Shown here: positions 1-62,622 of the stretch, piece by piece | Position numbering within the stretch: the stretch's first letter is position 1 | How the letters are laid out: the number at the start of each line of letters is the position of its first letter | Assembly: GCA_017399405.1 (NCBI GenBank) | Contig: JAFQCT010000013.1 | Coordinates: 1 to 62,622 of the forward strand | Length of the DNA stretch: 62,622 bases | DNA from: Clostridia bacterium | GTDB lineage: Bacteria; Bacillota; Clostridia; Oscillospirales; Acutalibacteraceae | Direction of reading: 5' to 3' | Notes under the pieces: model-generated | Database searches by the model: none | The model's input: the letters and a program-made list of their open reading frames with translations, nothing else | What the model was told of the DNA's origin: nothing | Translations under genes and position numbers: made by a program

Positions 1-74
1 CCGGTAGTTCAGTTGGTTAGAACGCTAGCCTGTCACGCTAGAGGTCGACGGTTCGAGCCCGTTCCGGGTCGCCA
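1..74 (+). tRNA. tRNA-Asp (GTC), 5' truncated by window edge
   Basis: Cloverleaf with anticodon GTC at 32-34 in a 7-nt loop closed by a 5-bp CTAGC/GCTAG stem. The T-arm is intact and CCA is encoded at 72-74. The 3' acceptor strand CCGGGTC needs GACCCGG on the 5' side. Only CCGG is present, so three 5' bases lie outside the window. It is the first of a four-tRNA cluster. Confidence 0.96.
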
Positions 75-80
75 TTTTTT

Positions 81-156
<76 letters not shown>

Positions 157-164
157 ATTTGTAT

Positions 165-240
165 GCGGATGTAGCTCATCTGGTAGAGCGCCACCTTGCC
201 AAGGTGGAGGTAGCGAGTTCGAGCCTCGTCATCCGCTCCA
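165..240 (+). tRNA. tRNA-Gly (GCC)
   Basis: Complete cloverleaf. Acceptor GCGGATG pairs with CATCCGC. Anticodon stem CCACC/GGTGG holds GCC at 198-200, and CCA is encoded at the end. It is followed closely by a hairpin with a T-rich tail. Confidence 0.97.
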
Positions 241-249
241 TAAAAAAAC

Positions 250-290
250 AGGACACAGAATTCTCCCAGTTTCTTGTGTCCTATTTTTAT
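250..290 (+). terminator. Hairpin with T-rich tail between tRNA-Gly and tRNA-Cys
   Basis: AGGACACA (250-257) pairs with TGTGTCCT (275-282), followed by ATTTTTAT. It could end or attenuate the Asp-Phe-Gly transcript before tRNA-Cys. Confidence 0.6.
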
Positions 291-302
291 CAAATTTAAT
301 AT

Positions 303-377
303 GGTGGCATAGCCAAGTGGTAAGGCGTGGGTCTGCAAAACCCTGATTCATCGGTTCAAATCCGATTGCCACCTCCA
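303..377 (+). tRNA. tRNA-Cys (GCA)
   Basis: Cloverleaf with acceptor GGTGGCA pairing TGCCACC, anticodon GCA at 335-337 and an encoded CCA at 375-377. It is the last tRNA of the cluster and is followed by a strong intrinsic terminator. Confidence 0.96.
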
Positions 378-382
378 AGAGA

Positions 383-410
383 AAACCCATCCAAAAGGAT
401 GGGTTTTTCA
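383..410 (+). terminator. Intrinsic terminator of the tRNA cluster
   Basis: AACCCATCC and GGATGGGTT form a 9-bp stem around an AAAA loop, followed by a T run. Confidence 0.85.
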
Positions 411-465
411 AATTTTATCTATTGTAAAAGCGTATGCATATTACCAAAATTAACCATAAAACACA

Positions 466-494
466 TTGACATTTACCCAGCGTAGTGCTATCAT
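466..494 (+). promoter_or_regulatory. Sigma-A-type promoter for the SGNH hydrolase gene
   Basis: TTGACA (466-471), a 17-nt spacer and TATCAT (489-494) lie upstream of the ATG at 532. A ribosome site GGTGGGG (517-523) precedes that start. Confidence 0.75.
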
Positions 495-531
495 CTATTT
501 GGGGTTAATATAATCTGGTGGGGGAATAAAA

Positions 532-1839
532 ATGAAAAAAATCTTAAAAACATCATTTGCCTTTATGCTTGTGTTTGCTATAATTACAAGCACATTAACT
601 TGTTTTGCGATAGAACTTAATCAAGATGCTGTTAATGAGCATAGAGGACAGTTTGAAAATTATCTTCTTCTCGGTGATAGTGTTGCAAGTGGTTACCGTG
701 ATGTTATGTGTGATGAAGATGACGCTTACAACAAAACATATCAAGAAACAGTTTATTGCAGAGTTCCCGGTTCTTATGCTGATGTTCTTACAAAAGCGAT
801 TATTGAAGCTGATACAATGACTGCTTTTGCAGCACCTGGATATAGAACTGTAGAAATCCGTTATATGCTTGAAGACGATTTTGACGAAGCAGATGACTAT
901 ATGTTCCATCCTGCACAGTTGAATACTGTTGGTGATGCAGGTAGTGAAGAATACCGTACAGCATATAAAAAGGCAGTTGCTGAAGCTGACCTTATTACTC
1001 TTGGCGTCGGTGGTAATGACTGGGGTGCATATCTTGGTTGGGTTGTTTCAGATATTTTTGAAAAAGAAAATGTAGCAGATGAATATACAGAACAGTTGCA
1101 GGGTATTGTTGAAGGTGGCACTATGGATGTTGAAACAATTAAAAGCCTTGTTGAAATTGTTCATCTTGCAGGGGCACTTCCTGAATTGGTTGCAACACTT
1201 CCGTCAGCACTTTCAGATGGCCTTAGCAATTTCTATAAAAACTGGGATATTATGATTCAAGATATTTATGACTTGAATCCTGATGTTACTCTTATGGTAC
1301 TTGGTATGAGTGACAACAGCGTAAAAGGTAAATATTATGGCTATAATGGTGAAGAGGGCGAACCAATCAGTACTGATGCAGTAACTCAATCTGAAGTTGT
1401 AACAACTATTGTTGATTTTATTATGACAGTTGGTAATACACCAATGATTGAGGGTGCAGAAAAATTCGGCTACACTTATGTTGATACAGCCGGTACAACT
1501 TATGTTGAAAGTCACCCTGACGCAGACGGTCACATTTATATTGCAAACAAGATTATTGAAGCATTACCTTCTGTGAATTCTTCTGATGATGAAATCGCAG
1601 ATACACCTAATAATGACACAGATGGTGAAGTTGTTGGTGGAGATAACAATGAAAATGCAAATCCACCTGCTCAGGATAGCGAAAATAATACAGAAAACGA
1701 TAGCGTAAATAATAATGAAAAAAATCCTGACACGGATATTGATAAAACAGTAATTGTCGCTCCTGTTGTGGTGATTGCATTTGTTTCAATTACAATGATG
1801 ATTATAATTTTCGCAAAACGAAAAAGAATTGAAGAATAA
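532..1839 (+). CDS. Membrane-anchored SGNH/GDSL-family hydrolase
   Basis: 435 residues. Residues 1-26 form a signal peptide. GDSVASGY (Ser50 as likely nucleophile) and GGND (around 160-163) are the SGNH block I and III motifs, and SHPDADGH near 327-334 carries the block V histidine. The usual Asp three residues before that His is not obvious. An Asn/Asp-rich linker (about 350-405) leads to one membrane helix (407-428) and a Lys/Arg tail, so the catalytic domain is probably held outside the cell. The family removes acyl or acetyl esters from lipids or glycans. The substrate cannot be told from sequence. It is monocistronic, with its own promoter and terminator. Confidence 0.85.
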   Translation: MKKILKTSFAFMLVFAIITSTLTCFAIELNQDAVNEHRGQFENYLLLGDSVASGYRDVMCDEDDAYNKTYQETVYCRVPGSYADVLTKAIIEADTMTAFAAPGYRTVEIRYMLEDDFDEADDYMFHPAQLNTVGDAGSEEYRTAYKKAVAEADLITLGVGGNDWGAYLGWVVSDIFEKENVADEYTEQLQGIVEGGTMDVETIKSLVEIVHLAGALPELVATLPSALSDGLSNFYKNWDIMIQDIYDLNPDVTLMVLGMSDNSVKGKYYGYNGEEGEPISTDAVTQSEVVTTIVDFIMTVGNTPMIEGAEKFGYTYVDTAGTTYVESHPDADGHIYIANKIIEALPSVNSSDDEIADTPNNDTDGEVVGGDNNENANPPAQDSENNTENDSVNNNEKNPDTDIDKTVIVAPVVVIAFVSITMMIIIFAKRKRIEE

Positions 1840-1848
1840 TTTATAATG

Positions 1849-1888
1849 AAAAAGACTGATTTTGCACATGGCAAAGTCAGTCTTTTTA
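1849..1888. terminator. Bidirectional terminator between convergent genes
   Basis: AAAGACTGA with a TTTGC extension pairs with GCAAA and TCAGTCTTT. A-rich on the left and T-rich on the right, it can serve both the hydrolase gene (plus) and the radical SAM gene (minus). Confidence 0.8.
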
Positions 1889-1893
1889 TATAT

Positions 1894-2727
1894 TCAAAAC
1901 TTCCTTACAAAACTGCATCTTTTACAGAGTTCTTCGCAGGCATTTCTATTTGAAAATCCGTTATAAATGTTTTGTGCTTTTGGGGAGTTTATAATTTCTT
2001 CTAAATCTTTTTCAAAAATATTACCAAGATTTATTTCGCCGTTATTGTCAAGGCAACAGGGGACAACCGTGCCGTCGGCCAAAACGCCAATCTGGTCGCG
2101 AAGACCATAACAAAAAACTTTTTCGTTTATATCATTATTTTCAAGTGTAGGCCAGTCGAATTTATCCCCATATTGAATATAGATTTTTTCGCCGATTCGT
2201 GTACCGTTTCGCTCAACTACCCAAGGTTTTGGGAAATAATTTTCGAGGACATTCAATATTTCATTATTCAAACTATCTTTACCACCGTTGTTCCAAAGTC
2301 GCAGAACAACAATTTTTTCATTTTCGGCACTTTTTGCATACTCAAAACAATCATTTAAGTAGTTTTCAAAAGCGTTTTTGTTCTCATTCGCCTCGAATGA
2401 GTGGAGAGAAATCACAGTTTTGTAATGAGATTTCGATTTCAAAAGAATACCTTTATTTTTACTTAAAAGAGTGCCATTTGTTGTGATAATTACCTTAAAA
2501 TTCATATCTTCGGCAATTCTCAAAAATGTTTCAAGGTTAGGGTGGCAAAGTGGCTCCCCAAGAAGATGAAAATAAATGTAATCAGTATAGTCCTTGATTT
2601 TTTCTAATACTGTTTTGAACTCTTGCACATTCATTCTTTTGGGACTTCTTTTAGTGCCTGGACAAAACGAGCATTTAAGGTTACAGATATTTGAAATTTC
2701 AACATATACTTTTGCAAATCTTTTCAT
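1894..2727 (-). CDS. Radical SAM protein with SPASM-like C-terminal cysteines
   Basis: 277 residues. The N-terminus has CNLKCSFC (Cys15, Cys19, Cys22), the CxxxCxxC motif that ligates the SAM-cleaving 4Fe-4S cluster. HLLGEPLCHP matches the second conserved strand of the family. A C-terminal cysteine set (CC near 218, then CEELCKRC near the end) resembles a SPASM or twitch auxiliary-cluster domain, as in peptide- or protein-modifying radical SAM enzymes. No precursor peptide is seen nearby, so the substrate is unknown. The ribosome site is GGTGAG. Confidence 0.85.
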   Translation of the reverse strand: MKRFAKVYVEISNICNLKCSFCPGTKRSPKRMNVQEFKTVLEKIKDYTDYIYFHLLGEPLCHPNLETFLRIAEDMNFKVIITTNGTLLSKNKGILLKSKSHYKTVISLHSFEANENKNAFENYLNDCFEYAKSAENEKIVVLRLWNNGGKDSLNNEILNVLENYFPKPWVVERNGTRIGEKIYIQYGDKFDWPTLENNDINEKVFCYGLRDQIGVLADGTVVPCCLDNNGEINLGNIFEKDLEEIINSPKAQNIYNGFSNRNACEELCKRCSFVRKF

Positions 2728-2788
2728 TTTCTCACCAACTTTCTTTTGTGATTATACCATATTTCGTACAGATAATAAACAATTATTA

Positions 2789-2817
2789 TTGAAAGATATT
2801 TTTATATATGATAAAAT
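2789..2817 (+). promoter_or_regulatory. Probable promoter for the 2833-6514 gene cluster
   Basis: TTGAAA (2789-2794), 17 nt and TAAAAT (2812-2817) lie just upstream of a GGTGAT ribosome site and the ATG at 2833, in a divergent intergenic gap. Confidence 0.5.
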
Positions 2818-2832
2818 TATTTTGGTGATTTT

Positions 2833-3219
2833 ATGAAACTTATAGTTTGTCTTGACGACAAAAACGGTATGCTTTTTAACAAGCGTAGGCAAAGTCGTGA
2901 TAAGATTTTAATTGAGAATATGCTCGAACTCTGTAAAGGCGAAAAACTTTACACTAACGATTATTCTGCAACACTATTCCCTGAAAATTCGGTAGTAATC
3001 TGTGAAGATTTTGAAAGTATTGAGAATGGTTTTGTTTTTGCAGAAAACACTATTCCAAATGAAGAAAATATTGAAGAAATAATAGTATATAAATGGAATA
3101 GGGTGTACCCTGCAGACACTTATTTTAACATTTCTCTTGATGGCTGGAGTTTAGCCGAAACAGCAGATTTTATAGGCTCGTCCCACGAAAAAATCACAAG
3201 AGAAAGATATGTGAGGTAA
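2833..3219 (+). CDS. Conserved small protein of unknown function
   Basis: 128 residues, with no signal peptide or membrane helix. The N-terminus (MKLIVCLDDKNGMLFNKRRQ) looks like a clostridial family sometimes labelled as a ribonuclease Z relative. No metallo-beta-lactamase HxHxDH motif is present, so I do not accept that label. It starts 3 nt before the next gene's ATG region, in a probable operon with a nuclease lipoprotein. Function not assigned. Confidence 0.7.
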   Translation: MKLIVCLDDKNGMLFNKRRQSRDKILIENMLELCKGEKLYTNDYSATLFPENSVVICEDFESIENGFVFAENTIPNEENIEEIIVYKWNRVYPADTYFNISLDGWSLAETADFIGSSHEKITRERYVR

Positions 3220-3221
3220 TT

Positions 3222-4154
3222 ATGAAAAAGTATTTATCGCTGATTTCAATAATTCTTGTATCAATACTCATTTTAAGTGGTTGTGGCAAAGACCCTCAAC
3301 TTTATTATGACGAGGGTGAATCGCAAATCGCCAATAGTCAGGCAGAAAGCACAACTCTTGCACAAAGCACAACAGTAACTCTTAAAGACATTCCCGCATT
3401 TTCGGGTAGTCCGTACATAGCAATCAATGACAATCAACCGTCATTCACAAGTGATGACTACACTACAAATGCATTTGAAAAATATGCAGAGCTTGATTAT
3501 CTTGGCAGATGCGGAGTAACTTATGCGTGCGTTGGCGTTGAGATTATGCCAACAGAAGACCGAGGTAGTATCGGTCAGGTAAAGCCTACGGGTTGGGTAA
3601 CTGCAAAATACGATTTTGTTGACGGTAAATATCTGTATAACAGATGTCATTTAATCGGATTTCAGTTGACGGGTGAAAATGCAAATACCCGTAATCTTAT
3701 TACAGGCACCCGTTATATGAATACAGAGGGTATGTTGCCTTTTGAAAATATGATTGCCGACTATGTAAAAGAAACTGAAAATCATGTTTTATACCGCGTA
3801 ACACCGATTTTTGATGGTAAAAATCTCGTTGCAAGTGGAGTGCAGATGGAGGCGTATTCCGTTGAAGATAATGGCGATGGAATCTGCTTTAATGTGTATT
3901 GCTATAATGTGCAACCGGGGGTTATAATTGACTACGCAACAGGTAAAAGTCAGTTAGATACTGAAACTACCACCAAGGCAGAAGATGATATAAACGCATC
4001 ACAGTATGTGCTGAATACATCTTCAAAGAAAATCCACAAGCCAACTTGCTCAGGTGCTAAAAATATGAGTGAAAAGAATAAAAAGACCGTTAGTGGAACA
4101 GAAATAAAATCTTATATCAATGACGGTTATGAATATTGTGGTACTTGTTTTTAA
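3222..4154 (+). CDS. Lipoprotein DNA/RNA non-specific endonuclease
   Basis: 310 residues. The signal peptide ends in lipobox LSGC, so it is a lipid-anchored surface protein. A Ser/Thr-rich linker follows. The core (about 75-240) matches the beta-beta-alpha-Me nuclease family (EndA/NucA type), and NRCHLIGFQL is the variant of the DRGH catalytic motif, its His being the general base. The C-terminal 45 residues (YVLNTSSKKIHKPTCS to EYCGTC) form a small Cys/His module often appended to secreted nucleases and likely to bind metal. It degrades nucleic acid outside the cell, for nutrition or DNA uptake. Confidence 0.85.
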   Translation: MKKYLSLISIILVSILILSGCGKDPQLYYDEGESQIANSQAESTTLAQSTTVTLKDIPAFSGSPYIAINDNQPSFTSDDYTTNAFEKYAELDYLGRCGVTYACVGVEIMPTEDRGSIGQVKPTGWVTAKYDFVDGKYLYNRCHLIGFQLTGENANTRNLITGTRYMNTEGMLPFENMIADYVKETENHVLYRVTPIFDGKNLVASGVQMEAYSVEDNGDGICFNVYCYNVQPGVIIDYATGKSQLDTETTTKAEDDINASQYVLNTSSKKIHKPTCSGAKNMSEKNKKTVSGTEIKSYINDGYEYCGTCF

Positions 4155-4172
4155 TTGAAAGGGGGCAAGGGT

Positions 4173-5570
4173 ATGTCTTTTAATGAATTTGAAAAAGTAT
4201 TTCTTGCAAGGTGTGAAGAATACGCAAAAAGTATAAGTGCGCTTGGCACAAAAACCACATCTGAAAAGAAAACAACCTTCTTTTCGATTAGTTTACCTAC
4301 AATAAAAATTCAGTTTATTTACAGTAAAAAAAGAGGTGCTTTTGATTTACCAAGCACCATTTTTGCCCGTATTTATCTTAATAAAAATACAAACCATTTT
4401 TATCATATTCCTGAACTTCTTGCCTTTTTAGGTATTGACGATTACAGAGCTTGTTACTTCCCTTATATTGAGTCAGAAGAACGAATGAATTGCTGTTTTG
4501 ACGCACTTACAAAGGTGATTGACTCTCATATCGGAGATTTTGAAAAGATTGTAACAACTTTTCGTCACGAAGAAATGCGCCGTTATCAGTTTGAAAGTAT
4601 AAAAGGTATATATTCTCTTAAAGAGGAAGATTACAACGAAACTGATATGTATGTAATGATGATTGAAATGGGCGAAACAATGACTTTTCTTCAGCGAATG
4701 ACAACGCTTGATGCCTATTATAATCTGTGTTGTGGTAATCGTGAAGACGCCATTAAAAAGTATGAAAAATTACAGTCTAAAAATCTGTTGTTTGATTACG
4801 AAAAACGATTGTTAGAATATATTAAAAAGCCTGAAAATGCAGATTTTAGGCCAATTACTGACGAATGTTTTTCATACAGAGAAGCAAAACCGTACATTCT
4901 CAACAGTAATGTGTTTTCATTCAAATCTCTTGTCTTTTCGTTAGGTGTAACTCTTCCTATTTTCTTGATTTCTACATTTATAGTTGAAAAGATTTTGTCA
5001 GCAGGTGCAGTTGCTCATTATGGTGCACCTTGGTGGGTAACCTTGCTTTTTGCAGTAGTTTCTGCACTTGCCGTTACAATAGGTTTTGCTGATAATATCA
5101 ACAATGTTGTAGGTGACAAAAAAGCCAAAGATAGAGTGCGTTACAGTAAAATTCTTGAGTCCAAGCTTTCAAAAGACATTGGCGAAGTAATTTTTAGAAG
5201 CTTTTCTGCAATTTCACTTGTATTTGTTTTAATACTTTCATTATTTACAACAAGTGTTTATGATACATATATCAAAACTCCAAATGATAATAATCCGTTC
5301 ACATCAATTCAAATTAAATATGAAGATATTGAAAAAATCTATTATATGGATGCTCGTTATAATGTGTATGGTGACCGTATTGACAGACCATCTTATGTGC
5401 TTATATTCAAAGATGGCACAATGTTTGATTTGGATATGGTCAATACAGCAGAAGAAACTGAAAAAGATATTTTGCCATTATTAGAAAAGTATGATTTAGA
5501 AATTATAAAAGTTGATAATCATAAAGAAATATCCGGTTATGACGAGTATTACGAAGAATATTATGAATAA
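4173..5570 (+). CDS. Three-helix membrane protein of unknown function
   Basis: 465 residues from the ATG at 4173, chosen because GAAAGGGGG lies just upstream. The longer reading from TTG at 4155 has no ribosome site. About 250 soluble residues come first, then three hydrophobic segments (SLVFSLGVTLPIFLISTFIV, a WWVTLLFAVV stretch, and SAISLVFVLILSLF). A C-terminal domain of about 110 residues follows and ends in a Tyr/Glu-rich tail. No family recognised. It sits in a same-strand run with the nuclease and the GH43-like gene. Confidence 0.75.
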   Translation: MSFNEFEKVFLARCEEYAKSISALGTKTTSEKKTTFFSISLPTIKIQFIYSKKRGAFDLPSTIFARIYLNKNTNHFYHIPELLAFLGIDDYRACYFPYIESEERMNCCFDALTKVIDSHIGDFEKIVTTFRHEEMRRYQFESIKGIYSLKEEDYNETDMYVMMIEMGETMTFLQRMTTLDAYYNLCCGNREDAIKKYEKLQSKNLLFDYEKRLLEYIKKPENADFRPITDECFSYREAKPYILNSNVFSFKSLVFSLGVTLPIFLISTFIVEKILSAGAVAHYGAPWWVTLLFAVVSALAVTIGFADNINNVVGDKKAKDRVRYSKILESKLSKDIGEVIFRSFSAISLVFVLILSLFTTSVYDTYIKTPNDNNPFTSIQIKYEDIEKIYYMDARYNVYGDRIDRPSYVLIFKDGTMFDLDMVNTAEETEKDILPLLEKYDLEIIKVDNHKEISGYDEYYEEYYE

Positions 5571-5584
5571 TTAAGGAGATTATT

Positions 5585-6514
5585 ATGCCATATTTGTTTA
5601 CACATTTCAAAGAGAAAATCACACCTGACGGTGAACAGGTCTATTTTGGAATAAGCCGAGATGGACTCAATTGGGAAAAGGTTAATGACGGAAATCTCGT
5701 GTTAACTGCAAAACTTGGCGAAAAAGGTTGTCGTGACATTGAAATCGTAAGACTTCATACAGGTGGGTTTGTAATTCTCACAACTGACCTTTGTGTTGCT
5801 AATCGTTATGATGAAAACTTTAACCTTGACTGGTCAAATATTAATCGTACAGGTAGTAAGTGCCTTCGTATGTGGAAAACTGACGATTTAGTACATTTCA
5901 GTGAAGAAAAGTTAGTACATTTCGGTCGTGACGATTTTGGTTGTATGTGGGCACCTGAAGTGTATTTTGAAGAAGAAACAGGGGAGTATTTAATCCATTG
6001 GGGCTCAACTGTGGCAGAAGATGACTACAAGCATATGTCAATTTACTGTTCAGTTACAAAGGATTTTGAAACATTCTCTGAGCCTAAACTTTTCTTCACA
6101 AAAGACAACGAAATTCTCGATACACACATTCGCAAAATTGACGGAGTGTATCATATGTTCTATAAAAACGCACACAATCCGTCAATGAATATGCACGCAA
6201 CATCGACTAATCTTTACGGACCTTATAAGCACGACAAGGCTTTTGAAGATTATATGAGCACTATTGAAAAACCTGGCTCATATGAAGCGGGAACGAGTTT
6301 CACTTTACCTGACGGCAGATGGTGTGTACTTTTCGATTTCTTCGGTTGCGAAAAAGAAAAAATGGGATATGTGCCGTTTATTTCTTCAAAGCCTGGTGAT
6401 ATGAATTTTACCCGTTGCCCTGATTTGTTCAACTTCCCATATGGCTATAAACACGGTGGAGTTGTTGAAATCACAGAAGAAGAATATGAAAGACTTTTGA
6501 ATGCAGAATTCTGA
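5585..6514 (+). CDS. Glycosyl hydrolase family 43-like protein, cytoplasmic
   Basis: 309 residues, no signal peptide. A beta-propeller-like repeat pattern contains WAPEVYF, an ILDTHIRKIDG strand and a YEAGTSFTLPDG segment, which match the GH43/GH-F clan style (arabinan- and xylan-derived oligosaccharide hydrolases). The canonical first-blade catalytic Asp is not clear, so activity and linkage are uncertain. The ribosome site TAAGGAGA is strong. The last codons (NAEF) and the stop lie inside a dispersed GCAGAAT repeat, so the C-terminus may be recently remodelled. Confidence 0.75.
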   Translation: MPYLFTHFKEKITPDGEQVYFGISRDGLNWEKVNDGNLVLTAKLGEKGCRDIEIVRLHTGGFVILTTDLCVANRYDENFNLDWSNINRTGSKCLRMWKTDDLVHFSEEKLVHFGRDDFGCMWAPEVYFEEETGEYLIHWGSTVAEDDYKHMSIYCSVTKDFETFSEPKLFFTKDNEILDTHIRKIDGVYHMFYKNAHNPSMNMHATSTNLYGPYKHDKAFEDYMSTIEKPGSYEAGTSFTLPDGRWCVLFDFFGCEKEKMGYVPFISSKPGDMNFTRCPDLFNFPYGYKHGGVVEITEEEYERLLNAEF

Positions 6515-6540
6515 ATGCAGAATGCAGAATTGTAGGGTGG
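6499..6540. repeat. GCAGAAT-type dispersed repeat plus TGTAGGG fragment
   Basis: Tandem AATGCAGAATTCTG and AATGCAGAATGCAG words overlap the end of the GH43-like gene. A TGTAGGGTGG fragment and a T run follow. Related words recur at 40606, 49788 and 59028. Confidence 0.7.
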
Positions 6541-6616
6541 TTTTTTTCGTATTTTGCACTCAAATAGACTAAAAATTATTAAAAAAGACGCTGAATTAAA
6601 ATCAGCGTCTTTATAT

Positions 6617-7714
6617 TTATTCTTCAGTTTTTTCTGTATCCTCTTTAACTTCTTCTATTGTTTCTTCGGATTGTTGTTCTTCAATTTCTTCAACCGTTTC
6701 TTCAACAACCTCTTCTGTTGGGGTTATTACTTCATCAATTGACTCAACTACTACTGACTGATTCATTTCTTCTTGGTGCTTTTCAGCCTTTTCGTTAAGC
6801 CACGCGATAATATCTGCATAAACTTCTTCGCGGTTAATCTCGTTAAGTATTTCGTGACGAGCACCCTCGTAAAGTTTCATAGTCACATTTTTGTGGCCTG
6901 TCTTTTTAAGCATTTTGTAAACTTCATTTACGCCCTTGCTGTAATCACCAACAGGGTCCATAGTGCCTGAAATCAAATAGATAGGCATACTTAAAGGAAC
7001 GGTGTTATACCAACGCTTTGAAGATACTTGTTTAAGAGTAGTAAAAAGTGCCTTCATACCGCTAACGGTGTATGTATATCCGCAAAGTTCGTCAGCATTG
7101 AACTTGTCAACTTCTTCTTCGTCACGACTTGCCCAGTCATTTTCAGTACGCTTTTGAGTTTTACGGTTATACGCACCAAATGCGATTGCGTCAAGTACTT
7201 CGGAACGGTGCATAGGTCCGTTTTGCTTGATAAGAGCATTTGCAAGTGAAATGCCAATACCTAATGCAGGGTTTTCACCACTTGTACCGCTGTAAATAAC
7301 ACCGTCAAGTAAATAACCGTATTTTGCGGTGTATTTGCGGGCAATAAGTGAGCCCATACCGTGACCAAGCATAAAGAATGGTAAGTCGGGATATTCACTC
7401 TTGATAATGTCAGTTAAAGATTTCAAATCTTCAACAAAATGTTCTTCACCCTCGGTTTCACCGAAAAAGCCAAGCATTTCTTTGTCAGTAATTGACGAAC
7501 CGTGACCAATATGGTCACTTACAAATACCGCGTAACCTGCTTTGCAGAGTTCAAGTGCAAATCGGGCATAACGGTTTGAGTATTCAGCCATACCGTGTGA
7601 AATCTGAACAACACCTTTAATTGAGCCATAGTCAATTGGTGCAGCACTTTGAGCGTATATGTCACATAATCCCGAATGTGATGGGAAAGTATATTCTTTA
7701 GTAAGGAATTCCAA
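6617..7714 (-). CDS. Alpha/beta hydrolase (lysophospholipase-like) lacking the nucleophile Ser
   Basis: About 365 residues from a TTG at 7714, preceded by AGGTGAT at the usual distance. A GTG three codons upstream is the alternative. The fold is that of monoglyceride lipase-like Hydrolase_4 proteins: HGMAEYSNRY oxyanion region, SDHIGHGSS, ISGTMDP (Asp) and GARHEILNE (His). The nucleophile elbow normally reads GHSMGS. Here it reads GHGMGS, with codon GGT at 7358-7360. The Asp and His are kept but the Ser is lost, so hydrolysis by the usual mechanism is doubtful. A Glu/Thr-rich acidic tail of about 55 residues follows the domain. Probably cytosolic. Confidence 0.82.
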   Translation of the reverse strand: MEFLTKEYTFPSHSGLCDIYAQSAAPIDYGSIKGVVQISHGMAEYSNRYARFALELCKAGYAVFVSDHIGHGSSITDKEMLGFFGETEGEEHFVEDLKSLTDIIKSEYPDLPFFMLGHGMGSLIARKYTAKYGYLLDGVIYSGTSGENPALGIGISLANALIKQNGPMHRSEVLDAIAFGAYNRKTQKRTENDWASRDEEEVDKFNADELCGYTYTVSGMKALFTTLKQVSSKRWYNTVPLSMPIYLISGTMDPVGDYSKGVNEVYKMLKKTGHKNVTMKLYEGARHEILNEINREEVYADIIAWLNEKAEKHQEEMNQSVVVESIDEVITPTEEVVEETVEEIEEQQSEETIEEVKEDTEKTEE

Positions 7715-7800
7715 AAATATCACCTAACCTTTTAACTTGTAGTATTTTACCATATATTGAGTAAAAAATCAAATCGGACATATAATCAAAATTCAAAGCA

Positions 7801-7829
7801 TTGAAAATCAAAGCAAATTATGTTATAAT
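7801..7829 (+). promoter_or_regulatory. Promoter of tRNA-Ala
   Basis: TTGAAA (7801-7806), 17 nt and TATAAT (7824-7829), 10 nt before the tRNA 5' end. Confidence 0.85.
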
Positions 7830-7839
7830 CACAACATAC

Positions 7840-7915
7840 GGGGCATTAGCGCAGTTGGGAGCGCATCACACTGGCAGTGTGGGGGTCAGGGGTTCAAGTC
7901 CCCTATGCTCCACCA
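7840..7915 (+). tRNA. tRNA-Ala (GGC)
   Basis: Acceptor GGGGCAT pairs ATGCTCC. The D-stem is GCGC/GCGC. The anticodon stem TCACA/TGTGG encloses GGC at 7873-7875. CCA is encoded. It is a single transcription unit with its own promoter and terminator. Confidence 0.97.
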
Positions 7916-7916
7916 G

Positions 7917-7950
7917 AAAAAGAGTTTGTGTTTTTACACAGACTCTTTTT
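7917..7950 (+). terminator. Intrinsic terminator of tRNA-Ala
   Basis: AGAGTTTGTGT pairs with ACACAGACTCT (one wobble), followed by TTTTT. Confidence 0.85.
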
Positions 7951-8078
7951 CAATTTACAATACTCAACATTCTGTGCAAAATATGTTCAAAAAATATTAA
8001 CATTTGATTTATTAAATATTCATTTTTTTGGATAATAATGTATAATAAAGATATAAAATAGGTAAAGGATTTGGTATT

Positions 8079-9650
8079 ATGAAAAAGATTTTGGCGTGCG
8101 TGCTTGTTATGGTGCTTATGTTTACAGGGTGTAGTCTTGTAAATGAGCAGAAAATTGAGGGTACTCAAATTAAATTGTCCGATAAAAAGATTACCGTAGA
8201 TGGTAAAGCGGTGACAAATGATACTACACAAGCAGTATATACTGCAAATGACATTGTCTTTTACCTTGCAGGGCAAGATTTCACTTATGGTGAGGGTACA
8301 AAAGAAGATGAACACGAACAAGCCGAGGCTGATGCCCATACAGTTGTGCATATTACAAAGCCGGGCAGATATGTGCTTAGCGGTGAACTTTCAAAAGGGC
8401 AAATAGCAGTTGACCTTGGTGAAGATGCAGAAGAAAACCCCGAAGCAGTAGTAACTTTAATCCTTAATGGTGTTGACATTACTTGCTCAGTTGCCCCTGC
8501 GGTGATTTTTTATAATGTTTATGAGTGCGGAGTTGCTGATGAAGAAACTGCAACAAAGGATGTTGACACAAGTAAAGCGGGTGCTAATGTAATTGTTGCA
8601 GATGGCACAGAAAATAACATCAATGGCTCTTATGTTGCAAAGATTTATAAATCAATTGAGCTTAACGAAGATGGTACAGAAGTTGTAGACAGTAAGAAAC
8701 TTCACAAATATGATGCAGCTTTCTATTCAAAGAAAACAATGAATATTGACGGTGGCGAAAAAGGCGATGGCGTTCTTAATATCAAGGCTGAAAATGAGGG
8801 CCTTGACAGCGAACTTCACTTGACCGTAAATGGTGGTAATATCAATATCACATCGGGTAATGATGGCATCAATACAAATGAGGATAATGTATCGGTAACA
8901 ACTGTAAATGGCGGTATTTTGAATATTATTTGTAATGGCTCAACAGGTGAGGGTGATGGTATTGACTCTAACGGTTGGCTTGTAATTAACGGCGGTACTG
9001 TGATTTCACAGGCTTGTGCAACAAGTGGTGACGCAGGCATTGACTCTGATTTAGGTATTTATATCAATGGCGGTAGCGTGATTGCATCAGGTAATATGCT
9101 TGACAGAATTGCAGGCGGAGAACAGACTTATGCAGTGTTCAATTTTGCAAGTCGTCAGGTTGGTGACAGCACATATACTCTTAAAGATGCAGAGAATAAG
9201 GTTGTAGGTGAATATGCTCCAACCAACGATTTCACATATCTTTTAGTCGCAGGTGACGAACTTGTTGCAGGTGATTACACATTCTGGCAAGGAGATACTC
9301 AACTTTCAGCATCGTCAGCGAATATGGGCGATATGAATAAGGGCGAAATTCCCGAAGGTCAGACAAATGCAGACGGAACACCGCCTGAACTTCCCGAAGG
9401 TATGGAAAATATGCAAAGACCGCAAAAAGACGAGAATATGACAAGACCTGAGGGGGAAGTGCCACAGATGCCAAACGGTGAATTGCCCGAAGATATGGAA
9501 AATATGACACCACCTAACAATATGGGTGGCGGAATGGGTATGATGGGCGGATTTATGGCAAATGGTGAAACCTCAACAACATTTACAATAGTCGATGGTG
9601 GAAACCAATTCAGTAATGTAAGCCCAATCGCCACAACCGTGACAGAATAA
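8079..9650 (+). CDS. Cthe_2159-type carbohydrate-binding lipoprotein
   Basis: 523 residues with a lipoprotein signal (MFTGC). The core is a long series of short Gly/Asn-rich beta-strand repeats (LHLTVNGGNINI, INGGTVISQ, INGGSVIAS), typical of the parallel beta-helix family PF14262, whose Clostridium thermocellum member Cthe_2159 is known to bind cellulose and pectic acid. Acidic GxGxDS-like turns may hold calcium. The C-terminal 120 residues are rich in Pro, Met, Glu and Gly (MPNGELPEDMENM and GGGMGMMGG). Likely a surface polysaccharide-binding protein. A lone TATAAT at 8041-8046 suggests its own promoter. Confidence 0.85.
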   Translation: MKKILACVLVMVLMFTGCSLVNEQKIEGTQIKLSDKKITVDGKAVTNDTTQAVYTANDIVFYLAGQDFTYGEGTKEDEHEQAEADAHTVVHITKPGRYVLSGELSKGQIAVDLGEDAEENPEAVVTLILNGVDITCSVAPAVIFYNVYECGVADEETATKDVDTSKAGANVIVADGTENNINGSYVAKIYKSIELNEDGTEVVDSKKLHKYDAAFYSKKTMNIDGGEKGDGVLNIKAENEGLDSELHLTVNGGNINITSGNDGINTNEDNVSVTTVNGGILNIICNGSTGEGDGIDSNGWLVINGGTVISQACATSGDAGIDSDLGIYINGGSVIASGNMLDRIAGGEQTYAVFNFASRQVGDSTYTLKDAENKVVGEYAPTNDFTYLLVAGDELVAGDYTFWQGDTQLSASSANMGDMNKGEIPEGQTNADGTPPELPEGMENMQRPQKDENMTRPEGEVPQMPNGELPEDMENMTPPNNMGGGMGMMGGFMANGETSTTFTIVDGGNQFSNVSPIATTVTE

Positions 9651-9681
9651 GATAAGGTTGATAAAATTGATTTGCCAAACA

Positions 9682-9718
9682 AAAACTCCCCGTAGTGTGT
9701 GCTACGAGGAGTTTTGTT
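9682..9718. terminator. Bidirectional terminator between convergent genes
   Basis: AAAACTCC and CGTAG pair with CTACG and GGAGTTTT around one mismatch, with A/T runs on both sides. It serves the lipoprotein gene (plus) and the GPH transporter (minus). Confidence 0.85.
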
Positions 9719-9726
9719 ATATGTGT

Positions 9727-11166
9727 TTATTCTGTAACTTCAACTTTTGCTCTACGCTCTGCTAAATCTTTTTCAACCTGTGCTTTTTGTTCAGGTGTGT
9801 ATTTAATGAACAGAAGTGGGATTATGTAAAGCACTGCTGCTATTGCAGGAGTAAGCATTGTAAGTGGCCAAATCCAATTTTCAAAACTTTCAGTCTGTGT
9901 GCCAAGATAAACTGCACCCTCAACATCTTCAACTGCAACATAACCGAGAACGCTAAGTGAAAGTGTAGCAAGAGCGCCTGTAATACCGCTTGAAATCTTT
10001 GTAAAGAAAGTCTGCATTGCAAAGGTAACACCCTCTGTACGCTTTCCTGTTTTCCATTCCATATAGTCAACACTGTCACAGAAAAGTGAAGTTTGTGCAA
10101 TACTTGCTGCACCTGATGGGATTGAACAGATAGCCATAATTATCATACCGATGAGAATGTTGTTACCTTCAAATCCAATAATCCATGCAAGCACTTTGCC
10201 GACGATTGTACAAATCTGAATAAAGATAAGAAGATTTCTGTAACCACCGAATTTAACTTTAAGCTTGTCAGCAAAAATCATACCTAAAAAGCTTGGTGCA
10301 TAGGTGATTGCGCCATAAACTGTTGTAAGGGTTAAGGGCCCAAGTACGATTCCTGCAACTGAAATTTCAGGCATTTTGTACTTGAAGAAGTATGTAACAA
10401 GTGAGTTGCCGAATGCCAATGCACCGAAAAGATTTGAAAGGGTAATAAGCATAAGCATCTTATTCTGGAAAAGAAGTTTGAAACATTCAAGAATTGATGT
10501 CTGTTGTTGTTCAGGTGCTGCTAAACGGACTCTTTCTTGTGCCTTGTAGCATTTTGCACTGACTAACGCACCACCAAGACCAAAAATTGCTGCGAATAAA
10601 ACGGTCATAAGGGCAAGTGAGTTGCCTGATTGTTTTGCAACAATTTCCATAATCATAGGAACAACCGCACTGAATACACCATAGAAAACAGAGCCTACTG
10701 TACGAGCCATCTGAACAAATCTGTCGCGTTCATTTGAGTCAGGTGTAACAACTGCAGTCATACCCCAGATTGCAACATCTTGCATAGTGTAACTTATGTC
10801 CCAACAAAGATACATAATTACAAAGTACCCCATACGAAGCCACAAAAGTTCTTCAGCAGTTGAGAATACTACGAAAATAAGTACCGTGAAAACACCAACG
10901 GGTACAGGTGTGTATTTAAGAAGTGGACGAAGTTTTTCGCCATTCTTAAAACGGTGACGGTCAACGATTGAGCCGACAATCGGGTCATTAACACCGTCCC
11001 ACACTTTCATTGCAATAAGAAGTATTGCAACATAATGTGCAGGGAATTGGGCGATATCTGTCAAGAAATATTGAAAGAAAGATGCACCAATAAAGCAGTA
11101 AACAACATTTTGCCCCGCAAGACCTGTCATAAAACTGCGTTTTTCTTTTTTACTTATGTAGTTCAT
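9727..11166 (-). CDS. GPH-family (MelB-like) glycoside:cation symporter
   Basis: 479 residues with about 12 predicted membrane helices. WDGVNDPIVGSIVDR in loop 2-3 is the GPH/MelB signature (Asp residues bind the coupling cation), and YMEWKTGKRTEG is the second family signature. It imports glycosides, pentosides or hexuronides with Na+ or H+. The neighbouring divergent operon carries a second GPH gene and a GH26 mannanase, which suggests oligosaccharide uptake. The ribosome site is AAAGGA. An inverted repeat TCATTGA-N10-TCAATGA (11179-11202) lies just upstream. Confidence 0.88.
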   Translation of the reverse strand: MNYISKKEKRSFMTGLAGQNVVYCFIGASFFQYFLTDIAQFPAHYVAILLIAMKVWDGVNDPIVGSIVDRHRFKNGEKLRPLLKYTPVPVGVFTVLIFVVFSTAEELLWLRMGYFVIMYLCWDISYTMQDVAIWGMTAVVTPDSNERDRFVQMARTVGSVFYGVFSAVVPMIMEIVAKQSGNSLALMTVLFAAIFGLGGALVSAKCYKAQERVRLAAPEQQQTSILECFKLLFQNKMLMLITLSNLFGALAFGNSLVTYFFKYKMPEISVAGIVLGPLTLTTVYGAITYAPSFLGMIFADKLKVKFGGYRNLLIFIQICTIVGKVLAWIIGFEGNNILIGMIIMAICSIPSGAASIAQTSLFCDSVDYMEWKTGKRTEGVTFAMQTFFTKISSGITGALATLSLSVLGYVAVEDVEGAVYLGTQTESFENWIWPLTMLTPAIAAVLYIIPLLFIKYTPEQKAQVEKDLAERRAKVEVTE

Positions 11167-11178
11167 AACAACATCCTT

Positions 11179-11202
11179 TCATTGATAGTTGTATTTCAAT
11201 GA
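11179..11202. promoter_or_regulatory. Inverted repeat in the leader of the GPH symporter gene
   Basis: Perfect TCATTGA (11179-11185) and TCAATGA (11196-11202) arms with a 10-nt spacer. It lies between a minus-strand TATAAT (11207-11212) and the ribosome site. It could be an operator near the start of transcription or a small RNA hairpin. Confidence 0.4.
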
Positions 11203-11267
11203 TTTAATTATACACGAAGATAATGTGTTTTTATATAGGTAAAAGTCATAAAAAAATAATAAGAAAT

Positions 11268-11297
11268 TTGACATATAAAAAGCCGATAGTGTATAAT
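11268..11297 (+). promoter_or_regulatory. Promoter of the CoA-transferase / GPH / GH26 operon
   Basis: TTGACA (11268-11273), 18 nt and TATAAT (11292-11297), 33 nt before the ATG at 11330. Confidence 0.8.
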
Positions 11298-11329
11298 AGT
11301 TTCATACTTTAGAAAGAAAAGGTAACTTT

Positions 11330-12628
11330 ATGGGTTGGAAAGCAGAATACAATAAAAAACTTGTATCCGCAAGAACTGCAATAAGCCACATAAAAGACGG
11401 TGACAAAGTGGTGATGTCTTTTGGTTGTGGTGAGCCAAGGGCTATTGTTCGTGCTATGCGTGAGAATTATAAAGATTTTCACAATGTTCAGGTAATCAAT
11501 ATGCTTTTGCTTGGTGAAACTCCTTGGGTTGATGAAGAAGTAAAAGGGCATTTTTCGTATAACTCATTTTTCGCATCGGGAACTAACCGCAAGGCAATTT
11601 CTGATGGCGTTGCAGATTTCACAACTTGCTATCTTTCAGAAGCACCAATGGTATTGCGTGATATTGTAAAACCACGAGTTACTGTAATGAGTGTTACTCC
11701 GCCTGATAGTGAGGGTTATGTTTCTCTCGGTACAAACTGTGACTATATTGAAACTACACTTTCTCATTGTGAAGTGAAAATTGCACAGGTCAACAAAAAT
11801 GTGCCATACACTTATGGTAAAACCCGAAAGCATATAACAGAGTTCAATTACTTTGTTGAATTTGATGAGGAGTTGCCTGAAGTTCCTGCACCTCCAATTA
11901 CAGAGGTTGAAATGCAAATCGGTAAAAACTGTGCATCACTAATAAATGACGGTGATTGTATTCAACTTGGTATTGGCGGTATTCCAAACGCAATCTGTGA
12001 AGAATTAAAGCATAAAAAAGATTTGGGACTTCATTCTGAAATGGTTGGTGACGGTGTTGTTGATTTAATCAAAAGTGGTGTAATCAATAACTCTAAAAAG
12101 AATTTTAATAATGGCAAAACAATTCTTGGTTTTGGCTTTGGAACAAAGAAACTTTTTGATTTCTTAAATGGCAATAAAGATATTGAAATGACACCTATGG
12201 ATTATGTGAACAATCCGCTAATTATTGCACAGAATGACAATCTTGTTTCAGTTAATTCTTGTATTGAAATTGACCTTATGGGACAAGTTGTGTCAGATAC
12301 AATTGGTGAATATCAGTTTTCAGGTATAGGCGGACAAGTAGACTTTGTCCGTGGTGCTACAATGAGTAAGGGCGGTCGTTCAATTATGGCAATGCCTTCA
12401 TCTGCAAAAGGTGGTACAATTTCAAAAATCGTACCTAAAATTACTGATTATTCCGCAGTTGCAACTACAAGAAATGATGTAAATTATGTGGTAACTGAGT
12501 ATGGAATTGCTCAACTTAAAGGCAAAACAATGAAGGAGCGAGCAAGAGCACTTATAAATATTGCACATCCTAATTTCCGTGAGGATTTGGCAAAAGAATA
12601 TGAAAAAAGATTTAATGAAAAGTTTTAG
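11330..12628 (+). CDS. Acetyl-CoA hydrolase/transferase family CoA-transferase
   Basis: 432 residues, the usual length for 4-hydroxybutyrate or butyryl-CoA:acetate CoA-transferases. LGLHSEMVGDGVVDL holds the catalytic Glu (Glu237) that forms the glutamyl-CoA thioester. GIGGIPNAI and SGIGGQVDFVRGA are the CoA-binding glycine loops. It moves CoA between short acyl groups, commonly to form acetate or butyrate in Clostridia. The specific substrate is not decided by the motifs. It is the first gene of an operon with a sugar symporter (16 nt downstream) and a mannanase, an unusual context for this enzyme. The ribosome site is AAAAGGTAA. Confidence 0.85.
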   Translation: MGWKAEYNKKLVSARTAISHIKDGDKVVMSFGCGEPRAIVRAMRENYKDFHNVQVINMLLLGETPWVDEEVKGHFSYNSFFASGTNRKAISDGVADFTTCYLSEAPMVLRDIVKPRVTVMSVTPPDSEGYVSLGTNCDYIETTLSHCEVKIAQVNKNVPYTYGKTRKHITEFNYFVEFDEELPEVPAPPITEVEMQIGKNCASLINDGDCIQLGIGGIPNAICEELKHKKDLGLHSEMVGDGVVDLIKSGVINNSKKNFNNGKTILGFGFGTKKLFDFLNGNKDIEMTPMDYVNNPLIIAQNDNLVSVNSCIEIDLMGQVVSDTIGEYQFSGIGGQVDFVRGATMSKGGRSIMAMPSSAKGGTISKIVPKITDYSAVATTRNDVNYVVTEYGIAQLKGKTMKERARALINIAHPNFREDLAKEYEKRFNEKF

Positions 12629-12643
12629 AGATAGGTGATTTGT

Positions 12644-14707
12644 ATGGGGAAAATCAAGAGTTTAATTGGTAATATAAAACAATATTGGAACACTCCTGCC
12701 GAGGGTAATTATGTTCCATATAAAGAAATTGCGAATCTTGGTGTGGCTGGTTTTGGTATTCACTGGGCTTCAACGCTTGCAAATGCCATAGGTCTTAGTG
12801 CTTCTAACTTTATTGTAGGTGCAAGTATCGGACTTCAACCTGTGCACTTACAGGTAATGCTTATTCTTGCAAATATTGTCGGTATTCCAATCGGCGTTTT
12901 CAGAGGCTGGTTTTTCGATAACCATAAAATGCCTGGTGGTAAGTTTATTCCGATTCTTCTAAAAACACCAATTCCGATTGCAATCATCTCTACACTGTTT
13001 GTGTGGTTGCCTTATGAACAAATGGACTATTGGACAAAAGTAGTTGTTGTCTGGATTGTTTTTATGATTCTTTCTGTGTTTCTTGGTTTCTATAACGAGG
13101 CGTTTACATTCTATAAACAAGTTATAACACCAAATGCACAAGAAAGAGCAAATGTTTCCAGTGTTTCACAGATTCTTTATTCTTTTGCGCCAACAGTTAC
13201 TTCTTTTGTTGTGCCTACAATTGCAGGGCTTACCTGGGGTATGGACAATATCTGGACTTATCGTGTGGTATATCCCGGATTTACTATAGTTGGTCTTATT
13301 GTTCTTTTTATTTTCACACCAAAACTTAAAGAAAGAATTATTGTTGCAAAGCGTCCTGTTGAATATGTTAATCTTATGGACTCTCTTCGCGAGGTTGCAA
13401 AGAATAAATATTTCTGGATTATCAATTTAGGCTCTTGGGTTGGTTTCCTTGAAGGCTCAAGTGCTGTTCTTGTAAACTGGACATTCAACTATTCTGATGA
13501 TGGTGCTCATAAAGTGTATATGGGCCTTGCAACAACACTTATTTCAAATGCGGCACTCTGGGCTATGATGTTAGCACCGTTTGCAATTAAACTTATGGGT
13601 AAGAGAAATCTTCTCATTGTGCATAACACTATAAATGTTGTGCTTTATGCAATTTTATTGTTGGTTTATAAAAATGTTCTTTTAATGTGCATTGTGGTTT
13701 ATCTCAACACATTTGTAAATACATTCTCAAATGTTTACACTCCGAATATCAATGCGGATATGCGAGATTATCACCAGTGGAAAACAGGTGTCCGTGTAGA
13801 TGGCTTGTTCACACCGCTTACGCTTATCGGTACAATTTTAGGCTTCTTTACAGGACTTGTTGTTCCTGCAATTTATGAACAAATGGGTCTTAAAGACGAC
13901 TATTCTGTACTTTATAATGACGAAATGCGAAACAATCTATTTACAGTGCTTATAATCTGTTCAATAGTAGGCTCAATAATGAACCTTATTCCATATCTTT
14001 TCTACGATTTGACTGAGAAAAAACACCGCGGTTATGTAAATGTGCTTAAAATTCGCGCTATGTTTGAAGATTACGGAAACGACGAACTTGACAACGCACA
14101 ACTTATTGATGCTATGAACATTATTAAGGGTGCAAGGGCAGGTTTACAAAAGAAAATCGTTGATAAGTCTTTAAGCAAAGCAGAAATCAAAGAAATCAAA
14201 AAGCACAATGAATTTGTTGAAAGCTTACCTATTGTGAGAGAAGAATTAGAAAAGTTCAATACTGAAAGATATAAAGTACAACTTGAAACTGCAAAAGCAA
14301 CTGCAAGCAAAGGTGAGGTTTATCTTTATTCTGACTGGACATTAGACCGCAGTCGTGCAAAAGCGTTGCCAAAAGCTACAAAAGAGCAGAAAGAAATACG
14401 AGCTGATGCAATCAAACTTTCTCGCGAGAAAAAACGTTCTTACAAGCTTCTTATGAAATATGGAGAAGAAAATCTTATACTTCCTGATGAAAAACATGCT
14501 GAAGAAATTAAAAATCGCGAATATAACACAGAAAAAGAGCGCCGAGAAATTAAAAAAGAACTTAAAGCATACACAAAAGGTGTGTCAGTTTACCGCAGAA
14601 TTACAAAGCCGTATTATGATGCGAAAAATCTCATAATTCAGGCAGAAAATTACAGCCATCTTGACGAAATTGAAAGAATATACGAGTCTGTTGTTGCTGA
14701 TGCGTAG
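12644..14707 (+). CDS. GPH-family symporter with a long cytosolic C-terminal extension
   Basis: 687 residues from the ATG at 12644, which AGGTGAT precedes. A GTG at 12635 overlaps that site and is rejected. About 12 helices span residues 20-465. FDNHKMPGGKFIP replaces the usual DP-rich loop 2-3 signature, and DYHQWKTGVRVDG matches the loop 10-11 signature. After the last helix come about 200 charged residues (Lys/Glu-rich, probably helical), absent from ordinary GPH proteins of 450-500 residues. Likely imports oligosaccharides released by the GH26 enzyme encoded next. The tail could anchor or regulate it. Confidence 0.82.
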   Translation: MGKIKSLIGNIKQYWNTPAEGNYVPYKEIANLGVAGFGIHWASTLANAIGLSASNFIVGASIGLQPVHLQVMLILANIVGIPIGVFRGWFFDNHKMPGGKFIPILLKTPIPIAIISTLFVWLPYEQMDYWTKVVVVWIVFMILSVFLGFYNEAFTFYKQVITPNAQERANVSSVSQILYSFAPTVTSFVVPTIAGLTWGMDNIWTYRVVYPGFTIVGLIVLFIFTPKLKERIIVAKRPVEYVNLMDSLREVAKNKYFWIINLGSWVGFLEGSSAVLVNWTFNYSDDGAHKVYMGLATTLISNAALWAMMLAPFAIKLMGKRNLLIVHNTINVVLYAILLLVYKNVLLMCIVVYLNTFVNTFSNVYTPNINADMRDYHQWKTGVRVDGLFTPLTLIGTILGFFTGLVVPAIYEQMGLKDDYSVLYNDEMRNNLFTVLIICSIVGSIMNLIPYLFYDLTEKKHRGYVNVLKIRAMFEDYGNDELDNAQLIDAMNIIKGARAGLQKKIVDKSLSKAEIKEIKKHNEFVESLPIVREELEKFNTERYKVQLETAKATASKGEVYLYSDWTLDRSRAKALPKATKEQKEIRADAIKLSREKKRSYKLLMKYGEENLILPDEKHAEEIKNREYNTEKERREIKKELKAYTKGVSVYRRITKPYYDAKNLIIQAENYSHLDEIERIYESVVADA

Positions 14708-14715
14708 GTGATAAT

Positions 14716-15705
14716 ATGAAAAATCTTAAAAAAATAATAGCACTTTCGCTTTCGGTTATCCTTTTGTGTTTATGCGGTTGTATGGGTGAGAAGGAGTATG
14801 CCCTCACAAATGAAAATGCATCAGAAAATGCCAAAAAGCTGTACGCATATATTTGCGAAACCTATGAAAATGCAATAATTTCAGGTCAGCAGGAGTCAAC
14901 TTGGGCTGATGGTGAGCAGTATGAGTTCGAATACATTTATGAGCATACGGGGAAGTATCCTGCAATCCGCGGACTTGACTATATGAATGACGATTTTGAG
15001 GGTGTAAACCGCCGAGCAATCGAATGGTATGAAAAAGGCGGAATAGTTTCAATTTGTTGGCACTGTGGCTCTGATTTCAGTGGTAGCTGGGATGAATGTA
15101 AAGAAACCGACATTAAGGATTGGGACAAAGCCTTGACTGAAGGCACAGAAGAATACAACACGCTTATTGAGGGTATGGATAAAGGTGCAAAAGCCTTGAA
15201 AGAGCTACAAGAAAAGGGTATTCCTGTTTTGTGGCGACCGTTTCACGAGCTTGACGGTGACTGGTTCTGGTGGGGCAGAGGCGGTGCAGAAAATTTCAAA
15301 AAGCTTTGGATTTTAATGTATGACCGATACACAAATTATTGGGGACTTGATAATCTTATCTGGGTGCTGGGCTTTTCTCACAAAAACGAGATGTATAAAG
15401 ACTTTTATCCCGGTGCTGAATACGTTGATATAGCTGGGGCAGACTCCTATGAGGTTGGTGCTCACGGTGACCTTTATAAAGCGGTGAAAAAGACGGTAAA
15501 AAGTGAAAAGCCTGTTTGCTTCCACGAGTGCGGAACAATCCCCACAGTTGAAGAAATTAAAAAGGATAAGGCGAATTGGGTATGGTTTTTAGCTTGGCAT
15601 ACAGAGTATTTGGTTGACAACAACACAGCCGAAAATCTTAAAGAAATTTATAATGACGACTACGTAATCACCCTTGACGAGCTACCTGACCTTAAAAACT
15701 CATAA
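14716..15705 (+). CDS. GH26 beta-mannanase, lipoprotein
   Basis: 329 residues. A lipoprotein signal ends at LCGC, placing it on the outer face of the membrane. WRPFHELDGDWFWWG contains the acid/base Glu (Glu178) of GH26, and VCFHECGTIP contains the nucleophile (Glu271). GLDYMND and ICWHCGSDF match the family's substrate-cleft strands. It cleaves beta-1,4-mannan internally. It starts 8 nt after the symporter stop with AGGTGAT as ribosome site, so the two are co-transcribed. No binding module is attached. Confidence 0.9.
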   Translation: MKNLKKIIALSLSVILLCLCGCMGEKEYALTNENASENAKKLYAYICETYENAIISGQQESTWADGEQYEFEYIYEHTGKYPAIRGLDYMNDDFEGVNRRAIEWYEKGGIVSICWHCGSDFSGSWDECKETDIKDWDKALTEGTEEYNTLIEGMDKGAKALKELQEKGIPVLWRPFHELDGDWFWWGRGGAENFKKLWILMYDRYTNYWGLDNLIWVLGFSHKNEMYKDFYPGAEYVDIAGADSYEVGAHGDLYKAVKKTVKSEKPVCFHECGTIPTVEEIKKDKANWVWFLAWHTEYLVDNNTAENLKEIYNDDYVITLDELPDLKNS

Positions 15706-15718
15706 AAATATAGAATTT

Positions 15719-15765
15719 AATGGTATTTTGTATTGATAAACTCTTTACAAAGTACCATTTTTTTA
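15719..15765 (+). terminator. Intrinsic terminator of the mannanase operon
   Basis: AATGGTATTTTGTA pairs with TACAAAGTACCATT (one wobble or mismatch), followed by seven T. Confidence 0.85.
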
Positions 15766-15828
15766 TTACAATATAATGGTATATTTATATATAGTGGGGT
15801 ATTCTCACAGTAAGAAAGGATGAATGAA

Positions 15829-17361
15829 ATGACAACAGCACAGTTTTTAATTATCGGCACAATAATTGTTTATTTGCTTGGGATGGTTTTAATAGGTGCA
15901 TCATTCTCAAAGAAAAACAAAAATACAGATGATTTTTATCTTGGTGGCAGAAAATTAGGACCACTTGTTACTGCAATGAGTGCAGAAGCATCAGATATGA
16001 GTAGCTGGTTGCTTATGGGACTTCCTGGTGTTGCTCTCGTTTACGGTCTTGCAGAAGCAAGCTGGACTGCAATTGGTCTTGGTATTGGCACTTGGGTTAA
16101 CTGGTTTATTGTTTCAAAAAGAATAAGAAACTACACTCAGTTAATTGATGCAGTTACAATTCCTGAATTTTTCTCAAAAAGATTTGGCGATAAGAAAAAT
16201 CTTCTTTCATTGATTGCAGGTCTTGTAATTCTTGTATTCTTCGTACCTTACACAGCGTCAGGTTTTAACGCTTGTGGTACACTTTTCGCAAGCCTTTTTG
16301 GTGTTGATTACTTTACAGCGATGGTAATAAGTGCAATTGTTATTGTGCTTTACACAACTCTTGGCGGTTTCCTTGCGGCATCAACAACCGACCTTATTCA
16401 GTCGATTGTTATGACAATTGCGCTTGTAGTAGTTGTTGGCTTTGGTATTAACTATGCAGGGGGCTGGGATAGTGTTGTTGCAAATGCAAATTCAATGCCT
16501 GGTTTCCTTGAATTATTCAATACATATGACCCTGCCACAAATGCAAGTAAGCCATATAACGCATTGACAATTGCATCATTACTTGCATGGGGTCTTGGTT
16601 ATTTTGGTATGCCACACATTCTTCTTAGATTTATGGCTATTGGCGATAAAAATAAGTTAAAGACTTCTCGAAGAATTGCAACTGTATGGGTATTTATCTC
16701 AATGGCTATTGCAATTTTGATTGGTGTTATTGGCTCAGCAGTTGTTAAAAATGGTGCAGTTGCTCTTGATAATGCAAATTCACAGAGAATTATTATTGAA
16801 ATTGCAAAACTTATTTCAGGTAATGGTGCAATTTTTGCAATTCTTGCTGGTGTAATTCTTGCAGGTATTCTCGCTGCAACAATGTCAACATCTGACTCAC
16901 AGCTTCTTGCTGCTGCATCAGCGGTTTCACAGAATATCGTTAAAGAATTCTTTGGCAAAACTCTTTCACAGAAAGCATCAATGCTTGTTGCTCGTATAAC
17001 AGTAGTTGTTATTGCTGTTGTTGGTGTTATCTGGGCAAAAGATGAAGGCTCAGTTTTTGAAATTGTTTCATTTGCTTGGGCAGGTTTCGGTGCTGCATTC
17101 GGACCGGTTGTGTTGTTTGCACTTTTCTGGAAACGCACAAATAAATGGGGTGCACTTGCAGGCATGATTGTTGGTGGCGTTATGATTTTTGTATGGAAAT
17201 ATGTAATTGCACCACTTGGTGGAGTATTCGCAATTTACGAACTTCTTCCTGCATTCATTCTTGCATCAATTTCAATTGTATTGGTTTCACTTATTACAGA
17301 AGAACCTGAAAAAGAGGTTCAGGATACATTTGAAAAGGCAAAACAGGGGCTTGCAGAATAA
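15829..17361 (+). CDS. putP: Sodium/proline symporter (PutP-type)
   Basis: 510 residues from the ATG at 15829, placed 8 nt after AAAGGA. The ATG at 15820 overlaps that site. Solute:sodium symporter family with 13 helices. DDFYLGGRKLGPLVTAMSA and AEASDMSSWLLMG (helix 2) are the PutP sodium and proline-site signatures, and AATMSTSDSQLLAAASA is the conserved helix 9 motif. It imports proline with Na+. The clear TATAAT at 15772-15777 fits a start after the preceding terminator. The substrate is inferred from family resemblance; other SSS substrates are possible. Confidence 0.85.
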   Translation: MTTAQFLIIGTIIVYLLGMVLIGASFSKKNKNTDDFYLGGRKLGPLVTAMSAEASDMSSWLLMGLPGVALVYGLAEASWTAIGLGIGTWVNWFIVSKRIRNYTQLIDAVTIPEFFSKRFGDKKNLLSLIAGLVILVFFVPYTASGFNACGTLFASLFGVDYFTAMVISAIVIVLYTTLGGFLAASTTDLIQSIVMTIALVVVVGFGINYAGGWDSVVANANSMPGFLELFNTYDPATNASKPYNALTIASLLAWGLGYFGMPHILLRFMAIGDKNKLKTSRRIATVWVFISMAIAILIGVIGSAVVKNGAVALDNANSQRIIIEIAKLISGNGAIFAILAGVILAGILAATMSTSDSQLLAAASAVSQNIVKEFFGKTLSQKASMLVARITVVVIAVVGVIWAKDEGSVFEIVSFAWAGFGAAFGPVVLFALFWKRTNKWGALAGMIVGGVMIFVWKYVIAPLGGVFAIYELLPAFILASISIVLVSLITEEPEKEVQDTFEKAKQGLAE

Positions 17362-17408
17362 CTTAAGAAAAAATTAATCAAAATATATAAAAGGACTGAA
17401 AATCATTT

Positions 17409-18809
17409 ATGATTAACACAGAAAAAACACTTGATAAACTTGTGGCTCTCAGTAAGGGCAGAGGTTTTGTATATGCAGGTAGCGAAATTTATGGCGGACT
17501 TGCAAATACTTGGGACTATGGTCCACTTGGTGTTGAACTTAAAGAAAACATCAAAAAGGCTTGGAGAAAGAAATTTATTCAAGAAAACAAATACAATGTA
17601 GGTCTTGACAGTGCAATTCTTATGAACCCACAAACTTGGGTGGCATCAGGTCACCTTGGCGGTTTCTCTGACCCACTTATGGACTGCTGTCAGTGTAAAA
17701 CAAGACACAGAGCAGACAATCTTATTGAAAACTTTGACGGTACAAATGTAGCAGGTTGGTCAAATGAAGAAATGGCAAACTACATTAAAGAACACGCTAT
17801 TCCTTGCCCTGACTGTGGTGCTCACAACTTTACAGATATTCGTCAATTCAACCTTATGTTCAAAACATTCCAAGGTGTTACTGAAGATTCAACTGCTGAA
17901 ATTTATCTTCGTCCTGAAACTGCACAGGGTATTTTTGTAAACTTCCAGAATGTTCAAAGAACAACAAGAAAGAAACTTCCATTTGGTGTTGCACAGATTG
18001 GTAAATCTTTCCGTAACGAAATTACTCCCGGTAAGTTTATTTTCCGTGTTCGTGAATTTGAGCAGATGGAACTTGAATTCTTCTGCAAACCTGGTACTGA
18101 CCTTGAATGGTTTGAATATTGGCGTGGTTTCTGCCGTGATTGGCTCTATTCACTTGGTATGAAACCTGAAAATCTTCGTCTTCGTGACCACGACCCTGAA
18201 GAACTTTGCTTCTATTCAAAGGCTACAACAGACTTTGAATACTTGTTCCCATTTGGTTGGGGCGAACTTTGGGGTATTGCTGACAGAACTGACTACGACT
18301 TAACTCAGCACAGCAATACAAGTGGTAAAAACCTTGAATATATTGACCAAGTTACAAACGAAAGATATATCCCTTATGTTATTGAGCCATCTTTGGGCGT
18401 TGAGCGTCTTTTCTTGGCACTCTTAACTGAGGCTTATGACGAAGAAGTGGTAGATGCTGAAAAGAACGACACTCGTGTTGTTATGCACTTCCATCCGGCA
18501 CTTGCTCCTGTTAAGGCTGCAGTTCTTCCTCTTTCAAAGAAACTTGGCGACAAGGCTGACGAAATCTATGAAATGCTTTCAAAGTATTTCAATGTAGAAT
18601 ATGACGATGCAGGTTCAATCGGTAAGCGTTACCGCAGACAAGACGAAATCGGTACACCATTCTGCATCACAGTTGACTTCCAAACTGTTGGTGACGAAAC
18701 TACTGAGGCAGATAACTGTGTAACTGTTCGTGACCGCGACACTATGGAACAGGTAAGAATGCCAATCGACCAATTGGTTGAATACATCAACAAAAAATTG
18801 GAGTTCTGA
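17409..18809 (+). CDS. glyS: Glycyl-tRNA synthetase, alpha2 type
   Basis: 466 residues, the length of the dimeric bacterial and archaeal-like class II enzyme (not the alpha2beta2 form). [25 protein letters not shown] opens the fold (longer motif abbreviated in function: Gly-rich start at residue 17). RPETAQGIF is motif 2-proximal, FRNEITPG is motif 2, and EPSLGVERL is motif 3. CxxCKTRH and CPDCG pairs (near 95 and 137) form a zinc site. It charges tRNA-Gly, and a tRNA-Gly lies in this window. No T-box leader fits in the 47-nt gap upstream. The next gene starts 1 nt after its stop. Confidence 0.95.
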
Positions 18810-18810
18810 T

Positions 18811-19707
18811 ATGAAAAAACTTCTGCTTATTATCAATCCTATTGCAGGTAAAAAACGCGGTATTGACTTTCTTCCCGAAATCGTTAATAGATTTCAGGAT
18901 GTGGGTTATCAGGTTGAAATACGATATACTGAAATCGACAAAAATGCAACTGTTGTAACCCTCAACAATGGTGAAGATAAAGATTTAATTGTATGCTGCG
19001 GTGGTGATGGTACTCTTAAAGAGACCATCTGTGGTGTTATGACACTTGAAAGTAACGCTAAAATCGGTTATATTCCTATGGGTACAACAAACGATTTTGC
19101 ACATTCTTTGCATATTCCTACAAATCCACTTGAAGCGGTTGATACCGTTATCAACGGTAAAGAAATGAAGGTTGATATAGGCGACTTTAATGGTGATGAA
19201 CAGTTTATCTATGTTTCTTGCTTCGGTAATTTCTGTGATGTTTCATACAAGGCAAAACAAAAACTCAAGAATAAAATCGGTAGGGGAGCATACTATTGGG
19301 AAACCGTTAAAGAAGTTCATAAAATCAAAGGATTTAAGGCAAAAATTGAGTGCGAAGACGGTGAAATTATAGAGGGTAAATTCTTCTATGGTGGTGTTTC
19401 AAACTCATATTCTGTTGCGGGATTTCCTGTACTTAAAAAAGCGGGAGTTTTGTTTGATGACGGTCTTCACGAATTGGCACTTATCAAAATGCCAAAAAAC
19501 CCTGCAGACCTTGTAACAATCCTTCGTGATATGTTTGTTACAAAAGATGTTCTTCACAATGAAAATCTTGTAGTAAGACACGGTAAAAACTTCAAATTTT
19601 ACTTTGAAAAACCGGTTAATTGGACTCTTGATGGCGAAAACGGTGGCGACCACGATTTTGTTGAGGTCAAAACTTTAGAAAACGCTGTTACAATTTTAGT
19701 TGAATAA
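18811..19707 (+). CDS. Diacylglycerol kinase-family lipid kinase (YegS/DgkB-like)
   Basis: 298 residues from the ATG at 18811, 1 nt after glyS and with GGAG inside the glyS end. INPIAGKKRG at the N-terminus, the GGDGTLKE nucleotide-binding loop and GTTNDFAHSL are the hallmark motifs of the DAGK catalytic family. It phosphorylates diacylglycerol or a related lipid at the membrane, returning it to phospholipid synthesis. Translational coupling to glyS is likely. The precise lipid is not decided by sequence. Confidence 0.9.
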   Translation: MKKLLLIINPIAGKKRGIDFLPEIVNRFQDVGYQVEIRYTEIDKNATVVTLNNGEDKDLIVCCGGDGTLKETICGVMTLESNAKIGYIPMGTTNDFAHSLHIPTNPLEAVDTVINGKEMKVDIGDFNGDEQFIYVSCFGNFCDVSYKAKQKLKNKIGRGAYYWETVKEVHKIKGFKAKIECEDGEIIEGKFFYGGVSNSYSVAGFPVLKKAGVLFDDGLHELALIKMPKNPADLVTILRDMFVTKDVLHNENLVVRHGKNFKFYFEKPVNWTLDGENGGDHDFVEVKTLENAVTILVE

Positions 19708-19711
19708 GAAT

Positions 19712-19747
19712 AAACGGTAAGCAGATTTATTTCTGTTTACCGTTTAG
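19712..19747 (+). terminator. Terminator-like hairpin after the lipid kinase gene
   Basis: AAACGGTAAGCAGA pairs with TCTGTTTACCGTTT over 14 bp (one wobble). The T tail is weak, so termination may be partial before the GPH gene at 19768. Confidence 0.65.
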
Positions 19748-19767
19748 CATATTAGTGAGATGATATT

Positions 19768-21417
19768 ATGGGTGAAAAATTCAAAAAAGCAATAGGCGTT
19801 GAGGGTACATTCAAAGATACAGTACTGCCTATGATATATTACTGCTTTACCAACATTTTTATTGGTGGTGGCGGTTACATAATCAGTATGTATTTCAGTA
19901 TCTTTCTTACAAAGGTTGTAGGGCTTGATATTCGTTATGCAGGCTTTATTACTATGATTGCAGTTGTATGGGATGGTATTAACGACCCGATTATGGGTAT
20001 CATTACTGACCGTACCCGTTCAAAATATGGCAGACACCGTGCATACTTAAAATGGGGTATTCCTTTTGTATTTGTTTCATACATAATGCTTTGGAATTCC
20101 TTTGGACTTGACGGTGAAAATCACCCGTATATGACAGTTGCATATTTTGTGTTTGCTTATGTACTTTATAAAACTGCATACACAATTATTGCAGTACCTC
20201 ATACTGCTATGCTTCCTGAACTTGCACCTGAATATAATAAGCGTACACAATATACATCAGTAAGTTATATTTTCAACTCTTGCGGAATGATTCCGTCATA
20301 TATTATTTTACTTATTTTACTTTCTGTGTTTGGTTTTTCTGACGGGCTTAACAGAAATGCAAAAATGCCATTCTTTATTGCGGGTATAATTCTTGCAACT
20401 ATGTATAGCGTAGCAATCTATGGTACATTCAAACTTGTTAAAGAGCCAAGTTCACTTGATATGAAGAATGAGCCACTTGACCTTAAATCTGCACTTAAAG
20501 AATATGTGCTTGTATTCAAAAGCAAGTCTTTCAGACAATATTTTGGCATAAGTTTCTTTTGGGAAACTGCAAGAAGTTTTTATTCAACATCTTACATTTA
20601 CTATGTAACATTCCTTGCAAATATGTATAGATTTTACCCGTTGTTTAATACTTTTGCAGGAATTTTCGAGTCAGCCGCATTCCCGCTTAACTACGCTCTT
20701 ACAATGAAACACGGTAAGAAAAAGTGCGGTACAATCGTGACTCCGTTTATGATTTTAGGACTAGGGATTGCACTTATTGTTACTGCAAGTCAGCCCGATA
20801 CACCTAAATCAATATTTATGCTTGTTTTAATGCTTATGGGTGTGGTTTTCTACCCATTCGGTATGAGTGGTATCGGCTTTGTTTGCAACAATGTTTTTCC
20901 TGATTTAACTGATGTTGACGAGTTGATTACAGGGCGTCGTCGCGAGGGTGTTGTTTCAACTTGCAACACAATGGTTAAACAAGTTACAGGTGGTATCAAT
21001 ACATTTATAGTTACTCTTATTCTTGGCGGATTTGGTCTTGATACAAACAGTGAGGCAACTGAATTTGTAGAGCAACCTGACTCTGCTATTTTCGGTATTC
21101 GACTTTGTGTTGCGGTTATTCCAATGATTTGTGCACTTGTTTCTTATATCCTTTTAAGAAACTTTAAGATGACAAAAGACGACCACACAATGATTCGTGC
21201 CGCTATTGCTACAAAGCACAAATACGGTAGTGTTACTTTGACGCTTGAAGAAAAAGAGCGTTGCGAAGAGTTAACAGGTCATAAGTTAGAGAATACTTGG
21301 TTAGGCAAAGATAATGACGAAACTCAAGGTCACACACTCCAAAAAAATGAGAATGGTGAATATATTATTCTCATAGAAAAAGAGTTAGAAAAACAAGCGT
21401 TAATGGCTAATGCATAA
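19768..21417 (+). CDS. GPH-family glycoside:cation symporter
   Basis: 549 residues with about 12 helices. VWDGINDPIMGIITDRTRSK is the loop 2-3 GPH/MelB signature with both cation-site Asp residues. ELITGRRREGVV matches the loop 10-11 signature. A cytosolic tail of about 75 residues follows the last helix. It imports a sugar or glycoside with Na+ or H+, and the substrate is unknown. The stop is followed 13 nt later by the ATG of a small membrane protein with its own GGAGGAG site, so they form a pair. Confidence 0.86.
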   Translation: MGEKFKKAIGVEGTFKDTVLPMIYYCFTNIFIGGGGYIISMYFSIFLTKVVGLDIRYAGFITMIAVVWDGINDPIMGIITDRTRSKYGRHRAYLKWGIPFVFVSYIMLWNSFGLDGENHPYMTVAYFVFAYVLYKTAYTIIAVPHTAMLPELAPEYNKRTQYTSVSYIFNSCGMIPSYIILLILLSVFGFSDGLNRNAKMPFFIAGIILATMYSVAIYGTFKLVKEPSSLDMKNEPLDLKSALKEYVLVFKSKSFRQYFGISFFWETARSFYSTSYIYYVTFLANMYRFYPLFNTFAGIFESAAFPLNYALTMKHGKKKCGTIVTPFMILGLGIALIVTASQPDTPKSIFMLVLMLMGVVFYPFGMSGIGFVCNNVFPDLTDVDELITGRRREGVVSTCNTMVKQVTGGINTFIVTLILGGFGLDTNSEATEFVEQPDSAIFGIRLCVAVIPMICALVSYILLRNFKMTKDDHTMIRAAIATKHKYGSVTLTLEEKERCEELTGHKLENTWLGKDNDETQGHTLQKNENGEYIILIEKELEKQALMANA

Positions 21418-21430
21418 TGGAGGAGTTATT

Positions 21431-21907
21431 ATGAATAAAATCGATATAAACCAGACTGCACCAACAGTAAAAAGAAGTAAAGCATTTGATATTTTCTTTT
21501 ATGTTGTTCAATGGACTTGGGGATTTTCAGTAAATATTGTAGGCGGTATTGCATATTTGATTTGCACCAAAATTCTTGGCTATAAACACCAAAAATTTGG
21601 TTATTCAAATATTGTTTATATGCCTTGGAATCAAGGCGGACTTTCAATGGGTACATTTATTTTCATTCGTGAAGAAAATGAGAAAAAAGAATGGCTTTAT
21701 AATTGCAGAATTCACGAATATGGTCATACATGGCAATGCTTGTTGTTAGGACCTCTTTATTACCCTGTTGTTGCAATTCCATCAATGATTTGGTGCAACT
21801 GTTTTGCAAAATATCGTGAAAAAAATAATGTTTCATATTATAAACTTTATTGTGAAAGCTGGGCAAACAGCTGGGGCGAAAAGTTTTCAAAAATGAAAAG
21901 AGTATAA
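21431..21907 (+). CDS. Small membrane protein with an HEYGH zinc-type motif
   Basis: 158 residues from the ATG at 21431, preceded by GGAGGAG. A hydrophobic segment near 21-48 is followed by a polar stretch. RIHEYGHTWQ holds HExxH (residues 95-99), then a second hydrophobic segment (LLLGPLYYPVVAIPSMIW). The C-terminus has ESWANSWGE, whose Glu could be a third zinc ligand. HExxH next to a membrane helix suggests a membrane metallopeptidase-like protein, but the family is uncharacterised to my knowledge. It pairs with the preceding GPH symporter. Confidence 0.7.
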   Translation: MNKIDINQTAPTVKRSKAFDIFFYVVQWTWGFSVNIVGGIAYLICTKILGYKHQKFGYSNIVYMPWNQGGLSMGTFIFIREENEKKEWLYNCRIHEYGHTWQCLLLGPLYYPVVAIPSMIWCNCFAKYREKNNVSYYKLYCESWANSWGEKFSKMKRV

Positions 21908-21908
21908 T

Positions 21909-21938
21909 CGCGTAGTGGCAGGATTCCACGCCTGCGTT
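21909..21938. repeat. Possible dispersed palindromic repeat
   Basis: The GTAGTGGCAGG/CCACGCCTGC stretch contains overlapping inverted arms (GTGG/CCAC and GCAGG/CCTGC). It resembles the TGTAGGG-headed elements elsewhere in the window. Confidence 0.4.
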
Positions 21939-21948
21939 ACATAAATAA

Positions 21949-21980
21949 ATAAGGGACTCGTTTGAGTCCCTTTAATTTTT
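21949..21980. terminator. Bidirectional terminator between convergent genes
   Basis: AAGGGACTC (21951-21959) pairs with GAGTCCCTT (21964-21972) around GTTT, followed by T-rich sequence on the plus side. Confidence 0.8.
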
Positions 21981-21984
21981 TAAC

Positions 21985-22935
21985 CTATATATTCTTACAC
22001 TTAAAATCTACCCACGAATTATCTTTTGATAACTTGCCACCGTCTTTGAATGTGTTAAGAGCAGATTTGTCATTTTTAAGCCAACCATCAAGCCAATCAA
22101 TTATATAACTTGAATACTTTTCAGGGTTTGTACTGCAAGTTGTGTGAATACCGCCATTCAGCGATGCATAAACAGCAGGCCCTTTTGCAATATCATAAGC
22201 AGGTTCAATCCATTGTTTTGGACTAACAATCATATCACTTGTGCCTGCAAAAAAGAGCGTTGGAGTTTTAAGTCCCTCAACCTCATAATCAAAGTTACTG
22301 CCTGCAATTGAAACTACACAATCAATTCGTGAATCGGTCTGTGCAGCGTTTACTGAACTTCGTCCACCTTGCGAATGACCTATAACACCGATTCTATTTG
22401 TATCAATCTTGTTATAGAAAATATCGTTTTTATCATTATTTTTACTTAAAATAAAATCAATAGAAGCAATTTGTGCAGTACCGTCAGCCGACATTGACTC
22501 GTCACAAGCAACAACTATATAACCGCCTTTTGCGATTTCAACAAGTAACTTGTCATAAAAGCCTGATGTAACCATTGTGCCATTTGCCCATGAGATTACG
22601 GGGTAAGGCTTTGAAACAACATCTATGTTGTCAGGGTAATAAACTGTCTGTGTAGCAGAGGATGTTTCATAATCCTTTGTTTTTATGGATTTTATGCCCG
22701 TATCAACTGGTTCTTTGGTAGTAGTTTCTTTTTTTGTAGTTGTTTCAGCTTTTTTTGTTGTGGTTTCAGTTTGCGTAGTTGTGGTAGTGGTTGTTGAATC
22801 CTCATCAAATGGATTGTCAAAAATATTACCTTCAGTAGTTGATGGCTCGTCAGAGTTTACAGGCTCATTTTTACCACATCCAACTGAAAAGACAAGCAAA
22901 ATAACGCATAAAAATAACGCAATAAATCTTTTCAT
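21985..22935 (-). CDS. Lipoprotein alpha/beta hydrolase (cutinase or chlorophyllase-like esterase)
   Basis: 316 residues. A lipoprotein signal (FSVGC) is followed by a Thr-rich linker (about 45-75) typical of Ruminococcus-like surface proteins. GHSQGGRSSV holds the nucleophile Ser, GTSDMIVSP the probable Asp and GGIHTTC the His, so the triad is complete. The order and spacing resemble cutinase or chlorophyllase-like esterases. It is exported and lipid-anchored and probably cleaves an ester in dietary polymer or lipid. The substrate is unknown. The ribosome site is AGAGGTG. Confidence 0.8.
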   Translation of the reverse strand: MKRFIALFLCVILLVFSVGCGKNEPVNSDEPSTTEGNIFDNPFDEDSTTTTTTTQTETTTKKAETTTKKETTTKEPVDTGIKSIKTKDYETSSATQTVYYPDNIDVVSKPYPVISWANGTMVTSGFYDKLLVEIAKGGYIVVACDESMSADGTAQIASIDFILSKNNDKNDIFYNKIDTNRIGVIGHSQGGRSSVNAAQTDSRIDCVVSIAGSNFDYEVEGLKTPTLFFAGTSDMIVSPKQWIEPAYDIAKGPAVYASLNGGIHTTCSTNPEKYSSYIIDWLDGWLKNDKSALNTFKDGGKLSKDNSWVDFKCKNI

Positions 22936-22983
22936 CGTAAAACACCTCTAATGAAAATATAGCACAAATATTCTTGTTAGTCA

Positions 22984-23040
22984 ATAAATTGGGGTTTGTC
23001 GAACTCAATTCGTAATGCGTAATTCGAAATTCGTAAATTT
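22984..23040. repeat. Composite dispersed repeat (AATTG-GTTTGTC plus AATTCGTAATGC words)
   Basis: AATTGGGGTTTGTCG is joined to ACTCAATTCGTAATGCG and further AATTCGTAAATT words. The same two modules occur side by side at 47455-47510. Confidence 0.7.
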
Positions 23041-23070
23041 GTATATTTTTTTACTAATGCTTTAACCACA

Positions 23071-23098
23071 AAAAACAGGACTTTTCAGTCCTGTTTTT
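23071..23098. terminator. Terminator of the minus-strand phosphoribosyltransferase-like gene
   Basis: AAAAACAGGACT pairs perfectly with AGTCCTGTTTTT around a TTTC loop. Both strands have T runs. Confidence 0.85.
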
Positions 23099-23116
23099 GC
23101 TTTGTAGAATATCTTA

Positions 23117-23761
23117 TTAAAGTTTTGAATATCCGTGGCAGTTAATAAGGGCGTCAAGTTTTTTACCCTCTTTACAAAGTGGACATTCGTGTGATGGTAC
23201 GCTGAAATAGTCAGGTAAATCGTTAGGATTAAACACTGAATTTACCTCATAACCGTCACAAGTTTCGCTTGTTGCGAAGATTGATGCAACACCTACAACA
23301 TCACCGCCGTAGTATTTAATTGCCTCAATTGCAGATTTTGCTGTGTTACCTGATGCTACTGAAACAGCAACAACAAGAACATGCTTGCCTTTAATCATAT
23401 TAACAATATTATCACGGAAGATAATCTGTGAACCATTTACGATTTCAGGAGTAACAACATAAATTGTCTGGTGAGCGTTAATGTTGATATAATCGTGCTT
23501 AGTAAGTTCATCAGCAACACAAGTGCTTATAACTTCAGTACCGTCAAGGCAAAGAATAGTGTCAACGATTTTATTGCTGTATCTGTGATTTTTGCAAAGT
23601 TCGTGAGCAATAGCTTTAGCCTCAGAAAGACGGGATTTCTGTGCAGCAACATCAATGTAGTAATTGCTGTGAGAACTATTTGTTGCAAAGTGACCTCTTG
23701 CAACACGAAGGAACAAATTGTTCTGTTTTGTTTTGATTTTTGTAATGCTTGTTGTCGGCAT
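23117..23761 (-). CDS. Orotate phosphoribosyltransferase-like protein with degenerate PRPP loop
   Basis: 214 residues, cytosolic. The layout is that of a type I phosphoribosyltransferase: N-terminal hood, central Rossmann-like core, and VLVVAVSVASGNTAKSA where the PRPP loop should be. The two acidic residues of the usual hhhhDDhhTTG motif are replaced by Ala and Val/Ser. The C-terminus has CPLCKEGKKLDAL, a CxxC module absent from OPRT. It may bind nucleotide without transferring phosphoribose. The ribosome site AAGGGGGA is strong. It is monocistronic. Confidence 0.7.
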   Translation of the reverse strand: MPTTSITKIKTKQNNLFLRVARGHFATNSSHSNYYIDVAAQKSRLSEAKAIAHELCKNHRYSNKIVDTILCLDGTEVISTCVADELTKHDYININAHQTIYVVTPEIVNGSQIIFRDNIVNMIKGKHVLVVAVSVASGNTAKSAIEAIKYYGGDVVGVASIFATSETCDGYEVNSVFNPNDLPDYFSVPSHECPLCKEGKKLDALINCHGYSKL

Positions 23762-23889
23762 AAAAATCCCCCTTGAAAATATAGTGTTTTTTTATGTTAT
23801 CCATTGTAACCTAAAAATGCTTGAATTTCAAGAAAAAGTTACAAAAAAACGAAAAAATTTTTAAGTTTTTTGTATTGTTTGTACTTATT

Positions 23890-24648
23890 TTATGAATTTT
23901 TACACTGTTTACCCGTATGGTCAATGTAAAAATCCTCTTTATAGATTAAATCTTCAACTGAAACAAAAGTGTAACCTTGCTTTTCAAGTTGCGTTAGTAT
24001 TTCGTCAAGGGCAGGGGCGGTGTTGTCTACTCCATTATGAAAAAGTAATATTGAACCATTAGTCGAACCCTTTATAACTCTATTCACAATCTCATTTATA
24101 GAAATCTTTGTGTAGTCAAGACTGTCACAATTCCATTGTATCATTGTCATACCCAATTCTTTGCATACCTCTAAACTCTGGTCGGTATAGTCACCTGAGG
24201 GGGCACGGACAAGTGTTACGGGTGCATCTGTTATGGCTTCAAGTTTTTTATTGCAGTTTACAATTTCTTCTTTTATTTCTTCCCTACTACATTTTGAAAA
24301 GGCTTTATGAGTGTCAGAATGGTTGGCGATAGTATGACCTGCGTCAAAAAATGCCTTTACACTTTCGGGGAATTTCTCTGCCCAATCCCCGACAATAAAG
24401 AAAGTAGCCTTTGCGTTGTGCTTTTTAAGAATTTCTATGATTTGCTCAGTATCCTGATTAGTCCACGCAGCGTCAAAGGTAATTGCAATCTTTTTCTCAT
24501 TTGTATCAACTGAATAAATTGGTAGTTTTCGTGTTGTAGTTCCAACTGATATATTTGTATTAAAGAATAATCCCAAAATCACAGCAATTGCGAAGATTAT
24601 ACATAAAATTCCAATGAATTTTTGCTTGGATACAGTCCACATAAACAT
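23890..24648 (-). CDS. Polysaccharide deacetylase, PdaB-like (sporulation type)
   Basis: 252 residues. One N-terminal membrane helix (about 12-30) anchors a NodB domain. TFDAAW is the variant metal motif seen in sporulation deacetylases, HSDTH binds zinc, RAPSG is motif 3 and LLFHN motif 5. The family removes N-acetyl groups from peptidoglycan, and PdaB is needed for spore cortex. The start at 24648 is set by AGGAGGGA 5 nt upstream. That ribosome site lies within a stable hairpin (24654-24680), so expression may be read-through- or structure-limited. Confidence 0.85.
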   Translation of the reverse strand: MFMWTVSKQKFIGILCIIFAIAVILGLFFNTNISVGTTTRKLPIYSVDTNEKKIAITFDAAWTNQDTEQIIEILKKHNAKATFFIVGDWAEKFPESVKAFFDAGHTIANHSDTHKAFSKCSREEIKEEIVNCNKKLEAITDAPVTLVRAPSGDYTDQSLEVCKELGMTMIQWNCDSLDYTKISINEIVNRVIKGSTNGSILLFHNGVDNTAPALDEILTQLEKQGYTFVSVEDLIYKEDFYIDHTGKQCKNS

Positions 24649-24653
24649 AAAAA

Positions 24654-24680
24654 TCCCTCCTGTAAAATATACGGGAGGGA
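24654..24680 (-). promoter_or_regulatory. Hairpin that is terminator-like and buries the deacetylase ribosome site
   Basis: In minus-strand RNA, UCCCUCC (from 24680) pairs with GGAGGGA (to 24654), with GUA/UAC continuing past one mismatch. UUUUU and AUG follow. The 3' arm is the ribosome site AGGAGGG. The structure has terminator form for the upstream zinc-ribbon gene and would also sequester the start region. Confidence 0.65.
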
Positions 24681-24706
24681 ATAATATTTATGTATTGATT
24701 TTATGG

Positions 24707-25474
24707 TTATTTGCGAAGAGATGCAATTTCGTTTTCAATGAATTCTTCCATTGATGGTTGTTCGTTAAGTTGCTTCTTAAGACCTTTACCAACAACAAGG
24801 TTAAGTACAAAGTTTACTGCAAAAAGAACGCAACCAACAATAAAGCCTATACCAAGACTACATTCTGTAATGATTCCGCCACCAAGAGCAGTACAAGCAG
24901 ATGTGAACTGTGCAAAGAATACAGCAGCCACGCCCCAAGAAACAGTAGCAAGAACATTAAGAATAATATTAAATTTATACTTCATCTTGATGCCTGCAAT
25001 TAAAAGCACAAAGAAGTTAAGAACACCGCAAACAACTGCAACAAGTAAAAGCACGCAAGCAATAACAACTTTAAGTGTTGCGTCACCAAGCACTTCACCG
25101 CCAAGAAGTTTTAAGACACTTCCGATATCAACTTTAAGAAGATAGTTAAGAATGAATGTGAGGAATGAAACCGATTCACTGCTTTCACGGAATGGAAGTG
25201 TAAGTGTAAAGTTATAAAGTGGAAGTACAAGTGCTATAAGAGGAACAAAAGTCATTACAAGACGGACAATGCGAAGTTTTGAACCTGCAACAGCACTTTT
25301 GAAGTTTGCTGTTTTATAGTGCATTTTTGCAAAAGCATTTTCCGCAAAGTCAGCATCATCATTAAGTCTTTTTTCCCACTGATGATTAGGAATATTTGTT
25401 CCGCATTCAGGACACTCTGCCTTAAAATTCCAAAGTTTGAGGGTGTGTCCGCACTGTGGACATTTAGCAGCCAT
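24707..25474 (-). CDS. Zinc-ribbon multi-pass membrane protein, function unknown
   Basis: 255 residues. The N-terminus has CPQCG and CPECG pairs (residues 5-8 and 22-25), a zinc ribbon, then a short cytosolic linker. About five hydrophobic segments follow (from 67 to 235), and the tail is acidic. No enzyme motif is visible. The layout is common in Clostridia for proteins of unknown function. It lies upstream of the PdaB-like gene with a 58-nt gap that holds the hairpin at 24654-24680. Confidence 0.7.
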   Translation of the reverse strand: MAAKCPQCGHTLKLWNFKAECPECGTNIPNHQWEKRLNDDADFAENAFAKMHYKTANFKSAVAGSKLRIVRLVMTFVPLIALVLPLYNFTLTLPFRESSESVSFLTFILNYLLKVDIGSVLKLLGGEVLGDATLKVVIACVLLLVAVVCGVLNFFVLLIAGIKMKYKFNIILNVLATVSWGVAAVFFAQFTSACTALGGGIITECSLGIGFIVGCVLFAVNFVLNLVVGKGLKKQLNEQPSMEEFIENEIASLRK

Positions 25475-25521
25475 AAAATCAACTCTTTCTTTGTTAAAGA
25501 TTAAAAATTATTATACTATAT

Positions 25522-27045
<1,524 letters not shown>

Positions 27046-28341
27046 TTACTGTGCTTTGGTTGTGCTTTCTTCTTCAGGGACTTCTTGTTTTTCTGAAAGG
27101 AATGAACGGAACAGTTCGCGATTTTCCTCCATATCCATAACAAGACAAGAGCCAACACCTGTAATTGTTTTACTTGACCAAGTTTTGTTAGCAGGAATTT
27201 GATGCTGAACAATTGGGTATGACCAAGCCTTGTCCATTACTGCGTCAATACCGATTTCCATAATCTTGTCAGAATCAAGGTTTGTTTTTACAAGTGGTAT
27301 TACTGCTTCTGCAAGGTCTAAAAGTTCAGGAATTTCCTTTGTAAGTGCTTTTTCTACGATTGCAGAAATAACTTTACGCTGACGCTTTGTTCTCATAAAG
27401 TCAGAGTCAAGGTAACGGATTCTTGAATACCACAATGCTTGCTCACCGTTAAGAAGCACATCTTCACCTGCTTCAATTCTAACAGGTACACCTACTTTGC
27501 CTGAATGGTATGTATAGTAACTTTCTTTTTCTGTAACATCAACATTGATTCCGCCCAACTCGTCAACAATAGTTGTGAAAATTTCAAAGTCAACAAGGGC
27601 ATAATATGGAATTTCAACACCGAAATTAAGTTCAAGAGTGTCAACAAGCATTTGTATTCCACCCCTGAAATATGCAGAGTTAAGTTTTGAACTTCTGTTT
27701 CTGCCTGCAATTTCAACATAAGAGTCACGAAGGAAAGATGTAAGTTTAATCTGACCGTTTTTGTTGTCAAGAGTAACAAGCATCATAGTGTCAGAGCGTG
27801 AGTCTGTGTCGCCTTCACGGGCGTCAACACCTACAAGCAAAATGTTAATTTGGTCTGCATCTGAATAAAGCTCATCACTTGAAATGTAAAGATTTTCTTC
27901 TAATGGCTCGTCTGTATTAAATGAAGACAACAACTTGTCCACAGTGTTGTAACCGTAAAATCCTACGCAGGAAACTGCAACTATAACAAGACATAAAAAT
28001 ACAAGAAAAGCATTTCTTATTGGGTGACTCTTTTTCTTCTTTTTTTTGCGAGAATCTGTGTCAGATGAAATGTCACCGTAAACATCACTTATGTCGTCAT
28101 ACTGTATTTCCTGACGACGACGATTCTGCACAGCACTGTTGTATTTTACTGTGAAGTCACCGTCATAATATTCGTCATATTCTTCGCTCTGTTTTCTTGC
28201 AGGTTTTCCCGAAAATGATGAAACATCTTCGTAAAAATCTTCGTCAGAAGAATTGCTGAAAATATCTTCGAACTCGTCATTTTTTGAAGTATTACTGTAA
28301 ATATCTTCAAAGTCGTTATTGTTAAAACGATTGTCAGCCAA
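27046..28341 (-). CDS. LytR-CpsA-Psr (LCP) family cell-wall glycopolymer transferase
   Basis: 431 residues from a TTG at 28341, which AAGGAG precedes by 8 nt. The GTG at 28350 overlaps that site. A long acidic, Tyr/Asp-rich cytosolic region (1-105) and a KKKKKK stop-transfer cluster precede one helix (112-132). The LCP core follows: LLVGVDAREGDTDSRSDTMM with the Asp/Arg pyrophosphate-binding set, LTSFLRDSYV, and YSRIRYLDSDFMRTKRQRKV. LCP proteins transfer teichoic acid or capsule precursors to peptidoglycan. The long N-terminal cytosolic part is unusual and could be regulatory. Confidence 0.9.
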   Translation of the reverse strand: MADNRFNNNDFEDIYSNTSKNDEFEDIFSNSSDEDFYEDVSSFSGKPARKQSEEYDEYYDGDFTVKYNSAVQNRRRQEIQYDDISDVYGDISSDTDSRKKKKKKSHPIRNAFLVFLCLVIVAVSCVGFYGYNTVDKLLSSFNTDEPLEENLYISSDELYSDADQINILLVGVDAREGDTDSRSDTMMLVTLDNKNGQIKLTSFLRDSYVEIAGRNRSSKLNSAYFRGGIQMLVDTLELNFGVEIPYYALVDFEIFTTIVDELGGINVDVTEKESYYTYHSGKVGVPVRIEAGEDVLLNGEQALWYSRIRYLDSDFMRTKRQRKVISAIVEKALTKEIPELLDLAEAVIPLVKTNLDSDKIMEIGIDAVMDKAWSYPIVQHQIPANKTWSSKTITGVGSCLVMDMEENRELFRSFLSEKQEVPEEESTTKAQ

Positions 28342-28456
28342 AACCAACACTCCTTAATTGCATATAATATCTATTTTATTCTACAACAAACGAGTAAAAA
28401 TCACAATGCTTTTTTCAAAAAAATACAAGGTAATTAAAGAAATTTTTGTCATACAC

Positions 28457-28485
28457 TTGCAACATTACAAGAAAATATGTATAAT
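28457..28485 (+). promoter_or_regulatory. Promoter of the Nudix gene pair
   Basis: TTGCAA (28457-28462), 17 nt and TATAAT (28480-28485), 60 nt before the ATG at 28545. Confidence 0.7.
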
Positions 28486-28544
28486 GGTAAACAGTTTTAG
28501 AGGAATCTGGTTATTTCAGGTTCAATTTTCGGGAGTAGATACAT

Positions 28545-29285
28545 ATGTTAGGTAAATATGTAAGGGTTCGTGTTACGAAACCTATGCACTCCTTTGACAG
28601 TGAAAATGGTATTCCTTATCAATTGAATTTTGGTACTGTTGAGAGTGGGCTTGATTCTCGTTCTCCCGTCAAGGGTGCATACATTATGGGCGTTACACAC
28701 AGGGTAAGAGTATTTGAAGGTCGTGTAATTGCTGTTGTAAAAAGAAAAAATATGGGTGGAATAATTCTTGTTGTTGCACCTAAAAGTAAACGCTATATTG
28801 TTCATCAAATTGAAGACGCAATTGAATTTGCCGAAAAACAAGGCACTTATGATATAAGTTGTCTTTATGAGTGCTCTTGCGGTGCAATTGTTTATAGAAT
28901 TATTAATGGTGAAACAAGATTTTTGCTTATAAAAAACAGGCGTAGTCTTAATTGGGGATTCCCTAAAGGCCATATGGAACGCGGTGAAAATGAAACAGAA
29001 ACCGCATACCGTGAAATTCTTGAAGAAACAGGTATAAGAGCAAGATTTTTGCCCGATTTCAGATATAAATCTGAATACTCAATTCAAGGTAGAATTGAGA
29101 AAAAAGTTATAATTTTTCTTGCAACTACTGATGATACAAGTACAATTATTCAGCGTGAAGAAATTGAAGAATATTTGTGGCTTAAATATGATAAGGCTAT
29201 GAATTCTCTGAAATTCCCTAATGATAAATATCTGCTTACAAAAGCAAAAGAATATCTTGAAAGGGTAGGGGTGACAAATGGTTGA
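28545..29285 (+). CDS. Nudix hydrolase with an N-terminal pyrophosphatase-like domain
   Basis: 246 residues. Residues 115-245 are a Nudix domain with a complete box (GHMERGENETETAYREILEE continuing TGI), and its Glu residues bind the divalent metal. It most resembles bis(5'-nucleosyl)-tetraphosphatase types. Residues 1-105 (MLGKYVRVRVTKPMHS, then AYIMGVTHRVRVFEGRVIAV) look like a small clostridial domain related to inorganic pyrophosphatase-like proteins. A fusion of the two would link nucleotide cleavage to pyrophosphate handling, but the first domain's catalytic Asp residues are not clear. Its end overlaps the next gene by 8 nt. Confidence 0.78.
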   Translation: MLGKYVRVRVTKPMHSFDSENGIPYQLNFGTVESGLDSRSPVKGAYIMGVTHRVRVFEGRVIAVVKRKNMGGIILVVAPKSKRYIVHQIEDAIEFAEKQGTYDISCLYECSCGAIVYRIINGETRFLLIKNRRSLNWGFPKGHMERGENETETAYREILEETGIRARFLPDFRYKSEYSIQGRIEKKVIIFLATTDDTSTIIQREEIEEYLWLKYDKAMNSLKFPNDKYLLTKAKEYLERVGVTNG

Positions 29286-29772
29286 GACAATAGTTAATGA
29301 GATTATGTCGTTTTTGCAAGATAAAATCCCCGAAGAATTAGTAGCATTTGTAATTTCCCTTTGCCCTGTCCTTGAATGCCGTGGCGGTATGATAGCGGCA
29401 CGACTTATGGAGATTCCGTTTCTTAAAGCATTTCTTATTTGTTATTTAGGTAATATGATTCCTATTCCGTTTATTATTCTTTTTATAAGAAAGATTTTTG
29501 ATTTTCTTCGTCGATTTAAGTTCTTCTCAAAGATTGTTGAAAAACTCGAGGCAAAAACAGAAAAGAACAAAGAAAAAGTCCTTAAATATGAGGCTTGGGG
29601 GTTGCTTCTATTCGTTGCAATTCCATTACCCGGTACAGGTGGTTGGACAGGAGCGTTGATGGCAGCACTTCTTGATATAAGAATGAAAAAATCTTTGCCG
29701 ATTATAGCCCTTGGCGTGTTAATTGCAGGGTTTATAATGTCAGCCCTTACTTACGGAATATTTCAAATGTAA
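29278..29772 (+). CDS. Small multi-drug export protein family membrane protein
   Basis: 164 residues. It overlaps the Nudix gene by 8 nt (translational coupling). Its LCPVLECRGGMIAARL segment near residue 28, the GNMIPIPFIILF helix and the PLPGTGGWTGALMAALL segment fit PF06695/COG2426. About four hydrophobic segments surround a Lys-rich loop. Named as drug export in databases, but its transported substrate is not established. Confidence 0.82.
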   Translation: MVETIVNEIMSFLQDKIPEELVAFVISLCPVLECRGGMIAARLMEIPFLKAFLICYLGNMIPIPFIILFIRKIFDFLRRFKFFSKIVEKLEAKTEKNKEKVLKYEAWGLLLFVAIPLPGTGGWTGALMAALLDIRMKKSLPIIALGVLIAGFIMSALTYGIFQM

Positions 29773-29775
29773 AAG

Positions 29776-29807
29776 AAACTCTATGGTAATCCCATAGAGT
29801 TTTTTGT
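29776..29807 (+). terminator. Intrinsic terminator after the export gene
   Basis: AAACTCTATGG pairs with CCATAGAGTTT, followed by a T run. Confidence 0.9.
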
Positions 29808-29845
29808 TTGCGGTTTTTACATAGCTTAACCACTATATCTTGTGA

Positions 29846-29874
29846 TTGCAAAAAAATGTGAAATATGATATACT
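29846..29874 (+). promoter_or_regulatory. Promoter of the DnaD/DnaC gene pair
   Basis: TTGCAA (29846-29851), 17 nt and TATACT (29869-29874), about 47 nt before the ATG at 29921. Confidence 0.7.
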
Positions 29875-29920
29875 TATTGTCCCTGCCCATTGTGGTATTT
29901 TCGTGAAAGGAGAGAGATGT

Positions 29921-30937
29921 ATGTTCAAGGTGAATCCTAAAGTTTACGCGTCAATGTTTTCATTGCCAACTGAAATTGTTGACAAAGGACTTAAATTTGC
30001 AAACTGTGAACAAATCAAAGTTATTCTTTGTGTTTTCAGAAATCCTGAAATTACAATTGAAGAACTTATGAAGAAAACAAATCTCTCAAAAAACGAAGTA
30101 GAAGAATGTGTTGAGTATTGGAGAGATAACGGTATTCTTGAAACAGACTTGAAAGCTGAAACTGTTAAAACTGAAAAGCAGATTGCACAGCCTGAAAAGG
30201 TGAAAATGCCTTTGCCTGAAATCCGTTATGTGCCACCAACACAAGAAGAAATCAACAAAATATTAAAGGGCAGAAGTTCAATTAAACGACTTTTTCTTGA
30301 AGCACAAGAAATTCTTGGGGTTACAATAGGTTATAGCACACAATGTGCAATTCACGCGGTTGTATATTGTTATGGTATAAAGCCTGATGTTGCTAATTGC
30401 CTTTTGCATTTTGCAAAAAGTATTGACAGTACAAGCCATGAGGATATTAAAAAAATAGCAGAATACTGGAAAGAAAATGGTATTACAACTCAAGCAGCAG
30501 CTGACGATTACATAACCGAAACTGATAAAGCATTGTCCGTTTTCCGTGAACTTGCAATCCGCACAAATAATGATACATCTCCACCTACATTCGCGGTGCT
30601 TGAACTTTTCTGCGAGTGGTTAAGATGGGGTTATACTATTGACGAAGTCGAAAAAGCCTTTAATATTATGAAAGCCGAGAAAATGACAGGCAGACTTGTT
30701 TGGAAAAATGTATGTCACATGAACGGAACAATCAAAAAATGGCGAAAAGCAGAAATGTTTACAGTAGCCGATATTGAAAAAGGTACAAAGAAATTCCAAA
30801 CTAAATCAAGCAAAAAAACTGAAAAACAGAAAGAAACTTCTTTTGATGTAGAAAAAGCAACTGAAAAATCAAAAGAAAACCGTAAAGATTTTGGTACAAA
30901 GAAAAATAAAAAGAGAACAAGAGTAAAGGGGGCGTAA
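29921..30937 (+). CDS. DnaD-domain replication initiation protein
   Basis: 338 residues from the ATG at 29921, preceded by AAAGGAGAG. The upstream in-frame ATG at 29846 falls in the promoter. The N-terminal 80 residues look like a winged helix (EELMKKTNLSKNEVEECVEYW). Two DnaB/DnaD C-terminal-type repeats follow (around 120-195 and 205-275), with ELFCEWLRWGYTIDEVEKAF and WKNVCHMNGTIKKW as the YxxxIxxxW-like end. A Lys-rich tail may bind DNA. In Firmicutes DnaD recruits the helicase loader, and the next gene encodes such a loader. Confidence 0.88.
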   Translation: MFKVNPKVYASMFSLPTEIVDKGLKFANCEQIKVILCVFRNPEITIEELMKKTNLSKNEVEECVEYWRDNGILETDLKAETVKTEKQIAQPEKVKMPLPEIRYVPPTQEEINKILKGRSSIKRLFLEAQEILGVTIGYSTQCAIHAVVYCYGIKPDVANCLLHFAKSIDSTSHEDIKKIAEYWKENGITTQAAADDYITETDKALSVFRELAIRTNNDTSPPTFAVLELFCEWLRWGYTIDEVEKAFNIMKAEKMTGRLVWKNVCHMNGTIKKWRKAEMFTVADIEKGTKKFQTKSSKKTEKQKETSFDVEKATEKSKENRKDFGTKKNKKRTRVKGA

Positions 30938-30940
30938 AGA

Positions 30941-31942
30941 TTGGCATACAGTAGAAAATTACACGAAAGAGTTCGTGCAGAAATCAAAGAAAGAAAAACC
31001 ACAGCCGAACAAAAAGCACATGAAAACAGAATGAAACTTACAGAACAATATCCTGAATTTCAATTTATTGAATCTGAACTTGCAAAAACAGGTATGGCAA
31101 TCGTAAACGCATTTTCTTTACCTAAAGAAGATGTTGAAACTGCTCTTAAAAATATCCGCAAAAAGAACGAATCACTCCAAAGTGACCGCAAAAAACTTCT
31201 TAAAGCGTTAAACTTGCCTCACGATTATCTTGATGTTCATTATGTTTGCTCAAAATGTGAAGATACAGGACTTATTGAAGAGCGTGACGACGAGCGTAAT
31301 GTTTCTTATGGTTCAAAATATTGCGAGTGCTATATGTCACTTCTTAAAAAGTATGCAGCAGAAGAAATCAATAAGAACACTCCTCTTGAACTCTCAAATT
31401 TTGAAGATTTTGATATTGAAATGTATCCCGAAACTAAAGATGGTGAGTCACCAAGAAAAGAAATGAGTTATGTATATAACAGTTGTATTAAATATGCCCA
31501 GAATTTTGACCTTGACTCACAAAGTTTGTATTTTTATGGCAGAACAGGACTTGGCAAAACTCACTTGTCCCTTGCAATCGCAAATGAGGCAGTAAAAAAA
31601 GGTTACAATGTAATTTATGGCTCTGTAATCAATTTTCTTAATAAAATGGAAAAAGAGAAGTTCGGCAGAGCAGATACTGATACAGAAAAACTCCTTATTG
31701 ATGCAGATTTATTGATTCTTGACGATTTAGGTGCAGAGTTTACAACTGCTTATACCGTTTCTGCAATCTATAATATTCTTAACAGTAGAATTTGCAGGGG
31801 AGTACCTACGATTATCAGTTCAAACCTTGACCTTACCGAGATTAAAGGTCGATACCCTGAAAGTATCGCATCAAGAATTATCGGTACATTTTCACCTGTT
31901 GAGTTTATTGGTGACGATGTAAGACAAATTATGAATGACTAA
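30941..31942 (+). CDS. DnaC/DnaI-like helicase loader ATPase
   Basis: 333 residues from a TTG at 30941, preceded 8 nt away by AAAGGGGG and placed 3 nt after the DnaD-gene stop. The N-terminus is helical, followed by a Cys set (CSKCEDTG and YCECY) likely to bind zinc. The AAA+ core has Walker A GRTGLGKTHL and Walker B LLILDDLGAE, with an ISSNL sensor 1 and SRI arginine region. It loads the replicative helicase with the DnaD-like partner. Confidence 0.88.
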   Translation: MAYSRKLHERVRAEIKERKTTAEQKAHENRMKLTEQYPEFQFIESELAKTGMAIVNAFSLPKEDVETALKNIRKKNESLQSDRKKLLKALNLPHDYLDVHYVCSKCEDTGLIEERDDERNVSYGSKYCECYMSLLKKYAAEEINKNTPLELSNFEDFDIEMYPETKDGESPRKEMSYVYNSCIKYAQNFDLDSQSLYFYGRTGLGKTHLSLAIANEAVKKGYNVIYGSVINFLNKMEKEKFGRADTDTEKLLIDADLLILDDLGAEFTTAYTVSAIYNILNSRICRGVPTIISSNLDLTEIKGRYPESIASRIIGTFSPVEFIGDDVRQIMND

Positions 31943-31949
31943 TAATTAT

Positions 31950-31975
31950 GGCGGGGATTTTCTCCGCCTTTTATT
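31950..31975 (+). terminator. Intrinsic terminator of the dnaD/dnaC-like pair
   Basis: GGCGG and CCGCC arms with an internal mismatch, followed by TTTTATTTT. Confidence 0.75.
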
Positions 31976-31982
31976 TTACAAA

Positions 31983-31999
31983 TTTGACCTTTTTTGACT
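31983..31999 (-). promoter_or_regulatory. CtsR operator, upstream copy
   Basis: On the minus strand it reads AGTCAAA-AAA-GGTCAAA, an exact match to the CtsR heptad consensus RGTCAAA-NAN-RGTCAAA. It lies 8 nt upstream of the -35 element. Confidence 0.88.
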
Positions 32000-32006
32000 T
32001 TTGCTA

Positions 32007-32034
32007 TTGACAAATCAAAAATAAGGTCTATAAT
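32007..32034 (+). promoter_or_regulatory. Promoter of the ctsR operon
   Basis: TTGACA (32007-32012), 16 nt and TATAAT (32029-32034). CtsR boxes flank it on both sides. Confidence 0.9.
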
Positions 32035-32046
32035 TATAATTGTAAA

Positions 32047-32063
32047 AGTCAAAGAAAGTCAAA
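32047..32063 (+). promoter_or_regulatory. CtsR operator, downstream copy
   Basis: AGTCAAA-GAA-AGTCAAA matches the CtsR consensus exactly. A third GTCAAA follows at once (32064-32069). It lies just after the expected transcription start, where repressor would block elongation. Confidence 0.92.
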
Positions 32064-32088
32064 GTCAAACTCTATAAGGAGAGATTTT

Positions 32089-32535
32089 ATGAACATAAGC
32101 AACATAATAGCCGATATGATTCAGGAGATGCTCAATGATGATGGCTACACAGAAATTCAACGAAACGAGTTAGCACAGCAAATTGGTTGCGTGCCAAGTC
32201 AGATAAACTATGTAATCTCATCACGCTTTACCCCTGAACACGGTTACATTGTAGAAAGTCGTCGCGGTGGCGGTGGTTATATTAAAATTACCCGTGCAAG
32301 TTATGACAGAAATTCAATAAAAATGCACCTTATTAACTCAATAGGGCAGAGTATAAATGAAAATACTTGTCGTGCTCACCTTAAAAATCTTTATGAAAGT
32401 GATTTTATTGATGAAAAAACGACTAAAATATTCTTGTCAGCCTTAACGGGCAACGCTTATCGCGATATTCCTCGCGAATATGGTGACATTCTTCGTGCAT
32501 CAATTTTCAAACAAATGATACTTAATATATTATAG
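32089..32535 (+). CDS. ctsR: CtsR heat-shock transcriptional repressor
   Basis: 148 residues. The N-terminal winged helix has the Gly-rich wing RRGGGGYIKI that inserts in the minor groove and senses heat. The C-terminal helical domain (about 75-148) is the dimer and McsB/McsA interaction part. It represses class III heat-shock genes, starting with its own operon through the two boxes at 31983-32063. The ribosome site is AAGGAGA. Confidence 0.97.
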   Translation: MNISNIIADMIQEMLNDDGYTEIQRNELAQQIGCVPSQINYVISSRFTPEHGYIVESRRGGGGYIKITRASYDRNSIKMHLINSIGQSINENTCRAHLKNLYESDFIDEKTTKIFLSALTGNAYRDIPREYGDILRASIFKQMILNIL

Positions 32536-32557
32536 TTTTTTTAAGGAGTGATTTTTT

Positions 32558-33067
32558 ATGTTATGTCAAAATTGTGGTAAATACGAAGCAACAACTCATG
32601 TTAAAAGAATAGTAAACGGTGAAACTGCTGAGGCACACCTTTGCACCGATTGTGCAAGAGCGTTAGGCTATACTGATGTTTTTGGTGGATTCGGTAACAC
32701 TTTTGGTGATTTATTAGGCTCGTTTTTCGGCGAATCACAGGTGAGCAGTTTAAGTTCAAGAACACTTCGCTGTGAAAAGTGCGGTAATACTTTTAATGAT
32801 ATAGTAAACAGCGGAAAACTTGGTTGTGCTGACTGCTATACAACTTTCTACGATAAACTTTTGCCGTCATTACAGCGTATTCATGGCAAAACTCGCCACG
32901 AGGGCAAAAATCCAACAATCATTAAAACGGATGTTGTTGAAAGTGTAAATGTTCTTGAAGATTTAGAAAAGCAATTGAAATCTGCAATAGAAGAACAAAA
33001 CTTTGAAAAAGCAGCAGAACTTCGCGACAAAATCAATGAAATGAAAGCAGGTGGCAATAATGAGTAA
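32558..33067 (+). CDS. mcsA: McsA, activator of the protein-arginine kinase
   Basis: 169 residues. Two four-cysteine zinc sites are visible (CQNC with CTDC, then CEKCGN with CADCY), followed by a UVR-type coiled helical hairpin (LEDLEKQLKSAIEEQNFEKA). McsA binds and activates McsB and links it to CtsR and ClpC. Its stop overlaps the mcsB start by 8 nt, which implies coupled translation. Confidence 0.96.
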   Translation: MLCQNCGKYEATTHVKRIVNGETAEAHLCTDCARALGYTDVFGGFGNTFGDLLGSFFGESQVSSLSSRTLRCEKCGNTFNDIVNSGKLGCADCYTTFYDKLLPSLQRIHGKTRHEGKNPTIIKTDVVESVNVLEDLEKQLKSAIEEQNFEKAAELRDKINEMKAGGNNE

Positions 33068-34070
33068 TAAATGGTATATCGGCGTAGGTGAGCAAAGTGA
33101 TATTGTTGTAAGCACCCGTATCCGCCTTGCAAGAAATATTAAAGAATATCCGTTTCCTAACAAATTAAATACTAAAAACCGTATTATTATCAATAATATT
33201 ATTAAGGACGCAATTGAAAAAGACAACAAATATAATCTTAACTTTGTTGAAATGAAAACGCTTGCCCGATTTGAAGCCGCTTCTATGGCAGAGCGTCATA
33301 TTATAAGCCCTGAATTTGCGTCAGATGCAGATGGCAGAGCCTTGCTCATTACCCCTGAAGAAGATATCTGCATTATGCTTAATGAAGAAGACCACATTCG
33401 TTTGCAGGTTATGAAGTCAGGATTTGCACTTGATGAAGCGTACCAAGTAGCCGATGAAATTGACACATCAATCAGCGAAAAACTTGAATATGCCTTTGAC
33501 GAGCGTATAGGCTTTTTGACTCAATGTCCTACAAATTTGGGCACAGGTATGCGAGCATCTGTAATGCTTCATCTTCCCGCCCTTACAATGAATGGCCAAA
33601 TCCATAAACTGATTAACACAATTTCAAAACTTGGTTTAACTTTTAGAGGTGCATTCGGCGAGGGTAGCAAGGCAGTAGGCGATATGTACCAACTTTCTAA
33701 CCAGATTACCCTTGGTATTTCTGAAGAATTTGCAATTAAAAACTTAAAGTCCATCACATTACAACTTTGTGCACAAGAAAGAGCAGCACGGGAAGAAATC
33801 TTAAAGTCAATCAATACTGACGACGCAATCTTCCGTGCTTACGGTACTCTTAAATGGGCACGACTTCTCTCAACAAAAGAACTTATGGAAAATCTTTCAC
33901 TTGTCCGTCTTGGCTCGGTTGCAGGTAAAATAAATGTACCTATTGAAAGAATAAATGAACTTATGATTTCAATGCAACCGGCAAGTATCAATGCCCGTGC
34001 AGAACAAAAACTCCCTGAACAAGAAAGAGATACGGTAAGAGCGAGTGAAGTAAGAGCAAAATTAGGTTGA
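33060..34070 (+). CDS. mcsB: McsB protein-arginine kinase
   Basis: 336 residues from the ATG at 33060. Phosphagen-kinase-like catalytic domain: STRIRLARNIKEYPFPNKL at the N-terminus, FLTQCPTNLGTGMRASVMLH around the catalytic Cys loop, and RGAFGEGSKAVGD. It phosphorylates arginines on CtsR and on damaged proteins, marking them for ClpCP. It is the third gene of the operon. A terminator-like hairpin and a repeat array separate it from clpC. Confidence 0.97.
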   Translation: MSNKWYIGVGEQSDIVVSTRIRLARNIKEYPFPNKLNTKNRIIINNIIKDAIEKDNKYNLNFVEMKTLARFEAASMAERHIISPEFASDADGRALLITPEEDICIMLNEEDHIRLQVMKSGFALDEAYQVADEIDTSISEKLEYAFDERIGFLTQCPTNLGTGMRASVMLHLPALTMNGQIHKLINTISKLGLTFRGAFGEGSKAVGDMYQLSNQITLGISEEFAIKNLKSITLQLCAQERAAREEILKSINTDDAIFRAYGTLKWARLLSTKELMENLSLVRLGSVAGKINVPIERINELMISMQPASINARAEQKLPEQERDTVRASEVRAKLG

Positions 34071-34071
34071 A

Positions 34072-34101
34072 TGTAGGGCGAGACTTGTTCTCGCCTGTTT
34101 T
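34072..34101 (+). terminator. TGTAGGG-headed hairpin with T tail after mcsB
   Basis: GGCGAGA (34077-34083) pairs TCTCGCC (34089-34095), then GTTTTTT. It has intrinsic-terminator form and lies directly after mcsB, so it could reduce transcription into clpC. Its TGTAGGGCGAG head is shared with the element at 62441. Confidence 0.6.
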
Positions 34102-34105
34102 TTAC

Positions 34106-34292
34106 CCAATCGTAGATTGGATTTCATCTTTTATTTATTAAAAGATTTCATCGAATTTGTTCGATTTCATCATCCGTAGGATGATTTCATTTATAAACAC
34201 AGTTATTGAATGAAATCTGTCTTCGACAGATGAAATCACTTTGTGATGAAATCCTCGTTTTACTTGGATGAAATCTGCTACGCAGATGATTT
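34106..34292. repeat. Array of eight mini-hairpins with 7-nt ATTTCAT/ATGAAAT spacers
   Basis: Eight short inverted repeats, each with a different stem, are separated by a fixed 7-nt word. Four are followed by ATTTCAT (34121-34127, 34145-34151, 34164-34170, 34184-34190). After an 18-20 nt centre, four are preceded by its complement ATGAAAT (34210-34216, 34230-34236, 34246-34252, 34268-34274). Stems include CCAATC/GATTGG, CATCC/GGATG, CTGTC/GACAG and CTGC/GCAG with 3-nt loops. One stem (34253-34267) is degenerate. It fills the mcsB-clpC gap. Confidence 0.85.
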
Positions 34293-34309
34293 ATTAAGGA
34301 GTGAAAACT

Positions 34310-36730
34310 ATGTACAACTTCACAGGATTTAGTGAAAAAGCAAATATGTGTCTTAACAAAGCAGTTGAGGTGGCAGAGGATTCAGGTCACACATATATAG
34401 GCAGTGAGCATATTTTGTTAGGGCTTTTAGACAGTACTGACTCTGTTGCAGGCAAAATTCTTGCAAACAGGGGGGTAACATACAAAAAAGTTTACGATTT
34501 AATTCGCGAAACGGTGGGCACGGGAATGCCAACTGAACTTACCCCGGCCGATTTTACTCCACGAAGCAAACATATTATTGAAAGTGCCCTGATGCTTGCA
34601 AATACAATGAAACAATCCCTTGCGGGTACTGAACACTTGCTTATTTCGATTTGTCGTGAGGGTAACGGTTACGCGTGTCAACTTTTGACCCGTGCAGGCA
34701 CAACCACAACTGCACTCTTAAAAGATTTGGCAAACAATGTAAGTAATCCTAAATCCGCCAACAAACCATCAAAAGACAATAAATCAAACTCACAACTCCA
34801 AAAATATGCCCGTGATTTAACTGCTCTTGCAAAAGAGAATAAAATCGACCCGGTAGTTGGCCGCGAAAAAGAAATACAAAGGGTTATTCAGATTTTATCC
34901 CGTAGAAGCAAGAACAATCCTTGTTTAATCGGTGAACCGGGTGTAGGTAAAACTGCAATTGCCGAGGGGTTAGCACTTCGTATTGCCAACGGTCAAGTGC
35001 CTGAACTTCTTAAAGATAAGCGAATTTTATCGCTTGACTTAACGGGAATGGTGGCAGGCACAAAATATCGTGGTGATTTTGAGGAACGCATTAAAGGTGT
35101 AGTTGACGAGGTTATTAACTCAACTGATATAATCCTTTTTATTGACGAGGTGCATACTCTTATTGGTGCAGGTAGTGCAGAGGGTGCAGTTGATGTGGCG
35201 AATATCTTAAAACCATCACTCGCCCGTGGGGAGTTGCAACTTATCGGTGCTACTACTATTGACGAATACCGTAAAAATATTGAAAAAGATGCTGCTCTTG
35301 AACGCAGATTTCAGCCCGTAACTGTTGACGAGCCAAGCGTTGAAGATGCAATTCAAATTCTTAAGGGTATTCGCGATAAATACGAGGCACACCATAAAGT
35401 GAAGATTACTGATGATGCAATAGTAAGTGCTGTTAATCTTTCTGCACGGTATATCGGCGACAGATTTTTGCCCGATAAAGCTATTGACTTAATTGACGAG
35501 GCATCTTCAAAAGTTCGTCTTGATTCTGCTGTGCCACCACCTGAAATCAAAGAAATGGAAAAAAGGTTAGAGCAGATTTCAGCAGAAAAAGAAATGGCAG
35601 TAAATCAGCAAAATTTTGAGCGTGCTGCAACACTTCGCGATGAAGAAAAAGAACTTACTCAAAAATACAATACAGAAAAAGCAAAGTGGCAGTCAGAGGA
35701 CTCCGCTCGCGAAAAACAAGTGACAGAAGCTGAGATTGCACAGATTGTATCTGAATGGACAGGTGTGCCAACCACACAAATGACCGAAGAAGAAAGTGAA
35801 CGCTTGCTTCGTATGGAAGATGAACTTCATAAACGAATTGTAGGACAAGAAAAAGCAGTAAAAGCAGTAGCAAAAGCAATCCGTAGGGGTCGTGCAGGGC
35901 TTAAAGACCCTAAAAGACCAATTGGCACATTCCTTTTTTGTGGTCCTACGGGTGTGGGTAAAACTGAACTTACAAAGGCTTTAGCTTCTACTATGTTCGG
36001 TGACGATAACGCTATGATAAGACTTGATATGAGTGAGTTTATGGAAAAGCACACCGTGTCAAAACTTATTGGCTCGCCACCCGGTTATGTTGGGTTTGAT
36101 GAAGGTGGTCAATTAACAGAAAAAGTCCGCAGAAAGCCATATTCTGTAATCCTTTTTGATGAAATTGAAAAAGCACACCCTGATGTTTTTAATGCACTTC
36201 TGCAAATTCTTGATGACGGTATTTTAACTGACTCTCAAGGCAGACGAGTAGATTTTAAGAACTGTGTAATTATAATGACATCAAATGTAGGTGCAAGACT
36301 TATCAATGAAGAAAAGGCAACATTCGGTTTTGTGGCAAATGAGAATGACCGCACTGACGAGAAAATCAAAGAAGCGGTTATGGGCGAACTTAAACACACA
36401 TTCCGCCCTGAATTTCTTAACCGTATTGACGATATAATCGTTTTTAACAGACTTACCGAAGAAGATATTAAAAACATAGCGAAAAATCTTTTAGGAGCAT
36501 TAGAAAAGCGTTTAAGCCATATTGAAATCACAGTTAAATTTGACGAAAGTGTAGTTGATTTCGTCTCAAAAGCAGGTTACGACAAAATCTATGGTGCAAG
36601 ACCGTTAAAGCGTACAATCCAAAGCAAAATTGAAGATACCTTGTCTGAAAAAATTCTTGAAAAATCCATAGAAAAGGGCAAGTCTTATACTTGCAGTTGT
36701 GATGAAAACGGAAACCTTGTTATAGAATAA
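34310..36730 (+). CDS. clpC: ClpC AAA+ unfoldase (Clp protease ATPase)
   Basis: 806 residues from the ATG at 34310, with AAGGAG 8 nt before it. A double Clp N-domain (1-145) is followed by D1 with [10 protein letters not shown] and [13 protein letters not shown], a middle domain (about 410-470, with a UVR-like [14 protein letters not shown]) and D2 with [10 protein letters not shown] and [16 protein letters not shown]-terminal sensor-2 region closes the chain. It unfolds McsB-marked proteins for ClpP. No CtsR box lies directly upstream, so control depends on read-through from the ctsR promoter or an unseen promoter. Confidence 0.97.
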
Positions 36731-36778
36731 CAAAATTGAGTTTTCGAAATAAGTGTAAAATAGAAAGTGGAAAACGAA

Positions 36779-36842
36779 TGTGCCACCCTGAACGCAGTGG
36801 AGGGTCTCATTGAGATTCTTCGCTACGCTCAGAATGACACTA
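36779..36842. repeat. Widespread CATTCTGAGCG-type intergenic repeat
   Basis: Read on the minus strand: TGTCATTCTGAGCGTAGCG, AAGAATCTC, then GAGACCCTCCACTGCG and CAGGGTGGCA. I recognise this as a repeat seen in many unrelated bacterial genomes. The gap from 36731 to 36939 also has a TTGAG-TTTGTC word (complement at 36853-36866). Confidence 0.8.
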
Positions 36843-36870
36843 TAAGTCTGTTAGACAAACTCAAATTTAC

Positions 36871-36899
36871 TTGACTTTTTTGCTATACTCATATATAAT
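36871..36899 (+). promoter_or_regulatory. Promoter of the Fur-family gene and permease
   Basis: TTGACT (36871-36876), 17 nt and TATAAT (36894-36899). The operator palindrome overlaps the -10. Confidence 0.85.
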
Positions 36900-36919
36900 T
36901 TGAAAATGAATTTCAAATT
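36897..36919. promoter_or_regulatory. Perfect palindromic operator for the Fur-family regulator
   Basis: AATTTGAAA-ATGAA-TTTCAAATT, a perfect 9-5-9 inverted repeat over the -10 and transcription start. Length and AT-rich TGAAA arms fit Fur/Zur/PerR-type boxes, so autoregulation is likely. Confidence 0.75.
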
Positions 36920-36939
36920 CAAATATGAAAGGTTATTTT

Positions 36940-37341
36940 ATGAGTTACGAGACAAAACAGAGTAAATTAGTTTATGAATTTTTAGAAAAAAATCCTCACA
37001 AGCATTTTTCGGCAGAGGATGTATATTTTGCACTTATCAAAGATGGTGGTCACATTGGCAGAACTACCGTTTACCGTCAGTTAGACCGTTTAGTTCTTGA
37101 GAACAAGGCAAGAAAGTTTATTACAGGTGAAAACGAGGCTTGTTGTTATCAGTTATTAAGTGAAGAATGTCACAATCATTATCACCTTAAATGTTCAAAT
37201 TGTGGTGAGTTAATTCATACTGAGTGTGATTTTCTTGATAAACTTGCAAGTCACATTTTTGCTGACCACAAATTCACCCTTGATGGTTCAAAAACTGTGC
37301 TTTACGGTACTTGCAGTAAATGTGGAGGTGCGAAAATATGA
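36940..37341 (+). CDS. Fur-family metal-responsive repressor
   Basis: 133 residues from the ATG at 36940, preceded by GAAAGG. The winged helix has HIGRTTVYRQLDRL. The metal part has HNHYHLKCSNCGELIH and a C-terminal CSKCGG, giving two CxxC pairs that would bind structural zinc. His-rich HNHYH suggests a sensing site of the Fur or Zur type. Its stop overlaps the start of the permease gene (ATGA), so the regulator and permease form one unit. The metal sensed cannot be fixed from sequence. Confidence 0.9.
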   Translation: MSYETKQSKLVYEFLEKNPHKHFSAEDVYFALIKDGGHIGRTTVYRQLDRLVLENKARKFITGENEACCYQLLSEECHNHYHLKCSNCGELIHTECDFLDKLASHIFADHKFTLDGSKTVLYGTCSKCGGAKI

Positions 37342-38234
37342 CATTTTTACACGCTCATGTGGAAGTACCTATTTATTCTGCACAAGGATTTTTTGATGTG
37401 ATTTTTGAGTCAGTGCTTCACTCACTTAAAATACTCCCCTTTTTATTTGTTGCGTTTCTTGTTATTGAATTTCTTGAACACAAGGCACAGGATAAAATTA
37501 AGCACATTTTTACCCGTGCAGGTGCTTTGGGTCCTATGGTTGCAACGGTATTAGGTTGTATTCCACAATGCGGATTTTCAGTAATGAGTGCAAATCTTTA
37601 TTCAAGCGGTATAATCACCCTTGGCACTCTTATTGCAGTTTTTCTTGCCACATCTGACGAAGCAATTATACTTCTTGCCACTGCTCATAACGGTAGTTTT
37701 GAAATTTTTAAGCTTCTTGTTGCAAAAATTATAATTGCACTTTTCTTTGGTTATCTGATTTATTTTATCGAGAAAAAAACGCACAATCACCACCATCATC
37801 ACCACTCTCACGACCTTTGTGAGCAAGACCATTGTGGTTGTGAAGAAAATGGTAAGATTTTGCGTCCTGCACTTATTCACACAGTAAAAGTGTTTGGATT
37901 TTTACTTTTATTCACCGTTATAATTGACCTTTTTGTAGCGTTTATCGGCACAGACGCACTTTCACATTTATTGTTGTCAGAGTCTATATTCCAACCACTT
38001 TTGTCTGCGATTATAGGGTTTATTCCTAACTGTGCATCGTCTGTGCTTTTAACTCAGCTATATATTGAGGGCACGCTTACATTCGGCTCACTGATTGCAG
38101 GTCTTTGCACTAACGCAGGGGCAGGATTACTTGTTTTGTTCCGCAACAAATCTAAATTCAAAGAAAACCTTAAAATCATCGGTATTCTTTACGCTTGTTC
38201 AGTAATTCCCGGAATAATTTTGCACATAATTTAA
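37338..38234 (+). CDS. ArsP_2/SO_0444-type metal(loid) efflux permease
   Basis: 298 residues from the ATG at 37338, preceded by GGAGGT. About eight helices fall in two halves. Each half has a Cys-containing loop in a helix (GCIPQCGFSVMSANLY and GFIPNCASSVLLTQLY), the repeat motif of this permease family. Between them lies a cytosolic or external loop with HNHHHHHHSHDLCEQDHCGC, an obvious metal-binding stretch. Annotated relatives are linked to arsenic or to copper/zinc efflux. Co-expression with a Fur-type gene favours a metal cation. Confidence 0.85.
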   Translation: MTFLHAHVEVPIYSAQGFFDVIFESVLHSLKILPFLFVAFLVIEFLEHKAQDKIKHIFTRAGALGPMVATVLGCIPQCGFSVMSANLYSSGIITLGTLIAVFLATSDEAIILLATAHNGSFEIFKLLVAKIIIALFFGYLIYFIEKKTHNHHHHHHSHDLCEQDHCGCEENGKILRPALIHTVKVFGFLLLFTVIIDLFVAFIGTDALSHLLLSESIFQPLLSAIIGFIPNCASSVLLTQLYIEGTLTFGSLIAGLCTNAGAGLLVLFRNKSKFKENLKIIGILYACSVIPGIILHII

Positions 38235-38245
38235 TTAAATAATTC

Positions 38246-38274
38246 TTTACTTTCAAGCTTTAATGTGCTAAAAT
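38246..38274 (+). promoter_or_regulatory. Promoter of the TrpR-like gene cluster
   Basis: TTTACT (38246-38251), 17 nt and TAAAAT (38269-38274), followed by CGGAGG and the ATG at 38311. Confidence 0.6.
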
Positions 38275-38310
38275 GTTAAAGGAAAATAAACTTTTCGGAG
38301 GTTTATAAAA

Positions 38311-38595
38311 ATGGGAATTGATTTTAGAAACGAAAATACAGATTTTCTTGTAAAATGTATTATGGAATTAAAAAACGAAGACGAGTGCTATGCTTTTTTT
38401 GAAGACCTTTGCACAGTAAATGAATTTCATTCAATGGCACAGCGTTGTGTTGTTGCAAAAATGCTTTCAGAAAAGAAAGTTTATAACGATATCGTAAAAG
38501 AAACAGGTGCTTCAACAGCAACTATCAGTCGTGTAAACCGTTCACTTCAGTATGGTGCTGACGGTTACGAAAAGATTTTTGAAAGAGTAAAATAA
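38311..38595 (+). CDS. YerC/YecD-family TrpR-like DNA-binding protein
   Basis: 94 residues, the normal family length. All helical, with a TrpR-type helix-turn-helix (VYNDIVKETGASTATISRVN) preceded by FHSMAQRCVVAKML. Known relatives are TrpR-fold regulators of poorly known target. Its stop overlaps the methyltransferase ATG (TAATG), so it leads a four-gene operon ending with Hsp33 and a small protein. Confidence 0.9.
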   Translation: MGIDFRNENTDFLVKCIMELKNEDECYAFFEDLCTVNEFHSMAQRCVVAKMLSEKKVYNDIVKETGASTATISRVNRSLQYGADGYEKIFERVK

Positions 38596-39368
38596 TGAGT
38601 TACGGTATTTTTTCATCAGTTTATGATATTTTAACTGAAAATGTAGAGTACGAAAAAATCCAGAATAAAATCTGCTCTCTGTTACACAAAAACGGTGTTG
38701 ACGGAGGGCTTTTGCTTGACCTTGGTTGTGGTACAGGTACACTTGCGTTTTTACTTGAAAACAAAGGTTACGATGTAATCGGCGTTGACGCAAGTGAAGA
38801 TATGCTTATGGTGGCAAATGAGAAAAAGTATGAAGAAAACTCAAACACCATGTTCTTGTGTCAAAAAGCCGAAAACCTTGATTTGTTTGGCACTATTGAC
38901 TGTGCGGTTTCAGTTCTTGACACTATAAATCATATTGACACAATAGAAAAAGTGCAAAAAGCAATCGAAAAAGTTTCACTTTTTATGAATATGGGTGGAA
39001 TATTTATTTTTGATATAAACACACCATACAAGCACGAAAATATACTCGGCAACAACACTTTTATTTATGATATGGATGAGGTTTATTGTGCTTGGCAGAA
39101 TTCTTATGACAAAGAAAACGCCACTACAAATATTGACCTTGATTTCTTTATTAAAAATGAAGATGACGAGTGTTACGAGCGTTACAGCGAAAGTTTCTCT
39201 GAATACGCGTACACACCACAGAAAATACTTAAAATTCTTGAAAACTGCGGATTTGAAGTGTTAAATACTTATGACGATTACAGCGATAATCCCGTAAATG
39301 CAGAAACTCAGCGTATTACGGTTGTTGCTAAAAAAATAAAGACTATATTTAAGGATGAATTAAAATGA
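38595..39368 (+). CDS. Class I SAM-dependent methyltransferase
   Basis: 257 residues. LLDLGCGTGTLAFLLE is motif I (SAM-binding Gly loop), IGVDASEDMLMVA holds the acidic residue for the ribose hydroxyls, and ISVLDTIN-like CAVSVLDTINHI is motif IV. The C-terminal part resembles small-molecule methyltransferases of the YodH/UbiE type. Substrate unknown. The gene overlaps both neighbours by 1-4 nt. Confidence 0.88.
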   Translation: MSYGIFSSVYDILTENVEYEKIQNKICSLLHKNGVDGGLLLDLGCGTGTLAFLLENKGYDVIGVDASEDMLMVANEKKYEENSNTMFLCQKAENLDLFGTIDCAVSVLDTINHIDTIEKVQKAIEKVSLFMNMGGIFIFDINTPYKHENILGNNTFIYDMDEVYCAWQNSYDKENATTNIDLDFFIKNEDDECYERYSESFSEYAYTPQKILKILENCGFEVLNTYDDYSDNPVNAETQRITVVAKKIKTIFKDELK

Positions 39369-40246
39369 ACGAATTAGTCAGAATGATATCAGAAGACGGT
39401 ACACTTTACTGTCTTGCTCTTAACTCAACAGAAATGGTTAAAGAAATGCAGAACATTCACAACACAAGCAAAGTTTGTTCTGCTGCTTTAGGTCGTCTTA
39501 TTACAGGGGCATCTATGATGGGTGTACTCTTAAAAGGCGACAAAGACACACTTACACTTAAACTCAGCGGTGGCGGACCAGCTTCTCCTGTTGTTGCAGT
39601 TGCAAATTCAAAAGGTCAGGTTAAAGGTTATGTAGGTGATTCAAGAGTTAATTTACCACTTAACTCAAAAGGCAAACTTGATGTTTCAGGTGCTATCGGC
39701 AAAAACGGATTTTTAACTGTTATTAAGGATTTAGGTCTTAAGGAGCCATACTGTGCACAGACTCCAATCATTTCAGGCGAGGTTGCAGAAGATATTACCG
39801 CTTATTACGCTACAAGTGAGCAGACACCAACCGTTTGTGCTTTAGGTGTGCTTGTAAATCCCGAAACAGAAGAAGTTTTACTTGCAGGCGGATTTTTAAT
39901 TCAGTTACTCCCTACCGCAGATGACGAGACAATTACACTTGTTGAAAAGGGATTAGAAAACATTAAACCTGTTACAACAATGCTTGCAGAGGGTCTTACA
40001 CCACAGCAGATTTGCGAAACAGTACTCCCTGAATTTTCAATGCAAGTTCTTGATACACAATATGTTGAATACAAATGTGATTGTAGCGTTGAACGCGTTA
40101 CAAGAGCGTTAATTGGTGCAGGTGAAGATGGACTTCGTGAAATGGCAGAAGACGAAAACACAGAGGTTTGTTGCCATTTCTGTAATAAGAAATATAACTT
40201 CTCAAGAGAAAAGATTTTGAAATTACTAAAAGAGGCTTCAAAATAA
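39365..40246 (+). CDS. hslO: Hsp33 redox-regulated chaperone
   Basis: 293 residues. SGGGPASPVVAVANSKGQVKG and the GNxxL-type core match the Hsp33 dimer domain. The C-terminal zinc switch has CDCS (around 239) and CHFC (around 269), the CxC plus CxxC set that releases zinc and activates the chaperone on oxidation. Cytosolic. It overlaps the methyltransferase by 4 nt and the next ORF by 1 nt. Confidence 0.95.
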   Translation: MNELVRMISEDGTLYCLALNSTEMVKEMQNIHNTSKVCSAALGRLITGASMMGVLLKGDKDTLTLKLSGGGPASPVVAVANSKGQVKGYVGDSRVNLPLNSKGKLDVSGAIGKNGFLTVIKDLGLKEPYCAQTPIISGEVAEDITAYYATSEQTPTVCALGVLVNPETEEVLLAGGFLIQLLPTADDETITLVEKGLENIKPVTTMLAEGLTPQQICETVLPEFSMQVLDTQYVEYKCDCSVERVTRALIGAGEDGLREMAEDENTEVCCHFCNKKYNFSREKILKLLKEASK

Positions 40247-40494
40247 TGGAAAATATCCGAATTGAAAAAATATTTATTCATAACAACTATTTATATGCAA
40301 AAGTTTCAAGTGGCAATTTTGATAAAGTGTATCGTTCAGGTATGAGTGTTTCTTGGGATGAAGAAACAACTGCACTATATTATAATGGTCGTGAAACAAC
40401 GAACGATAATAAAGTCGATATTATAATTAAGGCTGTATCAAATGAATATGGGATTAACTTAATTATTGATGAAAGCACAATTGTTGAAATATAA
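40246..40494 (+). CDS. Small hypothetical protein
   Basis: 82 residues, overlapping the hslO stop by 1 nt (TAATG), which supports translation. It has alternating beta strands (KIFIHNNYLYAKV and INLIIDESTIVEI) and no signal or membrane segment. No family recognised. Confidence 0.6.
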   Translation: MENIRIEKIFIHNNYLYAKVSSGNFDKVYRSGMSVSWDEETTALYYNGRETTNDNKVDIIIKAVSNEYGINLIIDESTIVEI

Positions 40495-40496
40495 TT

Positions 40497-40565
40497 TTGT
40501 AGAGGACGCTGACCACAGCGTCCCGTTTGTTTTTTCGGGCGGGCACAGAGACCCATCCCTACAAG
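40497..40565. repeat. Pair of TGTAGGG-type palindromic elements, one inverted
   Basis: TGTAGAGGACGCTG/CAGCGTCCC forms one hairpin. CGGGCGGGCAC... to CCCATCCCTACA is a second copy whose TGTAGGG head is on the minus strand. They share the head of elements at 34072 and 62441. Confidence 0.65.
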
Positions 40566-40605
40566 AGTACCTTTCTGTGTGAAACTTTTATAATCCGCAA
40601 CGCAG

Positions 40606-40643
40606 TTCCGACACTCTCCATTTTGCGTTTTGCACTTTACACT
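40606..40643. repeat. TTTTGCGTTTTGCACT-type dispersed repeat
   Basis: Short direct words (TTTTGC and TGCACTTTACACT) are related to the GCAGAGTGCAGA element at 49788. Nothing else is seen in the 40495-40645 gap. Confidence 0.45.
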
Positions 40644-40645
40644 AT

Positions 40646-40684
40646 AAAAAAAGACCGTTGAGTTTTCTCAACGGTCCTTTTTTA
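40646..40684. terminator. Bidirectional terminator between convergent genes
   Basis: GACCGTTGAG pairs CTCAACGGTC around TTTT, with seven A before and seven T after. Confidence 0.92.
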
Positions 40685-40694
40685 TAAAGTAAAA

Positions 40695-40865
40695 TTAGTC
40701 AGCAACTGGAGCTGAAACTGGACAGCTATCTGCACAAGCACCACAATCGATACATGTATCAGCGTCAATTACATAGATGCCATCTCCTTCAGAAATAGCT
40801 TCTACTGGACAATCAGCTACGCAAGCACCACAAGCGATGCAATCATCAGTAATTTTGTATGCCAT
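40695..40865 (-). CDS. 2[4Fe-4S] ferredoxin
   Basis: 56 residues from the ATG at 40865, preceded by GGGAGGG. Two CxxCxxCxxxCP motifs (CIACGACVADCP and CIDCGACADSCP) ligate two 4Fe-4S clusters. This is the classic clostridial electron carrier for pyruvate oxidoreductase, hydrogenase and similar enzymes. It is monocistronic, with a strong terminator 11 nt beyond its stop. Confidence 0.97.
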   Translation of the reverse strand: MAYKITDDCIACGACVADCPVEAISEGDGIYVIDADTCIDCGACADSCPVSAPVAD

Positions 40866-40934
40866 GGTTATGTACCCTCCCTTTATTGGTATATTTACAT
40901 TGTAACATAAAAAATACAAAAATCAAGTACTAAA

Positions 40935-41798
40935 TTATTCAATTCCCTTTAAGGCTTCAAGTTCTTCTTTTTCAACTCTTATATAAGCATCTTTAAGGAT
41001 TTTAACACTGTGGCGGTGGAATACAGCAGGGGCAGCGTCAGGGCGACGGTCAAGTGTTACTTTTAACATTCCTGTAATAAGATTATTTTCGATTACTTTA
41101 CCCTTACCGTCAGGAGTATCAACAATTGCACCAACCTTTGGTGTAACGCGAAGAAGATGCTCATAAGTATCTTGCTCATACTTTAAGCAACACATAAGTC
41201 TGCCACAAGTACCGCTGATTTTTGTAGGATTAAGCGAAAGACCTTGCTCTTTTGCCATTTTAATTGAAACAGGCTGAAAGTCATTTAAGAATGTATTACA
41301 GCAGAAAGGTCTGCCACAAATACCAAATCCGCCAACCATACGAGATTCGTCACGGACACCAATCTGACGAAGTTCAATTCTTGTTCTGAATGCAGATGCC
41401 AAATCCTTTACAAGTTCACGGAAATCAACTCGTCCGTCAGCAGTAAAGTAGAAAAGGAGTTTACTGCGGTCAAAAGTATATTCAACATCAACAAGATTCA
41501 TCTCTAACCCGTGAGCCTCAATTTTGCCCTCACAGATTTTGAATGCCTCTTTTTCTTTTTCTTTATTTTCGGCAAGAGTTTTAACATCTTCTTCTGTTGC
41601 AACACGGATTACTTTTTTAAGAGGTTTTGTAATATCGTCTTCTTGAGTACCGTGATTTGCCTTTGCAACAAGACCACACTCCATACCGCGAACAGTTTCA
41701 ACTATAGCGTAATCGCCTTTATTGAATTGTTTACCGTCAGCGTCAAAATCATAGATTTTTCCGCCTTCCTTAAATCTTATACCAACTGTTTCAATCAT
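40935..41798 (-). CDS. ricT: PSP1-domain protein RicT/YaaT
   Basis: 287 residues. The PSP1 core has CGICGRPFCCNTFL and CGRLMCCLKYEQ, the cysteine set that holds a 4Fe-4S cluster in the Bacillus RicAFT (Y) complex, which affects RNase Y processing and sporulation phosphorelay. It follows holB by 14 nt, the usual holB-ricT order in Firmicutes. Confidence 0.93.
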   Translation of the reverse strand: MIETVGIRFKEGGKIYDFDADGKQFNKGDYAIVETVRGMECGLVAKANHGTQEDDITKPLKKVIRVATEEDVKTLAENKEKEKEAFKICEGKIEAHGLEMNLVDVEYTFDRSKLLFYFTADGRVDFRELVKDLASAFRTRIELRQIGVRDESRMVGGFGICGRPFCCNTFLNDFQPVSIKMAKEQGLSLNPTKISGTCGRLMCCLKYEQDTYEHLLRVTPKVGAIVDTPDGKGKVIENNLITGMLKVTLDRRPDAAPAVFHRHSVKILKDAYIRVEKEELEALKGIE

Positions 41799-41812
41799 AG
41801 ATTTTCTCCTGT

Positions 41813-42682
41813 TTATCTGCCTACAGCCCGTTTGAATTCATAACACATTCTTACAACGAGCAAATTATTATTACAATTTCTGTTGATTGAGTCAATTAAC
41901 TCGTCACACACTCCTACTGATTGTAAAAGTGCTTTTGCAGTTAATGATTTTTGAAGTTTATTGACTTCGGGTTCAAACCTTACTTCTCTTGTGTATCCGC
42001 TTTTACGAACAAGAGCATCGCGGAACACTTCTGAAAGAAGTTCTAAAACACGCTTTGCAAACTGGTTGTTTTTTTGAAAAACCGCAGTTTGCTCCATAAG
42101 TGCCAACTCATTTACATTAAGAAGTGCATTCACAAAGTTTTTAACTGTATCGGCTTCTTTCTCGGTAACTTCTTCATCTGCACTTAAAAGTGAATAAGTC
42201 TGCACGCGTGAAAGCACCGTTTCAAGCATTGTACTTCTTGAAGTTGTTACAATTATGAAATACACATAAGAAGGCGGTTCTTCCAATATTTTAAGAATAG
42301 CATTCTGTGCCTGGTCGTTCATATTATGAGCATTTTTAAGGATATATACCTTACAATCACTCTCATTAGGCACAATAAACGCATCATCACGGATTTGACG
42401 AACTGAATCAACTGCAAAAACCTTGCTTTTGCTTTTAATTACACCATCAGTTTCAAAAATATCAGGATGACCGTCTTTTTGTGCTTTCAGGCAATCGCTA
42501 CACACACCACAAGGCTTTTTCTCCCCTCGGCAAACAAGACAGTTTGCAATAAAACGGGCAAAGTCTGCACCGTCAGTTTCGTTCTGACATTCTATCAGCA
42601 CTCCGTGAGGGAAACTACCTTGCTCAACAGACGAAATCACCTCACTGCTGAGCTTATTGAATTTTGAATTTTCATTCATCAT
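41813..42682 (-). CDS. holB: DNA polymerase III subunit delta'
   Basis: 289 residues. AAA+-like clamp-loader fold with a four-Cys zinc insertion (CLVCRGEKKPCGVCSDC near residue 47) and KVYILKNAHNMNDQAQNAILKILEEPP, the conserved SRC-adjacent helix pair. FIIVTTSRSTMLETVLSRVQ is the sensor and arginine region. The P-loop position (LIECQNETDG) lacks GKT, as expected for a non-ATP-binding delta' subunit. Its ATG overlaps the darA stop (ATGATGA). Confidence 0.92.
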   Translation of the reverse strand: MMNENSKFNKLSSEVISSVEQGSFPHGVLIECQNETDGADFARFIANCLVCRGEKKPCGVCSDCLKAQKDGHPDIFETDGVIKSKSKVFAVDSVRQIRDDAFIVPNESDCKVYILKNAHNMNDQAQNAILKILEEPPSYVYFIIVTTSRSTMLETVLSRVQTYSLLSADEEVTEKEADTVKNFVNALLNVNELALMEQTAVFQKNNQFAKRVLELLSEVFRDALVRKSGYTREVRFEPEVNKLQKSLTAKALLQSVGVCDELIDSINRNCNNNLLVVRMCYEFKRAVGR

Positions 42683-43005
42683 ATTTTATAGAACTGCTCA
42701 ACATCAAGCACAAAAATTGTAGCACCACCTACGGTTACCTCAATAGGCATTGATGAAAGCATTGAATCCCCTATATATGTATTGTTTACAGGTGTGATTT
42801 TTTTGCGTTGACTACTGTATTCACCAACAAGGTCAATTACTTCATCAACCTTTTTATCTTCAACACCGATTAAAAGAGTGATGTTGCCTGCTCGCAAAAA
42901 CCCACCTGATGTAGAAAGTTTTGTTGCCTGATATCCATTTTTAGTAAGATTAGACATAACCGCATTTGCATCATCATTATTGATAATTGCTACAACGAGT
43001 TTCAT
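42679..43005 (-). CDS. darA: Cyclic-di-AMP receptor DarA/PstA
   Basis: 108 residues, the PII-like family length. KLVVAIINNDDANAVMSNL and TSGGFLRAGNITLLIGV match PF06153, whose trimer binds c-di-AMP at subunit interfaces. It precedes holB and ricT, the conserved Firmicutes gene order. The ribosome site is AAGGAGTGA. Confidence 0.95.
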   Translation of the reverse strand: MKLVVAIINNDDANAVMSNLTKNGYQATKLSTSGGFLRAGNITLLIGVEDKKVDEVIDLVGEYSSQRKKITPVNNTYIGDSMLSSMPIEVTVGGATIFVLDVEQFYKI

Positions 43006-43040
43006 AAAATCACTCCTTTTATTTTATAACAATCTAAAAA

Positions 43041-43985
43041 TTACTGCAACGCTTGAGCTATTGCAATCATTACAGGCATTGTAAGAATTGAAAGCACGCT
43101 TATAAAAGATGTTACCTTTGATGCAAGACCTGTATCACGGTCATATTTTGCCGCAAACATAACAGTATTGCTTGCAGTTGGTGCAGCTGCACTTAATACA
43201 CAAGCTACAAGTAATGTACCGCCAAATCCCATAAGTTTAAGTGAAACTACAGTAATAAGTGGTACTAAAATAATTTTCACAAGTGCTGAAACAAAAATTC
43301 TTTTATCTGAAAAGATTGTTTTCCAATCTGCCGCCGCAAGATATGTGCCGAACATTACCATTGCAAGTGGTGTATTAAGGTCTGCAAGGTATGAAACGGG
43401 TGCATAAATCACCTCAGGCAAATCCACCTGTAACAAGAAAAGCGGAAGACCGATTGCAACACCTAAAACACCCGGATTGGTAAGCAATTTTTTGAAATTA
43501 AACTTTTCGTTTTTGTCCCTTTTCTTCATTAAACCTGCACCGTGGATAAATGAAAGAAAATTAAATGGCACTAAAATTACTGAACAGTAGAATATGCCCT
43601 CGTCACCAAGCACTGCCTGTGCAAGAGGTAACGCCATATAACCTACATTACCGTAACAACAAGCATATTTGAAAATACAAGCAGTATCTTTATCGCTTTT
43701 ATTAAATAAGATTTTCGTAAAAATCATACCAACAATATGGAAGAAAATACCGCCTAAAAGTGCTTTAAGAAGTCCCCCTAAAGTATCGCGACTAAACTCC
43801 ATTCCAAGAAACGAACGGATTATAATTGCGGGGGCAACAATATAGAAAAGCAAATCGGTTGTAAGTCTTGACGCTTTTTCAGTATATATGCCTGTTTTAT
43901 GGCAGATAAGACCTACCATAGCAACAAGAAAAAGTATTACAACCTGTGTAAAGGCTGTTAAAACATTACTTAAGAATAACTCCAT
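43041..43985 (-). CDS. AEC-family (auxin efflux carrier-like) transporter
   Basis: 314 residues with about ten helices in two inverted halves. VAMVGLICHKTGIYTEKASR and the MFGTYLA / AAAPTASNTVMFA segments fit the AEC family (PF03547). Substrates in bacteria include malate and other organic anions. It lies just downstream of citrate synthase and a membrane protein on the same strand, which suits organic acid transport but does not prove it. Confidence 0.86.
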   Translation of the reverse strand: MELFLSNVLTAFTQVVILFLVAMVGLICHKTGIYTEKASRLTTDLLFYIVAPAIIIRSFLGMEFSRDTLGGLLKALLGGIFFHIVGMIFTKILFNKSDKDTACIFKYACCYGNVGYMALPLAQAVLGDEGIFYCSVILVPFNFLSFIHGAGLMKKRDKNEKFNFKKLLTNPGVLGVAIGLPLFLLQVDLPEVIYAPVSYLADLNTPLAMVMFGTYLAAADWKTIFSDKRIFVSALVKIILVPLITVVSLKLMGFGGTLLVACVLSAAAPTASNTVMFAAKYDRDTGLASKVTSFISVLSILTMPVMIAIAQALQ

Positions 43986-43991
43986 TATTTA

Positions 43992-44945
43992 TTACTCCGA
44001 TAAGAAATTATCATCAGTTTCCATTTCGTCATGAACTTCAACCTCTGCACCAAGAAGTTCTGCACTATCATTCTCTTTTGCACATTTAACAACATTGAAA
44101 ATATATGCAAATGCGAAAACTGCAAATCCTAAATCGCAAAGTGAGAAAGGATATTCGTCGGGTAATGCGTTAGCGTTACCTGTAATTACCATTAAAAGAC
44201 GAGGAAGGTTTGAAACAATACAGAAGAAAATTCCTACAAATCCTGATGCGAACAAAGTTCTCATAGCCTTGCTGTTTGCAAGTCCTGCACAAATTCTTGC
44301 AAATGAAAGCAAGAAAATCATCATAAATGTAATTGCGAAAAGTTCAAGCATTAAGTCAGAAACATTTACATAAGCTATTTTTCTCACAAAACGGATAACT
44401 ATTCTGCTCATTGCCCAGAAAAGCGGTGCAAGTGCTAAAAATTTATACTGTGAGTATGTTGTTCTGCCATCAACAAATGAAATACCGAAAATAATTATAT
44501 AAATTGCCGCAAGAATACCGAAAACGCTTTCAATAAGTAATGGCAACTGTGCCTGGTCCATTGTACCCATAATTGAAAGACCAACTGCAGTGAAACTTTT
44601 TGCGTTAATCAAAAATGTTGAAAGTGAAGAAACAACATCAAATATAATTCCACCTGCAAACACAAATGATGCAACTGCTAAAAACATATTTTTCTTGAAA
44701 GGTGATTTTGATGCAGGAACATTTTTTGCAAGAGTTGTAAGCACATAAGGTACTACAATTGCAAGACCTCCTAACACATACATAAGAGGAATTGACCAGT
44801 CAGTAACCCTGTAAAAACCTGTATTATTTTCAATAATGTTGAGAAGTTGATACATTCTGAAAGGCACTGCAACTGCCACAAGTCCTAAAATCACATAAAG
44901 TGAATACAAAGGATTTATTTTTTCGTATTTTCCTGTAATTTTCAT
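43992..44945 (-). CDS. Multi-pass membrane protein of unknown function
   Basis: 317 residues from the ATG at 44945, preceded by GAAAGGTAAG. An ORF extension upstream runs inside the citrate synthase gene and is rejected. About eight hydrophobic segments, including LYVILGLVAVAVPFRMYQLL and IIIFGISFVDG. The acidic tail ends DNFLSE. No family recognised. It starts 7 nt after citrate synthase stops and is followed by the AEC gene, so the three are co-transcribed. Confidence 0.75.
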   Translation of the reverse strand: MKITGKYEKINPLYSLYVILGLVAVAVPFRMYQLLNIIENNTGFYRVTDWSIPLMYVLGGLAIVVPYVLTTLAKNVPASKSPFKKNMFLAVASFVFAGGIIFDVVSSLSTFLINAKSFTAVGLSIMGTMDQAQLPLLIESVFGILAAIYIIIFGISFVDGRTTYSQYKFLALAPLFWAMSRIVIRFVRKIAYVNVSDLMLELFAITFMMIFLLSFARICAGLANSKAMRTLFASGFVGIFFCIVSNLPRLLMVITGNANALPDEYPFSLCDLGFAVFAFAYIFNVVKCAKENDSAELLGAEVEVHDEMETDDNFLSE

Positions 44946-44952
44946 ATTCTTC

Positions 44953-46368
44953 TTACCTTTCCTCAATAGGAATATACTCTTTCTGAATACCGTCAGTACG
45001 CACAATTCTTTCACTCATAGGAACATAAGCACGAGGAATTGTAGCATTCTTGTATGCAGGACGAATTATTCTGCCACCTGTTGTAATTTCTTCAATACGG
45101 TGTGCTGCCCAACCCGCTGAACGAGCCGCCATAAATAATGGTGTAAATAATTCCTTTGGAATACCAAGCATATCGTAAACAAGACCTGAATAAAGGTCCA
45201 CATTAGCACAGATTTTCTTGTTATTTCCGCGAAGTTTTGCGAAAAGTTCAGGTGTAAGAGACTCAATAAGATTAAGAAGTCTAAACTCATCTTCTCTGCC
45301 TTGTTCTTTTGAGAACTTGTCAGCATAACGACGAAGAATTACAGCACGAGGGTCAGAAAGTGTATAAACTGCGTGGCCCATACCGTAAATAAGACCACTA
45401 CCGTCACCCGCCTGCTTATTCATAATCTTTGTAAGATAATCGGCAACCTGACCTTCATCAGTAATATCATTTACATGTGCTTTAATATCTTCAACCATTT
45501 TATAAACTGCAATATTAGCACCACCGTGACGAGGTCCTTTAAGTGAACCTATACCCGCTGCAATTGCTGAATATGTATCAGTACCACTTGATGTGATACA
45601 ACGAGTTGTGAATGTTGAGTTATTACCGCCACCGTGTTCAGCGTGGATAATCAAACAGATGTCAAGAAGCTTTGCCTCTTCATCAGTAAACTGTTTATCA
45701 GGTCTTATTGAACGCAAAATGCTTTCAGCAGTACCTAACTCTTTTTTATTCTGGTGAAAGAACATACTCTTTTTATCATAAGCACGACGCTTAACCTGAT
45801 AAGCCGCAGTCATAATTGTAGGCAACTGTGCAATAAGCTGAATTGACTGACGAAGTACATTTTCAGGTGAAATATCATCAGGATTAGGGTCATAAGAATA
45901 AAGAGCAAGCACGCTACGAGCCGCCTTGTTCATAATATCAGGTGACGGTGCTTTCATAATCATATCTTCAATAAAGTCGTCAGGAAGTTCGCGACAAGTT
46001 GCAAGAACCTGACGAAAATGCTCAAGTTGTTCCTTTGTAGGAAGTGCACCGAACATTAAAAGCCATACAACTTCTTCGTAACCGAAGCGGTTTTCTTTTT
46101 CGCAGTTTTCTACAATATCTGTCATATTGATACCGCGATAAATAAGGCGACCGTGCTTTGGCACTTTTTCACCGTCGTCCATATAATAACCCTCAACAGA
46201 GCATACGCGTGTAAGACCTGCAAGCACACCTGTTCCGTCTGCGTTACGAAGTCCACGCTTTACATCAAATCTGTGATAATATTCAGGATTTATATAGTTA
46301 TTTTTACGAAGCTCTTCGCATAAAGTTGAAAGAGCGTCATTGGAGATACTTGAAATATATTCTGACAT
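44953..46368 (-). CDS. gltA: Citrate synthase
   Basis: 471 residues, longer than the usual 380-430. HAEHGGGNNSTFTTR and YGMGHAVYTLSDPRA hold the two catalytic histidines, and ICANVDLYSGLVYDMLG the catalytic Asp. GSLKGPRHGGAN is the CoA-site loop. It condenses acetyl-CoA with oxaloacetate. The N-terminal extension (about 60 residues, including RGLRNADGTGV) is common in clostridial Si-type enzymes. The ribosome site AAGGAGGT is strong. It leads an operon with a membrane protein and the AEC carrier. Confidence 0.94.
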   Translation of the reverse strand: MSEYISSISNDALSTLCEELRKNNYINPEYYHRFDVKRGLRNADGTGVLAGLTRVCSVEGYYMDDGEKVPKHGRLIYRGINMTDIVENCEKENRFGYEEVVWLLMFGALPTKEQLEHFRQVLATCRELPDDFIEDMIMKAPSPDIMNKAARSVLALYSYDPNPDDISPENVLRQSIQLIAQLPTIMTAAYQVKRRAYDKKSMFFHQNKKELGTAESILRSIRPDKQFTDEEAKLLDICLIIHAEHGGGNNSTFTTRCITSSGTDTYSAIAAGIGSLKGPRHGGANIAVYKMVEDIKAHVNDITDEGQVADYLTKIMNKQAGDGSGLIYGMGHAVYTLSDPRAVILRRYADKFSKEQGREDEFRLLNLIESLTPELFAKLRGNNKKICANVDLYSGLVYDMLGIPKELFTPLFMAARSAGWAAHRIEEITTGGRIIRPAYKNATIPRAYVPMSERIVRTDGIQKEYIPIEER

Positions 46369-46481
46369 AAAATTTTACCTCCTTGTAGAAAATTTCGATA
46401 GTTTTCCAATATATACAATTATACATCGTATATTTTAATACATTTAAGGCTTAAAGTCAATAAAAAGGGAGATATAAAAAT

Positions 46482-47477
46482 ATGAAAAGTTATAGTGTTA
46501 TCTGCTTTTTTCTGTCACTTGCTATGATACTTTTTCCACTTGTTTCAGTTGAAAAGGCAACCAATGTATTCAAGAAAGAGTTTGTGATTACAGAAGAATC
46601 CGAGACAACTGAAAAAAGTGAAGAAACCGAAACAGAAAACTCTACCGTAAAAGTTATGAATGCCAGCAGTAAAAATATTACGGAAATGAGCCTTGAAGAT
46701 TATCTTATCGGCGTTGTTGCTGCTGAAATAAACCCCGCCTATCACGAAGAAGCAATCAAAGCACAGGTGGTTGCTGCACACACTAAACTTGAGTACACAA
46801 AATTGCATAAAACAGATAATCTTGCAGAGGCTGATATTACTGATAGTGCTGCAACTCATCAAGGTTTTTTGACAGATGATGAGCAAGAAGAAAAATGGGG
46901 CGAAAATTACAAGACATATAGGGAAAAACTTGAAAAATGTGTAGAAGAAGTTATGAATGTGATAATCATATATGATAATGAGCCTATAAACGCAGTTTTT
47001 CACGCAATTTCTAACGGACAAACTGAAAACGCAACTGATGTATGGGGTGGTGAATACCCGTATCTTGTATCTGTGCAGAGTGTTGGAGACAAACTCTCTC
47101 CCGCCTACAAATCAGAAGTAACCGTCACAAGTGATGATTTCAAGAAAAAAGTCACCGAAAATGGAGCCAAATTAGGTGACGAGCCTTCAAAATGGGTAGA
47201 AAAAATCACCAATACCGATACGGGTATGGTGAAAGAAATAATAATTGGCGGTAAGAGTTTCAAGGGTACTGAAATCCGCACGCTTTTTGACCTTAAAAGC
47301 AGTACATTCGCAGTGAAATATAATGATGAAAACTTTATTTTTACCGTTTGCGGTTACGGTCATGGTGTTGGAATGAGCCAATATGGTGCAAACTATATGG
47401 CACAGCAAGGGTTAAGCTACGAACAAATTTTAAGTCATTATTATACAAATGCGAAATGCGAAATTCGTAATGCGTAA
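46482..47477 (+). CDS. spoIID: SpoIID/LytB-domain sporulation protein
   Basis: 331 residues. One N-terminal membrane helix (1-22) and a Glu/Thr-rich linker precede the SpoIID domain: EDYLIGVVAAEINPAYHEEA (catalytic Glu region), AISNGQTENATDVWGGEYPY and CGYGHGVGMSQYGANYMA. SpoIID is a lytic transglycosylase acting on denuded glycan during engulfment. The final residues (KCEIRNA) and the stop are read from the dispersed AATTCGTAATGC repeat. Whether this is SpoIID itself or a paralog cannot be settled here. Confidence 0.88.
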   Translation: MKSYSVICFFLSLAMILFPLVSVEKATNVFKKEFVITEESETTEKSEETETENSTVKVMNASSKNITEMSLEDYLIGVVAAEINPAYHEEAIKAQVVAAHTKLEYTKLHKTDNLAEADITDSAATHQGFLTDDEQEEKWGENYKTYREKLEKCVEEVMNVIIIYDNEPINAVFHAISNGQTENATDVWGGEYPYLVSVQSVGDKLSPAYKSEVTVTSDDFKKKVTENGAKLGDEPSKWVEKITNTDTGMVKEIIIGGKSFKGTEIRTLFDLKSSTFAVKYNDENFIFTVCGYGHGVGMSQYGANYMAQQGLSYEQILSHYYTNAKCEIRNA

Positions 47478-47510
47478 TTATTTTATTGTTTGATGAATTG
47501 GAGTTTGTCA
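47455..47510. repeat. Composite dispersed repeat at the spoIID end
   Basis: AAATGCGAAATGCG, AAATTCGTAATGCG and TAATTATT words run through the stop codon. AATTGGAGTTTGTC follows at 47496-47509. The same modules occur at 22984. Confidence 0.7.
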
Positions 47511-47579
47511 AATAAAACCTTTTCAACTTTTCACTTGTAAAACAATTCAATAAATGCTATTATAATATTCGGTGATATT

Positions 47580-48488
47580 ATGAAAATCTACAATTCTGTA
47601 ACCGAGTTAATTGGCAATACTCCGTTACTGAAAATCAAAACAAATACAAATGCAAATATTTTTGCAAAACTTGAGTGTTTTAACCCTGCGGGTAGTGCCA
47701 AGGACCGTGTTGCATACTCAATTATTAAAGATGCTGAAGAAAAAGGCATATTAAAAAAAGGCTCAACAATTATTGAGCCAACAAGCGGTAATACGGGTAT
47801 AGGAATTGCATCTATGGGCGTTTCTCGCGGATATCGTGTAATTATTGTAATGCCTGATACAATGTCAGTTGAACGCAGAAAACTTATGACCGCTTACGGT
47901 GCAGAGTTAGTGCTTACTGACGGTAGTCTTGGTATGAATGGTGCAATCGCAAAGGCAGAAGAATTGCAAAAAGAAATTTCAAATAGCATTGTGGCAGGTC
48001 AGTTTGTAAACCCCGCAAATGCTATGGCACACTACAAAACAACAGGCCCTGAAATCTGGAATGATACTGACGGTAAAATTGATGTTTTTGTGGCAGGCGT
48101 CGGCACAGGCGGAACAATTACAGGGGTAGGGGAATACCTTAAAGAGCAAAATCCTCATATTGAAATCGTAGCAATTGAGCCTGATACATCAGCAGTTTTG
48201 TCGGGTGAAAGTGCGGGTGCTCATAAATTACAGGGTATTGGTGCAGGATTTATACCTGAAGTCCTTAACATAAAAGTTATTGATAAGATTATAAAAGTTA
48301 GTGCAGAAAATGCTTATAATACAGCTCGCAACCTTGCAAAAAGTGAGGGCATACTTGTTGGTATTTCATCAGGTGCAGCCCTTTACGGTGCGTTGACACT
48401 TGCAGAAAAAGAAGAATACAAAGGCAAAAATATTGTAGTTCTTCTTCCCGATACCGGCGACAGATATTTGTCGACTGATTTATATTAG
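47580..48488 (+). CDS. cysK: Cysteine synthase (O-acetylserine sulfhydrylase)
   Basis: 302 residues. FNPAGSAKDRVAY has the PLP-binding Lys, EPTSGNTGIGIAS is the substrate-binding loop and GVGTGGTITGVG the phosphate-binding glycine loop. It makes cysteine from O-acetylserine and sulfide. No O-acetyltransferase (cysE) is next to it. The ribosome site GGTGAT is close to the ATG. Confidence 0.95.
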   Translation: MKIYNSVTELIGNTPLLKIKTNTNANIFAKLECFNPAGSAKDRVAYSIIKDAEEKGILKKGSTIIEPTSGNTGIGIASMGVSRGYRVIIVMPDTMSVERRKLMTAYGAELVLTDGSLGMNGAIAKAEELQKEISNSIVAGQFVNPANAMAHYKTTGPEIWNDTDGKIDVFVAGVGTGGTITGVGEYLKEQNPHIEIVAIEPDTSAVLSGESAGAHKLQGIGAGFIPEVLNIKVIDKIIKVSAENAYNTARNLAKSEGILVGISSGAALYGALTLAEKEEYKGKNIVVLLPDTGDRYLSTDLY

Positions 48489-48495
48489 AAATAAA

Positions 48496-48523
48496 CAAAA
48501 AAGCCTCCGTAGTGGAGGCTTTT
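48496..48523. terminator. Bidirectional terminator between convergent genes
   Basis: AAGCCTCC pairs GGAGGCTT around GTAGT, with six A before and four T after. Confidence 0.9.
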
Positions 48524-48528
48524 ATAAT

Positions 48529-49080
48529 TTATAATGCTTTACCGTCTTTTGTGAAAAGTGGCAACTCTTCAAGATAGATTATATCGTCACGCTTTGCTGC
48601 ATCGCCTTCAGCAAGAATAAACATTTTTCCGCAAACAATACCACCTGCATCATTAACGAGTTTTTCAACTGCTGCAAGTGACTGTCCCAAAGACACAACA
48701 TCGTCAACTATAAGGATTTTCTTACCTTTCATAAGTTCAGCGTCTGCCTTATCAAGATAAAGTTTTTGTTCACCTTCAGTTGTGATTGAGTTTACAGTTG
48801 ACTCAAAAACGCCTGTCATATAAAGTTTTGGCTTTTTGCGTGCTACAAAATATTTTTCGTTGTTTTGAAGCCTTGCCATTTCGTGTGCAAGCGGAATGCC
48901 CTTTGCTTCTGCTGTGATTATGTAATCATATTCGGGGGCTTTTTCAAGTAATTCCTTTGCACAAGCAGTTGTAAGTTCCGGGTCACCGAAAATTACAAAT
49001 CCTGCAATATTGAGTTCATCGTTAAGAGGACAAAGAGGTAAATGACGCTCAAGTCCTGCAATAGTCATTTTGTGAAACAT
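48529..49080 (-). CDS. Adenine/xanthine-type phosphoribosyltransferase
   Basis: 183 residues from the ATG at 49080, which GAAAGGGA precedes. The longer ORF upstream has no ribosome site. ILIVDDVVSLGQSLAAVEKL is a PRPP loop with both acidic residues but GQS in place of TGGT. YIITAEAKGIPLAHEMAR and YFVARKKPKLYM match the APRT/XPRT layout. It salvages a purine base or related compound with PRPP. Exact base unknown. Confidence 0.85.
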   Translation of the reverse strand: MFHKMTIAGLERHLPLCPLNDELNIAGFVIFGDPELTTACAKELLEKAPEYDYIITAEAKGIPLAHEMARLQNNEKYFVARKKPKLYMTGVFESTVNSITTEGEQKLYLDKADAELMKGKKILIVDDVVSLGQSLAAVEKLVNDAGGIVCGKMFILAEGDAAKRDDIIYLEELPLFTKDGKAL

Positions 49081-49150
49081 AATCCATTTCCCTTTCATTA
49101 TAAAATAGAAAACGGCGGATTTCCCCATCCACCGTTCCTTTGTTTGTTGT

Positions 49151-49438
49151 TTAGTTTGCTAATGCACGGCTAAGCCATACTTCTGCAATATCAAGAGCCG
49201 CATAAAGCCCTTTCTTTTCACTTGATTTTACAATTCTCTCACGAGCACTAACATTAGGGTCAGTATTAAGTAACTGAATTGACACTTTAGATGCAACTTC
49301 CACATCACCAACAGGTTTTGTTGCAAGAATCTGCATCATAATAACATAATTCTCTGAAGCGTCACCGTAATAAAGAGTGTTACCGTTACGAACTAATGGT
49401 TTGCCTTTATATGTGAGAAACTTACTTTTCTCTGCCAT
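49151..49438 (-). CDS. Conserved small protein downstream of ireB
   Basis: 95 residues. KFLTYKGKPLVRNGNTLYYG and the ENYVIMMQILATKPVGDVEV segment give a beta-rich start, with a C-terminal helix. No signal, membrane or metal motif. It lies 11 nt after ireB on the same strand, so it is probably co-transcribed. The family is not recognised with confidence. Confidence 0.7.
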   Translation of the reverse strand: MAEKSKFLTYKGKPLVRNGNTLYYGDASENYVIMMQILATKPVGDVEVASKVSIQLLNTDPNVSARERIVKSSEKKGLYAALDIAEVWLSRALAN

Positions 49439-49449
49439 AATTATACCTC

Positions 49450-49710
49450 TTACTTCTTTGAATTTTTAAGATATTCTTTTACAAGGTCTTGTAAAAGTTC
49501 ATCTCTGTCAAGGCGGCGGATAAGACTTCTCGCATTATTGTGAGTTGTGATATATGTTGGGTCTTCTGAAAGAATGTAACCAACAATTTGGTTAATAGGG
49601 TTGTAACCTTTTTCAACCAATGCGTCATAAACAGAAACAAGAATCTGACGAGTTGTTTCTTCACGCTCATCCTTTAATGAAAATTGAATGGTCTTGTTTG
49701 GGTCAAGCAT
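49450..49710 (-). CDS. ireB: IreB-family regulatory phosphoprotein (UPF0297)
   Basis: 86 residues, the family length. [20 protein letters not shown] and [20 protein letters not shown] are near-invariant in the family. In Enterococcus faecalis, IreB is a substrate of the IreK Ser/Thr kinase and negatively controls cephalosporin tolerance. The ribosome site is GGAGGTGG. The usual ruvX partner is not present next to it. Confidence 0.95.
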
Positions 49711-49787
49711 TCACGCCACCTCCGTAGTAATAATTGAATATATTATATACTTTATTTTGTAAAAAAACAATACTAAAAACAAAAAAA

Positions 49788-49866
49788 GTGCAGAATGCAG
49801 AACGCAGAGTGCAGAACGAATAGTTTGCAAAGAAAACTCTGCACTTTGCACTCTACACTCTGCACT
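49788..49866. repeat. Long imperfect hairpin of GCAGA/TCTGC repeat words
   Basis: AGTGCAGA, ATGCAGA, ACGCAGAGTGCAGA on the left faces TCTGCACTTTGCAC and TCTACACTCTGCACT on the right, roughly 23 of 29 positions paired. It fills the ireB-pheT gap. Confidence 0.7.
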
Positions 49867-49893
49867 AAAAAACTCCCCGAAGGGAGTTTTTTA
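49867..49893. terminator. Intrinsic terminator of pheST
   Basis: AAAAAACTCCC pairs GGGAGTTTTTT around a CGAA tetraloop. It lies 3 nt past the pheT stop on the minus strand. Confidence 0.92.
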
Positions 49894-49895
49894 AT

Positions 49896-52256
49896 TTAAG
49901 ATTTAAGTGCAATATTCTCTTTTGCAAGTGCCTCAATAATACCATTTGCAACTTCCATAACTTCTTCAGTTGTGAGAGTTTTCTGTGGGTTAGAGAATGT
50001 AAGTCTTACTGTGATACTCTTACCGTTTTCGTCACGGTATGTGTCAACAACCTGCACATTCTTAATAAGTTCGCAGTTAGCATCTTTGATTGCCTTGCCG
50101 ATTGGTGCGAATGTTTCGCTCATAAATGAAAGGTCAATTTCCATATTAGGGAACTTTGAAGGCTCTTCATAGTGAATGCCTGCGTCTGCAACTTCAGTAA
50201 GCATAGGCACATCAATTTCAGCAAACACGATAGATGCTTTCTTGTCAATCTTTTTAGCAACTGTTGGGTGAACAACACCGATTTTACCAAGAACTACGCC
50301 ATCACAAGAAATTGCGTTAAGGTTTCTTGGGTGTTCGTAGCTGAGTGTTGCTTCCATTGGAGTAAAGTTAAGAGCTTTGTGCTTAATGTTGTCAGAAATA
50401 ACTGAAAGCATTGTTGCAAGTTCAACATAAAGTGATTCAAGAGATTTTGTTTTACTGTAAAGTGTAACGCAAAGTTTCTTTCTCTCGTTGCAAAGTCCGT
50501 CAGATTTAAGACCATCAACAGTTCTGCCGATTTCAAACACACCAAAATCAGTACTGAAATTAGTATTTGTCTTAACCTGACAAAGTTGTGTAGGAATAAT
50601 TGATTTACGGATTGTTTCAATATTAGGATTTGTAGCACCTTGAAGTTTGATATTTTCTTCAATATCCATACCCAATGCCTTGTATTCATCGTAATACTGC
50701 CATACATAAGAATGTAATTCGTGAAGTGAATAACGGTGAACAAGAATATCCTTAATTCTGTCTTCAACTGTCTTTTCTGCCTTTGCACGAACAGGGTAGA
50801 GTGGTGCAGCTGCTGTATGAATATCAAAGTTGTCGTAACCGTAAATTCGAGTGATTTCTTCAACAATGTCAGCCTTGATTGTAACATCTTTTGTTGCTCT
50901 CCAAGAAGGTACTTCTACTGTGAAGTTGTCACCATCGTTAGATGCCTTGAAACCGAGAGAGTTAAGAGTATTTACGATTGTATCGTTTGCTATTTCAATA
51001 CCTGTGTACTTGTCAATAAATGCCTTGTCAAAGTCAAGTGTTACTTTTGGGTATTTATAAGCATATTCGTCAGTAAGTGCTGACACAACTTTTGCATCTG
51101 GGTCAATACTAACAAGAAGATTAACAAATCTTGCGATTGCAGGAACTGTCATTTCAGGGTCAAGACACTTTTCATAACGGTTTGAAGCGTCAGTACGGTG
51201 ACCAAGACGAACAGTAGATTTACGGATTGACGCAGCATTGAATGTTGCTGATTCAAGGGTCAGAGTTGTTGTATCTTCTACGATTTCTGAGTCCAAACCA
51301 CCCATAATACCTGCAATAGCAACAGGAGTGTTGTCGTTGCAAATCATAAGAGTGTTTTCGTCAATGTTTCTGTCAACACCATCAAGAGTTTGGAATGTGA
51401 AAGGTTCTGCAAAACACTTAATGCGGATTTTTTCAACTTTTCTTGAGTCGAAAGCGTGCATTGGTTGACCCATTTCAAGCATCAAGTAGTTTGTAAGGTC
51501 AGCAAGTAAGTTAATGCCACGCATACCGCAGTAGTAAAGACGAATTCTCATATTTACAGGGCTTACATTCTTTGTAATGTTTTCAACCTGTAAGCAAGAA
51601 TAACGCTGACAAAGGTCATCTTCAATCTTCAAATCAACTTTTGGAAGATTGTTATATTGAGATAAGTCAACCTGTGGTAATGGTTTTAATTCGCGACCTG
51701 CAAGGGAAGCAAATTCACGGGCAATACCATAATGACCCCAAAGGTCAGGACGGTTTGTAAGTGACTTATTGTCAACCTCAAAAACAATATCGTCGATTTC
51801 GTAGATATCTTTAAGGTCAGTACCGTTTACTACATCATCAGTAATGTCCATAATGCCTGAGTTATCGTCAGAAATGCCGATTTCCTTTTCAGAACAGCAC
51901 ATACCGTTTGACATAAAGCCTGCAAGTGGGCGAGGTGCAATTTCAATTTCACCAATCTTTGCACCAACCTTTGCGAATGCAGTTTTCATACCAACGCGTA
52001 CATTTGGTGCACCACATACAACATCAACGAGTTCTGCTTCACCAATATCTACTTTAAGAAGGTGGAGTTTTTCTGATTTTGGATGGTCTTCAACAGATTT
52101 GATTTCTGCAACAACAATACCGCTGAAATCACTACCCTTGAAGAAAATTTCGTTTTCAACTTCAGCAGTTGAAAGTGAGAATTTACGGATTAACTCCATT
52201 TTGTCAAGACCTGTAAGGTCAACGAAATCGCTAATCCAGTTCATTGATAAAAACAT
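49896..52256 (-). CDS. pheT: Phenylalanyl-tRNA synthetase beta subunit
   Basis: 786 residues. An N-terminal tRNA-binding OB domain (about 40-150, VVAEIKSVEDHPKSEKLHLL) is followed by B3/B4 editing domain segments, B5 (GYDNFDIHTAA region) and the C-terminal anticodon-binding FDX-ACB domain (EPSKFPNMEIDLSFM, VVDTYRDENGKSITVRLTF). The length and order match the full-length bacterial subunit. It works with PheS as alpha2beta2. The 17-nt pheS-pheT gap shows one operon under the T-box leader. Confidence 0.96.
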   Translation of the reverse strand: MFLSMNWISDFVDLTGLDKMELIRKFSLSTAEVENEIFFKGSDFSGIVVAEIKSVEDHPKSEKLHLLKVDIGEAELVDVVCGAPNVRVGMKTAFAKVGAKIGEIEIAPRPLAGFMSNGMCCSEKEIGISDDNSGIMDITDDVVNGTDLKDIYEIDDIVFEVDNKSLTNRPDLWGHYGIAREFASLAGRELKPLPQVDLSQYNNLPKVDLKIEDDLCQRYSCLQVENITKNVSPVNMRIRLYYCGMRGINLLADLTNYLMLEMGQPMHAFDSRKVEKIRIKCFAEPFTFQTLDGVDRNIDENTLMICNDNTPVAIAGIMGGLDSEIVEDTTTLTLESATFNAASIRKSTVRLGHRTDASNRYEKCLDPEMTVPAIARFVNLLVSIDPDAKVVSALTDEYAYKYPKVTLDFDKAFIDKYTGIEIANDTIVNTLNSLGFKASNDGDNFTVEVPSWRATKDVTIKADIVEEITRIYGYDNFDIHTAAAPLYPVRAKAEKTVEDRIKDILVHRYSLHELHSYVWQYYDEYKALGMDIEENIKLQGATNPNIETIRKSIIPTQLCQVKTNTNFSTDFGVFEIGRTVDGLKSDGLCNERKKLCVTLYSKTKSLESLYVELATMLSVISDNIKHKALNFTPMEATLSYEHPRNLNAISCDGVVLGKIGVVHPTVAKKIDKKASIVFAEIDVPMLTEVADAGIHYEEPSKFPNMEIDLSFMSETFAPIGKAIKDANCELIKNVQVVDTYRDENGKSITVRLTFSNPQKTLTTEEVMEVANGIIEALAKENIALKS

Positions 52257-52273
52257 AATTTACTCCTCCTTCC

Positions 52274-53329
52274 TTAATTTTCGTCGTCTGTGAACTGTGA
52301 AAGTGTTTTAAGACTACCACTGTTCAAATCACGAATATCTTTAACGCCATATTTCATCATTGCAAGACGAGTAAGACCAAGTCCAAATGCAAAACCTGTG
52401 TATTCTTCAGGGTCAATTCCACCCGCTTTAAGAACTTCAGGGTGAATCATACCGCAAGGGCAAAGTTCAAGCCAACCGCTGTGTTTACAAGAAGGACAAC
52501 CCTCGCCACCACAGATAAGGCAAGAAATATCAAGTTCAAAACCGGGTTCAACGAATGGGAAGAAACCTGGGCGAAGTCTTACCTTGATGTCTTTTTGGAA
52601 TACCTCTGAAAGCATTGTTTTCATAAAGTAAATAAGGTTTGAAATAGAAATATCTTTGTCAACCATAACACCTTCCATCTGGAAGAATGTGTTTTCGTGA
52701 CAAGCATCAGTTGCTTCGTTTCTAAAACATCTGCCCGGGAAAATAGCCTTGATTGGCATACCATCATTAACAAGTGCGTCTTTATACTTTTTATAAATAG
52801 CATTTTGTGCAGCTGATGTGTGAGATTTTAACAACTGACCGTTTTCAAGATAATAAGTATCCTGCATATCACGGGCAGGGTGGTCTTTTGGAATGTTAAG
52901 AGCCTCAAAACATTCATAGTCAGTAACAATTTCGCTGTAATCTTCAATATTAAAGCCCATTGTTCTGAACACGCTTTCGCACTGACGCTGAACGAGTGTA
53001 ATAGGGTGGTATGAACCACGAGTCAAATTTGCAGGAACAGAAATATCAAAAACAGGTGTGCTTTCGATTTCTTTCTTAAGTTCAAGTTCTTTAATTTCTG
53101 CTTGTTTTTCTGCAATTTTCTGTTCAACGAATGCTCTTGTTTCGTTTACAACCTGACCCATAATTGGTCTTTCTTCTGCTGATAATGAACCCATCATTTT
53201 AAGTAATGATGTAAGTTCACCCTTTTTGCCAAGAACCTGAACTCTGAAATTTTCAAGTTCTGACTGCTCAGTGATTGCACTGAGTTCTGCTTCCGCTTTA
53301 ACGCGGATAGCCTCAAGCTTTTCTCTCAT
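52274..53329 (-). CDS. pheS: Phenylalanyl-tRNA synthetase alpha subunit
   Basis: 351 residues from the ATG at 53329, with GAGGAAG just upstream. An ORF extension to 53446 runs through the T-box terminator and is not translated. The N-terminal coiled coil (1-85) precedes the class II catalytic core: RGSYHPITLVQRQ (motif 1 region), FRNEATDACHENTFFQMEG (motif 2) and GFAFGLGLTRLAMMKYG (motif 3). The cysteine set CLICGGEGCPSCKHSGWLEL is an insertion with likely zinc binding. It activates Phe for tRNA-Phe. Confidence 0.96.
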   Translation of the reverse strand: MREKLEAIRVKAEAELSAITEQSELENFRVQVLGKKGELTSLLKMMGSLSAEERPIMGQVVNETRAFVEQKIAEKQAEIKELELKKEIESTPVFDISVPANLTRGSYHPITLVQRQCESVFRTMGFNIEDYSEIVTDYECFEALNIPKDHPARDMQDTYYLENGQLLKSHTSAAQNAIYKKYKDALVNDGMPIKAIFPGRCFRNEATDACHENTFFQMEGVMVDKDISISNLIYFMKTMLSEVFQKDIKVRLRPGFFPFVEPGFELDISCLICGGEGCPSCKHSGWLELCPCGMIHPEVLKAGGIDPEEYTGFAFGLGLTRLAMMKYGVKDIRDLNSGSLKTLSQFTDDEN

Positions 53330-53372
53330 CTTTTCTTCCTCACTTCGTTTTATAATCGGAAATATAGGGAAC

Positions 53373-53640
53373 AAAAAAGCCCCATACTCCAAAGAGTATG
53401 GGACGAATAAAATCCGCGGTACCACCCAAATTTTAGCCAAGTACAAACTTGAAAGCTAACACTTTCCGTGTTCAATAACGAGAACAAACCGTCACAGCCT
53501 ACTATTAGTTCAGCCGAGCCACTCCAAAGGGAACTTCAATTAAACTTTCAACTTATGTGCTTTCAGCCAAGGCACAATTCTCTGTTAAGTGTACTCACTT
53601 AATCTACTTTCTTTATCATCGCGTTTCAATATCGCATAAA
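53373..53640 (-). promoter_or_regulatory. T-box riboswitch controlling pheST
   Basis: On the minus strand the conserved T-box TGGTACCGCGG lies at 53424-53414. A terminator hairpin CCCATACTC/GAGTATGGG (53381-53402) with a T run follows. Stem I sequence upstream (53500-53620) carries the specifier TTC at 53533-53531 in GAAGTTCCC, which selects tRNA-Phe. Uncharged tRNA-Phe would stabilise the antiterminator. Confidence 0.95.
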
Positions 53641-53694
53641 ATTATAGCAAAACAAATTATATAAGTCAAGCAGAAATTTGTTTCTTTTTTCGCA

Positions 53695-53757
53695 ATACTG
53701 CGTGGCTTTCGGCTCGTGGTATACACGATACAACTTCGCCTTCGCCACATTGTCTTG
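53695..53757. other. Unassigned structured intergenic segment
   Basis: GTGGC (53702) and GCCAC (53744) could close an outer stem around a CGTGGTATACACG palindrome. No gene fits in 53641-53825 apart from this, a terminator and a repeat. Confidence 0.4.
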
Positions 53758-53758
53758 C

Positions 53759-53791
53759 AAAAAAACGGCGAGAGAATTTTCTCTCGCCGTT
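53759..53791 (-). terminator. Terminator of the metallophosphoesterase gene
   Basis: AACGGCGAGAG pairs CTCTCGCCGTT around AATTTT. The minus strand has a T run beyond it. Confidence 0.88.
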
Positions 53792-53826
53792 AATTATGAA
53801 TTACGAATTCAGCATTACGAATTTAT
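53792..53826. repeat. AATTCGTAATGCTGAATTC-type dispersed repeat
   Basis: Words AATTATGAATTACG, AATTCAGC and ATTACGAATT lie between the metallophosphoesterase stop and its terminator. They match the element at 58318. Confidence 0.7.
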
Positions 53827-56800
53827 TATGCTTCTTCTCTTCTGCGTTTAATAATGATTGTCGTAACTACTACACCTGCAATAAGTACGAGTGCAATACC
53901 TGCAACTGTTACATAAGAGAATACAGGATTTTGACGGAATGTATCAGTAATATCACCGATTACATTGTCATTTTTGTTTGACTCGTCAGTAGCATTGCCG
54001 TTTGTGCCATCAATAATTGTACCATCTTCAAGAGTAACAACCTTTGAAATAGCAAAGCTGTCAATTCTTTCTTCGCTACCGTCACCGTTTACTGCATAAG
54101 AGTCAAAGTAAAGGTTACCGCCATCAATTTGAATGTATGAATATGAAGGAACATTGATTGATACTACTGTTTCACCTGCAGGGAAAGTTCCTGATGTTTC
54201 TTCCTCTGCTTTTGGTTCGTAATGTTTGCTACCTGCAGTACCGTTAATTGAGTAGATTGTGCCTTCAGGACTAATCTTTGAAACATATTCAAGACCGTTA
54301 TATTTAAGAGTCTGTGTTTCTGTCTCAACAACAGCGTTGTTATTCATAACATCAGTACGCATATAAACATGGTCGTGACCTTGGAATACAACATCAATGT
54401 CAAGTTCAGGCATCAAAGTTGCAAGTTGAGTACGGATAGCAGCAACATCTTCATCATCAAAGTGTGAACCGTTTGAATATGGTGCTTTGTGAAGTGCTAC
54501 GAATTTCCAAGCCTTTTCGCTTGCATTCATATCTTCAGTAAGCCACTGAATCTGTGCGTCTGAAAGTCCGCCTTCGTCATTAAGGTCGTTTGAGTTAAGA
54601 ACTGCCACATGTGCTGTGTTGTAATCGAATGAGTAATAAACACCTGTTGTTGTATCCTGTTCAGGAAGATTTGAATATACAAAGTTATTAACCTGTGCAT
54701 TGTCACCGCGTTCTTCGTGGTTACCTGATGCTGCCATCATAACTGTATCCATAAGTGTATCTGCTGCTGTGTTGAACATTCTCTTCCATTCAACAAAATC
54801 GTTACCGTTGTCAACAAGGTCGCCTGTGTTAAGAATGAAATCAGCATCATTGTGGTTTGTAAATGCAGTATCGAGTGCAACTGCCCAGTTTTCAGCGTAC
54901 TGTTTTTCTGTAACTGACTGTGGGTCTGTCATGTGGAAAAAGCTGAATGCGTTAGTGTTGTCAGCAGTATCAATAACACCAATGTCACTCCACCAGCCAC
55001 GCTCTGCATCACCAACACGGTAGCAGTATTTTGTGCCTTCTTCGAGACCTGTAATCTCAATAGTGTGACGGTTTACCTGCATTTTGTGAGTGATAATACC
55101 GATAAATCCTAAATCGATTGCGTAATATTCGCGTTCTGCGTCAATTTCACAATTTGTATCAATATTTGCTTTAACAGTTGAGCCTTTGCTGAAATCAGGG
55201 TTCTCAGAATATGGAACAATCTGAATGTCAGTATCTGTAAGGCTGTATTTTGTGAAGTAGTTGATATTTCTTGAAGTTGCAGCATCTTCACCGAATGTAA
55301 CTGCAATATGTGATGGAAGTCTCATATTGTCCTGTGAAAGCGGAACTGCAACTTTACCGTTGTAATTTACTGTGCCTTCAAAGTCTGCCATATATGCAGG
55401 GTCATTATCGTGAGTAAGGTCTTTCATAATTCTGTAGAACTCACCATCGATAATGTCATACTGACTTTCTGTAAGGTACTCATCAAGAAGTCCGTAAACT
55501 ACATCTGAAAGTTTGTCGCCATCACCGAGAATACCTGTAATAAGAACAACTGAAATGATGTCGCTTACACCAATTTCAGGGAAACCGTTTGTGCCAAGAA
55601 TACCGTCAAGAATACTTGTAAGTGAAGCTACAAGGTCGCCCATTTCACTGTTAACACCCCAAGAAACAGGGTCAATCTTAATATCTTTAAGAATTGTATC
55701 TTGAAGAAGGTCGTTAAGAACAACATCAAGAAGTGTGTCAACAATTACTTCTGCATTTTCACCATTGTAGAAACGGTCAAGTGCACTTTGAAGGAATTTG
55801 TCGTTGTCAGGGTCTTCGTTGTTTGTATAGTGGTATGCAAGAACAGATGATGCAAGTTCACCTAAAGTACCCTTTTCACCTGTACCGCCAAAACCAAGTG
55901 TATCTTTGAATGCAGTTGAAGGATAGTCAGAAACTTCAATGCTGAGAAGTTTGTCAAGAATTGGGTCAAGGATTTCAAGTGTCTTTGCAGGGTCTTGAAG
56001 ATATGCTCTGTCAACCTGATTGCAAAGTGAGAAAAGAATTGCTCTTACAGCAGCTTCACCCAAACCACCAAGAACGCTACCAATAGTTTCGTTGTCAACA
56101 AGACCACCAATAAGTTCTTTAATACCAATTGTCTGTTCAAGGTAGTAGTAAAGACCACCTGCGTTTTTAACATCTTTACCGAAACCATAAGTAAGTTCAT
56201 ATTCAAGAATGTTAAATACAAAGTTTTTGATATTTGTGCCACCAAAGTTATAAGCCCAAGTCTGATATTTGAAAGGCTTTGCTTGTGGAACACCGTCAAT
56301 GATTACAGAAACATATTCGTCAACATCATGTGTGTCATAAGTAAGAGAAGTGTTACCTGCAACACCTGTTTCAAGGCTTACTGTTCTGAATTGGTTAGGG
56401 TAACTTAAAAGTGATGTTGTAACGATGTCTGTAATGCTTTCACCGTTGTCACTTACATAAGTTGCAATATCCTGCATATGAACATGACCTGAAACAATAT
56501 AGTGCATACCTGCATCTGCTACTGCGTCAGCAAATTTTTCCCAACTACGAAGAACAAAGTTGTCAAAAAGGTCAACTTCTGTCTCAAAGTGAGGAATAGC
56601 ATTTGTATGTGTCATACCTATAATAGTTTTACCGTCAGCCTTTGCTTTTGCACATTCACTAAGTACCCATTCAAGATGTGCTTCAGTTACATAACCTGCT
56701 GTTTCCTGTTCGTTTTCGCCTGAATCTGTTGCGTCAGCAGAATAAAGCTGTGAGTCGATAGCAATAAGACGATAATCGTCGTTAATATCAATAGCGTATG

Positions 56801-57410
56801 AAAGTGAGCCTTCTGAATTTTCAGCGTGAGCTTTATAACGATTATAATAGCCACCTTCAGCTGTGTAGCCGAAGTCAGCGTAGATTGCTTCAAATTCTTC
56901 AGGAGTAGTGTCAAGTTGGTCTCTCATTTCGGGAGCGTCTTTAACACTAACTGTTTCTTGACCATTGTAGTACATAGCACGCTGGTTGTTAATGTCGTGG
57001 TTACCGTTAATAACATAAACGGGAACACCTGTTGTCATTTCAAACTTTTTAAGCATTTCTGCAAGTTCAATGTGAGCAGAATATTCGGCGTTTCTTGTTA
57101 AGTCACCCGGAAGAAGCAAAAAGTCAAGTTGACCTGCCAATGCCATAGCGGTTACATTTGCCATAGCAGCCTCTGTAAGTTCAGGTGCAATACCGCTTGT
57201 TGAGTTATTGAGATACATCATCTCTCTAAACTCTTTTCTGTCAGCATCTGAATAACCCATAGCAGTTGATGCAAAGTAGTGAGGGTCGCTGATAATAGCG
57301 AAGTTTACTTCACTTGGATTTGCTGCGATTGCTGTAAACGGAATGCTTACTGCAAAAACTGCAACTGCAAGAATAACACAGAAAAGTTTTTTCAATGTGT
57401 TCTTTTTCAT
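53826..57410 (-). CDS. Surface protein with two metallophosphoesterase domains
   Basis: 1194 residues. A signal peptide (1-29) is followed by a calcineurin-like domain (about 33-340) with SDPHY, LPGDLT, NGNHDINN and SGHVHMQD. A helical region of about 320 residues comes next (360-680), then a purple-acid-phosphatase-like Fn3 domain (about 690-810). A second catalytic domain (825-1085) has MTDPQS, NTGDLVDNG, SGNHEERGD, ALHKAPYS and QGHDHVYMRT. A membrane helix with a KRRR stop-transfer sequence ends the chain. Both domains keep the two-metal ligand set, so it is probably an extracellular phosphatase or nucleotidase with two active sites. The ribosome site is GGAGGAG. Confidence 0.9.
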   Translation of the reverse strand: MKKNTLKKLFCVILAVAVFAVSIPFTAIAANPSEVNFAIISDPHYFASTAMGYSDADRKEFREMMYLNNSTSGIAPELTEAAMANVTAMALAGQLDFLLLPGDLTRNAEYSAHIELAEMLKKFEMTTGVPVYVINGNHDINNQRAMYYNGQETVSVKDAPEMRDQLDTTPEEFEAIYADFGYTAEGGYYNRYKAHAENSEGSLSYAIDINDDYRLIAIDSQLYSADATDSGENEQETAGYVTEAHLEWVLSECAKAKADGKTIIGMTHTNAIPHFETEVDLFDNFVLRSWEKFADAVADAGMHYIVSGHVHMQDIATYVSDNGESITDIVTTSLLSYPNQFRTVSLETGVAGNTSLTYDTHDVDEYVSVIIDGVPQAKPFKYQTWAYNFGGTNIKNFVFNILEYELTYGFGKDVKNAGGLYYYLEQTIGIKELIGGLVDNETIGSVLGGLGEAAVRAILFSLCNQVDRAYLQDPAKTLEILDPILDKLLSIEVSDYPSTAFKDTLGFGGTGEKGTLGELASSVLAYHYTNNEDPDNDKFLQSALDRFYNGENAEVIVDTLLDVVLNDLLQDTILKDIKIDPVSWGVNSEMGDLVASLTSILDGILGTNGFPEIGVSDIISVVLITGILGDGDKLSDVVYGLLDEYLTESQYDIIDGEFYRIMKDLTHDNDPAYMADFEGTVNYNGKVAVPLSQDNMRLPSHIAVTFGEDAATSRNINYFTKYSLTDTDIQIVPYSENPDFSKGSTVKANIDTNCEIDAEREYYAIDLGFIGIITHKMQVNRHTIEITGLEEGTKYCYRVGDAERGWWSDIGVIDTADNTNAFSFFHMTDPQSVTEKQYAENWAVALDTAFTNHNDADFILNTGDLVDNGNDFVEWKRMFNTAADTLMDTVMMAASGNHEERGDNAQVNNFVYSNLPEQDTTTGVYYSFDYNTAHVAVLNSNDLNDEGGLSDAQIQWLTEDMNASEKAWKFVALHKAPYSNGSHFDDEDVAAIRTQLATLMPELDIDVVFQGHDHVYMRTDVMNNNAVVETETQTLKYNGLEYVSKISPEGTIYSINGTAGSKHYEPKAEEETSGTFPAGETVVSINVPSYSYIQIDGGNLYFDSYAVNGDGSEERIDSFAISKVVTLEDGTIIDGTNGNATDESNKNDNVIGDITDTFRQNPVFSYVTVAGIALVLIAGVVVTTIIIKRRREEA

Positions 57411-57470
57411 TTTCTCTCCTCCAATTGTATTTGGTATACAATATAATTATACAAATACAGATTCTAACAT

Positions 57471-57512
57471 AAAAAAAAGAAAAATGCTACACTTTTTTGC
57501 AACATTTTTCCT
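57471..57512 (-). terminator. Terminator of the ABC ATPase gene
   Basis: GAAAAATG (57479-57486) pairs CATTTTTC (57503-57510), with a run of T on the minus strand below 57480. Confidence 0.8.
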
Positions 57513-57550
57513 TAAAATAGTATTATTTTTTGTAATTGCACAAATCAATA

Positions 57551-58234
57551 TTATCTGTTGATAATGTCAGAGATAATTTGACCGTCTTGTATGCGGATTA
57601 CGCGTTGTGCCTCGTTTGCAATATCGTTGTCGTGAGTAATAAGAATAACAGTTCTGCCTTCTTCGTGAAGTTCGTGAAGAATTTTCATAACCTCAACACC
57701 TGAATGTGAGTCAAGGTTACCTGTAGGCTCGTCAGCAAGAATAATAGGCGGTCTTGCTGCAACAGCACGGGCAATTGCAACCCTTTGTTGTTGACCGCCT
57801 GACATCTGTTTTGGCAAGTGGTCAAGACGATGTGAAAGTCCAACACGCTCTAATGCTTCAAGGGCTAACTTGTTGCGTTGGTCTTTTTTCATACCGCGGT
57901 AAACAAGTGGTAACTCAACATTCTCAACAGCAGTAAGGCTTGGAATTAAGTTGAAGCCCTGAAAAATAAAGCCGATTTCTTTGTTGCGGATTTCTGACAA
58001 CTCATCATCAGTCATATCTTTAACATCAACACCGTCAAGAGTATATGTGCCACTTGTGGGAATGTCTAAAAGTCCCAACATATTCATAAGCGTAGATTTG
58101 CCTGAACCCGACTGACCAACAATAGCCAAAAACTCACCATGCTCAACAGTTAAGTTAATGCCGTCTAAGGCTCTTACCTCGTTTTCGCCGGGATTATAAA
58201 TTTTGTAAATATCACGAATTTCAATAAGGCTCAT
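57551..58234 (-). CDS. MacB/LolD-type ABC transporter ATP-binding protein
   Basis: 227 residues, one nucleotide-binding domain. GQSGSGKSTLMNMLG is Walker A, MSGGQQQRVAIARAV the signature, PPIILADEPTGNLDSHSG Walker B, and ILITHDNDIA the switch His. FIFQGFNLIPSLTAVENVELP is typical of the MacB/LolD/FtsE group, whose permeases export peptides, lipoproteins or drugs by mechanotransmission. No FtsX/MacB-like permease lies next to it; the neighbours are unrelated. The partner must be encoded elsewhere. Confidence 0.93.
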   Translation of the reverse strand: MSLIEIRDIYKIYNPGENEVRALDGINLTVEHGEFLAIVGQSGSGKSTLMNMLGLLDIPTSGTYTLDGVDVKDMTDDELSEIRNKEIGFIFQGFNLIPSLTAVENVELPLVYRGMKKDQRNKLALEALERVGLSHRLDHLPKQMSGGQQQRVAIARAVAARPPIILADEPTGNLDSHSGVEVMKILHELHEEGRTVILITHDNDIANEAQRVIRIQDGQIISDIINR

Positions 58235-58317
58235 TTTTTCACCTCAAAAATCATTATTATGAAAATTATTGTCAATATTTTACTATTTTATTTCTGCTTA
58301 ATCAATTAACAAATTGT

Positions 58318-58354
58318 AAATAATTACGAATTGAGCATTACGAATTCAGCATTT
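58318..58354. repeat. AATTCGTAATGCTGAATTC-type dispersed repeat
   Basis: AATTACGAATTGAGC, ATTACGAATTCAGC and ATTTC. The minus-strand reading encodes the last residues (MLNS) and stop of the TcdA-like gene. Confidence 0.7.
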
Positions 58355-59018
58355 CTTTTACAACTTCGCCTGCAATTATAAGCCCTGCTGTGCTTGGCAC
58401 AAAACTGATGCTTGCGGGGGTGCGTTCACCGTCATTTTTCGGGATTTCCGTTGAATAAAGTACTTTTAGTTTTTTTACATTTCTTGCCTTTAATTCCCTA
58501 CGCATAACACGACACAGTGGACAAGTATCAGTTTTGTAAATATCTGTAATCTTAAATGCGGTTGGGTCAAGTTTGTTGCCTGTACCCATTGACGCAATCA
58601 TTGGAATTCCTAATTCTTGTGATTTAATTGCAAGGTCGATTTTTGCCGTTACATTGTCGATGGCATCAATAATATAATCATATTGTGAAAGGTTAAACTC
58701 ATCTGCATTTTCGGGTAAATACATCTTCACTATTGATGTAACTTGGCATTCAGGGTTTATATCAAGAATACGCTCGCGTGCAACATCTGCTTTATTTTTG
58801 CCAACAGTTGAGTGAAGTGCATATAACTGACGGTTGATATTAGTAATATCAACTGTGTCCTTGTCAACAACTGTCATTTTGCCAATGCCACAGCGAGCTA
58901 AAGCCTCAGCCACATAAGAGCCAACGCCACCAAGCCCGAAGATTATAATGTTTTTATTTTTAAGTTTTTCAAGATTTTCTTTGCCGATAAGTCTTTCCGT
59001 ACGAGAAAATTGTTCCAT
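58338..59018 (-). CDS. TcdA/YgdL-type E1-like adenylating enzyme
   Basis: 226 residues from the ATG at 59018, preceded by GAGTGAT. An upstream ORF extension (to 59090) is read from a dispersed repeat and has no ribosome site. IFGLGGVGSYVAEALARCG is the nucleotide-binding Gly loop and DITNINRQLYA the E1 signature. CPLCRVMRRELK places the Cys pair. TcdA makes cyclic t6A37 in tRNA with a sulfur-acceptor partner. Related ThiF/MoeB-like roles cannot be excluded. The C-terminus (MLNS) comes from a repeat. Confidence 0.86.
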   Translation of the reverse strand: MEQFSRTERLIGKENLEKLKNKNIIIFGLGGVGSYVAEALARCGIGKMTVVDKDTVDITNINRQLYALHSTVGKNKADVARERILDINPECQVTSIVKMYLPENADEFNLSQYDYIIDAIDNVTAKIDLAIKSQELGIPMIASMGTGNKLDPTAFKITDIYKTDTCPLCRVMRRELKARNVKKLKVLYSTEIPKNDGERTPASISFVPSTAGLIIAGEVVKEMLNS

Positions 59019-59021
59019 AAA

Positions 59022-59062
59022 ATCACTCAATTCTGCATTCTGCATTTTGAATTCTGAATTTA
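59022..59062. repeat. CTGCATTCTGCATTT-type dispersed repeat
   Basis: CAATTCTGCATTCTGC, ATTTTGAATTCTG and AATTT words, the complement of the element at 6499. It lies upstream of the TcdA-like start. Confidence 0.65.
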
Positions 59063-59072
59063 TTTTACCATA

Positions 59073-59101
59073 TTGAAAAAATTTCCGCAATAGTGTATAA
59101 T
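59073..59101 (+). promoter_or_regulatory. Promoter of ychF
   Basis: TTGAAA (59073-59078), 17 nt and TATAAT (59096-59101), 40 nt before the ATG. Confidence 0.85.
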
Positions 59102-59141
59102 CTTTCGTTAGAAATAAAATCTTAATATAAGGATGAGTTAA

Positions 59142-60236
59142 ATGAAACTTGGTATCGTAGGTTTACCTAATGTTGGTAAGAGTACACTTTTTAATGCTAT
59201 CACAAATGCAGGTGCACAGTCTGCAAACTACGCATTCTGCACAATTGAGCCTAATGTGGGCGTTGTTGCAGTGCCTGATTACAGAATTGATAAACTTGCA
59301 GAAATGTATAACCCTGCAAAAATTACTCCTGCAACAATCGAATTTGTTGATATTGCAGGTCTTGTAAAAGGTGCGTCAAAAGGTGAGGGACTTGGTAACA
59401 AATTCTTGTCACACATTCGTGAAGTTGATGCAATCATTCATGTTGTTCGTTGCTTTGACAATGATGATATTATTCATGTTGAGGGTAGTATCGACCCACA
59501 ACGCGACATTGAAACAATCAATCTTGAACTTATTCTTTCTGATGTTGAAATTCTTGACAGAAGAATTTCAAAAGTTGAAAAAGACCTTAAAGGCGATAAA
59601 TCACTCCAAAAAGAACTTGATTTTCTTAAAAGACTTCGTGGTGAACTTGAAAATGGTGTTAATGCAAGAGCAGTTGAAGCTGATGATGAAGAAAAGGAAT
59701 TCCTTTCCACAGTTGCACTTCTTTCATCAAAACCTGTAATCTATGCTTGTAATATGAGCGAAGAAGATTTCGCAAACGATATTCGTGACAATGCAAGATA
59801 TAACGCAGTTTGCAAACTTGCAGAGGCAGAGGGTGCTGAAACACTCCCAATCTGTGCAGAACTTGAAGCACAAATTGCTGAACTTGACAAGGAAGAAAAA
59901 GAAATGTTCCTCTCTGATTTAGGCATTGAACAGGGCGGTCTTGATTTACTTATTCAGCGTTCATACAATCTTTTGGGACTTATCTCATACTTGACCGCAG
60001 GTCAGCCTGAAGTTCGTGCTTGGACTATCAAAAAAGGCACAAAAGCACCTCAGGCAGCAGGTAAAATCCATACTGACTTTGAACGCGGATTTATCCGTGC
60101 GGAGGTAATACACTTTGACGACCTTATGGCAAACGGCACAATGCAGGCAGCCAAGGAAAAGGGACTTGTTCGTTCTGAAGGAAAAGAATACATAATGAAG
60201 GATGGCGATATAGTTCTTTTCCGCTTCAATGTTTAA
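59142..60236 (+). CDS. ychF: YchF/OLA1 redox-sensitive ATPase
   Basis: 364 residues. [15 protein letters not shown] is the P-loop, [18 protein letters not shown] the G3 region with its switch, and ACNMSEED replaces NKxD, the change that gives ATP rather than GTP preference. A coiled-coil insertion (about 130-200) and a C-terminal TGS domain follow ([19 protein letters not shown]). It binds ribosomes and affects stress responses. The ribosome site is AAGGATGAG. Confidence 0.96.
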
Positions 60237-60243
60237 TAAACAT

Positions 60244-60280
60244 AAAAAAGGATTTGCAAATTCGCAAATCCTTTTATTTT
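60244..60280. terminator. Bidirectional terminator between ychF and tRNA-Arg
   Basis: AAAAGGATTTGC pairs GCAAATCCTTTT, flanked by A and T runs on both sides. Confidence 0.9.
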
Positions 60281-60281
60281 A

Positions 60282-60358
60282 TGGCACGCCTGATGCGATT
60301 TGAACGCACGACCTTCAGAGTCGGAGTCTGACGCTCTATCCAACTGAGCTACAAGCGC
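60282..60358 (-). tRNA. tRNA-Arg (CCG)
   Basis: Minus-strand cloverleaf. Acceptor GCGCTTG pairs CAGGCGT, the D-stem is GCTC/GAGC, anticodon stem TCAGA/TCTGA encloses CCG (plus-strand 60322-60324), the T-stem is GTGCG/CGCAT, and CCA is encoded at 60284-60282. It decodes CGG. Confidence 0.95.
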
Positions 60359-60361
60359 TGA

Positions 60362-61303
60362 TTACCAAGTTTTTATAATCTGTGGATTCTCAAAAATCTC
60401 ATCAAGCACTTTAATGAATGGCACAACATCATTAAGTGCACCAATTCTATGGTCGAATGTAAGAGTAATAGGCATAACTTTTTTTATACCTAAATCAACT
60501 TCGCCTTTACTGTTACGGAATGCAAATTCTTTATCTTGCACCATACCTGTACCCATCATAAATACCTGTGGGTAAAGAAGTGGTGCTTGTGAACCCATGC
60601 CTGTAAGCCCACGGTAAAGTGTACCCCAGTTTGAAAAACACACGGTACCCTCGTTAATGTGTTCAGGTGAGAGTGCGTTTTCTTCTTTTGCAGGGCGGTT
60701 AAACAAATCACTGATTGTGCCCATTTTGCTTTTACCAAAAGCACCTTTAATGCCCATAGCAATTGCTTGTGGAAGTTTGCCTGTAAGTGCAAAAGCAATA
60801 CCGCGATTTAACACCATATCTGTATATGTGCGTTGAATATCAGTAGTTTTCATACGGGTCACAACATCAGTAGTCTGTTCTTGCAACTCTTTAAGAGTTT
60901 TTTCTTCAGCATTGAGAATGTTTACGGGGTATGTGTCACCGTTATCAAGTACAACAGGCATAGCAATATTGACATGTTTTTTTATTATGAGTTTGCCTGA
61001 TACTGAAAAAGGTTTGAAATAAATATGAGAGTTAAGTCTTGGTGCTGCTTTAAGCCCCTCTACCATTGCACGCATAATAACTGTGTTGAATGAAAGAGGA
61101 TAACCACATTCAGCCTTTAATTCTTTATAAGCGTCCCAGAGTTTTGTTACATCAGCTTCATAAGCGTATGCAGCGGCAGGTTGATTAGTAGCGTTTGAAA
61201 GCACATAACCGTTGCATTTTTTCTTAACCTCACCAAAATATTCAACTCTGTCACCCTCAATTGGACGGTGTAATGTTTTGTCAAGAAAATTTTTAAGTCC
61301 CAT
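60362..61303 (-). CDS. Stand-alone 2-oxoacid dehydrogenase E2-type acyltransferase domain
   Basis: 313 residues. The whole chain is the catalytic (chloramphenicol acetyltransferase-like) domain of E2 enzymes. No lipoyl or subunit-binding domain precedes it. PLSFNTVIMRAMVEGLKAAP and HVNIAMPVVLDNGDTYPV match the core, and LTFDHRIGALND carries the catalytic His in place of the usual HRVVDG, with DG altered. It probably transfers acyl groups from CoA or a carrier, but with no E1/E3 or lipoyl protein nearby its substrate is open. It lies 3 nt downstream of tRNA-Arg in reading direction. Confidence 0.85.
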   Translation of the reverse strand: MGLKNFLDKTLHRPIEGDRVEYFGEVKKKCNGYVLSNATNQPAAAYAYEADVTKLWDAYKELKAECGYPLSFNTVIMRAMVEGLKAAPRLNSHIYFKPFSVSGKLIIKKHVNIAMPVVLDNGDTYPVNILNAEEKTLKELQEQTTDVVTRMKTTDIQRTYTDMVLNRGIAFALTGKLPQAIAMGIKGAFGKSKMGTISDLFNRPAKEENALSPEHINEGTVCFSNWGTLYRGLTGMGSQAPLLYPQVFMMGTGMVQDKEFAFRNSKGEVDLGIKKVMPITLTFDHRIGALNDVVPFIKVLDEIFENPQIIKTW

Positions 61304-61372
61304 ATCTTTTACCTCGCATAAAAATTCAATTTAGTATATCAAAATAAATAAATATAGTCAATAAAAATCCCA

Positions 61373-61401
61373 TTGACAAACAAATATTGTAGTGTTATAA
61401 T
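61373..61401 (+). promoter_or_regulatory. Promoter of the aldolase gene
   Basis: TTGACA (61373-61378), 17 nt and TATAAT (61396-61401). The leader has CACTTT (61421-61426) pairing AAAGTG (61435-61440). Confidence 0.88.
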
Positions 61402-61465
61402 ACTTTGCAATATACTTTCACACTTTTAATTGCTAAAGTGAAAATTTATACAAGAGGCGAATACA

Positions 61466-62437
61466 ATGAGAAAAGGTAACTTAATGAGCGTGCGTCACGA
61501 TATTAAACTTCTTGACGCAACAATCCGTGATGGCGGACTTTGTAACAATTTTGAATTTACAGATGAATTTGTACGCGAACTTTATAAAACAAATATAAAG
61601 TGTGGCGTTGACTATATGGAGTTTGGCTATAAAGCAAGTAAAAATCTTTTTAATGAAGAAGACCACGGTAAATGGAAGTTCTGTAATGAAGAAGACTTGC
61701 GTGCAATCGTAGGCGAAAATGTGTCCGATATGAAAATTGCAGTTATGGCTGATGTGGGCAGATGCGATTATAAAACTGACTTTCTTCCTAAAAAAGACAG
61801 CGTAATTGATATGATTCGTGTTGCTTGTTATATTCATCAGATTCCTGCAGCAGTTGAAATGATTAACTATTTCAATGATTTAGGCTATGAAACTACTTGC
61901 AACATTATGGCTATTTCACAGGCAAGTTTTAATCAGATTGATGACGCACTCGAAATGCTTGGTGAAAGTAAAGTTGATGTTATCTATCTTGTAGATAGTT
62001 ACGGTTCACTCTTCCCTGAAAATGCTGCTGAACTTGCAAAGAAATACCTTGAATACGGTGAAAAATACAATAAAAAGATTGGATTTCACGGTCACAATAA
62101 TCAAAATCTTGCATTTGCAAATACTATTGAAACACTTTCTTACGGTGTTTCTTATGTTGACGCAACTGCTCTCGCAATGGGACGCGGTGCAGGTAACTGT
62201 GCTATGGAATTGATGCTTGGATTCCTTAAAAATCCTAAATATAGTATTTATAGTCTTTTGAAGTTCATCGAAAATTATATGCTTCCGCTTAAAGAACAAG
62301 GTGTAGTTTGGGGATTTGACCTTCAATATATGTTTACAGGTCAGTTAAACAGACACCCAAGAGAAGCTATGAATTTCACAGATAAAAAACGAAACGATTA
62401 TACAGAGTTTTATAAGGAATTGCTTGATAATTATTAA
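61466..62437 (+). CDS. HMGL-family aldolase (4-hydroxy-2-oxovalerate aldolase-like)
   Basis: 323 residues if started at 61466. An in-frame ATG at 61484 with AAAGGTAA upstream is an equal choice. LLDATIRDGGLCNNFEF matches the LxDxTxRDG start of the HMGL/homocitrate synthase barrel (PF00682), and GFHGHNNQNLAFANT gives the HxH metal ligands. GRGAGNCAMELML fits the C-terminal conserved loop. It acts as a metal-dependent C-C lyase or condensing enzyme, but lacks the regulatory domain of isopropylmalate synthase. No pathway partner is adjacent. Confidence 0.85.
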   Translation: MRKGNLMSVRHDIKLLDATIRDGGLCNNFEFTDEFVRELYKTNIKCGVDYMEFGYKASKNLFNEEDHGKWKFCNEEDLRAIVGENVSDMKIAVMADVGRCDYKTDFLPKKDSVIDMIRVACYIHQIPAAVEMINYFNDLGYETTCNIMAISQASFNQIDDALEMLGESKVDVIYLVDSYGSLFPENAAELAKKYLEYGEKYNKKIGFHGHNNQNLAFANTIETLSYGVSYVDATALAMGRGAGNCAMELMLGFLKNPKYSIYSLLKFIENYMLPLKEQGVVWGFDLQYMFTGQLNRHPREAMNFTDKKRNDYTEFYKELLDNY

Positions 62438-62440
62438 ATT

Positions 62441-62466
62441 TGTAGGGCGAGGGCTTGCTCTCGCTC
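62441..62466. repeat. TGTAGGG-headed palindromic element
   Basis: TGTAGGGCGAGGGCTTG then CTCTCGCTC forms a short GCGAG/CTCGC hairpin just after the aldolase stop, like the one after mcsB at 34072. Confidence 0.65.
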
Positions 62467-62478
62467 TGTTCTTTTGCA

Positions 62479-62622
62479 AAATTGAGTTTGTCGGGATGTT
62501 TGAAAGACATCCTCTTTCCTCCCTCTGACGAGGGAGGTGGCAAAATCGAAGATTTTGACGGAGGGAGAGATAAAGTACTTAACGGCTCGTATCTCTCCCT
62601 CAGTCTCGCTAACGCTCGACAG
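62479..62622. repeat. Composite repeat reaching the window end
   Basis: AATTGAGTTTGTCGGG (62480) is followed by a CTCCCTCTGACGAGGGAGG hairpin, an AAAATCGAAGATTTTGACGG palindrome and CTCCCTCAGTCTCGC ending the window. I recognise the last parts as a repeat seen in many Clostridia genomes. It is cut at 62622. Nothing coding is seen here. Confidence 0.7.

Follow-up and report, generated by a model that had tools for sequence, protein, structure and literature searches.

An inverted array of mini-hairpins at an mcsB-clpC junction in a Clostridia bacterium: a putative gene-less copy of a mobile DNA element

Between two reading frames of a Clostridia bacterium, putatively named mcsB and clpC in an earlier note made from the sequence alone, lies an array of eight mini-hairpins whose stems differ from unit to unit and whose seven-nucleotide spacer is inverted halfway. 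The window, by which we mean the whole stretch of 62,622 nucleotides that was analysed, thus poses the question of what such an array is: an RNA structure, the passive body of a transposable element, or a mobile DNA of some other kind. The repetition, mobility and structural constraint of these arrays are well supported. We put at about 0.6 the probability that the window array is a gene-less, non-autonomous copy of a mobile element that has inverted mini-hairpin half-arrays as its ends.

The array and its relatives

From 34106 to 34291, eight mini-hairpins alternate with spacers (Table 1), the first four of which read ATTTCAT and the last four ATGAAAT; the array lies behind a terminator-like hairpin that follows putative mcsB and ends just ahead of the putative clpC frame (34301). 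The inversion halfway, noticed in the sequence-only reading, is real and is that of two half-arrays turned against each other, as they are around a PF05635 gene in another genome (G325, below). The same reading had the spacers invariant and the stems different yet complementary. Because substitutions were read by eye in 4 of the 24 spacers of the three other copies in this genome, spacer invariance holds only within the window copy; the stems are perfect in seven of the eight units, the exception being unit 34253-34267, where the other copies have CCTCG..ACTCGG, an opposite-strand stem with a tandem G.A mismatch. The segment 34075-34305, which takes in the terminator-like hairpin ahead of the array, folds better than 200 of 200 dinucleotide shuffles in each of three tests (z of -5.6 and -6.6 for RNA on the two strands, and of -6.7 for DNA on the + strand).

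Table 1. Features of the mini-hairpin array and its surroundings, in window coordinates.
Feature	Position	Strand	Remarks
Putative mcsB reading frame	33051..34070	+	flanking; name from the earlier note
Intrinsic-terminator-like hairpin and T-tract	34076..34103	+	hairpin 34076-34096; directly before the element, outside the repeat
Whole element	34106..34291	.	two inverted half-arrays; extent common to the window copy and three other copies
Left half-array	34106..34190	+	four hairpins, each followed by spacer ATTTCAT
ATTTCAT spacers	starts 34121, 34145, 34164, 34184		
Hairpin CCAATC-GTA-GATTGG	34106-34120		left half-array
Hairpin TCTTTTA-TTTAT-TAAAAGA	34127-34145		left half-array
Hairpin CGAA-TTTG-TTCG	34152-34163		left half-array
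Hairpin CATCC-GTA-GGATG	34171-34183		left half-array
Centre of element	34191..34209	.	would correspond by layout to the position of the PF05635-type gene in G325 (L508:1163-1504)
Right half-array	34210..34285	-	spacer ATGAAAT ahead of each of four hairpins
ATGAAAT spacers	starts 34210, 34230, 34246, 34268		
Hairpin CTGTC-TTC-GACAG	34217-34229		right half-array
Hairpin CAC-TTT-GTG	34237-34245		right half-array
Imperfect unit CCTCGTTTTACTTGG	34253-34267		right half-array
Hairpin CTGC-TAC-GCAG	34275-34285		right half-array
Rfam Gut-1 (RF01706) match	34208..34279	+	42.7 bits; gathering score 50
Rfam Gut-1 (RF01706) match	34140..34205	-	33 bits; under gathering score
Putative clpC reading frame	34301..36730	+	flanking; name from the earlier note

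Neither a single array nor four near-identical copies can show covariation, which was judged on related arrays. In family loci found by the spacer alone, stems of at least 3 bp are present in 82% of 77 distinct units, compared with 5% after shuffling. The corresponding values are 42% of 271 distinct units in genome_contigs (5% shuffled; all matches listed) and 6% of 198 in viral_contigs (3% shuffled), and are low because many matches there are chance or tandem repeats. A second family set has 73% of 45 units paired (6% shuffled) and, having been found by similarity to the window array, is not independent of the stems. The 49 distinct 13-nt units drawn from the half-arrays retained in the polarity analysis form 97.1% standard pairs (52% shuffled, at most 43% slid), with a covariation score of 1.078 (0.200 shuffled, at most 0.117 slid) and all four Watson-Crick pair types at four outer stem positions. 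These figures confirm that the kept pairing reflects structural constraint, as had been proposed; other genomes do have related arrays, and these show covarying stems, the two points on which the sequence-only reading had said it would stand or fall.

A pattern search of related genomes, suggested in that reading, was made with the spacer alone and matched 65 of 398 family genomes, from 37 of 135 genera. These counts take in the window's own genome, and at least G056 looks like a chance match; the reversed spacer pattern, used as a control, matched six family genomes by hand count. The same pattern found at least 119 stretches in genome_contigs, 43 of which were kept as having paired units; their titles name Clostridia, Clostridiales, Oscillospiraceae, Ruminococcaceae, Ruminiclostridium, Eubacterium, Christensenella or Bacillota, and many come from animal guts. 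Many of the remaining genome_contigs matches listed are chance or tandem repeats. Matches in viral_contigs were mostly unpaired or tandem repeats, with L341 alone looking real. An exact 28-mer of the window array had no match in genome_contigs, the window array none in the plasmid collection, and a tRNA-linked array none in the phage or plasmid collections.

A search for repeated 6-mers with at least two distinct paired units returned 133 ATTTCAT-class arrays and 31 others in 2.04 Mb, against one array in Markov-shuffled sequence; since most of these loci were chosen for their ATTTCAT arrays, the 133 do not represent a genome-wide rate. The 7-nt spacer is nearly constant inside an array and different between classes, the words of the other classes including ATATCAC, ATGTAAT, ATATCGC, ACCTAT, GCTTCAT and ACTTCAT. 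In the window's genus, ACTTCAT-class arrays were found in 4 genomes out of 40, a scan for which the reversed-pattern control is uninformative because the reversed word is present in these arrays too. An array beside the tRNA-Leu(caa) of G423 was seen by eye only and was not listed by the generic array finder.

Strand polarity and the case for an RNA

Polarity was analysed in 150 of 213 half-arrays, those with at least one paired unit, including one own-genome copy (L221); this filter favours pairing and not one strand, and its unfiltered counterpart is the set of unit-pairing counts given above. The 281 distinct units include 113 with a triloop, of which 62 are GNA and none TNC, AAA being next with 14, and the closing pair is C-G in 105 units and G-C in none. 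On the ATTTCAT strand 33 units have a tandem G.A mismatch, although one of these, L111, is an unrelated tandem repeat; none was found on the other strand. Tetraloops are GNNA in 39 of 74 cases (22 GNRA, 17 GNYA), and isolated internal G.T outnumbers A.C on the polar strand by 17 to 4, or by 23 to 12 when the innermost pair is counted. Among 24 arrays of other spacer classes, which are the 31 minus seven discarded by eye as plain repeats, 18 have a single loop polarity, five are uninformative and one is mixed; where there are at least two informative hairpins, loop polarity agrees in 9 of 10 arrays. As the loop and mismatch features are confined to one strand, that strand appears to be the one that folds.

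Mini-hairpins of the C-GNA-G type have unusual stability as DNA, the GCGAAGC hairpin being the subject of published papers, and the energies calculated for DNA were expected to be better on the GNA strand. This expectation was contradicted: under DNA folding parameters the GNA strand is more stable in 51 and less stable in 133 of 187 perfect stems. Since these parameters show no C-GNA-G stability here, there is still room for an RNA form, and tandem G.A earns a bonus of -1.6 kcal/mol in RNA parameters compared with -0.1 in DNA.

The array may then be a structured RNA, either the Gut-1 sRNA (RF01706) or an element of the mcsB-clpC transcript, with RNA hairpins that bind a protein. The greater tandem G.A bonus in RNA parameters and the excess of internal G.T over A.C on the polar strand both speak for it, as does the likeness to Gut-1, which qualifies the earlier remark that no described family was recognised. 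Both halves of the window array align over model positions 1-77, with three hairpins and UGAAAU between them, although under the family cut-off; the best score in the whole genome is 43.3 bits, below the 50-bit cut-off. Weak matches occurred in 4 of 14 control genomes, none above the cut-off, which was reached in 15 of 20 related loci, and Gut-1 is for this reason best seen as half of such arrays. The paper of Weinberg et al. 2010 (PMC2864571) places Gut-1 among the motifs likeliest to be expressed as non-coding RNA, and in the human gut only. Gut-1 is accordingly described as a candidate non-coding RNA from the human gut, whereas the window array is part of a repeated DNA element of which the model covers only one half. 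Moreover, the two halves, on opposite strands, are both Gut-1-like, GNA is the commonest triloop, and GNYA tetraloops stand beside GNRA. The tRNA-linked arrays lie after a terminator hairpin and ahead of promoter-like sequence (by eye), a poor place for an RNA, and no similar array was found at mcsB-clpC in the other genus genomes searched, that of G314 being of another class. We therefore regard an RNA as unlikely.

Copies, empty sites, tRNA ends and PF05635 genes

The sequence-only reading had treated the array as particular to one junction. It is instead a dispersed repeat of 186 bp, with four copies in the genome: that of the window and those at C10:172487, C10:293323 and C6:18463. The other three match the window copy at 92-95% identity up to the same two borders; they have flanks in common with each other, which are unlike those of the window copy. 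One stem of the C6 copy lacks an outer pair (alignment read by eye). Two of the three lie inside elements of 223-224 bp with inverted ends of the GAGTTTGTCG type, and the third adjoins one such end. These ends, which also bound elements with different bodies elsewhere in the genome, are absent at the window copy, so that the 186 bp are found in two unrelated contexts.

Elements of this family, dispersed in the genome and about 170-256 bp long, combine inverted ends of the GAGTTTGTCG type with bodies that can be exchanged, and several contigs break within such sequence (window 62484-62493 to its end, and the starts or ends of C2, C7, C13 and C17). A further sequence, GAGTTTGTCGAACTC, was considered as the element's own end and rejected, as it ends several other small elements of the genome.

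That the array interrupts the mcsB-clpC junction, as first proposed, is borne out when the gap is aligned with that of the closest congener found (G312), in which the aligned mcsB and clpC blocks stand 84 bp apart against 245 bp in the window, with 87-90% identity over the two genes. At the locus of the C10:172487 copy G312 has 52 bp against 292 bp, and since identity there is only 69-73% the exact junction is not fixed. No target-site duplication is evident at the window copy, where G312 is too diverged to fix the junction. A 1.1-kb query containing the array, run against 31 genus genomes, recovered it from its own genome alone. Another congener, G314, has an array of the ACTTCAT class between mcsB and clpC (L082; G314:C38:2600-3100), and with an array there in a second species of the genus the site may be a hot spot.

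Several copies, no gene and relatives' sites without the element are features of a MITE. The array could on this account be the passive cargo of an ordinary inverted-repeat element, moved by an unrelated transposase: the GAGTTTGTCG...CGACAAACTC-type elements that contain two copies and adjoin the third have the same ends around other bodies in this genome, and could have moved those copies. Yet the window copy has kept the inner 186 bp without GAGTTTGTCG-type ends, the arrays of other genera stand in other surroundings (tRNA ends, PF05635 genes), and being a body explains neither the free stems, the fixed spacers nor the strand-polar loops. Such passive carriage is quite unlikely.

The surroundings of related arrays were compared with 1404 random positions taken from the same loci. 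The array set comprised 56 of 58 family loci, leaving out L221 (own genome) and L232 (chance), and 44 genome_contigs or viral_contigs loci with at least two paired units, leaving out L092, L111, L255 and L268, judged by eye to be tandem repeats; of 110 arrays 82 were evaluable in this comparison (28 being too near an end), and 78 were evaluated after seven repeated arrays had been removed. A tRNA or tmRNA 3' end faces 38 of these 78 distinct arrays within 250 bp, compared with 21 of the random positions, and a terminator-like hairpin lies within 150 bp of 57, compared with 284. A PF05635-type gene starts within 130 bp of 16 arrays, 14 of which have a tRNA or tmRNA too. None of the 78 related ATTTCAT-class arrays has the window's order of half-arrays (> then <); 55 have the opposite order and 23 run in one direction.

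The tRNA-linked units shown begin at or just after the CCA with a terminator hairpin, a few of them behind a second tRNA or an insert. Thirteen chosen pairs of PF05635-linked units have identities of 64-93%; their matches start between CCA-28 and CCA+88 where the tRNA is in view, reach, where the gene is complete, to a point from 97 bp short of the stop codon to 3 bp beyond it, and are followed in six pairs by a second short match further on. L237 (tRNA-Leu) and L075 (copied tRNA-Ser tail), from different genera, share 92% identity across the 570 bp that run from the CCA into the PF05635 gene; for L056 (tRNA-Arg) and L064 (tmRNA) the figure is 91% across 328 bp, and L064 and L068, also from different genera, have identical array cores. 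The locus of a tRNA-Leu(caa) by tRNA-Glu and tRNA-Met differs between genomes: an ATTTCAT array is present there in G251, G383 lacks one, and in G175 there is a different small insert. A copied tRNA tail of 15-20 nt stands ahead of arrays in L055, L075, L076, L125 and L216; it was not used to define the element, since most tRNA-linked arrays follow the tRNA itself. Small post-tRNA inserts of about 130-900 bp, whose final 14-45 nt repeat the tRNA 3' tail, were observed in L055, L066, L075, L076, L125, L216 and L441, the repeated tail being present twice in tandem in L066.

An array-linked protein matches PF05635 at 3.9e-25 and the solved structure 2rld at 3.6e-24. At L508 in G325, four hairpins with the spacer ACTTCAT (one spacer ACTTCAC) are followed by a gene, 61% identical to the array-linked PF05635 protein, and by four hairpins with ATGAAGT, and the element lies between two other reading frames. 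The window array has the order and number of hairpins of L508 minus the gene; as the G325 element has another spacer, this link is one of layout in one example and not of sequence homology. In L129 and L131 two arrays enclose a PF05635 gene together with a second reading frame, and in L406 a PF05635 gene lies between ACCTAT-class arrays of opposite order. Among the 30 best-scoring PF05635 loci, contrary to expectation, none has an ATTTCAT array and three have arrays with other spacers (L394, L406, L415), and the window's own genome (G000) gave no PF05635 match at E 0.001. Counted by eye and uncorrected for relatedness, PF05635 is present in 59 of 65 array-bearing family genomes and in 134 of 333 others.

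Two further observations concern the cassettes. The second frames behind the PF05635 gene differ between L237, L131, L129, L103, L151 and L065, five of the six being without a Pfam match and one matching inorganic pyrophosphatase. A conserved segment of 60-70 bp (TACTTTTGCTTACTTTTACC...GTTTGGTTACT) ends some cassettes, after which come the next terminator and array (L058:1378, L131 (rc) 5287, L237 (rc) 2099); its first part occurs at L065:879 with no array behind it.

A candidate class of mobile element

The arrays resemble several known systems in part. REP/BIME sequences are likewise small intergenic hairpins in alternating orientation, and if the window array belonged with such palindromic repeats, mobilised by a Y1 (RAYT) transposase, single-strand recognition would account for the polarity. 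REP stems keep their sequence, however, whereas the present arrays keep the spacer and vary freely in the stem, and the partner gene observed beside them is of PF05635, which makes a REP-like origin very unlikely. Neutral palindrome correction by template switching, which would yield paired stem changes and leave stems complementary without function, is strongly disfavoured and hardly credible, as near-invariant spacers and GNA loops on one strand (62 to 0) would be unexpected and tandem G.A mismatches would be erased. These alternatives overlap with the preferred explanation and with each other, and their probabilities need not sum to one.

Integron attC sites are folded single-strand sites, associated with small cassettes in strings, and offer an analogy, with the difference that many mini-hairpins are present per junction here. 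The 23S rRNA intervening sequences that encode S23 are DNA insertions carrying a gene for a PF05635 four-helix-bundle protein, whereas the elements described here are intergenic or at tRNA and tmRNA 3' ends and have mini-hairpin arrays. PF05635 resembles Avd of the diversity-generating retroelements, according to PMC10053308. In one of these, BPP-1, homing needs a DNA hairpin or cruciform of which the stem is free and the loop GRNA is fixed on one strand (PMC3240598); our related arrays, as a class and not in every unit, similarly have hairpins kept in structure only, with strand-specific G-N-(N)-A loops. The BPP-1 target differs in being a single hairpin with a stem of 7-10 bp and in working with a reverse transcriptase and a template repeat. 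No description of the arrays was found in the open-licence papers searched.

We return to the reading that the window array is a gene-less copy of a mobile element. Its fuller forms would have a small PF05635 gene for a four-helix-bundle protein (23S rRNA-IVP, Avd-like), in some cases accompanied by another gene, either enclosed by the half-arrays or next to them. By analogy with the BPP-1 homing hairpin, the hairpins may be DNA shape signals and the spacers sequence signals; and since the spacer is near-constant in an array and different between classes, it would be the word read by a class-specific factor. The restriction of loop and mismatch features to one strand suggests that what is recognised is probably a single strand, and most likely DNA that folds in the bubble opened by replication or transcription. 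We infer that the hairpins may act in transposition or insertion, that the PF05635 protein may bind them, and that the working form would be single-stranded DNA and not RNA.

More tentatively, at somewhat less than even odds, the arrays may represent a new class of mobile DNA, composed of cassettes with inverted mini-hairpin arrays and a PF05635/Avd-like protein and possessing no classical transposase of its own. Each class would then have its own address in the spacer, and shape alone would identify the hairpins; the cassettes would insert behind terminators, chiefly where a tRNA or tmRNA gene ends in its 3' CCA, and would carry small cargo genes. The window array would be half-array joined to half-array without a gene, and Gut-1 would be half of such a junction and not an RNA gene.

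To our knowledge, no mechanism of movement is known for PF05635 elements. If the new class is real, their movement becomes directly testable, and a function is suggested for PF05635, a widespread family of unclear role that is related to Avd and to the proteins of 23S rRNA intervening sequences. Gut-1, now listed as a candidate RNA, would become part of a mobile DNA element, and the arrays would provide a natural case of selection on nucleic-acid shape, in which the stem sequence is free and a separate sequence word serves as the address.
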